Of a stretch of 64,000 nucleotides of DNA, positions 1 to 64,000 are shown one piece after another; position 1 is the stretch's first letter; the number at the start of each line of letters is the position of its first letter. The notes under the pieces are model-generated. The model had not been told where the DNA came from, did no database searches, and saw only the letters and a list, made by a program, of their open reading frames with translations. The DNA comes from Antedon mediterranea (lineage: Eukaryota > Echinodermata > Crinoidea > Comatulida > Antedonidae): assembly GCF_964355755.1 (NCBI RefSeq), contig NC_092679.1, positions 17,970,932 through 18,034,931 on the forward strand, in the 5' to 3' direction. A program made the translations under genes and the position numbers.

Positions 1-175
1 AGGCGGATCCAAGAAGATGGGGACATATTTGGCCTCTGCAGAGCTCCCACTTCTCCCCCACCCCCATCCCCTTCCTACACTCACTATGGACTGAGTGCAG
101 AATCTGTTTGGGCTTAAGCCTATTCTCATTCCTGGTTATTTTTACATTGATGACCGAATAAATATTATTATTATT
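1..175. repeat. Retrotransposon-like 3' tail
   Basis: The stretch contains 'CTGTTTGGGCTTAAGCC', then an AATAAATATT signal and a run of ATT trinucleotides. The same order (CTGTTTGGGCTCATGCC ... AATAAATATTATT) recurs at 14726-14780, which suggests the 3' end of a LINE or SINE. Nothing else was seen between here and 1290. Confidence 0.4.
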
Positions 176-1290
176 ATTATAAATATTATTTCAATATCTC
201 CATAATATGAAAATTATTATAATGTTATGTTCTACAGTTAAATATAGTGTACGGTTCTTATATATAATAAAAAGTATATTATTAATTATTTAAACACTTT
301 CGAAATCATGTTCTAGATATATATTGCATATAACCTTGGCTCGCAGAATATTCAAATGGGCTCTACAGCAGGTTTTTCAAATTTGTCTTTATAAATGTGG
401 GCGAACACTTCAAATATGGCACAGGAATAAAAGCATAATCAATTATTTAAGCATAAGGTAATTAATAGGACAAATATTTATTTATTTAGTATCTGCTTTA
501 AATGCTTTTTACCAACGCATTCACTATGATTTTCATTGACTTTTGTGAAAATTGGGGAAAAAATATGCGCAATGTATTTTTTTTCCCACCTTTCGTAAAA
601 CCTTGGATTTTTTTTTTCCTCTTTTGTGGTGTAATCTACCACATTTATTCATTTATTCATTCATCATAATTATTACAAATACATATTGACATATTACAAT
701 CTTTTTTTTCCATTATTTTCTGATTTTTTTGATAATTTTATTAGCACGGTTTACTGGGAATGTTTTACGGTATATGGCCCTTGCCTTCCCCTTAAGATAT
801 GTGTGATGTATGTATCCATTTCTTTTCATTAATCATTACATTAATGTAATAAAAGTCCTTGTATTATAGATTTATATTTGACTTAATTGGCAAAATGACA
901 TCATTATGATATTCATAAATCATGGGTTTTCAAAGAATTCCGTCTGTGAATAGATTTAGTAAATAACGATTGACTTAATTGGCTGGTCTTGCGTCAATGT
1001 TACTAAATACTCTACGTCTTAATTAGGAATAATATAATTTCATTTATTTATTCCATTTTAAATTTGATATATGACATCATCAAACCCGTGGTGAATTCAC
1101 ATGTCATGAGAATCGTGTGTGAACAGGACTAAGCATTAATGATTAATTACAGTTCACACATAAGCATCGCTTGTCTGTAACCTTAGGGCATGGGGAGTTT
1201 CGGTCTGGAATTGTTGCCTGAGGTGCGAAAACTGTCAACATAGAAATGAAGCAATGGTGAATTTGTGTAAAAAAATGTATTTTCTAGAAT

Positions 1291-1444
1291 ACAGTAGAAC
1301 CTCTAGTCTATTAAGTGGACACCCTCAGGACCCACCAAAGTGTCCCCTCTGAATACGAGTTAATTTAACCAAATTTACCCTGGTTTTTTTCACAGGAAAG
1401 CGTCCCCTGATTAGGGACGTCCCAAATGAGGGGTCGTACTGTGT
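1291..1444. mobile_element. Small MITE with CAGTAGAACCTC ends (pogo/Tigger-like)
   Basis: The left end reads ACAGTAGAACCTC and the right end, reversed, reads ACAGTACGACCCCTC. The body contains GTGGACACCCTCAGG and CAAATGAGGGGTCG, as in non-autonomous pogo/Tigger-like elements. Relatives with the same ends are seen at about 18028-18152 and 56150-56282. Confidence 0.5.
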
Positions 1445-1446
1445 AA

Positions 1447-1603
1447 AGTTCTGTCTATACTATCAAACTAGTTTGACAAAAAAAAAGTATGATGCGCTCA
1501 AATATGGTAGTGATATGCTCATATTTGGTAGTGAGCATAGGTGTTTATATATCGGCACATCACATTTTTTGTCACATAGAGTTTGATAGTTTAGACAGAG
1601 CTT
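1447..1603. mobile_element. MITE family A copy (ends AGCTCTGTCTACACTATCAA)
   Basis: The ends are inverted copies of CTGTCTACACTATCAAACT, followed by TTTGACAAAAAA and AAATATGGTAGTGATATG, with CACATCACATTTTTTGTCAC near the other end. Other copies or pieces: 2334-2441, 12930-13365, 14812-14952, 26150-26185, 38146-38305, 46722-46862 and 47826-47852. Confidence 0.7.
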
Positions 1604-2333
1604 GAGATGAACAATCTCAATAATCGTTCTACATTCTAACTACAATTAACACTCAACATATAAAAAATTGATGACCTCGGCTGAGTCTATGGATTTAACT
1701 AATAATTAATAATAATTATGATAAACGGCATCTGTCTAGTTATTTACAGTTTGTAATCATGACCGGAAAACTTGCAATTGTGGATAGAATTTGCGAGATC
1801 CTACAAGGATCAGCGATCTCACGTCACATGACGTCACAACCACACCTTGGGTAAACGAACACTGTCATATTGCGTGATACAAGCATACCGTGGTCAGGAA
1901 ACAGTTAAAGGTCACGGATCTTGCTAGTTGTACTATCAGTAACAAATCCCTGAATAAATTGCCTTTTATCAGGTATGCAATACGCGGTTTCACGCTTCAG
2001 TGTACAGGTTTAGACTCGATTGCCAGGTGCTTTGCATTACCTGGGGATTTCAGTTAAAACACAGCCAACTACGTATATTACGTTGATAATAATAATAATA
2101 ATAATAATAATAATTGATGTGTTTGGTTAGAATTTAACCTTTTTCATATAACTAGTATGATATACATTTATAATAATTAGATTTAAACTGTTTGACTTTT
2201 GTGAATTTCAATCAGTTTCTGAATTAATAAAAAATAATTGATGACGAAAGTGGTTATCATTTGAAGTAATAGATAACAATATACCTACGTTCCTTATATT
2301 AGATAAATATATAAAATTGTTATTTTGTATATT

Positions 2334-2441
2334 GTATTAAGCTAGTTTGACAAAAAAAGTGTGGCCGCCAAAATATGGAATCATTGTGTCCATATATGGA
2401 CACATCACAACATAAAATTTGATAGTGTAGACAGAGTTTAA
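2334..2441. mobile_element. MITE family A copy, left end truncated
   Basis: It keeps CTAGTTTGACAAAAAAAGTG at the left, two CCATATATGG-type pieces in the middle, and TTTGATAGTGTAGACAGAG at the right. The left terminal bases of the family are missing. Confidence 0.65.
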
Positions 2442-2841
2442 AAGAGGGTTCTAACAAAAACCAGACTGCTTTAAGAAAGGCTGATACCAAATCGATGGAT
2501 TGAAATGACACATTATTATAATGATACACAAAATCCTGATTTAAGAAAAATCTGATAGCACATCAGATTTGAATAAAAAATTACATTTTAAATAGATTAT
2601 TCTAAAATCATAATTCGTATTAATTAGTCCCATATGGTTGACTTATAAATATTCATGAGCGATTAGAAAAGAAGAAGTAAAATCTATTCAAGACTACTTC
2701 AAATTTTCAACTTTAATAGGGTCAACAAGAATTTCCACTACAATTGTAAATACATTTATTTTAGAGAGTATATAAGAAAAATGCAGATGGATTATTAATA
2801 ATAATAATATTTATTTGGTCACCAATGAAAAATAATCAGGA

Positions 2842-3048
2842 TTGAATGTGTTTAAACATGGGAGTAAAGTCACAAATTATGTATGTTTTGTATGCAAATC
2901 CAAAGGCAAATTAATAAAAAAATGTCAATGCTGTGGGTATCAGTGGCTGGATCGCAATGGAGATACAAAAAAAAATCACATGATAAAGCAGACAGAAAAG
3001 TTAGCAGAGCTTTCGGGCAACACTGGTCCTTCATCAGTGTTTTGTATA
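2842..3048 (-). mobile_element. Penelope-like element fragment with hammerhead-ribozyme core
   Basis: On the minus strand the sequence reads CTGATGA (3037-3031), a stem II region, GAAA (3014-3011), then GCTCTGCTAAC. This has the layout of a minimal type I hammerhead with a two-base-pair stem III. It is followed by a body shared with 11690-11800, 5658-5770 and 22846-22950 (ATCTCCATTGCGATCCAGCC, ATTTGCCTTTGGATTT). Hammerheads in the terminal repeats of Penelope-like retroelements are established; assignment to that class is inferred from the ribozyme, since no reverse transcriptase is visible. The plus strand has a 79-codon open frame here that I take to be chance. Confidence 0.5.
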
Positions 3049-3299
3049 CATATACATTTTCTAAATACAGATTTAAAGTAGTGTGAGGAGTAACAGTAAG
3101 CGAGAAAACCGTTTAGCTTGTCCCACATTGAATCTGTATCTATCATGAGCAAGTTTTCCACTCAAACATCGTTTTCTATGTACTATATATTTAAATTACA
3201 AATGTTGCTATTGTATGTATAGTAAATTAGATGTATAAATCAATAAATGTTATCATGAAAATATATCTAATCTTATACAAATCTTTAATTACAAAAAAA

Positions 3300-4100
3300 C
3301 ATGTATGAAAAATTGATCACCTTAAGGATATGAACCTGTGACTTTTATTAATAGGGCAAGTGACTAATCTCTTTAACCTTTTTATGATTAAACAGGTCAG
3401 ATATTTTATCGTGTAGTGTATATATGACATTTAACATGAAACATAAGCAGATTTATTACATGATGAACACATGATAAACATTCACCTACTGTACATGATT
3501 TGAACATGTGACCTCTTACTTTTAGGACAGGTGACTAATCTCATAGACCATCATTATGCAGGATATACAGTCTAGATACACTTTATCAGGCATATATTTT
3601 TGTATACATATCGAAAAGCGAGCAACTCTCCAATTACGGGATAGATAAACTTTTTTTATAATTATTGTGATTTAATCCTCTAGTCTTATTAGAGGCTTAG
3701 GAAGTAGTTAAAAGTTTTCACTAGGTTAGAATTGAACTCTGGACATTGAGATTGAAGACAAACATGTTAACCACCAAGCTACAGCTCCACTGTACAACTC
3801 CTATTGACGACCTAACAACATTTTTTATTCACCCTACATGAATCGAACCTCTGACCTTCTGCTTTACAGGACAAGTGACTAATCTAATAGACATCTTTAT
3901 GATTAAGCAGGTTAAGAAGACCAGATACATTTCATTTAAGAAAATGAGGCAATTGACAACATAACAACATTTTGATGACTGATAAATTTCACACTACATA
4001 TGGTTCGGACTGCTGACCTTTTGCTTACAGGACAAGTGACTAACCGCTAGACCACTTTTGGATTGAGCAGTTTATGCATTATATTTTGCAATACTGTATA
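3300..4100 (-). repeat. Cluster of tRNA-derived SINE heads (about five)
   Basis: Five tRNA-like segments in the same orientation (around 3325-3400, 3490-3560, 3725-3790, 3840-3910 and 4005-4070) each show a B-box-like GGTTCGAATCC relative and an A-box-like GTGGTCTAGCGGTTAG relative. The three that read GGACAAGTGACTAA on the plus strand are closest to each other. They look like decayed SINE heads rather than functional tRNAs, because acceptor stems do not form. Confidence 0.5.
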
Positions 4101-5047
4101 TAATACTATTAGGAAAACATAAGTACTGTATTGCGATATTTATTTAATTACCTATAAATGATAAAAGATGGTATATTGAATTTAAATCCTTTATATTAAC
4201 AATAAACAAAAACAAACAAATTTCTTTTACAATTTAAAATGATTTCAAAACTGTATAAAAATTCATCTAAAGTATTTTCAAACAAACAAGCATTTATATT
4301 TGTTTATTGAAAATATCAGCTTTAAAATGCCTATTCAATTAAGCCTGTTCTAAATCATACAAAACGCTGACGTCACTGACACAGGCCGATATGTTATAAT
4401 GACGTTGATTTCCAACAAAGTGTTGCAACAAATAATATTGTAGATATTCAAAAAAGAAAATACATGAAAAAAACGAAAATGCAGTGATAAGATTGAATAC
4501 AGACGTATTACTATATAATATAGACAATGCCTATCAACAAAAACAGATATGTTTTGTAACCATGTTAAAGGGCCAACTGAAACATGTTTTACGCTCTATA
4601 TATATTTGTATGCTGTTTGATGTTGTTGAATTAAATTGAATTGTCTTTCTCTAGATAAAAAAACGGCAATAAAACCTACTTACAATATGATGAATGAATA
4701 AAATTTTTAAAAAATTTATTTCATCAAATGCCATACAAATAATACAGAGCATAAAAAAGGACCAACCTAGAAGTAAGCTTATCTCAGTTGGCCCTTTAAT
4801 AATAATAATTAATTGAATTTAATAAATTACCATAAGACCGAGTAGGCCAAATGATTACAAATTTGTCAAAAATTAGGGTATTGGATTATATACTCAGATC
4901 ACATTAACATTGGATTTACCAAATCCTTGTGTCTAAATTTAGCCTAAATTTGTGGGTGGGACTATAATCAACCATGGGATTATACTCGGTCACATACAGT
5001 ATATTAAAAATAAACTTTATAAATATAGAAACTAGAGGTATACTTAC
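4101..5047. other. RasGRP-like intron 7, left part; no gene seen
   Basis: AT-rich intron sequence beginning at the donor next to exon 7. I see short AT runs and nothing that resembles an exon with family homology. Confidence 0.5.
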
Positions 5048-5221
5048 AACTGCTACATTGACAAATTTCTCCATGACCTCTGCCCTTTGCTTTGGCGTGT
5101 GTCGACTTAGTACCATACATTGAATCCACATGGATAATCCATTGAATAGGCCAACCGAACGTTCCAACTTTACGTTATCCTTCAGCTGACCGCTCAGGGC
5201 ATAGCTTTTAAAATCGCCAAA
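5048..5221 (-). CDS. RASGRP: RasGRP-like exon 7 (RasGEF catalytic core)
   Basis: The exon is 174 bp (58 codons, phase 0), with acceptor TTGTTTTAG and donor GTAAGTATAC. It encodes FGDFKSYALSGQLKDNVKLE, then RSVGLFNGLSMWIQCMVLS, then RHTPKQRAEVMEKFVNVAV. The FNGLSxWIQxMVLS and QRAEVxxKFVNVA motifs belong to the GEF core helices that flank the Ras-binding cleft. The next expected segment (leading to NFNTLMA) was not found to the left and must lie outside the window. Confidence 0.95.
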
Positions 5222-8200
5222 CTAAAACAATAAAGACAAGGCGGATTAACATTAATATGAATATAGCACATAGGTGAAAAAAAAGGTTGAAATAGTGGGA
5301 AGAAGGTATAGAAAATAGACTCACATATGAGATGTTCCTATTCCCAAATAATTGACAAATAAAAAGCTTTTCAGTATTTGAGTATTTTTCAGTAAAGTCA
5401 CAATGGAAAATAGGAAATCCAAATTTCTCATTTACAACAAATTATATTTGTTTTTAATTAATAGCATGTTTAATCAACAAATTTTAATTTCAATATTTGT
5501 AATTTGTATAGTGCAATTACACAGTGACAATACATTTCATTGTAGCTTTGGTGAAATGGAGAACAGAAAAAAAAACATGTTATTATATGTTACTTGTATA
5601 GTTTTGAGTTTCTCCATGCCTAGAATATATATATATATATGTATACATATGTCGTATATATAAATCCAAAGGCAAATTACTGAAAAAAATGACAATGCTG
5701 TGGGTATCAGTGGCTGGATCTCAATGGAGATACAAAAATAAAAAGCAAAAAGCTAAATCAAAACGATAAAGTAAACATATATATAATATACATAAATGAG
5801 AAAATCTATGCTTGGAAAATGTATATATATATCCGTATAAATATGTCGTATATATAATATATATATAAATGAGAATAATCTATGCTTGGAAAATGTATAT
5901 ATACAAATGTCGTATATATAAAAATATACACAAATGAGAAAATAGCTCAGAACCAAAACAAAGGGAATACTTTATTTTACGTAGTTTTGTGCAACTGTAT
6001 CTTTAAAAAAGGTTTAAAGGTCAACGATTCAGATTAACCAATCAACATTCTTGAGTACATACTCAATGTTTTATATTATCCAATCAAAATACATAATGGT
6101 TCTCATCCAAGTCATTATGTTATTGATAGCATCTATATTTGGCAACTATCTATCTTGAATATATTTTTAGATTTAATTGGTAACATCTGACCTAAAATAT
6201 ATAATAATAGATTAAGTTTGCGAGTAGTAAGTCCCTGCAGCTCTAATTCCTCTTTTATTTTTAATTCAAATAAAAAAAGAAATTTATTTTTACCATTAAA
6301 AACAATAAAGCAAAATGAATAGGTAGTTTAGAATCTAAGCTTGACTCAACTACCAACAAGTGATAGCACATACTCTATATAAGTTTTTATGGCGAGCTAA
6401 TTACGCGGAGTGTGGAGCTACTACCTCAGAGTAGGATTATATGAGTGAGGGCTATTTCTCAGGGAGGACTTATATATGTGTGAGCTATTCCTAAGGGTGG
6501 ACTTATACATGAGTGTGGGCTACTCCTCAGGGTGGACTTAACACGAGTGTGGGCTATTCCTCAAGGTAAACTTATACATGAGTATGGGCTATTGCTCAGG
6601 GTGGACTTATACATGAGTGTGCAGTGATGTACAGCCACAAGAAATAAAGTGGTTCGGTTTTCGCAAGAAAAGGGAAACACCTCTGTTAAGCCACTGGGTT
6701 GTCAAATGCATCTGTGAAAAAGTGGTCACTGAAACCTTCCCAACCATACTGGTGGCTACAGCCCTGGTGTGGGCTATTCCTCAGGGTGGACTTATACATG
6801 AGTGTGGGCTATTCCTCAGGGTAGACTTATACATGACTGTGGGCTATTCCTCAGGGTGGACTTATACATGAGTGTGGGCTAGTCCTCAGGGTGGACTTAT
6901 ACATGAGTGTGGGCTATTCCTCAGGGTGGACTTATACATGAGTGTGGGCTATTCCTCAGGGTGGACTTATACATGAGTGTGGGCTATTCCTCAGGGTGGA
7001 CTTATACATGAGTGTGGGCTATTCCTCAGGGTGGACTTATACATGAGTGTGGGCTATTCCTCAGGGTAGACTTATACGCAAGTATGGGCTATTCCGCAAG
7101 GTGGACTTATACATGACTGTGGGCTATTCCTCAGGGTGGACTTATACATGACTGTGGGCTATTCCTCAGGGTGGACTTATACATGAGTGTGGGCTATTCC
7201 TCAGGGTGGACTTATACATGAGTGTGGGCTATTCCTCAGGGTGGACTTATACATGAGTGTGGGCTATTCCTCAGGGTGGACTTATACATGAGTGTAGGCT
7301 AATACCTCCGAGGATAAACCTATACATTAATAGAGTAGTACTAGTTTATGTTACATTAATGAATTCAATTATTTCCATTGAATAAATATTTATGTTTTTA
7401 TTTCCTATCCGTATAAAAAATCTGTGAAATTAATTACCACTTTTTTAATTCAATCAACTATATTGTAAAAATATATTTTAGATATTAAACTAAATAATTT
7501 TAAAATATCTTGAAAAATTTTCTTATAAAATTTTAATTATTACGATTGTTACAGATATTTTACTTATTTTGGAACCTGATCAATCCAGTACAAAATGGCT
7601 ATAATTGAATAAACATCAGAAGTGATAAAATTTATTATTAATTAACAAGCTATTTTCAAACATGTTTTTACAGCATTCGCCACAATCCAAGTATACGCTG
7701 ATCTGAAGCTGAACTTGGCAATCATGTTCTCGAAGGTGATCAGTCACGCGTGAAGTGTGATCGTTTAATTAAATGCACGCTGAAGAGAACCGACATGTAC
7801 TTAAGAGTCTGCAAACACTTTAAGTGACTGCCATTGTTAAGTCGAGGAATTACGATGCATTGTTATTTTCATCTTGGATTGCGAAACGGAAATAATAACA
7901 GTAATAATAATAATAATTTATAAATAGAGGAAAAATGAGCGCTATAAAAATAGAGAGAGATTATAATATTATACAAATAATGAATGTTTATTAGTCTAAA
8001 TGTAATAGTAGTTCAAACATATCCATATTAGATAGATCATGTATGATTCCACCAAACTTTCTAGGTTAAAATCACGATTGTGAGGCATTTGATAAATAGG
8101 CAAACTGCCTTAAAATATCATGTTTCGAGAAAATAATATCCATACTAGAGCAAAAATCTGTCAAGAAATACATTTTGAATTCTGTGGCTCAAATTATGTA

Positions 8201-11200
8201 TGTCTCCTATAGATAGTGGGTCACATACAATGTTTTAAAATCGAAGGTTCTTTGTACGAAATACATTCAATTATGAAATGCAGATGCATTTTATTCTTCA
8301 AATACTTTCAGAAAAACTGAATGTAATACATATACACATAAATCCATATCTGTATTGAACATGCATAACACGTACTAATCACTACTCTGTATGTACACTT
8401 ACATTTAAACGCCGAAATACTTTGTACTCAAGAAAAGTAAGATGATCGGCTAATTCTGTTGGCTCTAAATGATTGAAGACTAAAGATACTTTTCGGTTCC
8501 TTCCACGGAGAGGGTTCCGTACAGATACAACACGCATCCAGTCATATGATGGTCTAAAGAAGTCAGAAATTTTAATTTTACTGGATTAGAAAGTGAGATG
8601 GTACAAGCGATGAAATTAGATGTATCCACCTTTTAGCATCATTCTCACTTAATGGACTCAATGCAAGAACATAAAGGAAGTTGACCAATCACAACACGAT
8701 GGATCATCTGAACTGTCGCTTGTGATTGGTCAATTCACTTGCATTGTGCCTACATCATTGCATTGAGTCCAAGTGGGAAACGTACTTATAGAGTACAAGT
8801 TACCTATGTTGCACTGTGTATACCTTTACTTTTATTTTCTGTGGGACATATAACTTTCATGGGAAGATTTTATTTCTCACCTCACACAAACATTCGGAAT
8901 CACATTCATGTTAACAAACAAGAATGTTTACTTTAAATACTTACAAATTAGAAACATCGACAATAGTTATAAGTTGTGAATTTCCATCTGCGTGTAGGAG
9001 TGTTTGAAATTCTTGCAGTACACCATATAATTTCTTGTCTAAATCAAAATGAACAGGCCAGTTCATTATCCAATACCTGAAGAACAGAATATCATAGTGT
9101 TCTAGTACGTGTTATGTTTGCAGGTTTTAAGGCTATTAAAGTCATTATGTGAAAAAGATTGAAATCACTAATTTCATTTTATTAAAAAGTAGCTTTATTG
9201 TGACAAGGATTGAGAAAAGAGGCCAAAGGCTTCTGTCATCGATTAAGGATTTATAATAAATAATTATTCCAACTTTCACATAAAAATGAAATTTCTGTAG
9301 CTGGTGTGAAGAACAACTTGTTGCCTGATTTTTGCTCCCAAAATTTGGTACATAATTTGGTAATAATTATTGGTCGAAAAATGAAAAATAAAGTTAATGA
9401 CACAAATGTTTTTTCTTCAAGATAGAAACATAAACAGCTTTTATAGATAAAACTCCAATAATAATGGTTAGTTAAATGGTACCCAACTTGTGTGATCTAT
9501 TGAAAGTTTTTGCAAAAACAACACACCACTATAAACATGTTACAAATGTACCTTTATTTTTATATATAATATATATATACATATAAAACAGAGAATTATA
9601 ATAAAAGTGGGACGACCTCACACAAGACAAAAAAAAATTTTTCCACAAACAATTTTTTTTACGCACTATTTTAATCAGGTAGTGCGAATATAACAACCCA
9701 TTATTTTCCTCAAAATCTCATTTTAATATCTTATGTAGAACTTCAGTGTTGGTTTCTGGTTAATACTTTTTCTAGGGAAAATCCACACCCATTGCTTAAG
9801 AGATTACCATAAATTGATGTAGAAGATAGAAGTATAAGTACTGTATTTAAATATTATTTAATTTAATCTTATCAAGGATAACTTGATAAAATTAAGTAGA
9901 TATATATAGAATAGATATGAATATTCCATATCAATTAATGTTTTAATTAATAAATATGAGTATCTATAAAATATAATTAACTATGCTAATTACTTTTATT
10001 ATTGAATTTGAAAGAGAAGTTAATAAAAAATGTATATTTAATATATATCATCGATGAATCTAGAAAACAAAGTTTGGATGGTGAAGAGCAGGAGAACACC
10101 TTTGACCAAGACGCCAAGGGGAGAAAATTAACATTTTTATCCTATATATATAAGAGCATGTATCAGATTTAGTTGTATAACTTACAAAATGCAAAAGTTA
10201 CAAAAGATTGGCTAATAAATAATTAGTATAAAGCAGTTTCAGTTTTCCAGGGCACTATTGGAAAAACCTTGCACCAGTGAGGAGTCATAAATGCATGCTT
10301 TACAAAATTTCACATATTCACTTTCTCCTTTTTGCTTTTTTTTATTCTAAATTTGATAGTGCCCTTGCAAAATATTTTTTTCAGTACAGCCCTTTCAATA
10401 ACATTAATCATTGCATGATGTCATAATTTGATTATATTAATTAATTTACACAAAGTAGACAATAGCAATAGAATGAATGAAACGAATCTATTTATGGACT
10501 ATTTTGTTCTATGAATATATGCATGCATGTTTTACAATAGAAAAAACTGATCAGAAAATAATTTGTCATCAATTAGGTCGAGACTAGAGTCATTGAAATG
10601 AATACAGATTATCCCATTAGCAAACTACTTCCATTTGATTAACCTATTACGATCAATCTCCAACTTCTAATATTATCGACCATGCTGCAGTAGTTTAAAA
10701 AACGAGGTATGTGTATATTATGTATGTTATGTAATAAGGCAGATTGAATGTAATATTGATTTAGATAAAAACTAAATCTTAGCAAATAATTTTTATTATG
10801 ATATTTTATACAATAACATAATAATGAGTAAAATAGGTTTTTTTTGTTATGTCTGATGTAGTGCATTTCATTTAGTATGACAGGCCTATGTAAACTAAAC
10901 ATATAACAAGATGCAATGGAAATCCTGAACACAGAAAGCTTGTAAATTAAAATCTCACATACTAAACGGGACATTTTGTAAACTCCCAAAATCACTCGGC
11001 TTTTATAAACGTTTATTAGAAAATAACACAATGTATTTGTTACATTTTTCACCCCTAGCTATTCTTTCATTTAATAAATTATCTAGATCTGTATTTTCCA
11101 AAAATGATTGATTTAACCAAAAAAACAAAAATATTGGCGTTTATTTTTAAATAGTGCAATTTTTTTGTTACAATTTTTTCCTTGATTTAAAACAAAATAT

Positions 11201-14200
11201 TAGATTTTATAAACCCAGTGTTTACTAATAAATAACACCATTTTTGTTTTTACATTTTCCCCCTTGATTTAAACAAAAATATCGGCTTTTATAAACGTTT
11301 ATTAGTAAATAACACAATTTATTTGTTACATTTTTCACCCTATCGTTGAAATGATTACACGATAACAACCATTCAACATTCATTCTGAACCTTACCTTTT
11401 GTGTATCCCCTCTAATACAGCAGACATATATAGAGTTTGAACAATACCATGAAAGCCCCAGTGGTCTAATGGTTAGGAAATCTGCATATCAAGCAGAAGG
11501 TTCCAGGTTCGAATCCTGGTTTGGGGGACTTTTTCTAATTCTCACAGATTTCCTCATCTTTATCATTCGAAATTAATTAATTAAATTTCAGTATATCACC
11601 GGGCGGTTTAGAATTACTGTTCTATGCCTAATGTGTTATCTGATGAAGGGCTAGTGTTGCCCGAAAGCTCTGCTAACTTTTCTGGATGTTTTACTTATCG
11701 TTTTGATTTAGCCTTTTGCTTTTTTTTTGTATCTCCATTGAGATCCAGCCACTGATACCCACAACATTGTCATTTTTTCAGTAATTTGCCTTTGGATTTA
11801 TATATAAATTAATAATATATTATGTATAATTAAACTAATATGTATATATAAATTATAGTAGTTTATACCTGATAGCATGACATATCCTTCTTCTGTAGCT
11901 AAAAGCCTGACAATCTTCAAACGTTGCATTGTGCATACATGTTGACTTGTTACACTGACTTTTATTGCTGCATTGATACGTAAGAAAGATTAAAGAAAAG
12001 ACAAACAAAATACTGATAAGTTTGAAATATTAATATCATACCATAACGCTCTGTTTTAAAGGCTTTATTTCATCATAGGTTATAATCGCACATTTTTTAG
12101 AAATTTTTTAATTTGTTTTATAAAACACTAGTATTACACATTATGAACAAAACCAACATTCCTCTTTTTGTCAGCCTTAACCATTATTAGATTAAAAACA
12201 AAAATTGTACTTTTTTATCAGGCGGCTTAGAATTTGTTCTGTGTGTTGGTTTATATGTAAAAGTATTGTATCTCTTCGGAGATCTCACTGCATAAATAAA
12301 TATACTGAAAGATGCGGCCGGTTTAGAATTTCTTCTGTGCCTGTTGATTTGTGAAAAAAAAAACTGATATAATCAATTTCATTTAAGGTTTTGGGTGCCG
12401 CTATAAGTTACTGCATTATTTTATAATATTTCAAGATATTATTTTCCAAAATGAAAATTAAGACACGGATAGGAGACTTTCATTTAAAATACTCTATAGG
12501 CAGCATATGTTAGTTCTTTTGAGCACACCAACAACACTGTGCAACAGCAAATCTATAGTAATTTCAATTTAATTAAATTCTAACTAAAACTACTTTTATC
12601 AAATATCTCTGAAAGCTAGATTACATATATCACAACAACACGTGTACTAATGGTTTTTACTCGGGGGCTTAAATAGAAAATAATACATTTATATTTCATT
12701 TTCACAAACTTCTCAGAATATCTGATCGATATGTGGGTGGTGTGAATTTCAATTGTCGGTAATAGATCTAAAATTTAGATTAATAAAAGGTATTTTGAAT
12801 TTGATCTAAAACATTATAAATGTACATACTCGTACCCTAAACTGACTGTAGGATCTTGAGGACGAAACAAGTTTTTCATTAAATTTATCATTTTAAAAAT
12901 CAAACAACTATTTACATACTGTACCTAAAGAGAAAAAAAAGTGATAGTGAATGTCTAAATATGGTAATGATATGACATCATCATCATGTCCAAATATGGT
13001 AATGATATGACATCATCATCATGTCCAAATATGGTAATGATATGACATCATCATCATGTCCAAATATGGTAATGATATGACATCATCATCATGTCCATTA
13101 TATGGTAATGATATGACATTATCATCATGTCCAAATATGGTAATGATATGACATCATCATCATGTCCAAATATGGTACAGTAATGATATGACATCATCAT
13201 CATGTCCATTATATGGTAATGATATGACATCATCATCATGTCCATTATATGGGCAAATGTGATGTGACCATATATGGACACGATGCATGTTATATCACTA
13301 CCATAATTGGGCACATCACACTTTTTTGTCAAACTAGTTTGATAATGTCAACAGAGCTTTACAGATGAGTTATATACCATACCATCATTTTGAACACAAA
13401 GATGGGATGGCCTTATTATATATATTATATAGTACATCAGAATGGACTTAACCCAAGCACTGAAATCAAATGGCTCATTTTGCATAAAAATTATCAAAAT
13501 TAAATGAACCCACAACTTCCAGATCACTATAGTCTGGCGTTCCTACCTCTAGAGCACCGAGCTTGCGCTGATGGCTAGGGGTTAGATTCGAGCCCAAGTA
13601 AGTAGCGGGTACTGCCCAACAGTATTGACTCAATACCATGATGCAAAACTACTTTACAGTAGCAGGAACGGATTTAAGTGGGTGCTAAACAGGCTTTAGG
13701 CCCCCCCTAAAATTGTACTTTTTTAAATAAAATAATCACTATTTTTATTTTTCTGCATCCTGACGGATGGTTTTATCATTTATGAAATATTTAGCGCCCC
13801 ACCCCCCCTAATCTATAATGCTGGATCCGCCTCTGAGTAGTTACAAACAATTACAATTTCAAAAAGGATATAGATGAAGAAACTGAGTAGCAAGTTCTTC
13901 TGATAGCATAAACCACTCATGCATTAAAAAAAGTACACGTGGGAATGACGATTCCTCGATAACTTGCCCTGCGTCATCTGAAAAATACAACAAAATAAAA
14001 CAAATTAAGTGATAGGACTGTCCGACTTTTTTACAAATTGATAAATAAAATTGAAATCAGACTGGTTAAAATCAACATCACATCCTGTTGCCACCTTCTT
14101 TTGCTTTCAATTTTTTATTATACAGAAATATTTTCGAATAGAAATGTTGACATTCTTTGATTCTCTGATGACATTTTTGATTTGTACATTACATTTTCTT

Positions 14201-17200
14201 TTTTCAAACCTTCGTTTCATTGTTATTGATTGTTTCTATCTTTTGTGCTTTTCAAGGAAATAAATGTTTATTTTTATTTGATACATACAGTAGAAATAAA
14301 ACAAATTACCTAAACCCAAAGACTTGATATTATTAAGCATTATTTCAAGAATGTCGTTGAATATATAATTTGAAATTTGTCCTGATTTCTTGCTAAATTG
14401 GGGGTAATTTATTCACATAGTTATTAACAAGCTATTATTAATTATTCCCAGCAGAAACAGGTTATAAATTAATGTAGTGAGAGAATGAGGATAAACTTAT
14501 GTCAGATAAAACAAGATTAAACAATGTGCTACAATTTCAGACTTTAAAGCCAAACTCACCAAACATTTGATCTCAAAATATTAAATTGTTTATATTGTTT
14601 ATTCAATGCAGCTTATTCTTTATTGGTGTATTTCATTATAACTTTGTTTTGTTTTTAATTATTTTGTACTACTTAGTTTTGTTATTTTTGTATTGTATAA
14701 TAATGATGGAGTAAGAACAGTTTTCCTGTTTGGGCTCATGCCTTTTACTTGCTCCTACCAAATAAATATTATTAATATTATAGATAGATGAATATCGAGT
14801 ACGGTTTTTTTTTTCTACACTATCAAAAAAATTTGATGTGCCCATATATGGACATGATGATGTCATCACTACACCATATTTGGGCATATCACTTCTATAT
14901 TTGGGCACATCACATTTTTTGTTGTCAAACTAGTTTGATAGTGTAGACAGATGAAATTTTTAAATGAACATAAACACCTGAACAGCCATTGCTTATGTTG
15001 CGTACAGTATGTGTCAACCATACATAATCAATCTATGGTGATACTATATTGTATGAATGCGCACTCATGTTAACATCGCCAAACCTCTTTATCAATCTAA
15101 CCAGCAATCATCCATTAATTCATTTGACCTCACTAATCTAATCTAAGCATTTTTTCTGTAAACACTAACCATGCTACAGTAGTATTACAATGTTACATTT
15201 GACTTCACTAATCTAATCTAAGCATTTTTTCTGTAAACACTAACCATGCTACAGTAGTATTACAATGGGCCTGTTTCTGCTGCAACTGCTCAAAATACGG
15301 TATAAAAATACGGTATAAAATACGGTATTTTTTATACCGTATTTTTTAGTACCCCGTTTCTGCTAACAATACTTCTTGGGTGGTCGTGTTAAATTTCATC
15401 TTTTTTACCCAAATTGCCATTCATTTATTTGATCGATAACTAAAAGTCGCAATAAAGGAAGTTTTACGTCTCACTTTCAACAGCCGAGCCCTAGTGATAG
15501 AGATGTTGTGAGAGCACAGAAAACATCGTAATGGGGACAATTAATTCGTTCCCTCCCCGAGTTATTGTATTTTGCAATGCTGTACTGCTTTCGCAGGCTC
15601 TTCAGCTTTGAGTTTACTTGCTTTGGAGACAAGTCTATTCCATACTCCTGCTTTATTTTTTTAGAAATGTCTTTATAAATGTGGTTGTCCCTTTTATTAC
15701 CTTTTAGTTGGCCAGACATTTTAGCTTCCCCACACAAATTTATTTAGTAAAACTGTTACGTCTTCGCTCCACATTTTCGTCGAATATATATACACGTGTG
15801 TAAAACAGCTGACAGCGACAGAAAATAAAAACATGAATGTTGACCTTTTGTCATGTAAAAAAAAAATACTTTTTTATTGGCAGCAGAAACGGGTACAAAA
15901 AATACGGTATAAATTTGTAAATACCGTATTTTATCCACAAATTTTGTGGGGAAAATACGGTATACAAAATACGGTATATTTTTTATGAGCGCAGTTTCTG
16001 CTGCCAAAAATATACCGTATATATATGGTATTCAAAAAATACCGTATAATATACGGTATTTAGTTGGCAGCAGAAACAGGGCCAATGTTACATTTGACTT
16101 CACTAATCTAATCTAAGCATTTTTTCTGTAAACACTAACCGTGCTACAGTAGTATTACAATGTTACATACATGAAAAGAAATCAATACAATTATTAGGCT
16201 ATTTTAAGAACCCACATAAAATGTTGAGAAGCTCATGTAAATAATAAACAGTTTGTCATCGACAACGGGGGCAATGGGCTTATGATTATCCCACGAATTT
16301 TTAACGGGGTATTGCCCTTTCTTTGGGGAGAATACAATATACTTTTGTTAATTTATATGTGTTAAGTTTAACCATTTTTTTTATACTTATCAATATCACT
16401 AGTCAAAGGTTGTAACATGGACGTATACCTCCATAGTTGTAATAAGTCTTAATAGTGAAACATTTAATGATGCTCGTTTTTTTATGCTTGTTTTTTTGTT
16501 GAATGTATTGTTACTGTCTTTCATAAAGCGAAATCATTGTTTTTGTTCATTTATTGGGGGAAAAATGAATATTCAAAGTTTTTTTATTATATTTTATTCA
16601 TCTATATTTGTCATGTTTTTGGGGACAATAGTAATGACCGATTCAATCAATCAATATATAACTTTTGCTTATAACTTTTGCTTATAACCATGTTCATTTG
16701 TAGGCCGTTGCCAATATACAGTAATCTTCCTAAACACTATCTACTACTTTTAATACTTACAATATTATATGTTTTCATCTTTTCCATTGATTGTAAACCT
16801 CTAATTAAGCTTTTCAGTATTTTATTATTCAACTTCTATTTCCAATAATAGTCAATATAAACAATTAATTTTTATTATTATCATTACTGTAAATAATCAT
16901 TGTATATATTTTATAATTAATATTTATATAGGTTTTTTTTTTGTTTTTTTTTGTAAAAATCTACTGTAATATTATACCTTTATTATGGTTATAACAAGTA
17001 CAATTGATTGAATAAAGTTCACATAAAAATATAAATATAAAAAAATATCAAATTTACGAGGCATTCTATATACACTGCATAAATCGGAATACGATTTGAA
17101 AAACTTTGTAATATTTCATCCTGCATAGATATGTTGAATAAATACATAAATGAATAAATAATATTGATAGCTCATCAAAACAAATTAGAACATTTTATTC

Positions 17201-20200
17201 ATACTATAGTACTTATTATGAAGGTTAAGATATATCTAACCTATTGACAATAATTCATATAAGCCTTTAGGTTTAAAATAAATCGTTAATAATTATTGTA
17301 TGTAGAGTGAGGCCTATAAAGGTTGACCGTATATTTGTTAATTTCAACCAGCGTATATTAAGGTCTGAATGATGTCAAGGTTTTGGAGTCCTTACACTCA
17401 GTGGCTTAATGCAATGGGCAAAGGCCCCTGGTTTAGCACTCCTAAGAGGCCTCCAGCGCTAGGTAGTTGCATTGGGCTCCTCATGCTCTGGGCCCAAGCG
17501 TTTAGCCAGTGAGGGTGAATATATATTTGCCTAGTGGAAAGCAGGCTTTAATTCCCCTATCTCCGCCTTGTCAAAGTCAACAACTTACCGAAACATTCTA
17601 CACAGAGCTCAGCTAACTTATCAATGGCAGCAACTTTGACAGACAAACCAGGAAAGAGTACCTTATCCTCTTCCATAGACTCACTGTATGTAGATGATGT
17701 TGACAGCTTCTTCCGCCTCGTTATCATGCTATCCAGTGTCATGCTCCCTGTTGAAGATTTAAACAATAAATAATTGATTGAGATATTTCAAATCAGAAAC
17801 TCTCACAATTTCTATTTTTTCCAAAAGTCACTAATTTGAACCATGGAGGAATTATGTTTGAACATGGATACAAATTAGGACAACAAATGTAATATATCTA
17901 AAAAATCATGGAATTAATCCTTTAAAATCCTTCCTACCCTCCACCTCCTATCCCCACCCTCCGCGCACCCTCTCTACAATCGCTTGATCATCTGAACCAA
18001 CCTATATTAGGTAATTATGGAATGCAGTAGAACGCTCCACCAAAGAAACACCCCTGTATCAAGTGAGAACAGGGGATCAATATGTGTTTTATAGGCCTAC
18101 AGTCGATACCCTAAAGGATCCCACAGGTGTCCATTTAAACAGAGATCTACTGTATTTAATAATACAACAAAAATATTGTGTGTATAATTATTATTATATT
18201 ATTTTAAATTGAAATTGTTTATGGCATGCTGATCTATGTTTTTATATATTTATATCTGTATTTTATTGTTAACCGTTTTTGATGTTGTATTTTTTTTTAT
18301 TTCAAACCTGCTTTAGTGGCGGTATTCTGTTGGTTTGGATTGAATAAAATAAAATAAAATAAAAATAAAATATTAATAGTACAATGTATTGTAAATAACA
18401 AACAAATATTTTAAATAGGTGAATAATGTCATATCATAGCTGTCTGGTTTTGTTTTTCAGTTTAAAGCTTTCGGTTTCAAGCCTGATTCATGTCAATTAC
18501 ATGGATAATAAGCTTTCAACTAATTACTATGTGAACCTAAAGTAGCAGTCTACACCATCAATATCAATCATATTATAAAACTAGTTTTTTAAAAGAGAGC
18601 AAGTCAAATATTGCTCATACTGAATGCATTTAAAAGAAGGTAGCCTGTACAGTACAGTATATGCTAGCTAAATATACAATTTTAACAGGTGCGAAATTTC
18701 GCAAATAATAATGCAGAAGATAGGACATAACATTACAGTAAGCTCAGCACTTCATTTCACCATTTTTAGGCCATGTGCCCCCCCCCCCCACCCATTTTAA
18801 AATCCTGGATCCACCACTGTTTAATACAAAAATGTAATGCATGATTAGTATAGTATCTATTAACAAAACGTGTAAAATGTTTTGTTGTACATAGTGGGGA
18901 AATCCCTGGGGAAATCCCAAATCTTAAGTATAACTATAAAGTAATCCCACCCTGTAATTTATGTTAAATTCAGACAATTCATTATAATGCACCACAGCCA
19001 ACTTTGGTACTATGCTTACCTATTAGGTTGTATAGTTTAAATAATTTGTTAAACTAATGCCATTTTCACACACCTGCAAGAAGTAACAAGTTGTAACCAG
19101 GTTTGCATAGTGTGAAGATAAAAACACTGACAAGATGCCCCAAGTTGCAGACGTTCCAACCCTCCCAATTTATCCGGGAGTCTCCCGAATTTTAACATCA
19201 CCTCCCGGTCTCCCGAATTTTTAATATATCTCCCGATTTCACACATTTCTATAAAATTCAGTAATATTGTATTAAATTATAATCTATCTTCCCACGAAAG
19301 TTAATATTACAAATTAATTTAATCCCACACGTCGTACGTACCACCCCGTATGATACAACGAACATGTAATGTATGTAAAGATTGTATAGCATAGTACAGC
19401 GTACTGTAACTTGTAAGGCGACGTCCTTTGTGTTTACCGACAGTACGCGATTCTTACCTTTAGCGATAAAGCTACAGTATCGCTTTATCAGTAGAGTAGG
19501 CGCACGTGTACTGAAACTTTTTCCTGGTTACAAGTTTGACCTAATTCCCATGCCCAGGGAAGGCATCATCGTCAGTGTAGTAGTAGTAGTAGTACTATGC
19601 GACGTCCTTTGTGTTTACTGACAGTACGCGATGAATCTACAGTATCAGTGGTAGGCGCGCGTGTACTGAAATTGCTAGTTACAAGTTCTTTGACCCAATT
19701 CCAATGCCCATGCATCGATCGTACCATCGTACAGTACTGTATGTATTCTCACTGCGCATGTACCGGAAAAGTACTTGTAGTACTGTATTTTGCGTACATA
19801 CTTTCGCGAATTGCAATCACTCATGAAATTTTCTGGTTTTACAGTATGTCGGAAAAACGTAGTAGCGTAGTTTTAGAGACTAAAGTTGTAACAAGAAAAA
19901 ATATAAAACTAGATTTTCTAATGAATGGAAAAATACGTTTCCGTTTGTTAGTGCGAGTAATCAACACGTTACCGAGAGTGAATACAAATTTTTTTGCACT
20001 ATTTTTAACGTGAATTGTCATGCTCACAGGGAGGAATCAACGATGTTGCTGTACACTCCAGTAAGTTGTTTGTTTTAATTTGTATTTTTGTTAATGAATT
20101 AATACAACTAAATACAGATTTGATTTGTACTGTGAATGGTTTTTTATTTAAGTGTATACAACGAATAAAGTTAGTAAATAAAGTTTGATTTATAATCACC

Positions 20201-23200
20201 AAACAAGTTCTTTTCTTTTTGTTTGTATTACTCTGATTTGCAAAGAGCTGTCTTTATATCGTGTTGGTAGTACAGTATACTTTTATTCTTGAACGTTGGT
20301 GGCGACAGACATCACAGTGTTAACATTGGTGGCGGTATATCCTCCCGATTTTTAATTCATTTAGGTTGGAACGTCTGAAGTTGCTACTGCGCATTTGTAA
20401 TTGTTCTGGTATTAAATTGAATCATACATCAAATAGCGCCCAACTATACTTTCTCCCGAGATTTCTCAAGGTTCACATGTATCAAAATGTGTAATTTATA
20501 AGATCAAACTATGTTACAAATTGTAGTAATGTGTGCAGATGTGTAAAGGGTATTATCAATGTACAGTACAACAGGGTATTGCTAAACACCCCGCAAACCC
20601 CCGCAAACCTCCAAAAAAACATAGCAAACCCAATCGAACCAACATTTTTTTACATGGATATACCCAGTGGGTTGTACACTACATGATTCAATCACTTTCA
20701 TGTTGGTTCGATGGGGTTTGCTATGTTTTTTTGGAGGTTTGCGGGGGTTTGCGGGGTGTTTAGCAATACATGTACAAATACTATACATTTGAAACCCTGA
20801 TTCTGACTCAAAAGTACTATTTCATGTCAAACAGACTTAAACTGTCAATGAACCCATTTAGATTAATTAAAATTGTGATGACGGTGAACAACACATTTAT
20901 TTCTGTCACATACTAAAAAAAAAAACAAAAAACTGCTAGTTTGATATCAGTTTGATAAATCAAAAAACATTAATTACATAAATGATTATTTCTCAAAGCA
21001 AAGGGCACATGGCGGTCAAATAGTAATTAGCAAATTATTTTGAATAGGCATTAGAAATGTAGGTGGCCTAAAGGTTTATAACAAGATCTGTGGTTAAGTG
21101 GGTATTAGATAGCTATCAGTCTGTGGTATGAAATATGTAAGGTCTTCATTTTTGTTTTTCATACTGTTTGATTCAAAATGACCAGATTAATAATGCTTAC
21201 AAAAGTGCATTGAAGAGCCTGCTTATATAATGAATTATCAATATTATTATTGAATACTGTATTTCTTACCCTATGTCAAAATGTATTACTAATATTGTCA
21301 TACTTAATATTATAAACGGTTAATATATAATGATTTAATTAAGTGTTGCAGCCAAATTTATTTAATGCATTGATGACCAGGATTGGATCCAGTATTATAG
21401 AGGGGAGGCTAAAAATTGGGAAGGAAAAATAAAAATAGTCATTATTGTGATTTAAAAAGACATGGCTGTTAAATTTGGGGGGGGGGGGGGGCTAACGCAT
21501 GTTTAGCCCTAGCCTAAATACTGTACGCGCCTGATGACAAGTACAGGTACTTCTTTTTTCATTTATTCATTTATTCACTTATTTCGGACTGTATATCCAT
21601 AGAAAAAATTACATACAGTATTAACAAAAGTTAATCCACAAGATCAATGCTTGTTGGCAATGCTTTTATATATTAGAAACTCCACGGCTGCTCCGCATCA
21701 TTCTGTTGGAAACCGACTTTTAGTTCTAATAGGACGAAAACAATTTTAGACACTATTTTGTTTTTATAATATAATCCCTATTTGTTTTCTTAAAGATGTA
21801 TTGTCCCCTAAAAACATGAAAAATAAAGATTAATAAAATCAGATTTTGAATACATTATTTTGTAGTTTTAATAAAGTTAATCACTTCCGTAGGGAAAAAA
21901 CGGAAGAAATTAATGTTTTAACTTATAAAATGACAAAATAAATGGTTAAATTCAAACAAAACCCCATTGGGTGGCAGCCAATGTTACAACTTTTGCTTTA
22001 AATTTCACTTGTTTAGATAAATACATTTTTTTTCTATCAAATTTTTGGTCAAACTATTTAAAGTAACATTAAAATGGTATATTCAAAAAAAAAAATTGAA
22101 AGAATTATTTTCTCAGGGAGACAATACATCTTTAATAGGTTAATGTACTGTATGTATAATTAATTATGAAGAACATAATGTATTATGAAACCAGTACTAT
22201 TCATTTGTTGCTTTGTGTCTTAATCATATTATAATGCTATAATCCTATCTTACATAGATAAATAGTAGCAAATACATAAACCATTATTATTATCATGTTG
22301 AGTCGTTCCGCAGAAGAGCTCACAAAAGTAAAGCCATTAGCCTATAACGGCGCGCTTGTGACGTGTTGCAGTGGGTAGTCACTTTAAGTGTAGAATCCTA
22401 TTTTAATACATCGTAGAGGTTGGCACGTGGCCAGAAACATACCTGGGAATATCGACTGTTGCGTAAAATGGTTATTATGAAAACGTTGGCTATGACGTAG
22501 CTGATTTTCCATGTGCTACGTAATGACACTGAAAAAATATATCTTAATTATTTCAATAGTGCAAAGCAATATGGTTCATCTTGGATTACACATTGATTTG
22601 TACATTCATATTTAAGTCCTATTCGTAATTGACATATCAATCATTTGAAATTTAATTGTAACTTTAACGGTGGCGTACAAATAATCCAAAAAAAAAGTTG
22701 ATGAGAGGGAGATGAAGTTAGACAAAAAATAATAATTTAAGATATTTTTTATCAACTTCAACAATTATTTTAATTATTATATTACTATAATCTTTATATC
22801 GGTAAACAAATTTGACATCAACAGTCATGTGTACACATAATATAAATCCAAAGGAAAATTACTGAAAATGACAATGCTGTGGATGTCAGTGGCTGGATCT
22901 CAATGGAGATACAAAATAAAATAAGTAAAAGACTAAATCAAAACGATAAAGTAAAACAGCCAGTCACTGAGATCCAGGCACTGATACCCACAGCATTGTC
23001 ATTTTTTCATTTAATTTAATTTTTTATTTATTCATTTAATATGGTAATACTGCCACAGTTTCAATTGTGTTTTACTACAGGTCTTGTTTAATATGCGAAA
23101 TAAATGAAATCGAAACTTTTCCCTGAAACCAGACTCTGAAAACCGGAAATTCTCAAAAGGAGAATTTGTTACGGTCCAATGGTTCCAAATTTGCTTTTAT

Positions 23201-26200
23201 AATTAAAATTCTGATTATAACCAGATTGTGGATAAACAGACAAATTTGCCAAGATTATGGACAAGATCAAGGGTGTCTAAGGACCTGTTCAGACATACAG
23301 AGTCATACTTTTGTATCGTACGTGGCGTACAACTCCATAGGTCTGAACCAGAAAAATGTGGGAAACGCATCTAATACGACACTGATCTTTCGTTCGTTAT
23401 GGCAGATCATGGTAAAAGATCAGTGAACGACGCTCTAACCAATCAAATTTACTCCGGCATACCAGCCCAAATCGGTAAGCTTACAATGCTACTTATATGA
23501 TATTGCTTGCGATACAAAAGCATAACTCCATGGATCCGAACATACCCTAATTTTGGGAGATTTAACACTATAATTTAGTGGTAATAATCTCTTCTTTCGA
23601 GAATTTTGTTTAATTATAAACAGCTAAAATACACTAAAAACACAGAAACCATACAACAAATTATCATTACCTGATGTCATAATTGAGTTATTCCAACATA
23701 TTTTGCTATATTATACTGTACTGAGGCAATTAACAGAGATGAACTAATATTATTATGCACTAACTGTATATACTTAGACAAACCACAAAGATTGAACAGA
23801 TGGTAGAATGAAGAAAATGATGAATAGGGTGAAATAACTAATCCATTGAGTGGCAATACAGGATTTAACAACACCAACGTGCTATAATACCAGGGAAAAA
23901 TGAAAAATGTTAGTACTATAGTATCTAATTAAAAATAAAAATAGTGCGCAAACCACAATGTCGCAGGCAACCAGTAGCTTTTACTCAACCGTTTTTTACC
24001 CTGATTGACCTATCAACCTTTTACACGTCTCTGGTTATTAGGTCATGTTGTTTCTGCTGCAAAAAAATAGCCGGTTATTAACCATGTGAATAAATTAATT
24101 CCAATTTCTTGGTTGCAGAAACAGGACAAATTTTCAGTAACCAGTTGAAATTCGGTGTTATTTAACAAATTATTTCAGTACAACTACAGTATAGCTGCAA
24201 CGCAAAATAACGGTTATTTGATTGACAGTCGCTGACCTTGAGTCAACTACAATGCAGCAACGTTTAAACTGACCGCCCTATTTGCTCTGTCGAGGTTAAC
24301 GGTTAATTTCCGGCGCTAAACAGACCCTTACTCTCTGCACCACCCAACACTCCATATCACGTCCAAACTGCTTCCTTGTATAATAATACAGTAGGATCTA
24401 CTAGTAACTGTATAATAGTGTATAGTATACTATCAACAATTTTCATTTCAGAATATTTTAGTCCTATACAGTAACAGAGCTAAATTACTGTATGACAAGA
24501 CTTATGGAATAAATAGCTGTACTTGTATTATAATATTATAAACAATCATGTGATTGTGGTGTTAAAAAATAACCGAACTACGTTTACTTCCAAATAATGT
24601 ATCACAAAGCTATAACAATTAATTACACAATGAAACACATCTAATGCACAAAAGGAAACCTCTGAGTAAAATAAACATACCTGGCTCTAGCAGAAAAACT
24701 GACTCGGAATTCATTAGCAAAATATTTGTATTAATTCCAGTTTCAACGATAATAGTTTATAGCTTTAGCTTGCTAGCATGTTCTCTACTCACTGTTAGCC
24801 ACCACATAAATGAGGAGAAACTGGCATTTAACAGATCTGATAGTGGTCGTCTCGTGACGATGAAGCAATTAGTTCAACTGAGCTGTTATAAGAGCTGCTT
24901 ATACTATTGTACAGGTATGCTGTATGTCTGTTTCAGCTTCCCGGATTTAACTTTGTCACTCTATACTTCTTTAATTCCTTTAGTAAATATTATACGACCG
25001 CTTTATTTACATGTCGTCCCTGTGGTTTGTTAAATTATTATAATCTTGTATAGTAATTAATTTCAATTATTGATGATGTAAATGTTGATGTACATTTCAT
25101 AAATCAGTACTGTATTATCATAATCATTGTTATTATTATTATTATTAGTTAAATGCGCGGCAATGTTATTTTGATAAAATATACAATATAGTTATTAATT
25201 ATTAATTTAAAGATGTTTTGTCCCCCAAAAAACATGAAAATTAATATTAATAAATCAAACTTTGAATAGGCAATTTCATAGTTTTAATAGTTAGGTAATC
25301 ATTTCCCATAAAAAAAAACAGAAAAAAAAATGTTTTTTATTTATAAAAAGCCAAAATAAACAGTAAAATTCAACCAAAAACCAATTTTCTGACAGACAAT
25401 TGAACAATTTTTTGCTTTAAATACATTTTTTTTTAGGTAAACATTTTTTTGATCAAATTTTTTGTCAAAGTGAATAACAAACATTAAAATTACATATTCA
25501 AAAAATTTTAGAAAAATATATTCAATGGTATTAAATATTAAAATATTAGTAAATTGCTTTGTTTTGTACAAGCCTACACAATTTACAAACATTTATGACT
25601 TTAACTTATTAATATATTTTATAAAAAAAGTCATCAATCAATTTCCTTTAAATTAAAAAACATAATTAAATTTATTGTCAACGTGAATGAAAAACAATCT
25701 TTATACTAATGAAGAATAGGTAACAGGTCAAGAATTAAAAATATATTATGATTGTGTCATGTTTAAAGTAGTTGATCACAATGTTCACACACAGTGTTAT
25801 TTGCCAAGTGAAAATACTAATTAAACAAGTAAACATCGTCTTGATTTATCTAAATACAGACTACCTCAATAACAATATTTGACTGATTCTCAAGAGGGCA
25901 GTAATCACTGTATATATTATGTGTATGATCATACTTGTTTTAGATGGTATAGAATGTTGTAGTAAGTATAGGTGCTCAAAATACATTCTACTTATTAACA
26001 ATTTATTAATTCAGACTCGTTTCACCAATGAGTATATTTCCAGAGACAACCCCCAGCTGAAATGAATACAGCATATAGTAGCATCGAGTTAATATTACTA
26101 TATGAGTTAATAGTCCCCTGTCTTAAATTTCTTCTACATAAATCTAAAGCTCTGTCTACACTATCAAACTAGTGTGACAAAATAGGGTTTTAAGGCTGTA

Positions 26201-29200
26201 ATATTAATCTTTTCAACCCTCATTCATTTCACAGGAAAGTTTTTCCTTAAACCGCTAGTCCTCTAGGATAAGCTCACTCATAAACTTTCCACAACTTCAC
26301 AGGACTGTAGGTTGGTAAGGTTTCAAACCTGAATATTCACAGAGGCTTTTGATAACCCAGTGACTTGAAAACAATTGTTTAAACTTTCTTGCAAAAACTG
26401 CACCACTTTATTTCTTGTGGATACATCACTGCTTCAGTATGCTATTCACCTTGTGTACTCTTAAAGTGGGATTCTGGGTTTAAAATTGCTTTTAAATATC
26501 GTTTATTTATTAAATAAAAAATATTATAACAATATAGACATGTCAGAATGAAGAAGTAATAACGAGAAATTAAACAAATTAAATTTCATATACATTTTAG
26601 GGTAAATTCATGGAAAGTCTGTTTTTCAGCAGCTTAGGGAAGCTCATTAATATTCATGAGATATTCACAAAATCACGTCATCAGTGGATTCCAAACTCGC
26701 GACGTCAAGCTTGTACGTTGTGTTCTCTCTCCCCTGTCAAACGACGACCACCTGATCATTGTGAAATACATTTTTTGTAGATTTTCTAAGCTAGGCCTAA
26801 AGTGTAATAATAGCAGTAGTAGCATATATTTATTTGACATTTAATGAGATACAAAATTTAGTACAGTTACGAAGTCATAAATTATACTATTTTTATACCT
26901 CGAATAGTACAGATCGTATATCGGCTTCACGTACTAGGCTAGGCCTAGCCTAAATCATTTTATTCATGGGTGAGAGCCATTTCTGACTAGGGATTCCATG
27001 CCACGATGGCTACGTTAAAACATTGGGGCCATCATTCATGGGCCTAGCTAGCTAGCCTATTACTAAATGATTGGCCCATAAATAACAAAACTCAGTGGAT
27101 TCCAAACCCATCCTATCAACCAAACTCCTAAACAATCTAAACCTAAAACGTTCTACAAAAATCGGCTGTAAATATTGAGGCAAAACAAGGTCCGATCGCC
27201 GTCCGCACGTATGGTGTCCCGATCGTCTAATAAGTAGGCCTAAAATAGGCCTAGTTTACTCTCCAAAAAAGCGGATACTGCATCAAGCAAGTAGACCGGT
27301 AGTAGGAATGAGACCTAGCCGATCCGGCCCAGTTAAAAATTGAGCTAGCTAGTGTAGTAGACCCTATGCGAATTGATACTACCAGGCCTTTTACTATAAG
27401 CTACACTAAAATTAGCAATACTTATGTTTACAAAAATTCCAACTCTCTCTCATTCGAGCTATATTATCTATACCATTCCGGTAGGTCGAGTCGACCTTCA
27501 ATCAAATACTGTACATCGTTCATGTTGTGATTATAGACGAGGTATACTCGACCCGACCAGTTTGGTATTGTATACTGTATCTGCTTATCACGTGACGATG
27601 CCAGGCATGGGGCAGAGAGAGCACGTGTATCGTCGTCTCGCTCTCCTCGCTCAGCAGGAATGTATACGTTACGCTTCATTGATTTTGAAGGCTTTCCCTA
27701 AGTCAGTGCGAAAATCGGCAAACGTAAAGTGCAAACTTATCTAATTTTTAACTGTTTTTATGGATTTTCATAGAAAATTTACTTTATAAATGGGAAGACC
27801 GACTAAAATTACATCAGATAAGTATAATTTTACAAAAGTAATTGATATGGTTAATGATAACGAGTCGTCGGAAGATTGACCATTTCACGAATTTCCTATT
27901 CTGTAACCACAGTGTGATTTTGCCGTAGCTGCACTTGTAATCTGGCCTCATTTCACAGCCTTCGTTCTGCTTCACTGGGCGCTTATATAAATTGAAACTT
28001 TTACCGTTCAAGAGACAAACAAATATATTTTACATTTTTTACTATTCATTTTAAACCCGGAACCCCCCTTTAAGTGGTATGTGCGCTATATAAATCCATA
28101 TTATTTTAAAACATAAACATATATGTTCATACATATCTTTTCTTTAAACACATCATCTAGGCACTGGTTACTCACAGAAAATGTTGACCTTGATGTATTT
28201 TGTGAGTGACTACGTACAAGTCAATCTATCAAAATCAAGTTGTATGATTCATTTGGTAATTTCTACTAGGATTCAATTGACCCATTAATTAGCACTATCA
28301 GACTTGTTCAGTCTGCCCTTCCAACACTACGTCATGACATAAAATATCATGCCAACAAAGTTAACCAACCCTGTATAGAATGAGTACACACTATCAGATC
28401 TACTGTACGCCTACGACAGACATCGGGCCAAAAGCCAATGATGTACACCTGTAAAAAAACGTAGCAGGCAGCAGTTTGCCCATTCTAGTATGTCTTGACA
28501 GTCCAATTGTTTGTATAAAACTGCACACCTTATGTATTACAGATGACTAGATACTCCTTACTTATAAAAACAGATGTCATGACAGATATAATCAGGCCAA
28601 TGAAAATAAACATTTATCAAATAACATTTTCTATAAAGATATGGGTGAAAATATAAACCAAAAAAAATGTATTCTAACAGAATGACTCAGTATCTGTACT
28701 TTAATGTTTGGAAATATGTAATAATGTGGATTTTTATTACAAATGAAAGAATATTAATATGTAGAATGTATACAGGACGTTTAATAATGATACTATCTTT
28801 ATTGTTTAGACAAAGCTGGCATCTGCCATACTGTACACCATCAATATCTTTTCCACAACTGCAATGTTACTGTAAAACCAAAATGTGGTAACTCTATTGT
28901 CAGTAACAAAAATTTCTGGTTATGTAAACTTGTTTTAATTTATTAACAATTAATTAATATACATAATAAAACAATTTTATAGATCAATTAACGTCTACTG
29001 CATTACATTATTTCCAGAAATAATAATATATTTATTTCCTCCAAAAAAAAATGCAAATACAATATTAGCGACATTAAGGAGTGTGATCACATAACTAAGG
29101 AACAAGTTCCTATTATTACTGTACCTAAAGGGAAGACTTGTAAAAATAAAGAGAGATACTAATACAGTATTGATTAAATGTATGTTTACATGAAGAAAAT

Positions 29201-32200
29201 CAATAGTAAATAAATTATTGCGTTCAGTACATTATTTTTAGACAAGCCTGAGAAGAATAATAATATGATAGGTTTACTGGTTAATGGACGCCAGCAGATT
29301 ACAAAATTTTACCCTATTTCTTGTGCTTCCTATCTAATTAAATTTCTTCAAAAAGCGGTTTTATACAAAGATCACATTGCAGCTAAAATTTGCTCCAAAA
29401 GCGTATATTTGATGCCAGAATCAATTGTTAAACCAGAATTGGTTCTTTTTATGTGGACCCATTTCTACTGGAAACAAAATAGCATTCTTTTCAAATATGA
29501 CGTTGCTCAGCAGAAACAGGTACTAAAAAATAAAACTTGCAGGCTGTTACTAATACTACTACTAACACTATTTCAAACAAAATAAATATATTTTCTAGCA
29601 CTGTTTATACATACTTGTCAATTAAACAGGTATGGTATATACACAACTTGTTGGCTTACTGCGAGTGTCAAAAAGGAAATCGTCTATTCAATGATCCTGT
29701 AGAGGTAACCAACTGTACATTCAATAATGCTGTTGTTACCAGTACATATCTTAAATACTGTAAAGTGCAGTAGCCTACACAAACGTATTGTAATTATGTA
29801 TGCCTTATGAAAATGGACATATAATAAAGTAAATGTTTAACAAAACAAAAATTGATTCTTATATCAAATTTGCTTTAGATCTAATTTCAATCAGAACCAG
29901 ATGTAGAATTATACTTTTGTTTATTCGAATGTACATTCAAATTTAAATTATTCTAGTATTTTGTCAGATTTTGTGTTGAAAAAACTGGGGCAGAACCAAA
30001 GGTCAAGAGAGCATTTATTATTGTGAGAATCATTTTTGTTTTGCTTTGAAAAATTACACAAACAAAATGGTTTTGTTATGTAATGATGAGTGCGACTTTA
30101 TTCCTGGATAAACCTACGATAGCCCATTACATGCTATCCCACGGTTCCCGCAAGTGAAATGGGGCTGGGGCTTGCCCATATGAGGTCATGGTTGGCAGAT
30201 TAGTTCATTATTGCAAATGGGTGTTCAAGAAACATCCTCTTGAGTGCACAGGCTATGGTTGGTTTATCCAGAAAAGCTAGGCTATACTGTAAGCATGAAA
30301 TAGAGTGATTGATATTAGGCCAAATAAAAAAATATACTTGTTAAGCGTCACACCCTCATAAATTTTCAGGGGCGGGGGGACGGTTTTTTTCTTTTTTTTT
30401 TTTCTTTTTATAGAGGTATATTTTTGCGCGGTGGACGTTTTTCCCCACTTTTTTTAGGACGAAACGTCAAACTTTTAAAATGCGAAACAGAACAAAATTG
30501 ACTATGTATGAAATATTATTGCTTATGACAAAATTGAGTTTTGTATTGTTTATATCCAGACGTAATTAAAACATTAAATTTAATTGCCACCAAGCGAAAT
30601 TGTAGGCCCTAGGCTAACTAATCCGTCCAAGCTGCTACCCCCACCTCACTCACCGGCCATCCGCCGTCTCTCGCTCGACTCATCTATCCAGGAAATTCCC
30701 TATCGCGAGAAGCATGATTTGGTCTCAATAATACTAAATAGTGGGCTGATTTATAGTTTGAAAACAGCTTACGGCATTTCTTAAGTGAATTTTTATTCAA
30801 CGTATTCATTCTTCTTTGATGAATCCTTTGCCAATTGCTGTGTAAATCAGTATTTAAAGTTGTGATGCAAAAAGTGTATGTAATTATTCCACAGGTAAAC
30901 CAGGCATAAGGAAACCCATCGCCCAACAGGACCTCTTGGTGTGCCGATCTCGAGCGCGAGATCATCGTAAACAAAATTGGTAGAGTCCATTATGTATGGG
31001 GTGTTTCCTATTTACGAACCTATAAAAAAACGCGCTTCGACCACTGTGTAGGCAAAATATTTATTTCGTTAAATCCCTAAATTGATAATCGCGTATTCTG
31101 TAATCACGTGACTGATGATGTAATCCTCAGCGACGTACTAAATGCACATGATTTAATGTGTTGGGGAAAAAGCTTGCTGTTTACCACATTACATGATTCA
31201 CGGTGCTATTGGCGTTTCCTTGACGTAAATCGGCGGCGTGTAAATGAAACAATTGTTTTCACCAAATTGACGTTGTCGACATAGAGCGATCGGCGGCTAG
31301 CGTTGTCTAAGCTAAAAAGTACGTATTTTTCAAAAATTACACTATAGCCTAACAAACATTTGCTAGTTTTGAAATTTTCAAATAGCAATTATGAAGAATC
31401 TACTAGCAAAATGCTAGTTTGCTAGCGTGAATTTCGAGCCCTACTCTGGAGCTGGGCCGGGCCGCTGAACTTTCCGTTGTATATCGATAAAAAAAAAATA
31501 AAAATAAAAAGAGAGGCGGCTGGATAATCAGGAGCGGGCGGTGACGCTTAACAAGTATGTTTTTTTATTTGGCCTTACTAACATTTTTTGTCCACGATTC
31601 CCACAGCTTATACAGTAAGAATGTAAACATTTACCACAGTATCCTTCTATTCAAACCATACAGTTTCTCTTCACTATATAAAAAAATAACTTCTCTTCAA
31701 TTAGCTAAAATGGTACATGCCGCTCTTTGTGAAATTGTTCTCAAAATCTCTTTGGATGATGTTTTCCAACTCTTCCATCTAAAATACACTATCTTATTAT
31801 AGTACATTTGCTACACTCATTCGATTTTATTTATATTACATGCTTGAATTAATTTATTTATTTATTTTATTTAATCGAAACCAACAGCGATAATTACCGC
31901 CACTAACAGGTTTTGATACAAACAAAGCCAGGACTGTTTAAAGCACCTTGATTGGTCCTAACATTGATCAAGGGCTTCTATCGTCCAGTGCCCACCTTGG
32001 GTAGTATACACTGACTTGGAATTAGTATGGGATTTTTTTTTTCTGATCGGTTTCAATTAATCTTTCCTCCACCTGCACACACTTTTACTATGAGAAGCAG
32101 TCATATAGAAAACCGGAAAAAATACTTAAGTAATAAATTGGCTTAAATACACTTGAACATGTCAACGTGTGTTTGCATAATTGGGTAATACTATAGGAGT

Positions 32201-35200
32201 AGAGACAATTTTAATTAATAATTATAATGCCACTTTATTAAGTACTAAAAAAACAATTGCTGTCTATTTTTATTCAATTTTTTTTTTGTCAATTTATTCC
32301 TTTTTTTTTAATACAATTGAAATATTAAACTTTAAAGTATGTAACAATTAACTGTGTATAAATTATTATTATTATAAATTAATAAACGTTTTTTAAACTG
32401 TAAAAGTGTACTTTTGGCATTGCACTACATTTAAGTAGAACTCAGAGTGGTGCAAACAACCCTCTTGTTTTAATTATTTCATTTTCTATCAAAAATTATA
32501 AATATAAATATATCTTGAGTGTAAAAGCTGTCTTGTGCGCAGTGAATATTTTCGCAAATGTAGGATTTAGAATTTATCAAATGGTAATTAATAAAAAGCG
32601 CAATGCAATTTTTGTTAAATCTTACTCCAAATCCAGATTATTCGATGTGGTAAAATGGCTAATCAAAAATGTTTAATGAACCTGTTTCCTAAGTCTGTAT
32701 AATGGAGAAATCAGTTTAACACTGTATTAGTTCTATAGGCCCAACTGGAAAATCAGAGTGAACCCAATAATTTGTTTTACCCTTGAAATATATACATTTT
32801 TAGTAAGAATCTTATGCTTTTAATACTCTGAATATATTATGAAAGCAATTGGTACATTTACAGTCTAATTTGAATCCGTTGACCTGGAAACAATTTCAGA
32901 TTTGGAGGAAATTAGAAATTGATGAGCTTTGCGAGTAATACCTGCTCATCTAGGATTCAGCTGTAGAAATCGTTCACCAATCAACATACAGTACCTACAA
33001 GGATACATATATTTTAGATTGTTTCTCGCTTTTTTTTTTATCGATGACTTTAGTACAATAATACAATATTATGCTCAAACCACTTTCGACTTCACCAAAA
33101 AATACAATTATTTAAAGATATATTGTCCCCGCAAAACATGAAAAATTAATAAAATCAGACTTTAAATAGGCTATTTTGCAGTTTTAATAAAGTCATTCAC
33201 TTCTATAAAAAAAATTAAAAAAAATAATGATTTCACTTATAAAAAGACAAAAGAAAGATTTAATTTTTGTTTTGAATTACATTTTTTTCAGGTAAATATT
33301 TTTTTTTAATCCAGTTTTTATTCAAAGTGGATAACTATTATGTGACATAAAAATTGCATATTCAACATTTTTTTAAATATTTGTTCAAGGGGACAATACA
33401 TCTTTAAATAACAATTGGGCGGTGAATGATGTATTAACAATGCTACAGTAGTGAATATGATTATGACAGTAATTCTGGACTACCATTCCATTTTTCTCTT
33501 CAAGCCAACATTTCCACCTAAACTATTGGCATAACATTTTTCCATGTCAAAGCTTTAGTAATAAACCTAAAGTAGAAATATTCTTTGATAACTGTTTTAA
33601 ATACTGGTCACTAATTAGACACAATTCAACTAGTACTTGAGCCAGGAATAGAAATTTGATGACTGTACCCTTTGTATGTAGGTGTACTGTACAGTATTTA
33701 CATCCGGGTCCATAAAACATTTGCCTTTCAAGTGTTGCCCAAGAATATAGTCGTGAGGTGGTTTCCCGATTAATCGTACGATCGAACCGGTACTGGGTAT
33801 GATCAACTAGCGTTCGTGTTCCCACCTAATCATCCATTCATAGAAGTACTGATGAAGATATCAATCTGTGGCGACAATAGAATGGACCCGAGACCTGGCT
33901 ATCTTCGACTTTTAAATAATAGAAAGTTTAGAAAAATGTTTTTGTTAGACTAGAAATATACATTGTATGTATATAGAAAAATTGTTGTAGTTTTCAAAAT
34001 TACATTGTATAAGTTGCGATGTGAAAAACTGTTATTTGATCGTTAGTTGTCATGTACATGAAGCAAAAATATAAATATAATAAAATAAAATAAAATAAAA
34101 ATCGTTAGTAAAACTTTTAAAAAGAGTAAAGATATAAGGAAGAAAAACAAAGAGATCATGGAGCGGCTGTACCAGAATATACAACACTAAGTATTGTAAA
34201 GTTAAAAACTAAAAATTTAGGCGATCTTGTCAAAGGTCAAGCGCCTTCAGCCTGCCACGTTTCGATATTCAATATTGAACTTGATACCCAGTACCGTTTT
34301 GATCGTACGATTAATCGGGAAACCACCTCACGACAATATACCGTAGTATGAATTTCATAATTTGCCTAATTTTCTTTTGAAGGTTTTGATTACTAAACAA
34401 ATGTCGTGGCACGTTGAACCATCTGTACCCTACACATTCTCCACTTTATTGATTCCGTCACATCCTGGTCTAAACTGAAATCGACAGGAAACTACATTGA
34501 ACGAGATCTCATTCTCAGGGTCAACGTTTCATCACGATCTGCTTTTAGTAGACCCCTTTATTTAATTCTGGTAAAATGTTGTAAATATATTTTTAAAAAG
34601 TAAATAGATAAATTTGTTATATTCTTTTTTTTTCTTTATTTTTCTTGAACATTTGTTTTGATATACAGTATATAAAAAACATATGAGTACAAAGTATTCT
34701 TTAAGAAGAATTTCTATTAGTAAAGTAAAAAGAACATTATTATTAATATGGGCTGTAGATGAGTACTTGTCTCACTAGGACCCCGGACAAAACCCCAAAA
34801 CAATCATTGAATCAATTAAAAATAATTACTGTACTTAAAAGCAGTGTTAATATGTTGGATACAGTACAGTATCTAAGTATGGATAATAAGGCCATATCCA
34901 ATACGAGCATACACATACCTTTTTTTGACAACTAAAAATAATGTTAGCCTACATACTGTAAAATGAAATTATTATTTATTAAGTTTAAATATTAAAATCT
35001 ACCAACACTAAAAATTTACTTTTTAATTTATATAAAAACCTTTTGTTGGCAACTAAAAATGTTAGCATAAATACTGTAAAATGAATTTTTTTTTTTTTGC
35101 AAATGTGACAAAGTGTAAATATTAAAATCTACCAACACTAAAAATTAACTTTTAAATTTATATAAAAAAACAGGATACTTTAATCAAATTGAACTTCCTG

Positions 35201-38200
35201 CATGAAAAACAAATGTTTTTCTCTCAGATATACTTTAAATAGCAAAACAATCTCCTGTCATTATTGCCCAACCACTTTCAATATTCTCTTTGTTCTTTTA
35301 TTGGAATTTAATTTTTTAAACCATGCAATCAATATTAATCTTCAATTACCACTTTTCATAATGTATACACTTTGTTCAAACAAAGTTTGTTTTTTTTTAA
35401 AGTACAGTAAAACAGTTTTTTAATATTCCCTAAATTAAATTTTTAAATCTAAAATTTTTTTAAATACATTTCTACAGTACATTTAAAATCATACTGTTCA
35501 TATGATTGATCAAACCACAGAGGTAATTCCTAAATGATTAAACCTATACAAAGTTATTGTATCATATTTTTATGCCAGTTTTCATTAATTATTTGAATCA
35601 TTTAATATTGTCATTTTTAATTTTTAAACACAAGTTTTTATCTATAGGTAAAAGCACAAAACAAAGGATTTTTTTTATTCCGTTTCAATATGAAAACATA
35701 TTTTGAAAGCAGATTTTCATTAAATCTGAAATTTATTCAAATTCATCTTTCATACAACATACGTAAACACAATACAAAATGTGTCAATTTAACTTTCAAA
35801 TAATTTGATAAAGTAAAGTTTTTACAAGTTCAAATATTGCAAAAATGAAAGTATTAAAATTATCAAAAACAAACACATTGCTACATACAATAAGAATCTT
35901 GACAAAGTAAATAAATTGCAATATCTAAAAAATGAAAAAAAAAAATGTATAGATTTTGTCTAGAGGGGTCAAAATGGGGTCAAAGAGTGGTCAAAAGGGG
36001 TAAAATTGGCTAGTGACAACATTGTCTAGTAGTAGAATCCGTTTGGGAAAGGCGTCAGAGAATTGATTAATTTTTAAAAAGACAATTAAAAGTAGCTAAA
36101 CAAGCACAATCTGCGCAAACCCAACCTATTTAACAACCCTGTCGCAGTACTGTACTGTAAATGTTCTTCTTTTTATGTTTTATTAAAGACAAACTCTACA
36201 GCTCAGTTTATAAATAATGTTAAATTTGTCACTTTCAAAGTAACTTTATGTTTAAAACCATGTTTGGTGGTAATGTTATTCACAGGTTTTTTTAGGAAAT
36301 AATATTTAGACTGGCTTTATTATTGATTGAGTGAGACTGGGTCAAACTGGGTAATGATGAGGATTTGTATTAGTATTTAACCTTTCATCTTTCAAACTCT
36401 CTCTAGTCTACAACCTTAATATATTTTACTCAACAGATAAGTAACATGGAAGAACTGTCAATTGGCTTTAAATGCCCATGGACATACCGGTACAGTAGCT
36501 GTGCTGGATTTTTTTTCCACCAAGTTCAAAGTTTATTTCTAGGCCTTTGGTCCAGTCATTTATTTTAACTTTATACAGTAGGCCATAGTATATCACCTAT
36601 AAAGTCTCATTTCACACTAATGTAAAGCTGCTTATTTTCAAAATATGCCTCAAACAGTTGGATATATGGAAGTTGTATTATTGGGTCTCAGACATATTTA
36701 ATCATTAAATATAATGATTTATTTAATTTATTTTTTTATTATATACTATACTAGTATTATTTTACCAAATTATTTAAATCTCAGATAATTTTTTTTTTTT
36801 TTTATTTGAAACAAATTACATTGTGTTGGGATAAATGAAATACAATTTTAATTAAGGGAAGTGCTCATTTAAATATTTTTTTTAAAAAAACAAGATATTT
36901 GAAATTGTTGTGATGCATTTACAGTATTTACATTTTTTTGTCTGTAGAAAGACATTGGTCCCTACAGTGGTTATTTTAAAGGACTGGTTCCTTGTTACAT
37001 ATTGTACTGCCTAAACCATAGTAGCTTTGTTGTTATTAAAATACAGTATATTTACAATGATATTTATTCTTACTAAATGTACTCTGTAATGGAAATAAAG
37101 GTGAGTGTATCTCACAAGACAAAAAAAAACTGTCTAATCAGGGAGGTACAAAAATATACCTCCCTGGTGTAACAAAATTCAATAAAAAAATGTTTTTAAT
37201 ACCTATGAATCTTTTGAATGAATAAAGCATACTTACAATTAAAATTCAAAAGGTAGATGTGTCTACTAATCCAGGGACAATTAAAGAATACTAAAAATAA
37301 GTCAATGTCTGATCAGTCTCTACGTGGTTTAATGTGTAAAGATGAAAAAAGTTTACAGTATATTTAATATTTGAGGTATAGCTATTACAGGAAATGCCAA
37401 GGATGTAACTGACGTAAATTGGTTTAAGGTGTAAAGATGAAAATACAATAAGGTCTATAAGTATTAATACTAAGTAGATATAGCCTTAACCTGTCAATGT
37501 CTTTATAGCTAAACAGGAACTACCATACAGGATTTAAACAATGTGCCTTTAAGGTTTGAACAACAAAGAATACTTGACTTTAAAGATATCTATCTAGCCA
37601 ATCAAACCACAACAGTTGTTCTATTCAGTTGGTTTATTGATCATTCTTTAATTTTGTCTTATTAAAGTTAAGGAGCTCTCTGTTTAAGGATTTTTAAAAG
37701 TGTGGTATACACGATAATTAAGTTTAAACATTACATCATAGTTTTATTCAACTGTTGTACATTTCAAAATGATTGTGGAAATGTAACAACCACATTATCA
37801 AATGTGAAGATGACGGTCTGTGTATTTATAATTAATTATGTCACTATTATTATCAATTTTTTTTGCACAAAAACAAATATTACAAAATGGTGGCCCAATG
37901 GTCCAAAATGAATGTAACATAACAACCTATGTAACAATATAAATATCTCAATACTATACGTTGAATATAATAATTGATATTTTGGCTTAATAAGTGAAAG
38001 ATGGCTACATAAATTGTATTGTATTAATGTCTTGACTTGACTGTGGAAAGGATTTAACTTTGCTCTACCTCATCATAGTTCACCCCCCCCCCCCCCAACA
38101 CCAAACAACAACACCCAACAAATACCCACCACCATTAACATTGTAAAGCTCTGTCTACACTAACAAACAAAATAGTTTTGATGCGCCTAAATATGGTGAT

Positions 38201-40144
38201 ATATGGCCAAATATGGTAGTGATATGACATCATCATGTCCATATATTTAGGCACATCACATTGTTTTGTCACATCATGTTTGATATAGCAAACAGAGCTT
38301 TACGACAGAAACTAAGTGGCCTGGTTGGCAAACCAATGATGCGCAGTATCAAGTTCATAGCATAGGCGGTTACAAAAATGAGTTCCTTTTTCAGAAATAG
38401 ACAATTAGTAACAAAGAATGTCCAAAATTGGCAGGAAATTTATAATTAATGTTTCCTTTCATACTCATTGTGAGGGAATAATGCTATAATACTGCATCCC
38501 TTATTCCAGACAGTTTTATATTGTACTGGTAGTCATTGTTTAAATACTGTTGAATATTTTTCAAAGAATGGCAAAAATATGTAAACAATGGCCAATATAA
38601 TATCTCAGCTACATCTTGCTTTACTTGGTGAGAGCTACCATCAACATTTTAATTGATTTATTTTTCAAACAAATGTGAACAAAATGGATAAAAATTGTAA
38701 ATATAGTTTAATTTAATAATCAGACTAATCTCAATATATTGCAAATGCTTGAAACTGCCATTAACTGTTGAATAAATGTTTACAAAAGAGGAGTATGATA
38801 GGCCTACCAGGTGTTCAACAAATTCAGGAAATGTGTTTATACCATAGTATTGTCTGTCTCAGTTAGAGGAGGCATGGAGTGGGCTACTTATTATTTTCTG
38901 AATACTGATGTTATAAATAACTAAGCTACAGCAAACATGTTTAATTACCGTACTGACGCGGGTATAAGCCCACCCCCCTCGAACATGAAATCACGTCAAG
39001 TTTGGGGGGTGGGCTTATACCCGAGGATCCAAAAATGCAGATCGTCAAAAACAGCACATGTACTGTACACTGTGTATTCCACCATGCAAGCGAGCGCCCT
39101 CACGTGTACGACGTTGCCTCTAAATACACGAGGTGTAGAGTGTCGGAAAATTAAGTTTATAGTTCGTGTAATTTATCGTAGAATATCTTATTTTAAAAAT
39201 CAATTTAACAAGAATTTATCAAGCAGAAAAGCAAGTATACAATGTTCGTTAAATAGAAATGTACCAAAGAAATTTAATAAGCTTGTTTATGGCAGCCGAT
39301 ACCAAATAGTGGTTTTCCGTTTTGGCGACTTGTAGCGTCGTGTGTGAAGCGATCTTCGACCGCGATGGAGTGTAAACAAAACAGGACCGCTAGGCCTCAT
39401 TATGGCCTAGCGTATATTAGCCTAGCTTGGTTATGATCAAAGGTAGGTGTATTCGGTGTATGGACGTCGCCAAATACAAAATAATGTATTACGACACACA
39501 CTGTAGATCTTCGAATTAATCGGTGGGCTTATACCCGAGTGCCTCATTTTTCATGAAAATTAGTCAAAAGTCGGGGGTGGGCTTATACCCGAGTATGGGC
39601 TTATACCCGCGTCAGTACGGTACAATCAAAATGCTGAAATATAAAGCATATAATAAGTAAGCACTTGATAATTAATAAGTAACTTTATGCAATCAGTGTA
39701 TCGTCTGAAAAACAGCTGGTGGTGGAAAGTCAACAACCTTTAATTTCAGAGGTTCAAAATTCTTTTAAAAGTGTTGACAGAGAATCATCTTCCTTTCTAT
39801 TGTGTCTACAAAATCGATTCGACAACATCGACGAGGTCAAGTCACAGAAAATGTTGAACTTTAAATATATTTATTAAGAACTCAATTAAATTTAGGCCCA
39901 GTTTTAAGCCCTAATCTCAAGGACAACCAGCAGCTCAGCATATTATACCTCGACACTCTGTATCAATCAAAGCCAATGTGATCGATTCCTACCTTTTAAA
40001 ACGTGAGAATAGGCTCTGGTCCCGGCCCAGGTACTTACTTAAGTAGGCGAGAGCCTAGCTAGGGCCTAGCTAGGCTAAATAAAAAACAACCTGTTGATGT
40101 ATGTTGAAAACTGTAGAGTTATTATACTTACGTCTCCTAAACAT
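5048..40144 (-). CDS. RASGRP: RasGRP-type Ras/Rap guanine-nucleotide exchange factor, 5' half (partial gene)
   Basis: RasGRP proteins load GTP onto Ras or Rap at membranes and answer to calcium and diacylglycerol. Seven exons on the minus strand join in phase: 40144-40132, 17747-17589, 13977-13872, 11979-11869, 9076-8945, 8553-8403 and 5221-5048, giving 282 codons. The order is a short N-terminus, the REM (RasGEF_N) region (exons 2-5), and the start of the RasGEF catalytic domain (exons 6-7). Family landmarks are RYWIMNWPVHFDLD in the REM, PSYDWM, FNHLEPTELADHLTFLEYK, and ERSVGLFNGLSMWIQ with PKQRAEVMEKFVNVA in the GEF core. By memory the closest relative is RASGRP3. The rest of the GEF domain, EF hands and C1 domain would lie left of the window; no matching exon was seen in 1-5047. 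The weakest link is exon 1, supported by phase, donor and promoter but not by homology. Confidence 0.85.
5600..5945. repeat. AT-rich tandem repeat interrupted by a Penelope-like fragment
   Basis: A repeat of roughly 60-70 bp, with TATATATGTCGTATATATAA and AAATGAGAAAATCTATGCTTGG, occurs about three times (5620-5660, 5795-5865, 5866-5945). Between the first and second copies lies a minus-strand fragment of the element seen at 2842 and 11628 (5658-5775). The open frames here come from this simple sequence. Confidence 0.6.
6405..7325. repeat. 35-bp minisatellite, about 22 copies, interrupted by a MITE
   Basis: The unit is CTTATACATGAGTGTGGGCT followed by ATTCCTCAGGGTGGA (35 bp). Copies at the left edge are diverged and those from 6767 to 7290 are nearly identical, with a few variants (GACTGTGGG, GTAGACTT). 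It lies in the RasGRP-like intron between exons 7 and 6. A 145-bp element at 6622-6766 splits the array. Confidence 0.95.
6622..6766. mobile_element. 145-bp hAT-like MITE inside the minisatellite
   Basis: The left end is CAGTGATGTACAGCCAC and the right end, reversed, is CAGGGCTGTAGCCAC. It is flanked by a 5-bp GTGTG target-site duplication cut from the repeat unit. A shorter relative with the same ends and the internal AAATAAAGTGGT is at 56606-56696. Confidence 0.75.
8403..8553 (-). CDS. RASGRP: RasGRP-like exon 6 (linker and start of RasGEF domain)
   Basis: The acceptor is TTCTTTAG and the donor GTAAGTGTAC; the exon is 151 bp, one base plus 50 codons. It encodes PSYDWMRVVSVRNP, a basic turn (LRGRNRK), and VSLVFNHLEPTELADHLTF followed by LEYKVFRRLN. 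This is the most diagnostic RasGRP signature in the window, because the HLEPxELAxHLTxLE motif opens the RasGEF domain. Confidence 0.95.
8643..8778. mobile_element. Palindromic MITE (family B, contains TTGACCAATCACAA)
   Basis: Arms 8643-8694 and 8718-8778 are inverted copies (CACTTAATGGACTCAATGCA against CACTTGGACTCAATGCAATG), meeting at TTGACCAATCACAA and its complement. It fills most of the short intron between RasGRP-like exons 6 and 5. A second member is at 41038-41158. Confidence 0.7.
8945..9076 (-). CDS. RASGRP: RasGRP-like exon 5 (end of REM region)
   Basis: The acceptor is TTCTTCAG and the donor GTAAGTATT; the exon is 132 bp. It encodes YWIMNWPVHFDLDKKLYGVL, then an acidic helix (QEFQTLLHADGN) and SQLITIVDVSN. 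The last codon (Leu) is shared with exon 6. This is the 'RYWIxxFPxxFDLD ... LIDISSIPSYDWM' segment of the family. Confidence 0.9.
9077..11454. other. RasGRP-like intron between exons 5 and 4; no gene seen
   Basis: AT-rich intron sequence with AT microsatellite at 9560-9590 and a tandem-like repetition of TTTATAAACGTTTATTAG with TTTGTTACATTTTTCACCC at 10995-11055 and 11280-11340. The 137-codon minus-strand frame at 10639-11052 has no recognisable domain and is probably chance. Confidence 0.5.
11455..11527 (+). tRNA. tRNA-like gene, anticodon ATC (Asp-type) or tRNA pseudogene
   Basis: A 73-nt cloverleaf can be drawn. The D arm GTCTAATGGTTAGGA resembles tRNA-Glu/Asp. The anticodon stem is TCTGC/GCAGA with loop ATATCAA (anticodon ATC), and a perfect T arm CCAGG-TTCGAAT-CCTGG contains a consensus B box. 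A TTTTT Pol III terminator follows at 11530. Against a working tRNA, the acceptor stem (GCCCCAG with TTTGGGG) has two mismatches and an A34 Asp anticodon is not usual. It could be a young pseudogene or a SINE head. It lies antisense in a RasGRP-like intron. Confidence 0.55.
11600..11810 (+). mobile_element. Penelope-like element fragment with hammerhead-ribozyme core
   Basis: The core is CTGATGA (11640-11646), a GGGC/GCCC stem II, GAAA (11663-11666), a two-pair stem III (GCTCTGC), then TAAC. It continues through AACTTTTCTGGATGTTTTAC to TTTGCCTTTGGATTTATAT, the body shared with three other fragments. The preceding GCGGTTTAGAATTACTGTTC recurs at about 12224 and 12310, so further truncated ends follow. 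The 5' strand of stem I pairs poorly, so activity is doubtful. Confidence 0.55.
11869..11979 (-). CDS. RASGRP: RasGRP-like exon 4 (REM domain)
   Basis: The exon is 111 bp. It starts after an AC acceptor (TTCTTAC) and ends with donor GTATAAAC. With the CT left by exon 3, the junction codes L-YQ, the same 'LYQ' seen in vertebrate RasGRPs. It continues with a Cys/Asn-rich insert (CSNKSQCNKSTC) and then FSYRRRICHAIR, which runs into RYWIMNW of the next exon, equivalent to 'RLKICxxVRYWI'. If instead the internal CAG at 11968 were used as a conventional acceptor, the reading frame at the junction would fail. Confidence 0.85.
12930..13365. mobile_element. MITE family A copy expanded by an internal 35-bp minisatellite
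   Basis: The right end is intact (TTTTTTGTCAAACTAGTTTG, then ATAATGTCAACAGAGCT). The interior (12957-13256) holds about eight copies of AAATATGGTAATGATATGAC-ATCATCATCATGTCC, a unit present once in the other family members. The 92-codon open frame here is a product of the repeat. Confidence 0.75.
13657..13835. mobile_element. hAT-like MITE remnant
   Basis: The right end reversed reads CAGAGGCGGATCCAGCATTA and the left end begins CAGTAGCAGGAACGGATTTA, with C-rich runs inside each end. Similar remnants with GGATCCAG ends are at 18770-18820 and 21378-21535. Confidence 0.5.
13872..13977 (-). CDS. RASGRP: RasGRP-like exon 3 (REM domain), followed by a U12-type donor
   Basis: The acceptor is TTTTTCAG and the exon has 106 bp. 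It encodes DDAGQVIEESSFPRVLFLMH and then EWFMLSEELATQFLHL, matching the 'LLxMHxWYxxSxxLAxKLLxLY' helices of RasGRP REM domains. There is no GT donor in frame after the conserved Leu. Instead the exon is followed directly by ATATCCTTT, the U12-type AT-AC donor consensus. Reading on would meet a stop codon within four codons. Confidence 0.88.
14812..14952. mobile_element. MITE family A copy
   Basis: CTACACTATCAAAAAAATTTG at the left, AACTAGTTTGATAGTGTAGA at the right, with repeated TTTGGGCACATCAC-type pieces between. Confidence 0.65.
15267..16083. mobile_element. Harbinger-like DNA transposon, 817 bp
   Basis: The ends are GGGCCTGTTTCTGCTGC and, reversed, GGCCCTGTTTCTGCTGCC, with a 3-bp AAT target duplication. 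Next to each end are clusters of AATACGGTAT in both orientations, at least ten in total. The centre carries a minus-strand ORF that resembles a Myb/SANT-like protein. Three-base target sites plus such a protein fit PIF/Harbinger; no DDE transposase is present, so the element is non-autonomous. Confidence 0.7.
15477..15737 (-). CDS. Small Myb/SANT-like (MADF-like) DNA-binding protein of the transposon
   Basis: The frame has 86 codons, starting MCGEAKMSGQLKGN; the internal Met7 could also be the start. The stretch NHIYKDISKKIKQEYGIDLS then PKQVNSKLKSLRKQYSIAKY has the spacing of the trihelix 'IYxxIAxxLxxxGxxxTxxQVxxKLKxLRxxY' found in the second protein of Harbinger elements and in MADF proteins. 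The N-terminal part expected of such a domain is missing, so it may be truncated. The neighbouring AATACGGTAT clusters are candidate binding sites. Assignment is by motif recognition only. Confidence 0.5.
   Translation of the reverse strand: MCGEAKMSGQLKGNKRDNHIYKDISKKIKQEYGIDLSPKQVNSKLKSLRKQYSIAKYNNSGRERINCPHYDVFCALTTSLSLGLGC
16163..17399. other. RasGRP-like intron between exons 3 and 2; no gene seen
   Basis: AT-rich intron DNA. The only long open stretch (16484-16687, plus strand) is a low-complexity hydrophobic frame with no family resemblance. Confidence 0.5.
17400..17513. mobile_element. Palindromic MITE next to exon 2
   Basis: CAGTGGCTTAATGCAATGGG at the left and, reversed, CACTGGCTAAACGCTTGGGC at the right, with GGCCC and GGGCTCCT pieces between. 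It is GC-richer than its surroundings and ends 75 bp from RasGRP-like exon 2. Confidence 0.5.
17589..17747 (-). CDS. RASGRP: RasGRP-like exon 2 (N-terminal part)
   Basis: The exon runs from an acceptor ending TTCAACAG to donor GTAAGTTG, 159 bp. It encodes a basic/serine-rich start (TRRKKLSTSSTYSESMEED) followed by a stretch ending DKLAELCVECF. That stretch corresponds to the 'LIxxCIExFD' start of the REM region in RasGRP proteins, and the final Asp codon is completed by exon 3. Two in-frame ATGs near its 5' end (SMTLDSM) could serve as starts for a transcript with a different first exon. Confidence 0.85.
18200..18372 (+). repeat. Retrotransposon 3' tail ending in AAAAT repeats
   Basis: AGTGGCGGTATTCTGTTGGTTT is followed by GATTGAATAAAATAAAATAA. 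The same tail occurs in the opposite orientation at 31838-31940 (AGTGGCGGTAATTATCGCTG). The (AAAAT)n end suggests a LINE or SINE that primes on its own tail repeat. Confidence 0.55.
19148..20377. mobile_element. DNA transposon, 1230 bp, with 14-bp ends and 6-bp target duplication
   Basis: Both ends read CAGACGTTCCAACC and are flanked by AAGTTG on each side. CTCCCGAATTTTTAA-like motifs recur near the left end (three) and once near the right. Inside, two diverged tandem copies start at GCGACGTCCTTTGTGTTTAC (19420 and 19600). Open frames of up to 138 codons inside lack a recognisable transposase. End sequence and duplication length suggest a non-autonomous hAT-like element. Confidence 0.75.
20576..20769. 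repeat. Near-perfect foldback: 70-bp inverted repeat with 54-bp loop
   Basis: Arms 20576-20645 and 20700-20769 are reverse complements with one mismatch (A/C at the CCAATCG versus CCCATCG position). Each arm contains CCCCGCAAACCCCCGCAAAC and is far more GC-rich than its surroundings. The overlapping open frames on both strands simply mirror each other. Confidence 0.97.
21378..21535. mobile_element. hAT-like MITE remnant with a poly-G run
   Basis: It contains GGATTGGATCCAGTATTATAG at one end, a run of about 14 G near 21477-21491, and GTACGCGCCTGATG at the other. It resembles 13657-13835. Confidence 0.45.
21790..22135. mobile_element. MITE family C copy (ends TTAAAGATGTATTGTCCCC)
   Basis: The left end is TTAAAGATGTATTGTCCCC and the right end its complement with one change. 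The body has GTTTTAATAAAGTTAATCAC and AAAACCCCATTGGGTGGCAG. Other copies: 25206-25525 (right end lost), 33111-33408 and 45770-45998 (opposite orientation). Confidence 0.75.
22846..23010. mobile_element. Two Penelope-like fragments head to head
   Basis: 22846-22950 matches the minus-strand body (AAATCCAAAGGAAAATTACTG to CGATAAAGTAAAACAGCC). 22955-23010 carries the same sequence inverted (ATACCCACAGCATTGTCATT). The arrangement is an imperfect inverted pair of one repeat. Confidence 0.6.
23279..23550. mobile_element. 272-bp DNA element with about 42-bp imperfect inverted ends
   Basis: Left AGGACCTGTTCAGACATACA and AGTCATACTTTTGTATCG; right, reversed, AGGGTATGTTCGGATCCATG and AGTTATGCTTTTGTATCG. 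The ends pair along about 42 positions. The 86-codon plus-strand frame across it has no family resemblance. Confidence 0.65.
24040..25205. other. Intron 1 stretch with a small TGTTTCTGCTGCA-ended element; no gene seen
   Basis: At 24048-24125 TGTTTCTGCTGCA and TTGCAGAAACAGG face each other around GGTTATTAACC. These ends resemble those of the Harbinger-like element at 15267. The 129-codon plus-strand frame at 24644-25033 has hydrophobic stretches but no recognised family, intron support or start context, and I do not call it a gene. Confidence 0.4.
25206..25525. mobile_element. MITE family C copy, right end degraded
   Basis: It starts TTTAAAGATGTTTTGTCCCCC, then GAAAATTAATATTAATAAATC and GTTTTAATAGTTAGGTAATC, as in the 21790 copy. 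The right terminal GGGGACAATACATC is not found. Confidence 0.6.
26150..26185. repeat. MITE family A end fragment
   Basis: AAGCTCTGTCTACACTATCA continuing to AACTAGTGTGACAAAAT; only one end is present. Confidence 0.6.
26460..28074. mobile_element. 1.6-kb DNA transposon, GC-rich core
   Basis: The left end CTTAAAGTGGGATTCTGGG (continuing TTTAAAAT) matches the reversed right end CTTAAAGGGGGGTTCCGGG (TTTAAAAT). The core (26900-27700) is richer in GC than the flanks and holds AGGCCTAG clusters and an imperfect palindrome near 27475-27580. The 106-codon plus-strand frame at 27424-27744 has no recognised domain. The superfamily is not clear. Confidence 0.6.
28075..30335. other. Intron 1 stretch; no gene seen
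   Basis: AT-rich sequence. The overlapping plus-strand frames at 29265-29585 and 29537-29773 (106 and 78 codons) lack a domain, splice context or Kozak support. Confidence 0.45.
30336..31556. mobile_element. 1.22-kb DNA transposon with ACTTGTTAAGCGTCAC ends
   Basis: Both ends read ACTTGTTAAGCGTCAC and then G-rich sequence (GGGGCGGGGGGACGG at the left, GGAGCGGGCGG at the right). They lie in a TAT context, so the target duplication may be TA. No transposase is recognisable inside. Confidence 0.65.
31838..31940 (-). repeat. Retrotransposon 3' tail, opposite orientation to 18200
   Basis: The minus strand reads TTAGTGGCGGTAATTATCGC, TGTTGGTTTCGATTAAATAA and then AT-rich repeats, matching the tail at 18300-18370. 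Confidence 0.5.
31941..33110. other. Intron 1 stretch; no gene seen
   Basis: AT-rich intron sequence without recognised repeats or coding signal. The short plus-strand frame at 32929-33141 runs into a MITE. Confidence 0.45.
33111..33408. mobile_element. MITE family C copy
   Basis: Starts TTTAAAGATATATTGTCCCC and ends GGGGACAATACATCTTTAAA. Both terminal repeats are present. Confidence 0.75.
33751..34333. mobile_element. 583-bp element with 50-bp inverted ends
   Basis: 33751-33800 and 34284-34333 are reverse complements with two mismatches (core CCCGATTAATCGTACGATC). The interior is AT-rich and ends in an (AAAAT)n run near 34080-34100, so a retroposed tail may be nested inside. No target duplication is obvious. 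Confidence 0.7.
34920..35172. repeat. Tandem duplication of about 125 bp
   Basis: Two copies share ATACTGTAAAATGAA, AATATTAAAATCTACCAACA and CTAAAAATT(T/A)ACTTTT. They differ by a poly-T run in the second copy. Confidence 0.75.
35173..38145. other. Intron 1 stretch; no gene seen
   Basis: AT-rich sequence. TCTCACAAGACAAAAAAAAAC with AATCAGGGAGGTAC near 37115-37150 resembles 9615-9680, another dispersed repeat. Short frames here look random. Confidence 0.45.
38146..38305. mobile_element. MITE family A copy
   Basis: AAAGCTCTGTCTACACTAAC at the left and TTTGATATAGCAAACAGAGC at the right, with ATGGTAGTGATATGACATCA inside. Confidence 0.7.
38946..39622. mobile_element. 677-bp DNA transposon with perfect 27-bp inverted ends
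   Basis: Both ends read TACCGTACTGACGCGGGTAT followed by AAGCCCA. The outermost TA may be the target duplication. GGGCTTATACCCG is repeated just inside both ends (39008-39022, 39523-39537, 39581-39605), and the core has a GGCCTAG cluster. The 132-codon frame starting at 38937 runs out of the element's left end and is not a known protein. Confidence 0.8.
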
Positions 40145-40345
40145 CTTGGCGGTTTCTGTCCACACAACTATTGCAAGTATATTATGTTCCCATTGTATAT
40201 TTAGATAGACAAATAATAATCTTTCTTGTTGTTGATGTTTTGTATTCCGACCTGCCAAGTGATGAACTGAAGGAAATTTGTTTTCCCCTCGCTTTGCCAT
40301 GTGTTGTCTGCTCTCGTTGTTAGTTCGTTGATTGTTGAAGGAAAT
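40132..40345 (-). CDS. RASGRP: RasGRP-like exon 1 (5' UTR plus start codon)
   Basis: Reading leftwards, ATG at 40144-40142 sits in a good initiation context (GCCAAGATG). It is followed by three codons and one base, then a strong donor GTAAGTAT starting at 40131. The one-base overhang completes an Arg codon with the GG that opens exon 2, so the protein would begin MFRRRSMTLDSM. An in-frame ATG upstream at 40300-40298 would add 52 residues (starting MAKRGENK) if used. A TATA-like box at 40378-40371 puts a start site near 40345. Assignment to the RasGRP gene rests on phase and orientation across a 22-kb intron, so a different gene is possible. Confidence 0.5.
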
Positions 40346-40370
40346 TGGTATTATAGAGGGCGGACTGTAC

Positions 40371-40378
40371 TTTTTATA
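40371..40378 (-). promoter_or_regulatory. TATA-like box of the minus-strand (RasGRP-like) promoter
   Basis: The minus strand reads TATAAAAA here, about 30 bp before a C+T-rich candidate start region and 230 bp before the ATG at 40144. A CCGCCCTCTATAATA sequence lies just inside it (40348-40363); a variant also occurs upstream of both selenoprotein W genes. Confidence 0.4.
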
Positions 40379-41037
40379 TTATTTCATTGTGACAAGGGGG
40401 ATGCTGGCATATCTAAAGTTATCTTTGTCTAATAAAAAAATAAAACACAAATGGTAATTTAAAATTTGCATTTTATTGAGCCAAGTTGAATGACAGAAAA
40501 CAACAGAAGTAATGCATACGCGGTTTACTAGGCTGCTACATCAGGATCACTTAGTTCACGAGTTCCATTTGCGCATGGGATTATTCCATTATTTCAACAA
40601 AGTAAGTTACATTTTTGTGTGTAGATAAATAGAATGTTCAAATATTTATATACTACGGAGATTGCTTTTGTTATCACATAGTATTAATATCCAGAGATGA
40701 TAACATTATATGATACAAAATGAATACCACCCACATCATTTTGTGGGAAACACTTTTTATCTCTTAATATACCTACACTGACTATGTAATTCGTTAGCTT
40801 CTTCAACCTAGTTTTGTCGTCGGTAAACATCACGCATTAACACACATCATTTAAAATGCGTGTACAGACATTGATGAAAATGGAACGGCTTTTAATAAGC
40901 TTATATTATATGTCACCTAAACTTGTTAAGATTTTAAAGATGCCAACTAGTTTGATCAACCACATGCCGACTGTAAACGCATGAAGAGAGGCGAATAACA
41001 TGTCAAGTGGGGAGGGGAAATCGGCCTGACTATCCAT

Positions 41038-41158
41038 ACACAACGCAAGGACGTAACGCAACGTAAGCGATTTGACCAATCATAAGCAAAGGGTTATTCG
41101 AACAGTGGCTTTTCATTGGTCAACTCGCTTGCCTTGCGTGTACGTCTTTGCGTTGCGT
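41038..41158. mobile_element. Palindromic MITE (family B) at the GH1 promoter
   Basis: Arms 41038-41087 and 41103-41158 are inverted relatives (ACAACGCAAGGACGTAACGC against ACGCAACGCAAAGACGTACA), each ending in TTGACCAAT. The right edge is about 35 bp from the TATA box of the GH1 gene, so its two CCAAT sequences sit where promoter CCAAT boxes usually lie. Confidence 0.65.
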
Positions 41159-41191
41159 CTCTAGTGGGAACTACGTTTTTGTAAGAAGTGG

Positions 41192-41197
41192 TATAAA
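41192..41197 (+). promoter_or_regulatory. TATA box of the GH1 gene
   Basis: GGTATAAATGG lies 222 bp before the chosen start codon. A transcription start near 41222 would give a 5' UTR of about 200 bases with several short upstream ATGs. Confidence 0.5.
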
Positions 41198-41418
41198 TGG
41201 TGCCAGTGAAATCAGCTTATCAGTTAAATTGTGTGTAAACACTGCCTTAACAGATATGACGTATCGTTATCTCTTGATTATGACCTGTGGTATGCAAGGA
41301 AACACTAACGGAACAAGTTCGGCACACCTACAAAACCACTGTTTTCTTTCCATATGGACGGATATATAGCAGTAAGCCTATATTAGTAGATTCCATTTCA
41401 AGGTTTACCTGTTTAAAA

Positions 41419-43411
41419 ATGGATGGTGGGCCGAAATGGATTACTATTTTCTTGTTATTGTTGAACATTTTTTTATACGGAGAAGGAGTATTTGTGTACC
41501 CAGAGGTGTTTAACGACACGGAGCGGGATTCTTTCGTGGTAGGAGAGTTTCCTAAGAGTTTCATGTGGGGCGTAGCCTCGTCTGCATATCAGGTTGAAGG
41601 GGCGTGGAACGAAGGCGGGAAAGGAGAGAGCATCTGGGACACTTTTACACACAAATGGATGCAGGAAAATAGTGACGTTGGCTGTAACGCGTACCACAAT
41701 ATTGACAGAGATATACGACTAATAAAGAAGATGGGATTGACTCACTATAAATTTTCGATGTCCTGGAGTCGTTTGATACCCAGTGGTAAAATCGTGGATA
41801 GTATAAACATACCAGGTGTCAATTATTATAATTATTTGATAGACGGTTTAATAGAGGCGAATATTACTCCTATTGTTACATTGTACCATTGGGACCTACC
41901 ACAGGCACTTGAGGATGATGGAGGTTGGCTAAATAACCAAACGATATCTGATTTCTTGGACTTTGCTGTTGTTTGTTTTCAAAATTACGCCGACCGAGTT
42001 CCGTACTGGATTACTTTCGACAACCCATATAAGTTCTGCGTTCATGGATACGGTAATGGCAGCCTAGCTCCTGGTACTGGTGATCCAGGAACCGGGCCGT
42101 ATGTATGCGCGAATAATGTAATACGGGCTCATGCCTTAGTTTATCGCATGTATTATAATAACAATTTTCGCACCAGTGTGAACGGAAGTATAGGAATCAG
42201 TCTAGATTGCGATTGGTACGAACCCAGAGATTCGCTGAATAGCTTTGACCTCGCGGCAGCCGAGAAGGCGCGTAAATTTCGCACCGGTTGGTTTGCGCAT
42301 CCGATATTTATGGATGGAGATTATCCAAGGACTATGAAGATAAACATTAAGGAGCGGAGTCTCCAGCAAGGATATAACATCTCAAGGCTTCCAGAGTTTA
42401 CGGAAGATCAAAAGGAAACGATTGCCAAAACGAGCGATTTCCTTGGCATGAGTCATTACACAACGAAACTTGTTTCGTCGCCGACATCTTCAGGTGATGT
42501 CACAGTACCTTCATGGGCGACTGATGTTAACTTTCAGGAGTCAGTGAATGCTTCCTGGCCGACATCTGCACACCCATCTGACAGAGTTGTGCCATGGGGG
42601 ATTCGTAAAGCTTTGACATGGATTAAGAGCGAATACAATGATCCAACCGTTCTGATTACGGGCAATGGAATTGCCACGTCTGGTCAGGCCGAGGATGCTG
42701 ATCGAGTGAAATATATCAAGGCTTATACAAACGAAATTTTGAAAGGTAATGTTAATTTCTAACACTTTGAACTAGGACTAAACGAGTAGTGTAGCCTATA
42801 TTAGATGATCCAAATTTTTGTTCTTTTTTCACAATCTACCGATTTATCACCAGATTCTGTGTATTGTATCTCTCCACATACGGTATGTCATTCTGTCTAA
42901 ATCTGTAGTGTACCACATCCGTGTAAAGTATTGTTGAATACATTCGCCAAATAGTGTATACATTGTGTAGTATCATTATCACATTCGTTTCTCCTCGTTT
43001 TCCACCGCTCTGACCATGTTTCATGTATTTTATTTATTTTAATACGTTCTCCATACTTTACTTCCATGATGATACTTAGTGTAGAAGAATGCACAGTTTG
43101 CATCAAAATATGTAAAAACCTATTTTCAATTTACAGCAATAAATGAAGATGGGGTAAACGTCATTGGTTATACAACAACCTTAATGGACAGCTTTGAATG
43201 GGACTTGGGATTCAGCTTGAAATACGGTTTACATAGTGTTGATTTTAACGACATCCATCGGCGACGAACTCCTCGACTGTCTTCGACATATTACGCTCAA
43301 CTTGCCGAAGAAAACGGCTTCACGACGAACAAGGCACCGTCACAAGCGATTAGTGAAACATTAATATTAGGCCTATTTGTAATTATTAGTTATTTATGCA
43401 TAAATCTATGA
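41419..43411 (+). CDS. Klotho/lactase-like GH1-family protein lacking both catalytic glutamates
   Basis: Two exons, 41419-42745 and 43137-43411, joined in phase 1 (donor GTAATG, acceptor TTTACAG), give 533 residues. After a signal peptide (residues about 8-23, ITIFLLLLNIFLYGEGVF) comes one full GH1 TIM barrel: FMWGVASSAYQVEG (49-61), NEGGKGESIWDTF (64-76), YHWDLPQAL (156-164). The C-terminus has LMDSFEWDLGFSLKYGL and ends in a hydrophobic stretch with no tail, as in GPI-anchored or single-pass proteins. The usual acid/base motif T-F-N-E-P reads T-F-D-N-P (Asn at 202), and the nucleophile motif T-E-N-G reads T-G-N-G (Gly at 415), so hydrolysis is not expected. The frame is otherwise clean. A receptor or sugar-binding role like klotho is inferred. 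An in-frame ATG at 41287 exists, but Met at 41419 gives the better signal peptide. Confidence 0.93.
42746..43136 (+). other. Intron of the GH1 gene
   Basis: GTAATG to TTTACAG. Removing it joins EILK to AINEDGVNVIGY, the expected GH1 order. Minus-strand open frames here are chance. Confidence 0.85.
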
Positions 43412-43622
43412 TTCATGACTAGTTAGAAATTCAAAGAAAATGATTAAAAGTATTTAAAGTTTCCAGTGCACACGTCAGTTAAAACAAAGTTGCCGCGTGC
43501 GTACAAAAACCGTCACCTGCAAACATCGTTCGACGGCATGCGTCTGTCATAGATGACGTATAATGTAAAGTTTCAAGTCAATTATAAGCCTAATCGTACT
43601 ATTCAAACCGTGCCCTGGTATG

Positions 43623-43628
43623 AATAAA
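43623..43628 (+). terminator. Candidate polyadenylation signal of the GH1 gene
   Basis: AATAAA about 210 bp after the stop codon and just before the minisatellite. It is the first canonical signal downstream of the stop. Confidence 0.4.
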
Positions 43629-43674
43629 ATTCGACATTTTGTATGTAAAAAACATCTTATTATGGGTGTTCATC

Positions 43675-44940
43675 CCTTACACGTCACGGGTGCTTATCCC
43701 TTACACGTCACGGGTGCTTATTCCTTACGCGTCACGGGTGCTTATCCATTACACGTCACGGGTGCATATCCTTTCCGATCCCCGTCATGGGTGTTTATCC
43801 CTTCCACGTCACGGGTGCCTTACACGTCACGGATGCTTAATTATCTCTTACACGTCATGAATGCTTATCCCTTACACGTCACGGGTAATCTCTTACACGT
43901 TACGGGTGCTATCCGGCCCTTACCCGTCACAGGGCCGTAGCCAGGATCTGTCAAGGGGGGGTTCGGACACTAAAGCATGCTATATAACCAATGAGCAAAA
44001 AGATCGTACTTTTTTCCTCCTCCTCAAACACGTCGATAATTTAAATGACGATAACTATTTGTTGCCGTATGTTAGATGCGCGTGCTCTGTGCGGAACCGC
44101 CGATTGTTTGATCATTTACTTCGTATTTTGTTTTGCGTTCAAGTTCAATGCGAACGTATATCTACAGCCCCGAAAAAAGCACACTGGGTGAAGGCAAATG
44201 CTATTTGCTAGCTCTATCTATAATATTTATTTACAGCAATTTGTTGAGGAATAAAAATATGTAAATAGGTGATATTGATACATTTTAGTACGTATCGGCG
44301 TGGTCTAGAAAAAAATAATCGGATGCCATAATGTGAACTACAGTACTTGATACCATAGATATTATAGTGTAAAATATTAATATTCACTATAATCCTCTAT
44401 GATACATTATACTTCATAGTCACACATAAATACTGATGTACGTCGGAAGGCTATATACTTTATGCATGCTGCCTGACTGCCAGTGATCTAAACAATTATA
44501 GGTACGCAGTTGTCTGGCGGTGTCCTTTGTACGAATCGTTCGTGCGCCAGCTCGCTATGAGACGCGTCAATATCATGTTACATGCAGGGACCAAACATTT
44601 ATTTTTCAGGTTAAAATCGGCAATTCATTTGCAGCTTTTAGAAATTTACAGACACGTATCACTAGTTGACGCTCATACAGAGAAGAAGGTTCACGAACAA
44701 GTTTACGAATTTTTCAATTTACAAACAACTTTCTGTACTGTGGGGCACGTATTTGGAGGATTTTTGGAGATGAGGGTGAGGTATTGGGCATGTTGGGGAT
44801 GGGGGTTCGCAGTTGGTTAAGGGGGGTTCGCTATAAAGGGGGGTTCGCCCGAACCATAAACCCCCCCTCCCCCCTGGCTACGGGCCTGCGTCACGGGCGT
44901 TTATCCATTACACGTTCACGGACGTTTATCCGTCATGATT
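43675..44940. repeat. 21-22-bp minisatellite split by a hAT-like element
   Basis: The unit is ACGTCACGGGTGCTTATCCCTT with variants. About eleven units lie at 43675-43929 and two more after the insertion (44889-44940). It begins directly downstream of the GH1 gene. The overlapping open frames in two phases come from the repeat. Confidence 0.9.
43930..44888. mobile_element. 959-bp hAT-like non-autonomous transposon
   Basis: Left CAGGGCCGTAGCCAGG and right, reversed, CAGGCCCGTAGCCAGG, each followed by G-rich sequence and GGGGGGTTCGG-like motifs. The 5-bp target duplication is CGTCA, cut from the minisatellite unit. The interior frames (44527-44820 and 43861-44211) do not resemble a transposase. 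Confidence 0.8.
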
Positions 44941-46721
44941 CCATTAATGTATTAACAGCGACTGTACATAGGAATGTTTCTAGTGTTTACCATGGTTGGT
45001 TCTACCATGTATTAATATTTTTCAGTATAAAAGCCCCTATATTGTTATCATGTTTTTTAAACACAGTCATGTTGCACCTATTCAAATATCAGACTGATTT
45101 AAATATCAGACTATTTTTAAAACACGATAATACGCGAAATATTTACCTGCACAAATATATTTTGAATGATTTATAAATCGCTAACTTGGGAGTTAATAGC
45201 ACAAATATTCTATTATAGAGTTGTACCGAATGTTGAAAATGCAAATGGCTATCAATCAAAGACTAATTTTCTTTTCACATTATTGTCAGTATTAGATTGC
45301 AGGGTTTTTCAGCTGCAATCTTTTCCTTTCAAATTTATATTATATATAGCATATATGTTCTGTATATTGGCGAAATAAATGATATGATATGATATATAAT
45401 AGCCATTGTATTCGATAGAATATTGATAGATTCTGCACCATTAATATATATGTATATATATATCCATTGTATTTGGTAAAATATTAATTTTACTAAAGAT
45501 GAATCACATGGCTGAACACTACCGAGGCAATCTAACAATATGATGCTGAGCTCCGGAAATCAAAGGGTTTATATGTGGCTGCGACATGATCAGTTTCACA
45601 CATACATAGTACAGTACTGTTTGGAATGGTATTTGTCGCAGCCAGACATATATAGTATAAAGCTTTGTACAGCATTTTTTTGTTATATTCTCGTTTTTTC
45701 ATGTTTTGTATTTTATCTGATATTTGTGTTGAATATGCAATTTTAAAGTCGCACAATAGTTTTTCACTCACCAAAAATTGGATCGGAAAAACAATTATTT
45801 ACCTAAAAAACTGAAATTTAAAACAAAAAATAGTCTTTCAGACCATGGGTTTTTGGTTAGCTTTAACTGTTTGTTTTGTCTTTTTTATAAGTGAAATCCT
45901 AATTTTTTTCCAATGGAAGTGAATAACTTAATTAAAACTGCAAAATGGCCTATTGAAAGTCTGATTTTATACATCTTACGGGGACAATAGAGCTTTAACC
46001 AAGATTTCTATTTATTTTATTTTTGATGTAATAAAGACAAATGCAATAGGCCCTATGTATTGTTTCATTTTTTATTGTAAGATAGAGCCCTAAAAATAAA
46101 TACAAAATATAAATACAGTACAATTAATGGTAGGCAGACCTGAATTAATTTTAACATTTTATATAAAATGGAAGTGCATATGATCTTTGGTAGATTGTCA
46201 ACATAAAATATTAAAATATATTTGAATCTTAATATTTATTAACACGTTTGGGTTAAGTATGTATCGATATCTCTGTAAGTAACCGGCCTAAATACACCTT
46301 ATTTACGAGCAGCTCTTATCTTTTTTTGTTGTTTTTAGTTTCATGGTTGCATTTCTCATGGTTTTCACAAGTGCCTTGAGCACTTTGTGGATATGTGCGC
46401 TCTATAAATCTTATTATTATTATCTTATCATTTACGGTAGTCAAATATGTAAACTAATATGTTAGGAGATAACATGTAATATAGGTATTATTTTTATTTG
46501 ATGCTAATACTTGGGAAAAGTTTGGACAGGACTTTTAGGCCTACTAACTCAATACTGTATATATATAAACAAAATAAATAAATGGTTGTGTGTAGTTTAC
46601 ACAATTGAGAAAATAAATAAAGTAGTAGTTCAATTGAATTGAAAATAGTGTTTATATTCCAAGTAATAAAAATAAAAACCGCAACCTTATTTAAGAATCT
46701 TAATACAGTACAGTACAAAAG
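44941..46721. other. Intergenic region with repeat pieces; no gene seen
   Basis: A (GATAT)n-ended tail follows GCGAAATAAAT at 45370-45400, as in LINE 3' ends. A repeat with GAGGCAATCTAACA and GTGGCTGCGACA (45520-45640) recurs rearranged at 49410-49600. A family C MITE lies at 45770-45998. Confidence 0.5.
45770..45998. mobile_element. MITE family C copy, opposite orientation
   Basis: It ends GGGGACAATAGAGCTTTAA and contains CTTAATTAAAACTGCAAAATG, the reverse of the 33111 copy. The other end is eroded. Confidence 0.6.
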
Positions 46722-46862
46722 AACTGTCTACTCTATCAAACTAATTTGACAAAGAAAGTGTGATGTGCCCAAATATGGTAGTGATATGACATCATCGTGT
46801 CCATATATCAGCACATCACATTTTTCTGTCACATAAAGTTTGATAGTGTAGATAGTGCTTAA
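46722..46862. mobile_element. MITE family A copy abutting the SelW copy 1 3' end
   Basis: CTGTCTACTCTATCAAACTA at the left and GTTTGATAGTGTAGATAGTGC at the right. It ends within about ten bases of the start of homology between the two SelW genes, so it may mark the edge of the duplication. Confidence 0.7.
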
Positions 46863-46899
46863 GGCATGAAGCTAATGGCGATGACCTAATTCAACCAAA

Positions 46900-46970
46900 C
46901 TGACTCGTCTCATCAGGATGTGACCTAGTCTTGTGAACTTTTGAATCACGTCTATCATACAGAGAAAGTC
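46900..46970 (-). promoter_or_regulatory. SECIS element of SelW copy 1
   Basis: In the 3'-UTR exon that starts at 46997, the minus strand has ATGA (46958-46955), a helix made by GACGTGATT with GGTCACATC, an apical loop with AAAA, and the facing TGAT (46915-46912). A second helix below pairs GACT with AGTC and TCTC with GAGA. This is the non-Watson-Crick quartet layout needed for selenocysteine insertion. The sequence is nearly identical in copy 2. Confidence 0.85.
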
Positions 46971-47159
46971 CGATTGCATTCCATCTTGGCTGTTTAACTG
47001 AAAATAAACAAAATATATACTGTAATGCAACGTTCATAAAAACTTTTTGAAGGATTTTCAAAATTTGAATACACAATTTTATATTTTACATTTGTTTTGT
47101 TTATATATGTAGGCAAATTTCCAAAGATAACCATAAGCAAATTCCTTCACTATCCTTCT

Positions 47160-47310
47160 TAAAGGTAAAGGTAATCCTTTTCACAAGAGAAACATATACA
47201 AAAGATGATCTACATATGTCTTATTACAAGTCTCAATAGAAAAAATCCGGACACATGAGGACTTAAACCCCGGACCCTTGGATTGGTAGCCAAGTATCAC
47301 AACTCCATTC
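47160..47310 (-). repeat. tRNA-derived SINE copy in the 3'-UTR intron of SelW copy 1
   Basis: The head region (GGATTGGTAGCCAAGTATCA on the plus strand, with AAACCCCGGACCC as B-box side) and body (ACATATACAAAAGATG) match the SINE at 62236-62400. It is absent from copy 2, so it inserted after the duplication or was lost there. Confidence 0.6.
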
Positions 47311-47377
47311 CTCTACTCAACTATTATCAATGTAAATATTAACAAACCTTCATGTTTCTGATACAGACATTGAGGGC

Positions 47378-50300
47378 TCACTTCAGAGCCGCATCAATTG
47401 CATCAGTGATCTTCTTTAACTTGGCGGCGCTGTCAATGTAACCATCTCCATTCTGTAACAATGAAAATTAATTAACAACTCATCAAGTGTTTTGGAATTA
47501 AGCTTCCAGGATTTTTAGATTTTTAATTACAAACCTAAAAATAACTTGGCCATCAATCAAAATAGGCTCTGATGTAGACTTAACACTAACAGTCATTTTA
47601 GATTCATCTCATTTACAATTCATAAATGTCCATATTCCAAAAACTACAAATAGACATTGGCCTAATCAACAAAAATAACAAACAAGCTTAGAAGCACTGT
47701 GAAATAAGCGCTATATAAAATATTATATTCAACAAAAATAGCAGACAAAAGGCAATCCCTCATGAAGACAAAATGGGGCTTGTTACACAACATAGAGAAA
47801 AGTCAAAACATTAAAGAAAAACTTTAATAGTGTAGACAGAGCTTTAGACAGCTACGCAGTAATGCATCATTAATTCTAAACAAATTATTTTCAATATGAA
47901 TATTTTGCTTACTTAACGTAACCTTGAGTATAATCTAGTGCTTTAAAGCTCAGGTACAAGCATGAATTTTAAATATAATATCTCGTTACTTGTACATAAA
48001 TCAAATATTTGTAACAGAAATCAAGACAAAAAAACATGAATTTTCCTTAATATGGTCAAAATACAAAATTTGGCAAAATTCTGCCATAAAAACCAGGAAG
48101 ACCTTTTTTCAGTAGTTAGGTAGTTAACCTAATGGAACAACATGTCTGGTGACTCCCTAGAAGGTGAAAAAAGATGGTGGATATATAGTGGATAATTTCT
48201 GCTATAGCATGAAAATAAAATTATGAAGTTGAATAAAAATACCAGAAATGTAAATTTCAGGTTTTATTACCTATATTTAGTCATCTGATAACATTTTTTA
48301 CCACACCGTTCAGTTTTCATAGCTTTTTAAAATGCCTCTATTTACAAAATTTGTGTACAAAAGAATAGAGATTTTACTGTGTAATTTGAACTATCCCCCC
48401 ACTGATAAGAAAGTGCTTATTTTCAACAAGCTTGTGTAACACAAATAAAATCCCAAAAATTATGAAACATAGGGGAAACTATAGATCGATAATTATTGGA
48501 ATGTATGATCAATAGAAATTTTTTGCCCGCACCTGGCCTTTAAAGACCCCTTCCCTGCAATTGGACGTTTTTTTGGAAAATAATACATATATATCACTTT
48601 AAAAACATTAAACCATGTCATTCCTTGTCTTAAATGTACGTTTTATGGTAAATTATGATAAAAAGTGAGAAACAATGCACTACCTAAGTAGCTCGCGGCG
48701 ATCGACCTCTCGTGGACGGTCTTAGGCCTAGCCTAGCTAGGCTTAGTTTTGTAGGCCTAGCTGGTAAACATCGGTAACGTACAAACATCATACGCTAGCT
48801 ATATACCTAGCCTGACGTTGTATAGTTGCTGCATTAATTGTCTTTCTATTTTTGCCAGACTCTGTTGATACAAATTGGGGAAAACCCGGTATTTTCGCTG
48901 AAAAGTTAGGAGTCTTCCATTTGTTTTGTCCTCACGATCAATCGAAAAGTGGGCGAATTACAGGTGAAAAACAAAAATATCAATCCGCGCGCAATGCATT
49001 TTGGGATTTATAGCGGGCCGCTATAATTATTAGAATCGACTTATTTCTCACATTTTTAACCGTTTAAAGACGAAAAAAGTTATCGCAATAGGACCATATA
49101 GTATTATTTTTACATTAAATATAGTTTGTGATCTTAAATTAGATCTAAAAAACGTAGGGAAGGGGGCTTTAAATAAACTTTTATTGATGAATGACTTTGT
49201 ACAAATACTTTTTGAATCCTTTATAATTTTGTTTACAACCATACATATCTAAAACCAATTGAACATTTTTAATTTGAGTTACCAATATATTCTTTGGTAA
49301 GAGGTAGAAAATGATTGATCTTTATTTCAAGGAGTATATTAAAAATAATCAAATCTCATAATTTCTAGACAGTAAACACCATTCATTATTAAAAGCGCTA
49401 CTTCACACAAGGCAATCTAACAGGACACTGAGCTCGCCTTGCCAAGATAGAAATTCGTAACAGTCCCTTGATCTTAGGTCTGGCTGCGACAAATACCAAC
49501 AGCACTGTACTACAGTATGTACATATTCTAAGGCCCGTATGTGGAAGTGATCATGTTGCACCCACAGGTAAACCCTTTGATCTCTGGAGTTCAGTATCCT
49601 GTTGTTGGTAAGTTGGCTTATATTAAGTTAACTTTAATTCTATGAGACACATAACATGTATTCCAATATATATACAAATCAGTTTTTTTTTCATGCTTAC
49701 CTTTTTGGAATGGACAAGTTTATCGTTGACATACACCTCCAAGTACCCGGTGATACCTGGTGTGCTTTCACCTTCCTAAAATAAGACAGGGTTCAATTAA
49801 TATCAAAGTTAATTAATTACATAATCATAGCCTTTTTACTTTATCATGCGAGAAAAATACATTTATTATTTTTTTAAACAAAGACATTTATTTAATTTTT
49901 TTTTTCAAATATTAAGACCACAATGGGCTCAGTTTACAGATTAGTCCATTAAAGGGATATTTTTTTAATCTTAGCTCTAAATCAGGAGAGCAAGGGCTAT
50001 TATCAGTTTATCTATTGTAGGTACGTTGAGTACAAAATAAATCTTGAATTGTTATGTTTATTTTCATATTCTATAGTACTTACCATAGCAACTTCATCGC
50101 CATAATCGTCCTCAAGCTCATTACGAAGCTTGTGGTACTAAGAAAATAGAATTATAGTTTTAAGTACTAATGTCGAGCATTTAAGACAGAGGTTTTATCA
50201 AAATAATGACCAGCTTGTTTGATATTTTATCACTGCTTTGTATCATTTTTATCTGTATTTTTATGTTATTTTCATTGTAGATATTGTCATATTTGGAGAT

Positions 50301-51573
50301 TAATTAGTCATAAATTCACTTTCCAAAAAGACTTATTCCTAGTTACTGTATCTTATCTGTCACTTCTTCTTAACTAAGCCTTTGGCACCCACACAAAATT
50401 GCTGTAGTACAGGTACTATATGGATGTTTAGCTTTTGGAATGTTGGCTAGTACTTACCTTGGAACCGTACCCTCACCCACCACTGAAAAAAAAAAAAATA
50501 TTAATTTTCAATTTTGTATACTTTTATACTTTTGCTGCAGAGTGAAGTCAACAAAAAATGTTTAAAGTGACCGCCAGTTCCTCTCTCTACATACCAGTAT
50601 CCGTCTCCAGTACATCAATGTTTGCGAGAGCTGGCCTTCCTTGTTTTGCAAATCCATGTTTTGGAGAGAGGAACTGGCTGTCACAATGGCAGATAGTAAT
50701 ATAAATTTGGATATGTCCAGGACTAAGTAAGTAACTAAAGTAATATATTGATTTATTATTATCACATGCTATTATATTCTGCTTTAAATAAGTGAAGATT
50801 AAAAATAAGGAAATTAATAGAAAATGCAATGACAATAATGTACAATGTCTCTGTCTGAATCTAATCAGTTACACTGTCTACAGTACAGACCCATTGTAAA
50901 GACATGCATGTTAAAATTGTAAGTCAATAATCTGCTTATTTATATAACCCTGTGCTGTGTTATTGATCAAACTTACAAGGTCTCTTCACAACAGACCCTA
51001 CCTGTCCTTACAAAACTACTGTTATACCAGCAGGAGAAATAGTGACAAAATGAAAAACAATGGGTATTCAAAACAACATACTACTAAAGTATTCATACTA
51101 TACTATATAGCCTAGTAGGTATAGTCTATAGGCCTAGTATTACTAGCCTAGGCTTAGACTAAATACTTTTAACTTTTTTTAGTCAATAACATTCAACATT
51201 AGCCTTATTTATTAAGATGAACAATAATAGAATAGGCCTAGGCCTAGTGACAGAATAAGTGATACATGTTAATGATGATTAAAATCATCTTCCCAGCTAC
51301 TTGGACTAGGCCATGGCATGGCATGACTAGTTACTCCCATGATGACTAGGTAGGCTAAACAACCTCGGCTGGGCCTTGGTATTACTAGCCTATATTAGTA
51401 TTATTAAGCTAGCCTATTAAGCAGAGCATGCAATGCCTCTCCCCCCAAAAAAACAAAAGCATAGTTTTATGGCATAGAAGCTAGCTTAGTAAATCAAGCA
51501 ATTACGGAATATAAAAGAAGCGCCAAAGTAAGTTATAGTCTCACCAGTATATCACTTTAACTACAACAGGCAT
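47378..51573 (-). CDS. SELENOW: Selenoprotein W, copy 1 (UGA-encoded selenocysteine)
   Basis: SelW is a small thioredoxin-fold redox protein with a CxxU motif. Five coding exons (51573-51545, 50482-50458, 50137-50084, 49775-49701, 47452-47378) give 85 residues. The protein starts MPVVVKVIYCGG-U-GYGSK, continues YHKLRNELEDDYGDEVAM and EGESTPGITGYLEV, and ends NGDGYIDSAAKLKKITDA-IDAALK. The in-frame TGA at 50475-50473 is codon 13, in C-G-G-U at the family position. All junctions are GT-AG with matching phases. The end also fits SelW (GDGY, about 85-87 residues). The stop is itself TGA (47380-47378). A 3'-UTR intron precedes the exon with the SECIS. It differs from copy 2 at several residues (for example RNELEDDY versus RCELEDQY). 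Confidence 0.93.
48539..49173. mobile_element. 635-bp DNA element in intron 4 of SelW copy 1
   Basis: Left TTTAAAGACCCCTTCCCTGC and right, reversed, TTTAAAGCCCCCTTCCCTAC. The GC-richer interior contains GCCTAGCCTAGCTAGGC and GCGGGCCGC. It is absent from copy 2 and explains part of the difference in intron length. Confidence 0.65.
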
Positions 51574-51710
51574 GATGGTGATTTTAAGCTGAAATTAGGT
51601 ATGTGCTGTAAGACGTCCAAATACCTGCCCTGGGGGATTGTTGAATGATGGTGTTTTTATTTACGAAAAACGTCGTGGTGTGTGTGCATTGGACTGTGAA
51701 GAAATCTATG

Positions 51711-51728
51711 AATTAATAGAGGGCGGTG
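51711..51728 (-). promoter_or_regulatory. Shared upstream motif of SelW copy 1
   Basis: The minus strand reads CACCGCCCTCTATTAATT, about 140 bp before the ATG. Nearby CGTGGTGTGTG-GCATTGGAC is also conserved before copy 2. A related CCGCCCTCTATAATA is at the RasGRP-like promoter. Confidence 0.35.
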
Positions 51729-51820
51729 ATTAACAAAGAGAAAGACGCGGATGTAAAAATGGTCATAATTCAATTCTTCTATATTTTTGTTTTCCGCTTA
51801 CCGTTACCGCCCATCTGTGT

Positions 51821-51945
51821 AAATAAATTGGCCTTTAGACCTACTGCCTCAAAATTAAAAACTACGATTTTGTGTTTACATCAAATATTTAAATAAATTG
51901 GCCTTTAGACCTACTGCCTCAAAATAAAAAACTACGATTCGATCA
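51821..51945. repeat. Tandem duplication of about 72 bp between the SelW genes
   Basis: AAATAAATTGGCCTTTAGAC and CTACTGCCTCAAAATTAAAA occur twice in a row with few changes. Confidence 0.8.
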
Positions 51946-52436
51946 AATATTTAACATTTATTTCATATTCTCAGGCTTTTTAATAATCCGTAATACTGTA
52001 CTATGGCATGACGCTTATATTTATAACGATGACCTAAAAGATGATGCTGACATGATACAGCAATATGGATCTCTGAGTATAAAAGCAAATTCTATTGCTA
52101 GGAAGTTTAAATGCATGTTTAAATATGTATTGTGAAGTACCAACGCAGAGTCAACCACTCCAATATCCTGGTTATGTGCATTCTGATGCAAACTGGGGAT
52201 ATTTACTCTGAGAGATTTAATGTACACGTATTACCAGTTTTTGTGGTCCATGACCTTTGGTTTTATTATTGTTTTATTATGTTATTACAGTATGTATATT
52301 AGTTAAGAGCTTTGTATGTAATACCGTGGAGGTATTTATTTTTTCCTCCATGGTAATACTGTGTATATACATTTAATTATGAAATAAAGAACAATGAATG
52401 AATGAAGCTAATGGCGATGACCTAATTCAACCAAAC

Positions 52437-52507
52437 TGACTCGTCTCATCAGGATGTGACCTAGTCTTGTGAACTTTTGAATCACGTCTATCATACAGAG
52501 AAAGTCT
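52437..52507 (-). promoter_or_regulatory. SECIS element of SelW copy 2
   Basis: ATGA at 52494-52491, TGAT at 52451-52448, the same helices and AAAA apical loop as in copy 1. It sits in a 3'-UTR exon beginning at 52533, behind an intron whose donor is at 52690. Confidence 0.85.
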
Positions 52508-52720
52508 GATTACATTCCATCTTGGCTGTTTAACTGAAAATAAACAAAATATATACTGTAATGCAACATTCATAAAAACTTTGTGCTGTAAAGGCTTTCA
52601 AATTATGCACATATATAAATTAATTCAAATAAAAAATACACAATTTTGTATATTACTACAGAACTATTATCAATGTAAAAATTAACAAACCTTCATGTTT
52701 CTGATACAGACATTGAGGGC

Positions 52721-54740
52721 TTACTTCAGAGCCGCATCAATTGCATCAGTGATCTTCTTTAACTTGGCGGCGCTGTCAATGTAACCATCTCCATTCTGCA
52801 ACAAAATTAATGATTAACAACTCATCCAGGACATATTTTTAATTACATCAGGGCTTATATTAAGAACTTCAATTGTATGATACACTTAACATTTCTTCCT
52901 GTCTAAAACAGGGTATATTTTTTCCATGTTTACCTTTTTGGAATGGATCAGTTTACCGTTGACGGACACCTCCAAGTACCCGGTGATACCTGGTAGGCTT
53001 TCACCTTCCTAAAATAAGATAGAAGTTAAATAATAACAAAATAAACTCAAGGTAATTTAATGGCCTTTTTCACTGAACGATGTGATCTGGTATTGTCATC
53101 TTTAACATTGGATCAATATAGCATTTTTGTTATATTCATTAGGTTTTTTTTGTAATAAGAATGGAATTGATGGATTCATTTATTTAATCATTTAATTCAA
53201 ACATCAGATTGTAAGCATGTGTGTATGCATGCCCGGTGTATAAGTAAATTTCCTTACTTGTCCCTACTTCTAACAAACAACAAACAAAATAATACATTAC
53301 AGGCATGAATTGAGGCAGTCTTTGGTGGATTAGTCCATTATGGTAAAGGGGCATTCAATTTTTGTTTAGTTCTAAATCAGGGAGCAAGGGCTACTATAGG
53401 TTTATCCAGGTAAGCCAGGCACATGAATGATTGTATTTCTGCACCTTATAGTACAGTACTTACCATAGTAACCTCATCTCCATATTGGTCCTCAAGCTCA
53501 CAGCGAAGCTTTTGGTACTAACAAGAAAATAGAATAGCTTTTAGTACCGACTGATATAGAAAGCTTGAAGGCTAAGGCTGTTAATGCTGGATTTTATCAA
53601 GTTTAAGTTAATGCCAAGATGTTTCTTAAAAATACATTACTAGGTCTAGTGTAATTGTATAGTTTTTACCTAAATTTTAATTCTCTGTCATAAATTTACT
53701 TTTTCTAAGAGCTATTTCCTAGTACCTGTTATTGTTAATGGTCTGTCACTTTTTCTAACACGCTTCATCACCCACACACAAATTTGTTGTAGATAGCTTC
53801 AGGTACTGTACATGGATGTTTAGTTTTTTATGCTTGTCAAGTTTATACTTACCCTAGGACCGTACCCTCACCCACCACTGAAAAAAACAAGAAAAAACAC
53901 ATTAATGAGTTAATTTTTGTAAGGAATTACATGTACATCTGAAATTATAATTGAATGGATTGGAAAATGTCTTGAAAAGTATCCAGTCAAGCTGATTAAT
54001 ACATCATCTCTGATTTAATTAAATGCACTGTCTCAGTAGGTCTACTACTACTAACTCAAACTGTCTTGCAAGTCATTCAATTTCCTGTTTGTTTAAACTC
54101 GTCACTTGAATACAAATCCTCTCAACCTGTAAGCTAACAAACACACTATAATAATTACTATATAGTTATAAAAACAACTACCAAAGTAAGAGATGAAAAA
54201 TAAATGAATACTACAAATAGAAATGTGTTATAATAATACAATCATTGTGTATATGCATGTGGCAGGTTGGTTTATTCGAGGAAATAAATAAAGGCCCCGG
54301 AGGCGTTTATTCAAGGAAATAGAGGCCCCGTTTATTTGAGGTAGGCATTTATTCAAAGCAGTCGTTTATTCAAATAAAATACGCCACAGTATCCACTCTA
54401 TCTATCTACTAAAACTAGTTTACCAATAATTTCTGCACCAACTTATCTAGGCTACTACTATTGATTTAATCTCATTTCATTCATGTCCCAACACAATTAA
54501 AAAAGAAAGGTCCTTGTTCTGAAAATGGATGCTCCTCCTCCTATCTTAACATCTATTCCAAAATGTAAATATGGATGGCTCAAGCTATGCATGACCAGCC
54601 TAGGCCTAGCTAGCCCTAGCTAGAGTATAACTATTACTATTACTATTAGTAAATAGTTTAGGTACTTCACTGTAGGTATAGCCTAGATAGTAAAATACAG
54701 TATATTCTTACCAGTACAACACTTTAACTGCGATTGGCAT
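52721..54740 (-). CDS. SELENOW: Selenoprotein W, copy 2 (UGA-encoded selenocysteine)
   Basis: Coding exons are 54740-54712, 53877-53853, 53517-53464, 53008-52934 and 52795-52721, 85 residues. It begins MPIAVKVLYCGG-U-GYGPR, continues YQKLRCELEDQYGDEVTM and EGESLPGITGYLEVSVNGKL, and ends NGDGYIDSAAKLKKITDA-IDAALK. The Sec TGA is at 53870-53868. Exon sizes and phases equal those of copy 1. The stop is TAA (52723-52721), unlike the TGA of copy 1. Exons 5 and 6 and adjacent intron sequence are almost identical between copies, while introns 1-4 have diverged. Expected role: cytosolic thiol redox chemistry. Both copies look functional. Confidence 0.94.
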
Positions 54741-54885
54741 GGTTATTTTGAGACAGTTCTATTTGAAGGTGCTGTAATGTGTATTGTTGCTGCAAACGTC
54801 CGCTTGGCTGGGCCAAGCATACATAAATAAATAAACGTTAAAATCAAAAACGTGGTGTGTGCAATGGACCGTGAAAACTATGAAA

Positions 54886-54901
54886 TTATTATAGGGGGCG
54901 C
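54886..54901 (-). promoter_or_regulatory. Shared upstream motif of SelW copy 2
   Basis: The minus strand reads GGCGCCCCCTATAATAAT, about 147 bp before the ATG and next to the conserved CGTGGTGTGTGC-AATGGACC. It is similar to the copy 1 and RasGRP-like promoters. Confidence 0.35.
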
Positions 54902-55806
54902 CTCGGTCGTAAGGTAAAAAAACCGCGCGAAACAGGCAAACAGTTCGTTCAGGCCAATTCAGTAAATATGTGTACATAATATGTATATTAATAGGGTCTC
55001 AAAGATTCATTCTTGCGAATTCAATAATAGATTTTGTACAATAATAAATAGGTTTTTTTCCAGCCAGGCTAACTGGAGCCTACCATACCACCAGCAGTGT
55101 AGTAGTACCATCAAGATGAAGTAATCTTTTTGGCAGTGTTTTATAATACAGATCAGGAGAAGAAGCAGATAATCCAGTTAGGCCTACTAGGGCTACTGGT
55201 AATAATAATGGTATTTATTACTTTATTAGATTTTAAATGTTACTGCAATAATTATTGGTAATGGAGTATCATCGGGAGTATCATACATTCTCTTAGTCTA
55301 TTCAGAAGTCATTATAACAAACTAATCCTCTTTACAGTATTTAAGTCCTAAAACTGGCCTGTATTCTTTATATTCTTTACATATTTTATTCTCTGTTGTG
55401 TATATTATGTATTGTACTGCCCTCTGTTGTTGCAAAAACTGCTTTTATATTTTCAGAAAAAAAAAGAAATTATATTAATAATGACTGGCAAAAAATGCAA
55501 CATCAGGATCCTTGTAAATAATGGTTGTTTCGCTGAATATTAATTTATTAGGACTTAATAAATCAAATTAGACGTTCCTAAAAATTAACGTGTTAGTTGA
55601 CAACCCATAAAACCAGTTCAACAAGTTATTATTAATAAACGATAAAAGAATCGTTGCTTTTCAGAACTTTGGTATAGCTTCCATTGAGACTAAAGCACTA
55701 GATAAAACATGTCAAATTGATTTAGTGCTCGAAAACTGAGCAAAAAACACATTTTCCTGAAAATAATAGATGTGGTCTGTTATAAAATGAAATAATAAAA
55801 AAAACA
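54902..55806. other. Intergenic, no gene seen
   Basis: AT-rich sequence without recognised repeats. No exon with family homology was seen. Confidence 0.45.
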
Positions 55807-56154
55807 TTGAGGAAGAGATATCTTGAAAATTGTGGATGTTATTATGTGCAAACAAAAACATACATATTTTTATTTGTTTTTGTCATTTTTAAATTCGTTA
55901 TGTACAAAGAAAATAAAAGAAATTGTCCTTGTCATACAAACATTTTTTCAAGTGTGAACTATTTATATAGTGAATGCTCCAACACTGAGGAGTATATTAT
56001 GACAATAAAAGAGCTTAATATAGTAGATTTAGAGAAAGACTGGCGATACCATACAATTGTATCATGTTATGAAATGTACAAACATGTTTTTCCGATTGAG
56101 ACTAGAAATAGAACAAGAAAAGATACAGAGGAAGTTAAAAAAGAAATACAGTAG
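55807..56154 (+). CDS. Hypothetical ORF, possible decayed coding remnant
   Basis: A frame of 115 codons. The last 60 residues are charged and protein-like (KELNIVDLEKDWRYHTIVSC, RTRKDTEEVKKEIQ), with several Cys before them. I do not recognise a family, and there is no promoter or intron support. The stop coincides with the CAGTAGAAC end of a MITE at 56150, so the frame may have been cut by that insertion. It may be a transposon remnant or chance. Confidence 0.2.
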   Translation: MRKRYLENCGCYYVQTKTYIFLFVFVIFKFVMYKENKRNCPCHTNIFSSVNYLYSECSNTEEYIMTIKELNIVDLEKDWRYHTIVSCYEMYKHVFPIETRNRTRKDTEEVKKEIQ

Positions 56155-56282
56155 AACCACCCCTATAAGGGGATAACTCGTTAAAAAGTAGGCCTTGCCT
56201 TAATAGGGTTGTCTATGGATAGTGGGTTGCTGCTGGTTAATAGTTATATTCCTCTTGTGTGTTTTCCAATTCTACTGTATAA
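56150..56282. mobile_element. MITE with CAGTAGAAC ends
   Basis: ACAGTAGAACCACCCCTATA at the left and AATTCTACTGTA at the right, with AAGGGGATAACTCG inside. Same family as 1291-1444. The GGGGATACCCCCCTACCAAG stretch at 56712-56760 may be another piece. Confidence 0.55.
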
Positions 56283-56605
56283 ATAAACAAAATCACAAAA
56301 TCGTTTGAGCACAAATTGTTTGGATAACTGTGCCTTATGATATGATTGTTTATGATAAGTTATTCAAGAACCAATGCACAAAACATTTAATTGTTTTTTA
56401 CAGACACTCTCCTGCAACTGTGATAAAAATAATTATTGGTGGTTTGAATGTGCTCCTGTCTTACGATCTTCCCAAGATCTAAGTAAGAGGTCTTATTACA
56501 TTGAATTTTATATTATATCAAAGTACAGTACAGTAAATAGTTGTGTTGCTCTCTTCAGTGTTTCAAAGTACTGTAGATGTACCTTCTTGTAATACTACCA
56601 CTAAA

Positions 56606-56696
56606 CAGTGATGTAGCCACAAGAAATAAAGTGGTCCGGTTTTCGCAAGAAAAGGGAGCAATCGCTGTTCAAGCCATACTGGTGGCCACAGCCCTG
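56606..56696. mobile_element. Short relative of the MITE at 6622
   Basis: CAGTGATGTAGCCAC at the left and GTGGCCACAGCCCTG at the right, internally AAATAAAGTGGTCCGGTTTT. The flanks CTAAA and CTGAA agree at four of five bases. Confidence 0.65.
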
Positions 56697-57044
56697 CTGA
56701 AGGTATATTAAGGGGATACCCCCCTACCAAGGGGATTATCCCCTTAATAGGGGGTTCTCTTCTTAGAGAGTTGACAGAGATTTAGACAGAAGTTAACTAA
56801 TAACATTGTCTTTTTTTAATCAGTCACTTCCTTATTTCACATGACTTTCACATATTCTATTTTTGAAAAGGAAATATGGTTGTGATTTCAACATTCATTT
56901 CTGTCTTTATTCAATTTCATGGTTAAAATTACAATGCATACTTCAACAAAATTGCATATTTAATAAGCTTATAAATAATAACTAATTGTTTTGTTGCTCG
57001 TTCCTATCTTCATATTCCCAGATCTGATATTCCTAAATAAATTA

Positions 57045-57290
57045 GTAGAGTGGCACTTTGGCTTGGTTCAAATCTAGGTTGGTTCAAATCCTGTCATAGT
57101 ATTTGAATAGTTCAGGATTTTTTTTTCTTAGATAAGATAATGTTAATCTATTTAGTCTTCTGTAATGAAAAAAATACATTATTTATGGTTTATAAGACTT
57201 GACATGCAATATACAATTCCAAACTATTCAATATTTAATAACAATAATGCTAAAAACATGAATAACATGATTACACACAAGCAAATACGG
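57045..57290 (+). repeat. tRNA-derived SINE copy
   Basis: A duplicated GGTTCAAATCCTGTCATAG-type B box is followed by GTTAATCTATTTAGTCTTCT, TTTATGGTTTATAAGACTTG and ACATGCAATATACAATTCC. The body matches 59290-59470. Confidence 0.6.
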
Positions 57291-58111
57291 ATTTTGAGAA
57301 AACATGTGGTTGGTAATTCTTGGAAATTTGCATAAATAATAATTATGTTATTAATTATCTGGTTTGGTATCGTTTTCACTTTTCTGCTGTATTAGAAACA
57401 AATGATATGGTTACCTTATTCTCTGTACTGTATCTCCATATATGGCAATGTTACATTTCCAGTTTCCTAAGCAAATTCTATAATACAGTGTCATATGCAT
57501 CACATGTCTTATGCACTGCATTATTTAAGGTTAAATACAGGCGTCACATGTGATACATATGTGACACTGTTGCATTACATAATTTGCCTACAATCTGTAC
57601 AAATTACATAGATACTGTACAGTACAGAAATTGGCTATTATGGTTGCATATCTAAATTTGATTAATTTCATGTCTTACTTTAACATTAATTAATTAATTA
57701 AGATAACATGTTGAAGACTACTCCTAAATGAAATAAACCAATGATGATAAAGTTCAAAGTGTTCTTCACTTTTGAAATAGACATTAAAAGATAGCTTTAA
57801 TTAATAAATTTGTTTGTGCTATTTTTTAGTTGATATGTTTGTTGTCGGTGGTTACAATGGTAACGAAGCTCTTAATGGATTGTGTTTGTTTTTAATCTAG
57901 GTATTTGTGTTATTTTCAGATTCAGACTCAATTTTCTTTAAGATGTATAAGCCTACTCATAATTTTCTCATCTTATACTTTAATCACATAATCATGTTAT
58001 CGAATTCTTCTGAAACTAATTAACTTCCTTCGTAATTGGTAACAACATATTTTTTATAAACAGGTGCTGATATAAATTCCTATATTTCCTAATAAACCTA
58101 CCAATTATCAG

Positions 58112-58200
58112 AACGTATTCATGTTGGCCATGGAGGAAATTTCACCAACTGCGGATTTCGGTGTTGCTTATGAGGGACTTGTGTCATATGACATATGCAG
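58112..58200 (+). CDS. Candidate orphan coding exon, family not recognised
   Basis: It is bounded by an acceptor-like CCAATTATCAG and a strong donor GTAAGGAG. The frame NVFMLAMEEISPTADFGVAY then EGLVSYDICR is open, balanced in composition and unlike the AT-driven frames around it. ATG at 58121 or 58130 could be a start if this is a first exon. No partner exon was identified on either side, so it could belong to a gene extending beyond the window or be chance. Confidence 0.3.
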
Positions 58201-58814
58201 GTAAGGAGAAGATCCAGAGTAGGGGTGAGGGGAGTGCAAGGGATGCATGCAGCTAAAATGAAATTGGCAAACTACTTTGTACCTAGATTACCTGGATAAA
58301 CTGACATAGGCCTTTTCACCTAACATACAACATAAATACCAGCATCATGTGAGTGGGCCTGGCCATGCATACAGACTCACTGCACTCACCTTTTTACCAC
58401 CAATGTTATAGGTATAGAAATCTTATTGTATAGTGCAGAGCAATTTGCGTGCCATACAGTACACTTCAATTTTGAAACCCCTCCCAAAAAGCAAAATTTC
58501 TTTCCTGTTATGTATGTAATTGTTATGTATGTCGTTTTATTAGATTCTCAAATCTCAGACACTATTCATATTGTGAGGATGTTTCCAGATAATTCTGCTG
58601 TGAAAAACAAGATTAATTTTATTATGAATAAATCATTTTTTACTTACTTAAATTGCAAGTTTTACTTTCAATCATTCTCAAGGACATTCTTAATATTGTG
58701 AATGTGTTGTTTCAAGATATTAATTTATAGATTGGAATTTGTAGAAAATTTTAAAAAATTAATTTATATGTTAATTAGTCACACAAGTTAGTAGAGTTAG
58801 GTTAATGGACTAGT

Positions 58815-59155
58815 GGCACTGTAGCCAGGGGGAGATTTTTTTTTCGTACATAAGTTGGTGCCCTTATGTGAAAGATAGCCGAACTACTTCCTAAATATAA
58901 CTAAACCTAACCCTCTCAATAATATCTCTCTCACTATAAAGTAAAAGAAGCTCATGGGATTTGAACCCCATATATCGACAAGTCCATAGTCTAATCCACT
59001 CGACTACACAGACAGCTTGACAGAAAGCGTTTGCATTAGCGAATTGTAGTTAGCTCAATTCTTACCTCACACCTTATGAATGTATAAATATTCATGTTTA
59101 TTTTGTGACGTTTCATGAGGGGTTCCCAACTTATGTACGAAAGGAAATATCGCAG
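58815..59155 (-). mobile_element. Foldback element enclosing a tRNA-like segment
   Basis: TTTCGTACATAAGTTGG is present at 58842-58863 and, inverted, at 59129-59146, with AGCCAGGGG just outside both. Between them (58943-59010) the minus strand has TAGTCGAGTGGATTAGA (A box) and GGGTTCAAATCCC (B box) but no acceptor stem, as in a SINE head. Confidence 0.5.
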
Positions 59156-59224
59156 CCAGGGGAGGGGTGAGGCATGCATGCTCTCACATTGACAGGTAAA
59201 ATCAAATTGGCAGACTACTGAAAT

Positions 59225-59480
59225 TGTATGTCAGTGTCCCCTGTTGGTAGCTTGGTGGTTAACATACTTGCTTACGAATTAAGGGCTCTAAGCTCAAATC
59301 CTGTCATAGGTAATCTAGACCCTACTTTGAATTCCCACGATTTTTTTCCGATGAGTTAATCTATTTATAGGAATCTTCTTTAATGAATAAAATAAATTAC
59401 TTATGCTTTCTCAGATTTGACATGCAATATGCAGCAAATTATTCAATATTTATTGCGGATAATGTTTAAACCAGAAAGAA
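59225..59480 (+). repeat. tRNA-derived SINE copy
   Basis: GTAGCTTGGTGGTTAACATA (A box) and GCTCAAATCCTGTCATAGG (B box region), then the same body as 57045-57290, ending GACATGCAATATGCAGC. Confidence 0.65.
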
Positions 59481-62150
59481 AATAACCTAGTATTATACCT
59501 GTCAAATAGATGGGTACCATCTAGTTAGTGATGATATGAGTGTATAAACAAATTGCTGAGAATTACTGAATAAAGAAATTGGCATAAAATACACTTTTTT
59601 GCACTTGTCCTAACATAACCAAATGTTAGAGAGGTAAAAGGTTGCCCAGCTCAAAACGGTACAATTACCGGTCGTGTAGTTTAGGAGAATGAAGGACAAA
59701 GTTTTGGTGTCGTGCTCAAATGTAGATATGGTTTCTCTGGCAATTTGCCTAAATAAATAATAACATTTTATTATGAAATTTATAACCATCAATTATTTAA
59801 ATTCAGTATTACTGTGTATTTGTCCTATACAGTACTAGCAGTTATAATTCATTGTCATCATCGAGGGATTACTGCAGGTTAAAAGTAAAGGAACAATTTG
59901 ACAGTCATTGTAAACAAACATCCTATTATTACAGCATACTATAGGGGAAATGCCAGGGTTTTTAAATAGAAGAACTAATAGTCTGTCAAAAATAGGTATC
60001 ATCAAGTTTTAACTGTCAAAAAAAAAGGAGGGAGGAGGGGGGTAGTTTAACCATACAGTGGTAGTGTTTCAATTGACATACATCAAATATAAAGAATAAT
60101 TTGGCCTTCATTGTAATCAATTACAGTGTAAACTTAATCTTTAACACCACGTTCAGAGCAACTTTACCTTCATCAGCAAATCAATTGACGTCAGGTTAAA
60201 ATAAAAGAAACAATTTGGCCTTTATTGTAAACAAAACATTGTATTGCAAAGACGTCACCTTCCAATGGGAAAATATATCCCTTTGTATTTTAGTATTGTT
60301 CATTATCCTGTTGCTAAAGCCACTTAGTTTGGTTTTGAATACAAGTTTAATCTGTTGAAATTCAAGTACAATTGTCACTGTGTTATTTGGTTGTTCAGTC
60401 TGAAGAATTCTGTACAACAACGTGACTGTCATATAATGTGACCTTCACAAGACCGTAATGACACTGTAATTATTATAGTTTTTTTAAAAATATGGCCTTA
60501 ATTCCCTGCAGTTAAATTAGATGATACACTTACTGAATTTAAAACCTTAAACATTTTTAAGAAGTGCATAAAGTATTATTATTATTTGTCAAAATATCAT
60601 TCAGGATTCATTCAACATTTATTTAGAAACAGTTCAAGAAATGAAAGCAGCATACATTTACCAAAATAAGAAAAGGGGAATAAATATTACAAAAACAAAC
60701 AAACAAATTGTATACAGTACAATATCCTCTCTTTCCTGTTGGTTTTATTAATGTCTGAATGTAGTGTGGTGGGCCACTGGTTGGCATTAGTGTTTTCTAG
60801 AAGAAGATGACAGTCATCAATGAAGTAGGCCGCTAATAGTATCTAACTAATATACACCCCCCACCGCCCCCTCCCAATTTAGGGGCAAGGTCAAATATGG
60901 TAAATTTGTGGTGAATTTTTGATAATAATGATTTGATAACATTATTTAGATTAGAAATTAATACCAGTAAATTTTTGTTGGTTTATGTTGGTTTCTACTA
61001 TGAATATTGTTAGTTTAATATTACACTTATTATTATGAGTAATATAAATATTTGGATTATGACAGCAAAACTGCATTTTCACTTTCAAAATTATGGCTTT
61101 ATTGCTAGACATGCTTGTTACAGTATACACACACTACATTTTAGCAGTAGACCTGTTCGGTACACACTGTACATAGTTCAAGGCTGGTTTATGTTGGTCG
61201 AAAATGGAACATTCTTCCTGCGTTTCATCTTGAAAATATGATTAATATTATTTTTTTTTAAACATTTTTTTCTTTATACCTCTTCAGTACAAATCTGTCT
61301 GTTGCTGACGTACCCCGGATCGCTTGTTGTCAAAAAAATAAAAGTCAAGCCTTTATTTATCTCGCGTGGGAAAATTTCAAGAACGGGACTAAATAATATA
61401 ATTATAATTATTATAATTATAATTATAATTAATAAATAGAAAAAGAGAAAAAATTAAAAACACATACTGAATCCCTCAACATACATTCATTCTATTACAC
61501 TCTGAGTCTTGTATGTACCATTAATTAATATAATTATTGATTTACCATATTAATTGGTCAAGTGTTGAAAATACCATGCATACTTCTTAGCCTTGTAGTA
61601 TTGATTATAATCAATTGACGTAGACAGACACACATGATGGCATCCAAAAATAGATACAATCTATGTTTTAATTAAACACATGTCGATTTATCAAAAGAAG
61701 AGCAAATTTGTTTTAGTTGATTGGTTTGAGCAATGTGAAGGTGAAATATCAATGGGGAAGTTGTAACAAGAGATTAGGATCTTTGGGAGGATGTAGGGTC
61801 TTCAGCCCTGACCTTGCTCTTTTCTAGGCTACTCATTTTCAAATGTGTTAAATAAAGGAAAACATTCACACAAATGGTTAGGGGATGGTGTTATATATTG
61901 ACTATCAACTTCTGTAGGATGTAAAAGTGTTGAACCAGGTGACGAGTAAATTGTACCAGGTTGAACAAATACTAGTAAATTGGATACTATTTCGTTTCCA
62001 TTGATAATTTTAATGTTTACAAACAAAATTTGTTAATAGTAAGTTCGGTATCCCACTTCGCAGAATTCAATCTTCAAATAAAAGAAATTAAAATCAAAAG
62101 GAAAAGAGACAAAAATAATATTTTATTATTTTTTATTTAATTATATTTAT
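59481..62150. other. Intergenic, no gene seen
   Basis: AT-rich sequence with AAGAAACAATTTGGCCTTTA and relatives repeated near 59890, 60095 and 60205, and an (ATTATA)n tract at 61385-61435. Short frames (for example 61035-61241) have no support. Confidence 0.45.
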
Positions 62151-62400
62151 TTTTTTTAAACATATTTAATGAGGGTGATCCATCCAGAAATTGCTGATCA
62201 TTAGGGACCCTCAGAGATAAGTTCAAAAGACAAACATATACAGAAGATGCTTTACATAAACAAAGTCTTCGAGAGGAGTTGTAATTTTGTCCTTAGAAAA
62301 AATTCTGACCTGTGACAAGATTGAACCCAGGACATTTGGAGTGGTAGCCAAGCATCATAACCACCAAGCCACAACTGAACTCCAAATAGTATTATATAGT
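62150..62400 (-). repeat. SINE with tRNA-like head and LINE-like tail
   Basis: On the minus strand the tRNA-like head (GTTGTGGCTTGGTGGTTATG as A box, TGGGTTCAATCTTG as B box) is followed by the body. The tail is GAGGGTCCCTAATGATC and CTGGATGGATCACCCTC, which fold into a hairpin. The tail resembles the 3' end of the LINE at 63465 onward. Confidence 0.6.
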
Positions 62401-63464
62401 AAGCACAGGACTAAGCACCACCAGTACGTTTTCGCTAAATGCATACGTTTTGCATAGCCAAATACTACAAAATAACGCTGTATTGCTACAAATTGGACAA
62501 AAATGCAATGCAACACTTAATTGTTTCCTACTCCAAACTGGCTAATCACCCATTTTAATGAAAATGTTGGTTGACCACAGTGAAGTAAGTACCAGACAAT
62601 AATTGACATCTTACGCTAAGCCGCTCTTGAGTTGCAACACTCGTGGGCATAAAGATATTTTATTATTTCATTATTTATTCGATCTATTTCAGTATACATA
62701 ACAAAAAAAAAACTGAAATTGTGGAGATCAGAGTCAACCTAAGTGAACTTAATCACTGTAGCTGAGCCAACCACAAAGTCAATTTACACATAAAAAAAAG
62801 ACACAAAATACAGTTAAAGTGAATCAATGAATGTGAACTTTTCTAATGAAGGCTGATGGGCTTTCTAGGACTGCAACATCTGTCAATGGTCTGGGAAGAT
62901 GGTTCCAGACACGGGGTATTCCAGAGCCACTTTTGATTTGCCACAGTGGGCATAAAGATATTTTCTATTTATTAATTAATTTGAGAATTCTTTCATTATA
63001 TTCTATTACTGTGTTCAATTGAAAGTTGTAAGTACAATTATCTAACATGATGGTACCAATGTACTGTATTCCATAAATCAAATTAACCTCCTTTACTGAA
63101 AATGTCAGTGTGTTAACAGATTGATGTTTTAAAAGTACCTGGTTGAACATTCTAATCTGTAATTTAATTCGTTAGTGACGCCACAATTAACCAGGTAATA
63201 GTTTTTATGAAAACATGGAAAATGTGGTTGACATCATAATTTTATCTTAAAGAAGTTCTCATTTATATATTTTATTTTCATGCCTATATTCAGCTTTTAA
63301 AAGGTGTAGTTTAATTTACAATTATGTTGATTAACTATATGTTTAGGCTAAACATTATTTTCACATTGTGAAAACACAAAATCTGTTTCACAAGTTACTG
63401 ATGATCGAATTGGTGCATTTATATCATTGAAAAAACGCTATTCCTTTTTATATTCAATGGACCA

Positions 63465-63658
63465 ATTTTTTTATTTCAACTTTATTTATAGAGGGTAACC
63501 CTTCCAGCTGAACCCGCAGGCCAGCTGATATTCAGGGGCCCTCTTGAAAATGACAAAATATATAAAACTATACTTAACTAATACGAATCTACTATATACA
63601 TTTAAATTTAAAACTATTATATAAAAAAATAATTATCCAAAAAAATTCAATTAAACAA
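63465..63658 (-). mobile_element. 3' UTR and tail of a non-LTR retrotransposon
   Basis: Downstream of the reverse-transcriptase frame the minus strand has AAGAGGGCCCCTGAATATCA and GGAAGGGTTACCCTC, then TATAAATAAAGTTGAAATAA. This is the hairpin plus AT-rich tail typical of CR1/L2-like elements. Confidence 0.65.
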
Positions 63659-64000
63659 TTACGATAAAATGTGTTTTTTAAAATTGAATTTAAACGAGTT
63701 AATATTGGTACATTCTTTCAAAACAGAAGGTAATACATTATATAAAATACAAGCAGAATAAATAAAAGAGCGCCGGAAACATTCCAATTTAACTTTGGGT
63801 ACCAGCAAGTCTCCCCTGGAAGCAGCCCTAGTCCTCATAGAGTGTATCGGAACAGTGGAAAATCGTTGGGTGATGTATCGAGGGGCAATATTGTTCATGG
63901 CTTTAAAAGCTAGGCAGCCTACCTGGTACTGCACCCTCTGTGACACATTCATGATGTGGAGAGATGTTAGAAGAATGTGAGTGCTGGTGCGAGGCGGAGC
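63659..64000 (-). CDS. Non-LTR retrotransposon reverse transcriptase, C-terminal end (partial)
   Basis: The frame is open from the window edge to TAA at 63661-63659, 113 residues. It reads LTSLHIMNVSQRVQYQVGCL, then AFKAMNNIAPRYITQRFS, TRAASRGDLLVPKVKLECF and RRSFIYSACILYNVLPSVLK. This is the C-terminal region after the polymerase domain in CR1/Jockey-type elements ('LHWLPVxxRIxFKxxxLxFKALxxxAPxYL ... TRxA ... VPxxKxxxGxRSFxxxxPxLWNxLPxxL'). The catalytic part lies outside the window. The LINE clade is not certain. Confidence 0.85.
   Translation of the reverse strand, partial: APPRTSTHILLTSLHIMNVSQRVQYQVGCLAFKAMNNIAPRYITQRFSTVPIHSMRTRAASRGDLLVPKVKLECFRRSFIYSACILYNVLPSVLKECTNINSFKFNFKKHILS

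Follow-up and report, generated by a model that had tools for sequence, protein, structure and literature searches.

What becomes of a sugar-cutting enzyme gene that has lost the residues that cut? The question is raised by a GH1 gene of the crinoid Antedon mediterranea, located at 41419-43411 on the + strand of the stretch of DNA analysed here (the window), which comprises 64,000 nt (C10:17970932-18034931) of a genome of 354,431,138 bases in 18 contigs. The gene consists of two exons separated by one GT-AG intron, and the joined exons form a stop-free open frame of 533 codons. An earlier reading of the DNA, made from the letters alone (the sequence-only reading), had given the same coordinates, residue numbers and unbroken frame, and all of them proved correct when the frame and motifs were re-read.

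All features of the gene lie on the + strand. Exon 1 (41419-42745), defined by its frame and splice site and by a PF00232 match of 410 bits in a genome scan, encodes the signal peptide, most of the GH1 barrel and both catalytic positions. The signal-peptide region, residues 1-24 (41419-41490), was delimited by hydropathy (hydrophobic segment 5-26), with an estimated cleavage point. The intron (42746-43136) sits at LK/A, where it was also placed in the remaining five GH1 genes of the genome, whose models were chosen so as to join there. Exon 2 (43137-43411), placed by its frame and PF00232 match, carries the last barrel strand, an SFEW motif, the C-terminal tail and the stop. By eye, a possible TATA box (TATAAA, 41192-41197) is present ~220 bp 5′ of the ATG, a motif that is frequent by chance in AT-rich DNA, and a possible polyadenylation signal (AATAAA) occurs at 43623-43628. 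The protein as a whole matches PF00232 with 476 bits (cut-off 22.6), residues 43-504 covering positions 4-453 of the 453-position profile, and it contains one GH1 domain. The chance that another exon restores the missing motifs appears slight, as both motifs lie inside the single 1327-bp exon and the only GH1 matches found at the locus are its two exons.

Pfam searches with 10 chosen open reading frames of the window gave no match at E 0.01, so gene context gave no help. On the - strand, short open frames at 14672-14929 and 63662-64000 have, by eye, the look of a SANT/Myb-like domain and of a retrotransposon remnant, respectively (Pfam nil at E 0.01 for each). The window also holds several tandem arrays. 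A 24-bp repeat, GGGTGCTTATCCCTTACACGTCAC, is present in ~10.5 copies at 43664-43914, ~250 bp past the stop and directly behind the possible polyadenylation signal, and two 35-bp minisatellites of differing sequence occur at 6408-7301 (up to ~15 copies) and 12951-13252 (up to ~8).

The sequence-only reading held that both catalytic Glu are replaced and proposed an alignment with other GH1 proteins. The alignment made here combines the five paralogues from the same genome with 80 prokaryotic GH1s and a further seven GH1 domains from animals, and it places Asn202 in the acid/base column and Gly415 in the nucleophile column, as had been claimed. Relatives were sought in prokaryotic and viral collections; the prokaryotic rows are the best 80 of at least 587 relatives on genome contigs, predominantly bacterial and including two or more archaeal ones, and two partial viral matches were left out. 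One of the 80 rows was unreadable (6 residues). Among these best 80, both catalytic columns hold Glu and the platform column holds Trp in all 79 readable rows, and both Glu are likewise present in seven of the seven active-type animal rows, including all five paralogues. Judged from the alignment, the double loss is real and, within this genome, specific to this gene among the GH1 genes found.

By motif and alignment, the acid/base region reads TFDNP (residues 199-203, 42013-42027), with Glu202 changed to Asn (AAC) and Asn201 to Asp (GAC); the latter change is the loss of an Asn next to the acid/base that had already been noticed. The nucleophile region reads TGNG (residues 414-417, 42658-42669), with Glu415 changed to Gly (GGC). 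The alignment exposed further losses that are absent from the sequence-only reading. A conserved His is Asn at residue 232 (42112-42114), the conserved Asn of an NxY motif is Ser at residue 345 (42451-42453), and the platform Trp is missing, residues 455-457 (TTT, 43172-43180) containing one codon fewer than relatives do. The platform region reads GYTAWSLMDNFEW in active relatives versus GYT-TTLMDSFEW in the crinoid protein. Retained are Q58, H157 and E463, three sugar-pocket residues that had been reported as kept, and in addition W158, Y347 and W464; of these, E463 and W464 form the sugar-binding end of SFEW (residues 461-464, 43190-43201).

These losses are not scattered evenly over the protein. 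Eighty-six active-type rows (79 prokaryotic, the five paralogues, human GBA3 and GH1D2, the active domain of akuBGL from Aplysia kurodai) define 49 columns that are at least 97% conserved, and the crinoid protein differs at six: N201D, E202N, H232N, N345S, E415G and the Trp missing at 456/457. In a leave-one-out count on the same columns, the paralogues differ at 0 to 2, and akuBGL GH1D2 and GBA3 at 4 each. Five of the six changed columns are among 10 pocket columns, a list drawn partly from general background on GH1 enzymes (hypergeometric p 7e-4 over 49 columns), and the clustering persists (p 8e-4) over the 42 columns left after those forced by the prokaryote-fetching patterns are dropped. 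It is weaker with the seven animal rows alone, where 20 of 120 invariant columns are changed, five of them in the pocket (p 0.011).

In GH1 enzymes, the equivalents of Q58, H157, W158, Y347, E463 and W464 grip the face of the sugar that points away from the scissile bond, and the residues lost here surround that bond. The positions of kept and lost residues therefore suggest a pocket whose binding half is still present and whose cutting half has disappeared. Losses of the platform Trp and Asn345 may spoil sugar binding too. By our own mapping, the platform Trp presumably corresponds to Trp426 in work on archaeal GH1 enzymes. Alanine mutants of those enzymes are reported to show that both Glu matter, as do further residues including His148 and Trp426 (PMC11376072). 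Since Asn203Ala is listed there among the mutants retaining something detectable (PMC11376072), loss of the Asn next to the acid/base is not necessarily fatal to catalysis. For akuBGL, W631, E675, Y819, E934 and W935 are named as glycone-binding or catalysis-related sites (PMC10619976); we map them to W158, E202, Y347, E463 and W464.

Some residual chemistry might be imagined, in which Asp201 or a nucleophile from outside supports a slow or different reaction. A carboxylate does adjoin the acid/base position, as in the KL1 domain of alpha-klotho, which reads DNP like the crinoid protein, but the nucleophile and platform Trp are gone as well. Moreover, in akuBGL GH1D1 the acid/base place is taken by an Asp that lies 8.4 Å from the nucleophile; as a recombinant protein, this domain is reported to have shown no hydrolysis (PMC10619976). 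Altered catalysis is regarded as highly improbable.

Is the product still a folded protein, and where would it go? An AlphaFold2 model of residues 40-442 (exon 1 only, with 29 prokaryotic homologues aligned, and thus without the last strand, the SFEW motif and the missing-Trp site) reached a pLDDT of 89.0 and a pTM of 0.91. Its best match in the PDB is akuBGL (8in1; Z 50.0, rmsd 1.4, 394 aligned), followed by termite, plant, insect and human beta-glucosidases. All 999 of the 999 aligned PDB chains have a Z of at least 5, the rows shown being beta-glucosidases and their kin. Membership of the GH1 fold is predicted on this basis.

Hydropathy reveals two hydrophobic segments, 5-26 and 512-533. 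The second (43343-43408) ends at the last residue and is followed by no charged cytosolic tail. The membrane-type tail proposed in the sequence-only reading thus survives as a hydrophobic stretch and loses the look of a type I anchor; it looks more like a GPI-attachment signal, for which it is a candidate. Klotho, in contrast, is taken here to have a type I membrane anchor with a cytosolic tail. Four of the five paralogues have tails similar to that of the focal protein, and the fifth ends in KSEL. The count of six N-glycosylation sequons, compared with one to four per paralogue, is in keeping with an extracellular location. From these features we infer that the protein would be secreted and probably held at the cell surface.

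The paralogues themselves come from the PF00232 genome scan, in which 14 exon matches were read as six GH1 loci including the present one. NEP and TENG are kept in all five, which are 45-46% identical to the focal protein, and four share its contig at a distance of 1.6-2.3 Mb. At C10:16374500-16387200 there is a three-gene GH1 cluster with two close tandem copies ~5 kb apart and a third gene, on the opposite strand, with three introns in its model versus one in the other GH1 genes. Downstream of paralogue C10_15.69 is a Pro/Gly-rich tandem repeat (L002:2709-3042) with all six frames open for 68 to 101 residues. The paralogue at C7:25700200-25703200 lacks a hydrophobic tail; its C-terminus, KAKEKSEL, resembles an ER-retention signal, and trees pair it with cytosolic human GBA3 (81/50, 91/87, 81/49). 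Elsewhere in the genome, searches for COX1, molluscan haemocyanin and annelid linker gave no match, the latter two being equally silent in the control genomes.

The genome also encodes five active-type paralogues, four of which share the contig of the focal gene, and the dead protein could be their helper, folding together with them, stabilising or regulating them, or serving as an inhibitor decoy. Such roles have been put forward for akuBGL and discussed for dead GH28 proteins in leaf beetles: in akuBGL, GH1D1 is reported to be inactive and has been suggested to act as a chaperone (PMC10619976), and silencing of GH28 pseudoenzymes in Phaedon is reported to affect food conversion and development (PMC6549527). 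However, the molluscan dead domains share a chain with an active domain, whereas the crinoid gene is solitary and 1.6-2.3 Mb from the paralogues on its contig. A helper role is considered unlikely, while being the foremost of the alternatives weighed here.

Whether the gene is kept by selection was approached through a dN/dS analysis, as the sequence-only reading had proposed. A codon model was fitted to 473 codons of the six GH1 genes of the genome on an assumed topology, and an omega of 1 was rejected on the focal branch (2dlnL 51.2), a branch that covers the time before the Glu loss too. When freed, omega on this branch ran towards zero with a dS of about 77, which is saturated; because of this synonymous saturation, the rejection of omega 1 is reported and not a value of omega.

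A recent loss of function, with the frame still open by chance, would make the gene a young pseudogene. Such a loss could be made good by the five paralogues, all with intact motifs; the focal branch is long (0.96 versus 0.49-0.65 for three paralogues), and a neutral tail of up to ~dS 0.03-0.05 is compatible with the data. A longer neutral tail is rejected, however. Adding one to the branch lowers the likelihood, the 2dlnL drop reaching 3.87 at dS 0.05, and the absence of stops in 533 codons bounds the tail near dS 0.032 (at an expectation of 93.6 new stops for each neutral substitution per site). By a rough estimate, a neutral tail alone would alter ~5.5 of the 49 conserved residues at 0.05 and ~3.5 at 0.032, so the number of losses proves nothing, and the case rests on the clustering of damage in the pocket and on double steps at the catalytic codons. 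To turn any Glu codon into that of Asn202 or of Gly415 takes two nucleotide changes or more, and a neutral tail of 0.05 would strike both codons twice with a probability of about 1e-4 or less, an argument that multi-nucleotide mutations would weaken. Start, splice sites and stop are also intact. The pseudogene explanation is accordingly held to be very doubtful. Given the clustering and the double-step codons, erosion of the pocket probably began while the remaining protein was under constraint. The suggestion of the sequence-only reading that a GH1 protein without either Glu has been under purifying selection is thereby borne out, with omega 1 and a long neutral tail both rejected and the losses clustered in the pocket.

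The same reading had called the protein klotho-like and had proposed a tree that includes klotho sequences. Ranked by sequence match, the solved structures are headed by akuBGL, followed by alpha- and beta-klotho, and the acid/base is Asn in both klotho KL1 domains. Trees of 25 rows built on full columns join the focal gene to KL1 at 61/92, and at 67/93 with a second alignment. When six pocket stretches are removed from the second alignment, the gene leaves KL1, which suggests that the link is carried by the pocket residues and not by the remaining protein. Residues common only to KL1 number 10 in the focal gene versus 2 to 8 in eight other rows. AU tests rejected none of the clades tried for the focal gene, with p values of 0.50 with four of its own paralogues, 0.41 with all five, 0.31 with akuBGL D1, 0.16 with akuBGL D2, and 0.088 when it was joined in a single clade to the four KL domains. 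The KL1 grouping may reflect either convergence or a weak common signal. Two tandem GH1-like domains, a trait of the klothos, are not seen in the focal protein, which has one. Orthology with klotho was dropped as a candidate, since the KL1 grouping is lost without the pocket columns and 10 KL1-only residues are too few for descent. As an analogy between dead GH1 non-enzymes, the klotho-like label holds; membership of the klotho family is not supported, in view of the single domain, the GPI-like tail and a grouping that depends on the pocket.

A klotho-like function is a separate matter. The protein might serve as a co-receptor in the klotho sense, taking the tail of a growth factor into the dead pocket and presenting it to a receptor kinase. 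The change of the acid/base from E to N as in KL1, the full-column trees and matches to the FGF family at two places in the genome all favour such a role. Set against them are the few KL1-only residues, the disappearance of the KL1 grouping with the pocket columns, and a GPI-like tail that leaves no cytosolic part. In addition, beta-klotho is reported to bind the C-termini of FGF19 and FGF21 through KL1 and KL2 alike (PMC10628560), whereas the crinoid protein offers a single domain. A co-receptor of this kind is judged quite improbable, less so than the pseudogene.

On sequence evidence, then, the gene appears to be a real GH1 pseudoenzyme gene. Narrowly probable, in our estimation, is that its product is a secreted, probably GPI-anchored, single-domain GH1 pseudoenzyme that is kept by selection and that binds, at the cell surface, either a glycan or a ligand mimicking a sugar. 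The nucleophile, the acid/base and the platform Trp that the GH1 retaining reaction requires are all missing from the sequence, and we infer an absence of activity. In the proposed mechanism, the pocket half that surrounds the scissile bond (N201, E202, N345, E415 and the Trp) would have been dismantled, and the half that grips the far side of the sugar would have been kept (Q58, H157, W158, Y347, E463, W464). The kept half-pocket would allow the ligand to be bound at the cell surface without being cut, and this binding would be what selection has retained the protein for. A more specific version, in which the protein is a stand-alone, surface-anchored invertebrate lectin or receptor of GH1 origin, independent of the vertebrate klothos, with Asp-Asn-Pro reached by convergence and the nucleophile and platform Trp also lost, is put forward tentatively and is rather less likely to be correct than otherwise. 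The klothos provide the precedent of a dead sugar-cutting enzyme turned hormone co-receptor. If the crinoid protein evolved separately, it would represent a natural experiment on the passage from GH1 enzyme to binder, with the catalytic half dismantled and the gripping half kept; it would offer a defined pocket for ligand screening and suggest that the enzyme-to-binder route is not confined to vertebrates.

Several known systems bear comparison with this protein, and sugar-binding pseudoglycosidases are a recognised group (PMC7828330). The nearest solved structure is akuBGL (PDB 8in1), whose active GH1D2 is 46% identical to the focal protein (Z 50). Its other domain, GH1D1, is naturally non-catalytic and has N201D and N345S in common with the focal protein. 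In contrast to the latter, akuBGL combines dead and active domains in one chain, and GH1D1 keeps its nucleophile (E404) and platform Trp and loses the equivalents of Q58 and H157. Multi-domain digestive enzymes provide two further examples: domains 1 and 3 of shipworm LpMDGH1 are reported to be without catalytic residues in the NE and TENG regions (PMC5840672), and the first domain of Corbicula CjCel1A is a GH1 reported to be without catalytic residues (PMC10619976). Unlike these, the crinoid protein stands alone and has an anchor-like tail.

In beta-klotho, Asn241 and Ala889 are reported to replace the glutamates, one per domain (PMC10628560). Both alpha- and beta-klotho are, like the focal protein, non-enzymes derived from GH1, with Asn at the acid/base of KL1 and Ser or Ala at the nucleophile of KL2, versus Gly here; they differ in having two domains with one Glu missing from each, whereas the focal protein is a single domain without either Glu and without the Trp. 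KLPH/LCTL (gamma-klotho) has a single GH1 domain and presumably retains the nucleophile Glu. It differs from the focal protein in being a type I membrane protein, and it was not joined to the focal gene in the trees. It is described as a membrane-bound member of the klotho family that is required for normal lens sutures in mice (PMC13168428). An engineered counterpart is the E386G variant of rice BGlu1, which, according to the titles of its entries with cellotetraose (PDB 3scw and 3scv), has Gly for a nucleophile and still holds an oligosaccharide; the acid/base Glu is not among the changes that those titles name.

In the parts of the open-licence literature covered, no description of a stand-alone animal GH1 protein that lacks both Glu was found. 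Dead GH1 domains as such are already known from klotho, Aplysia, Corbicula and shipworm; the variation in the crinoid is a stand-alone, anchor-tailed and more fully stripped form.
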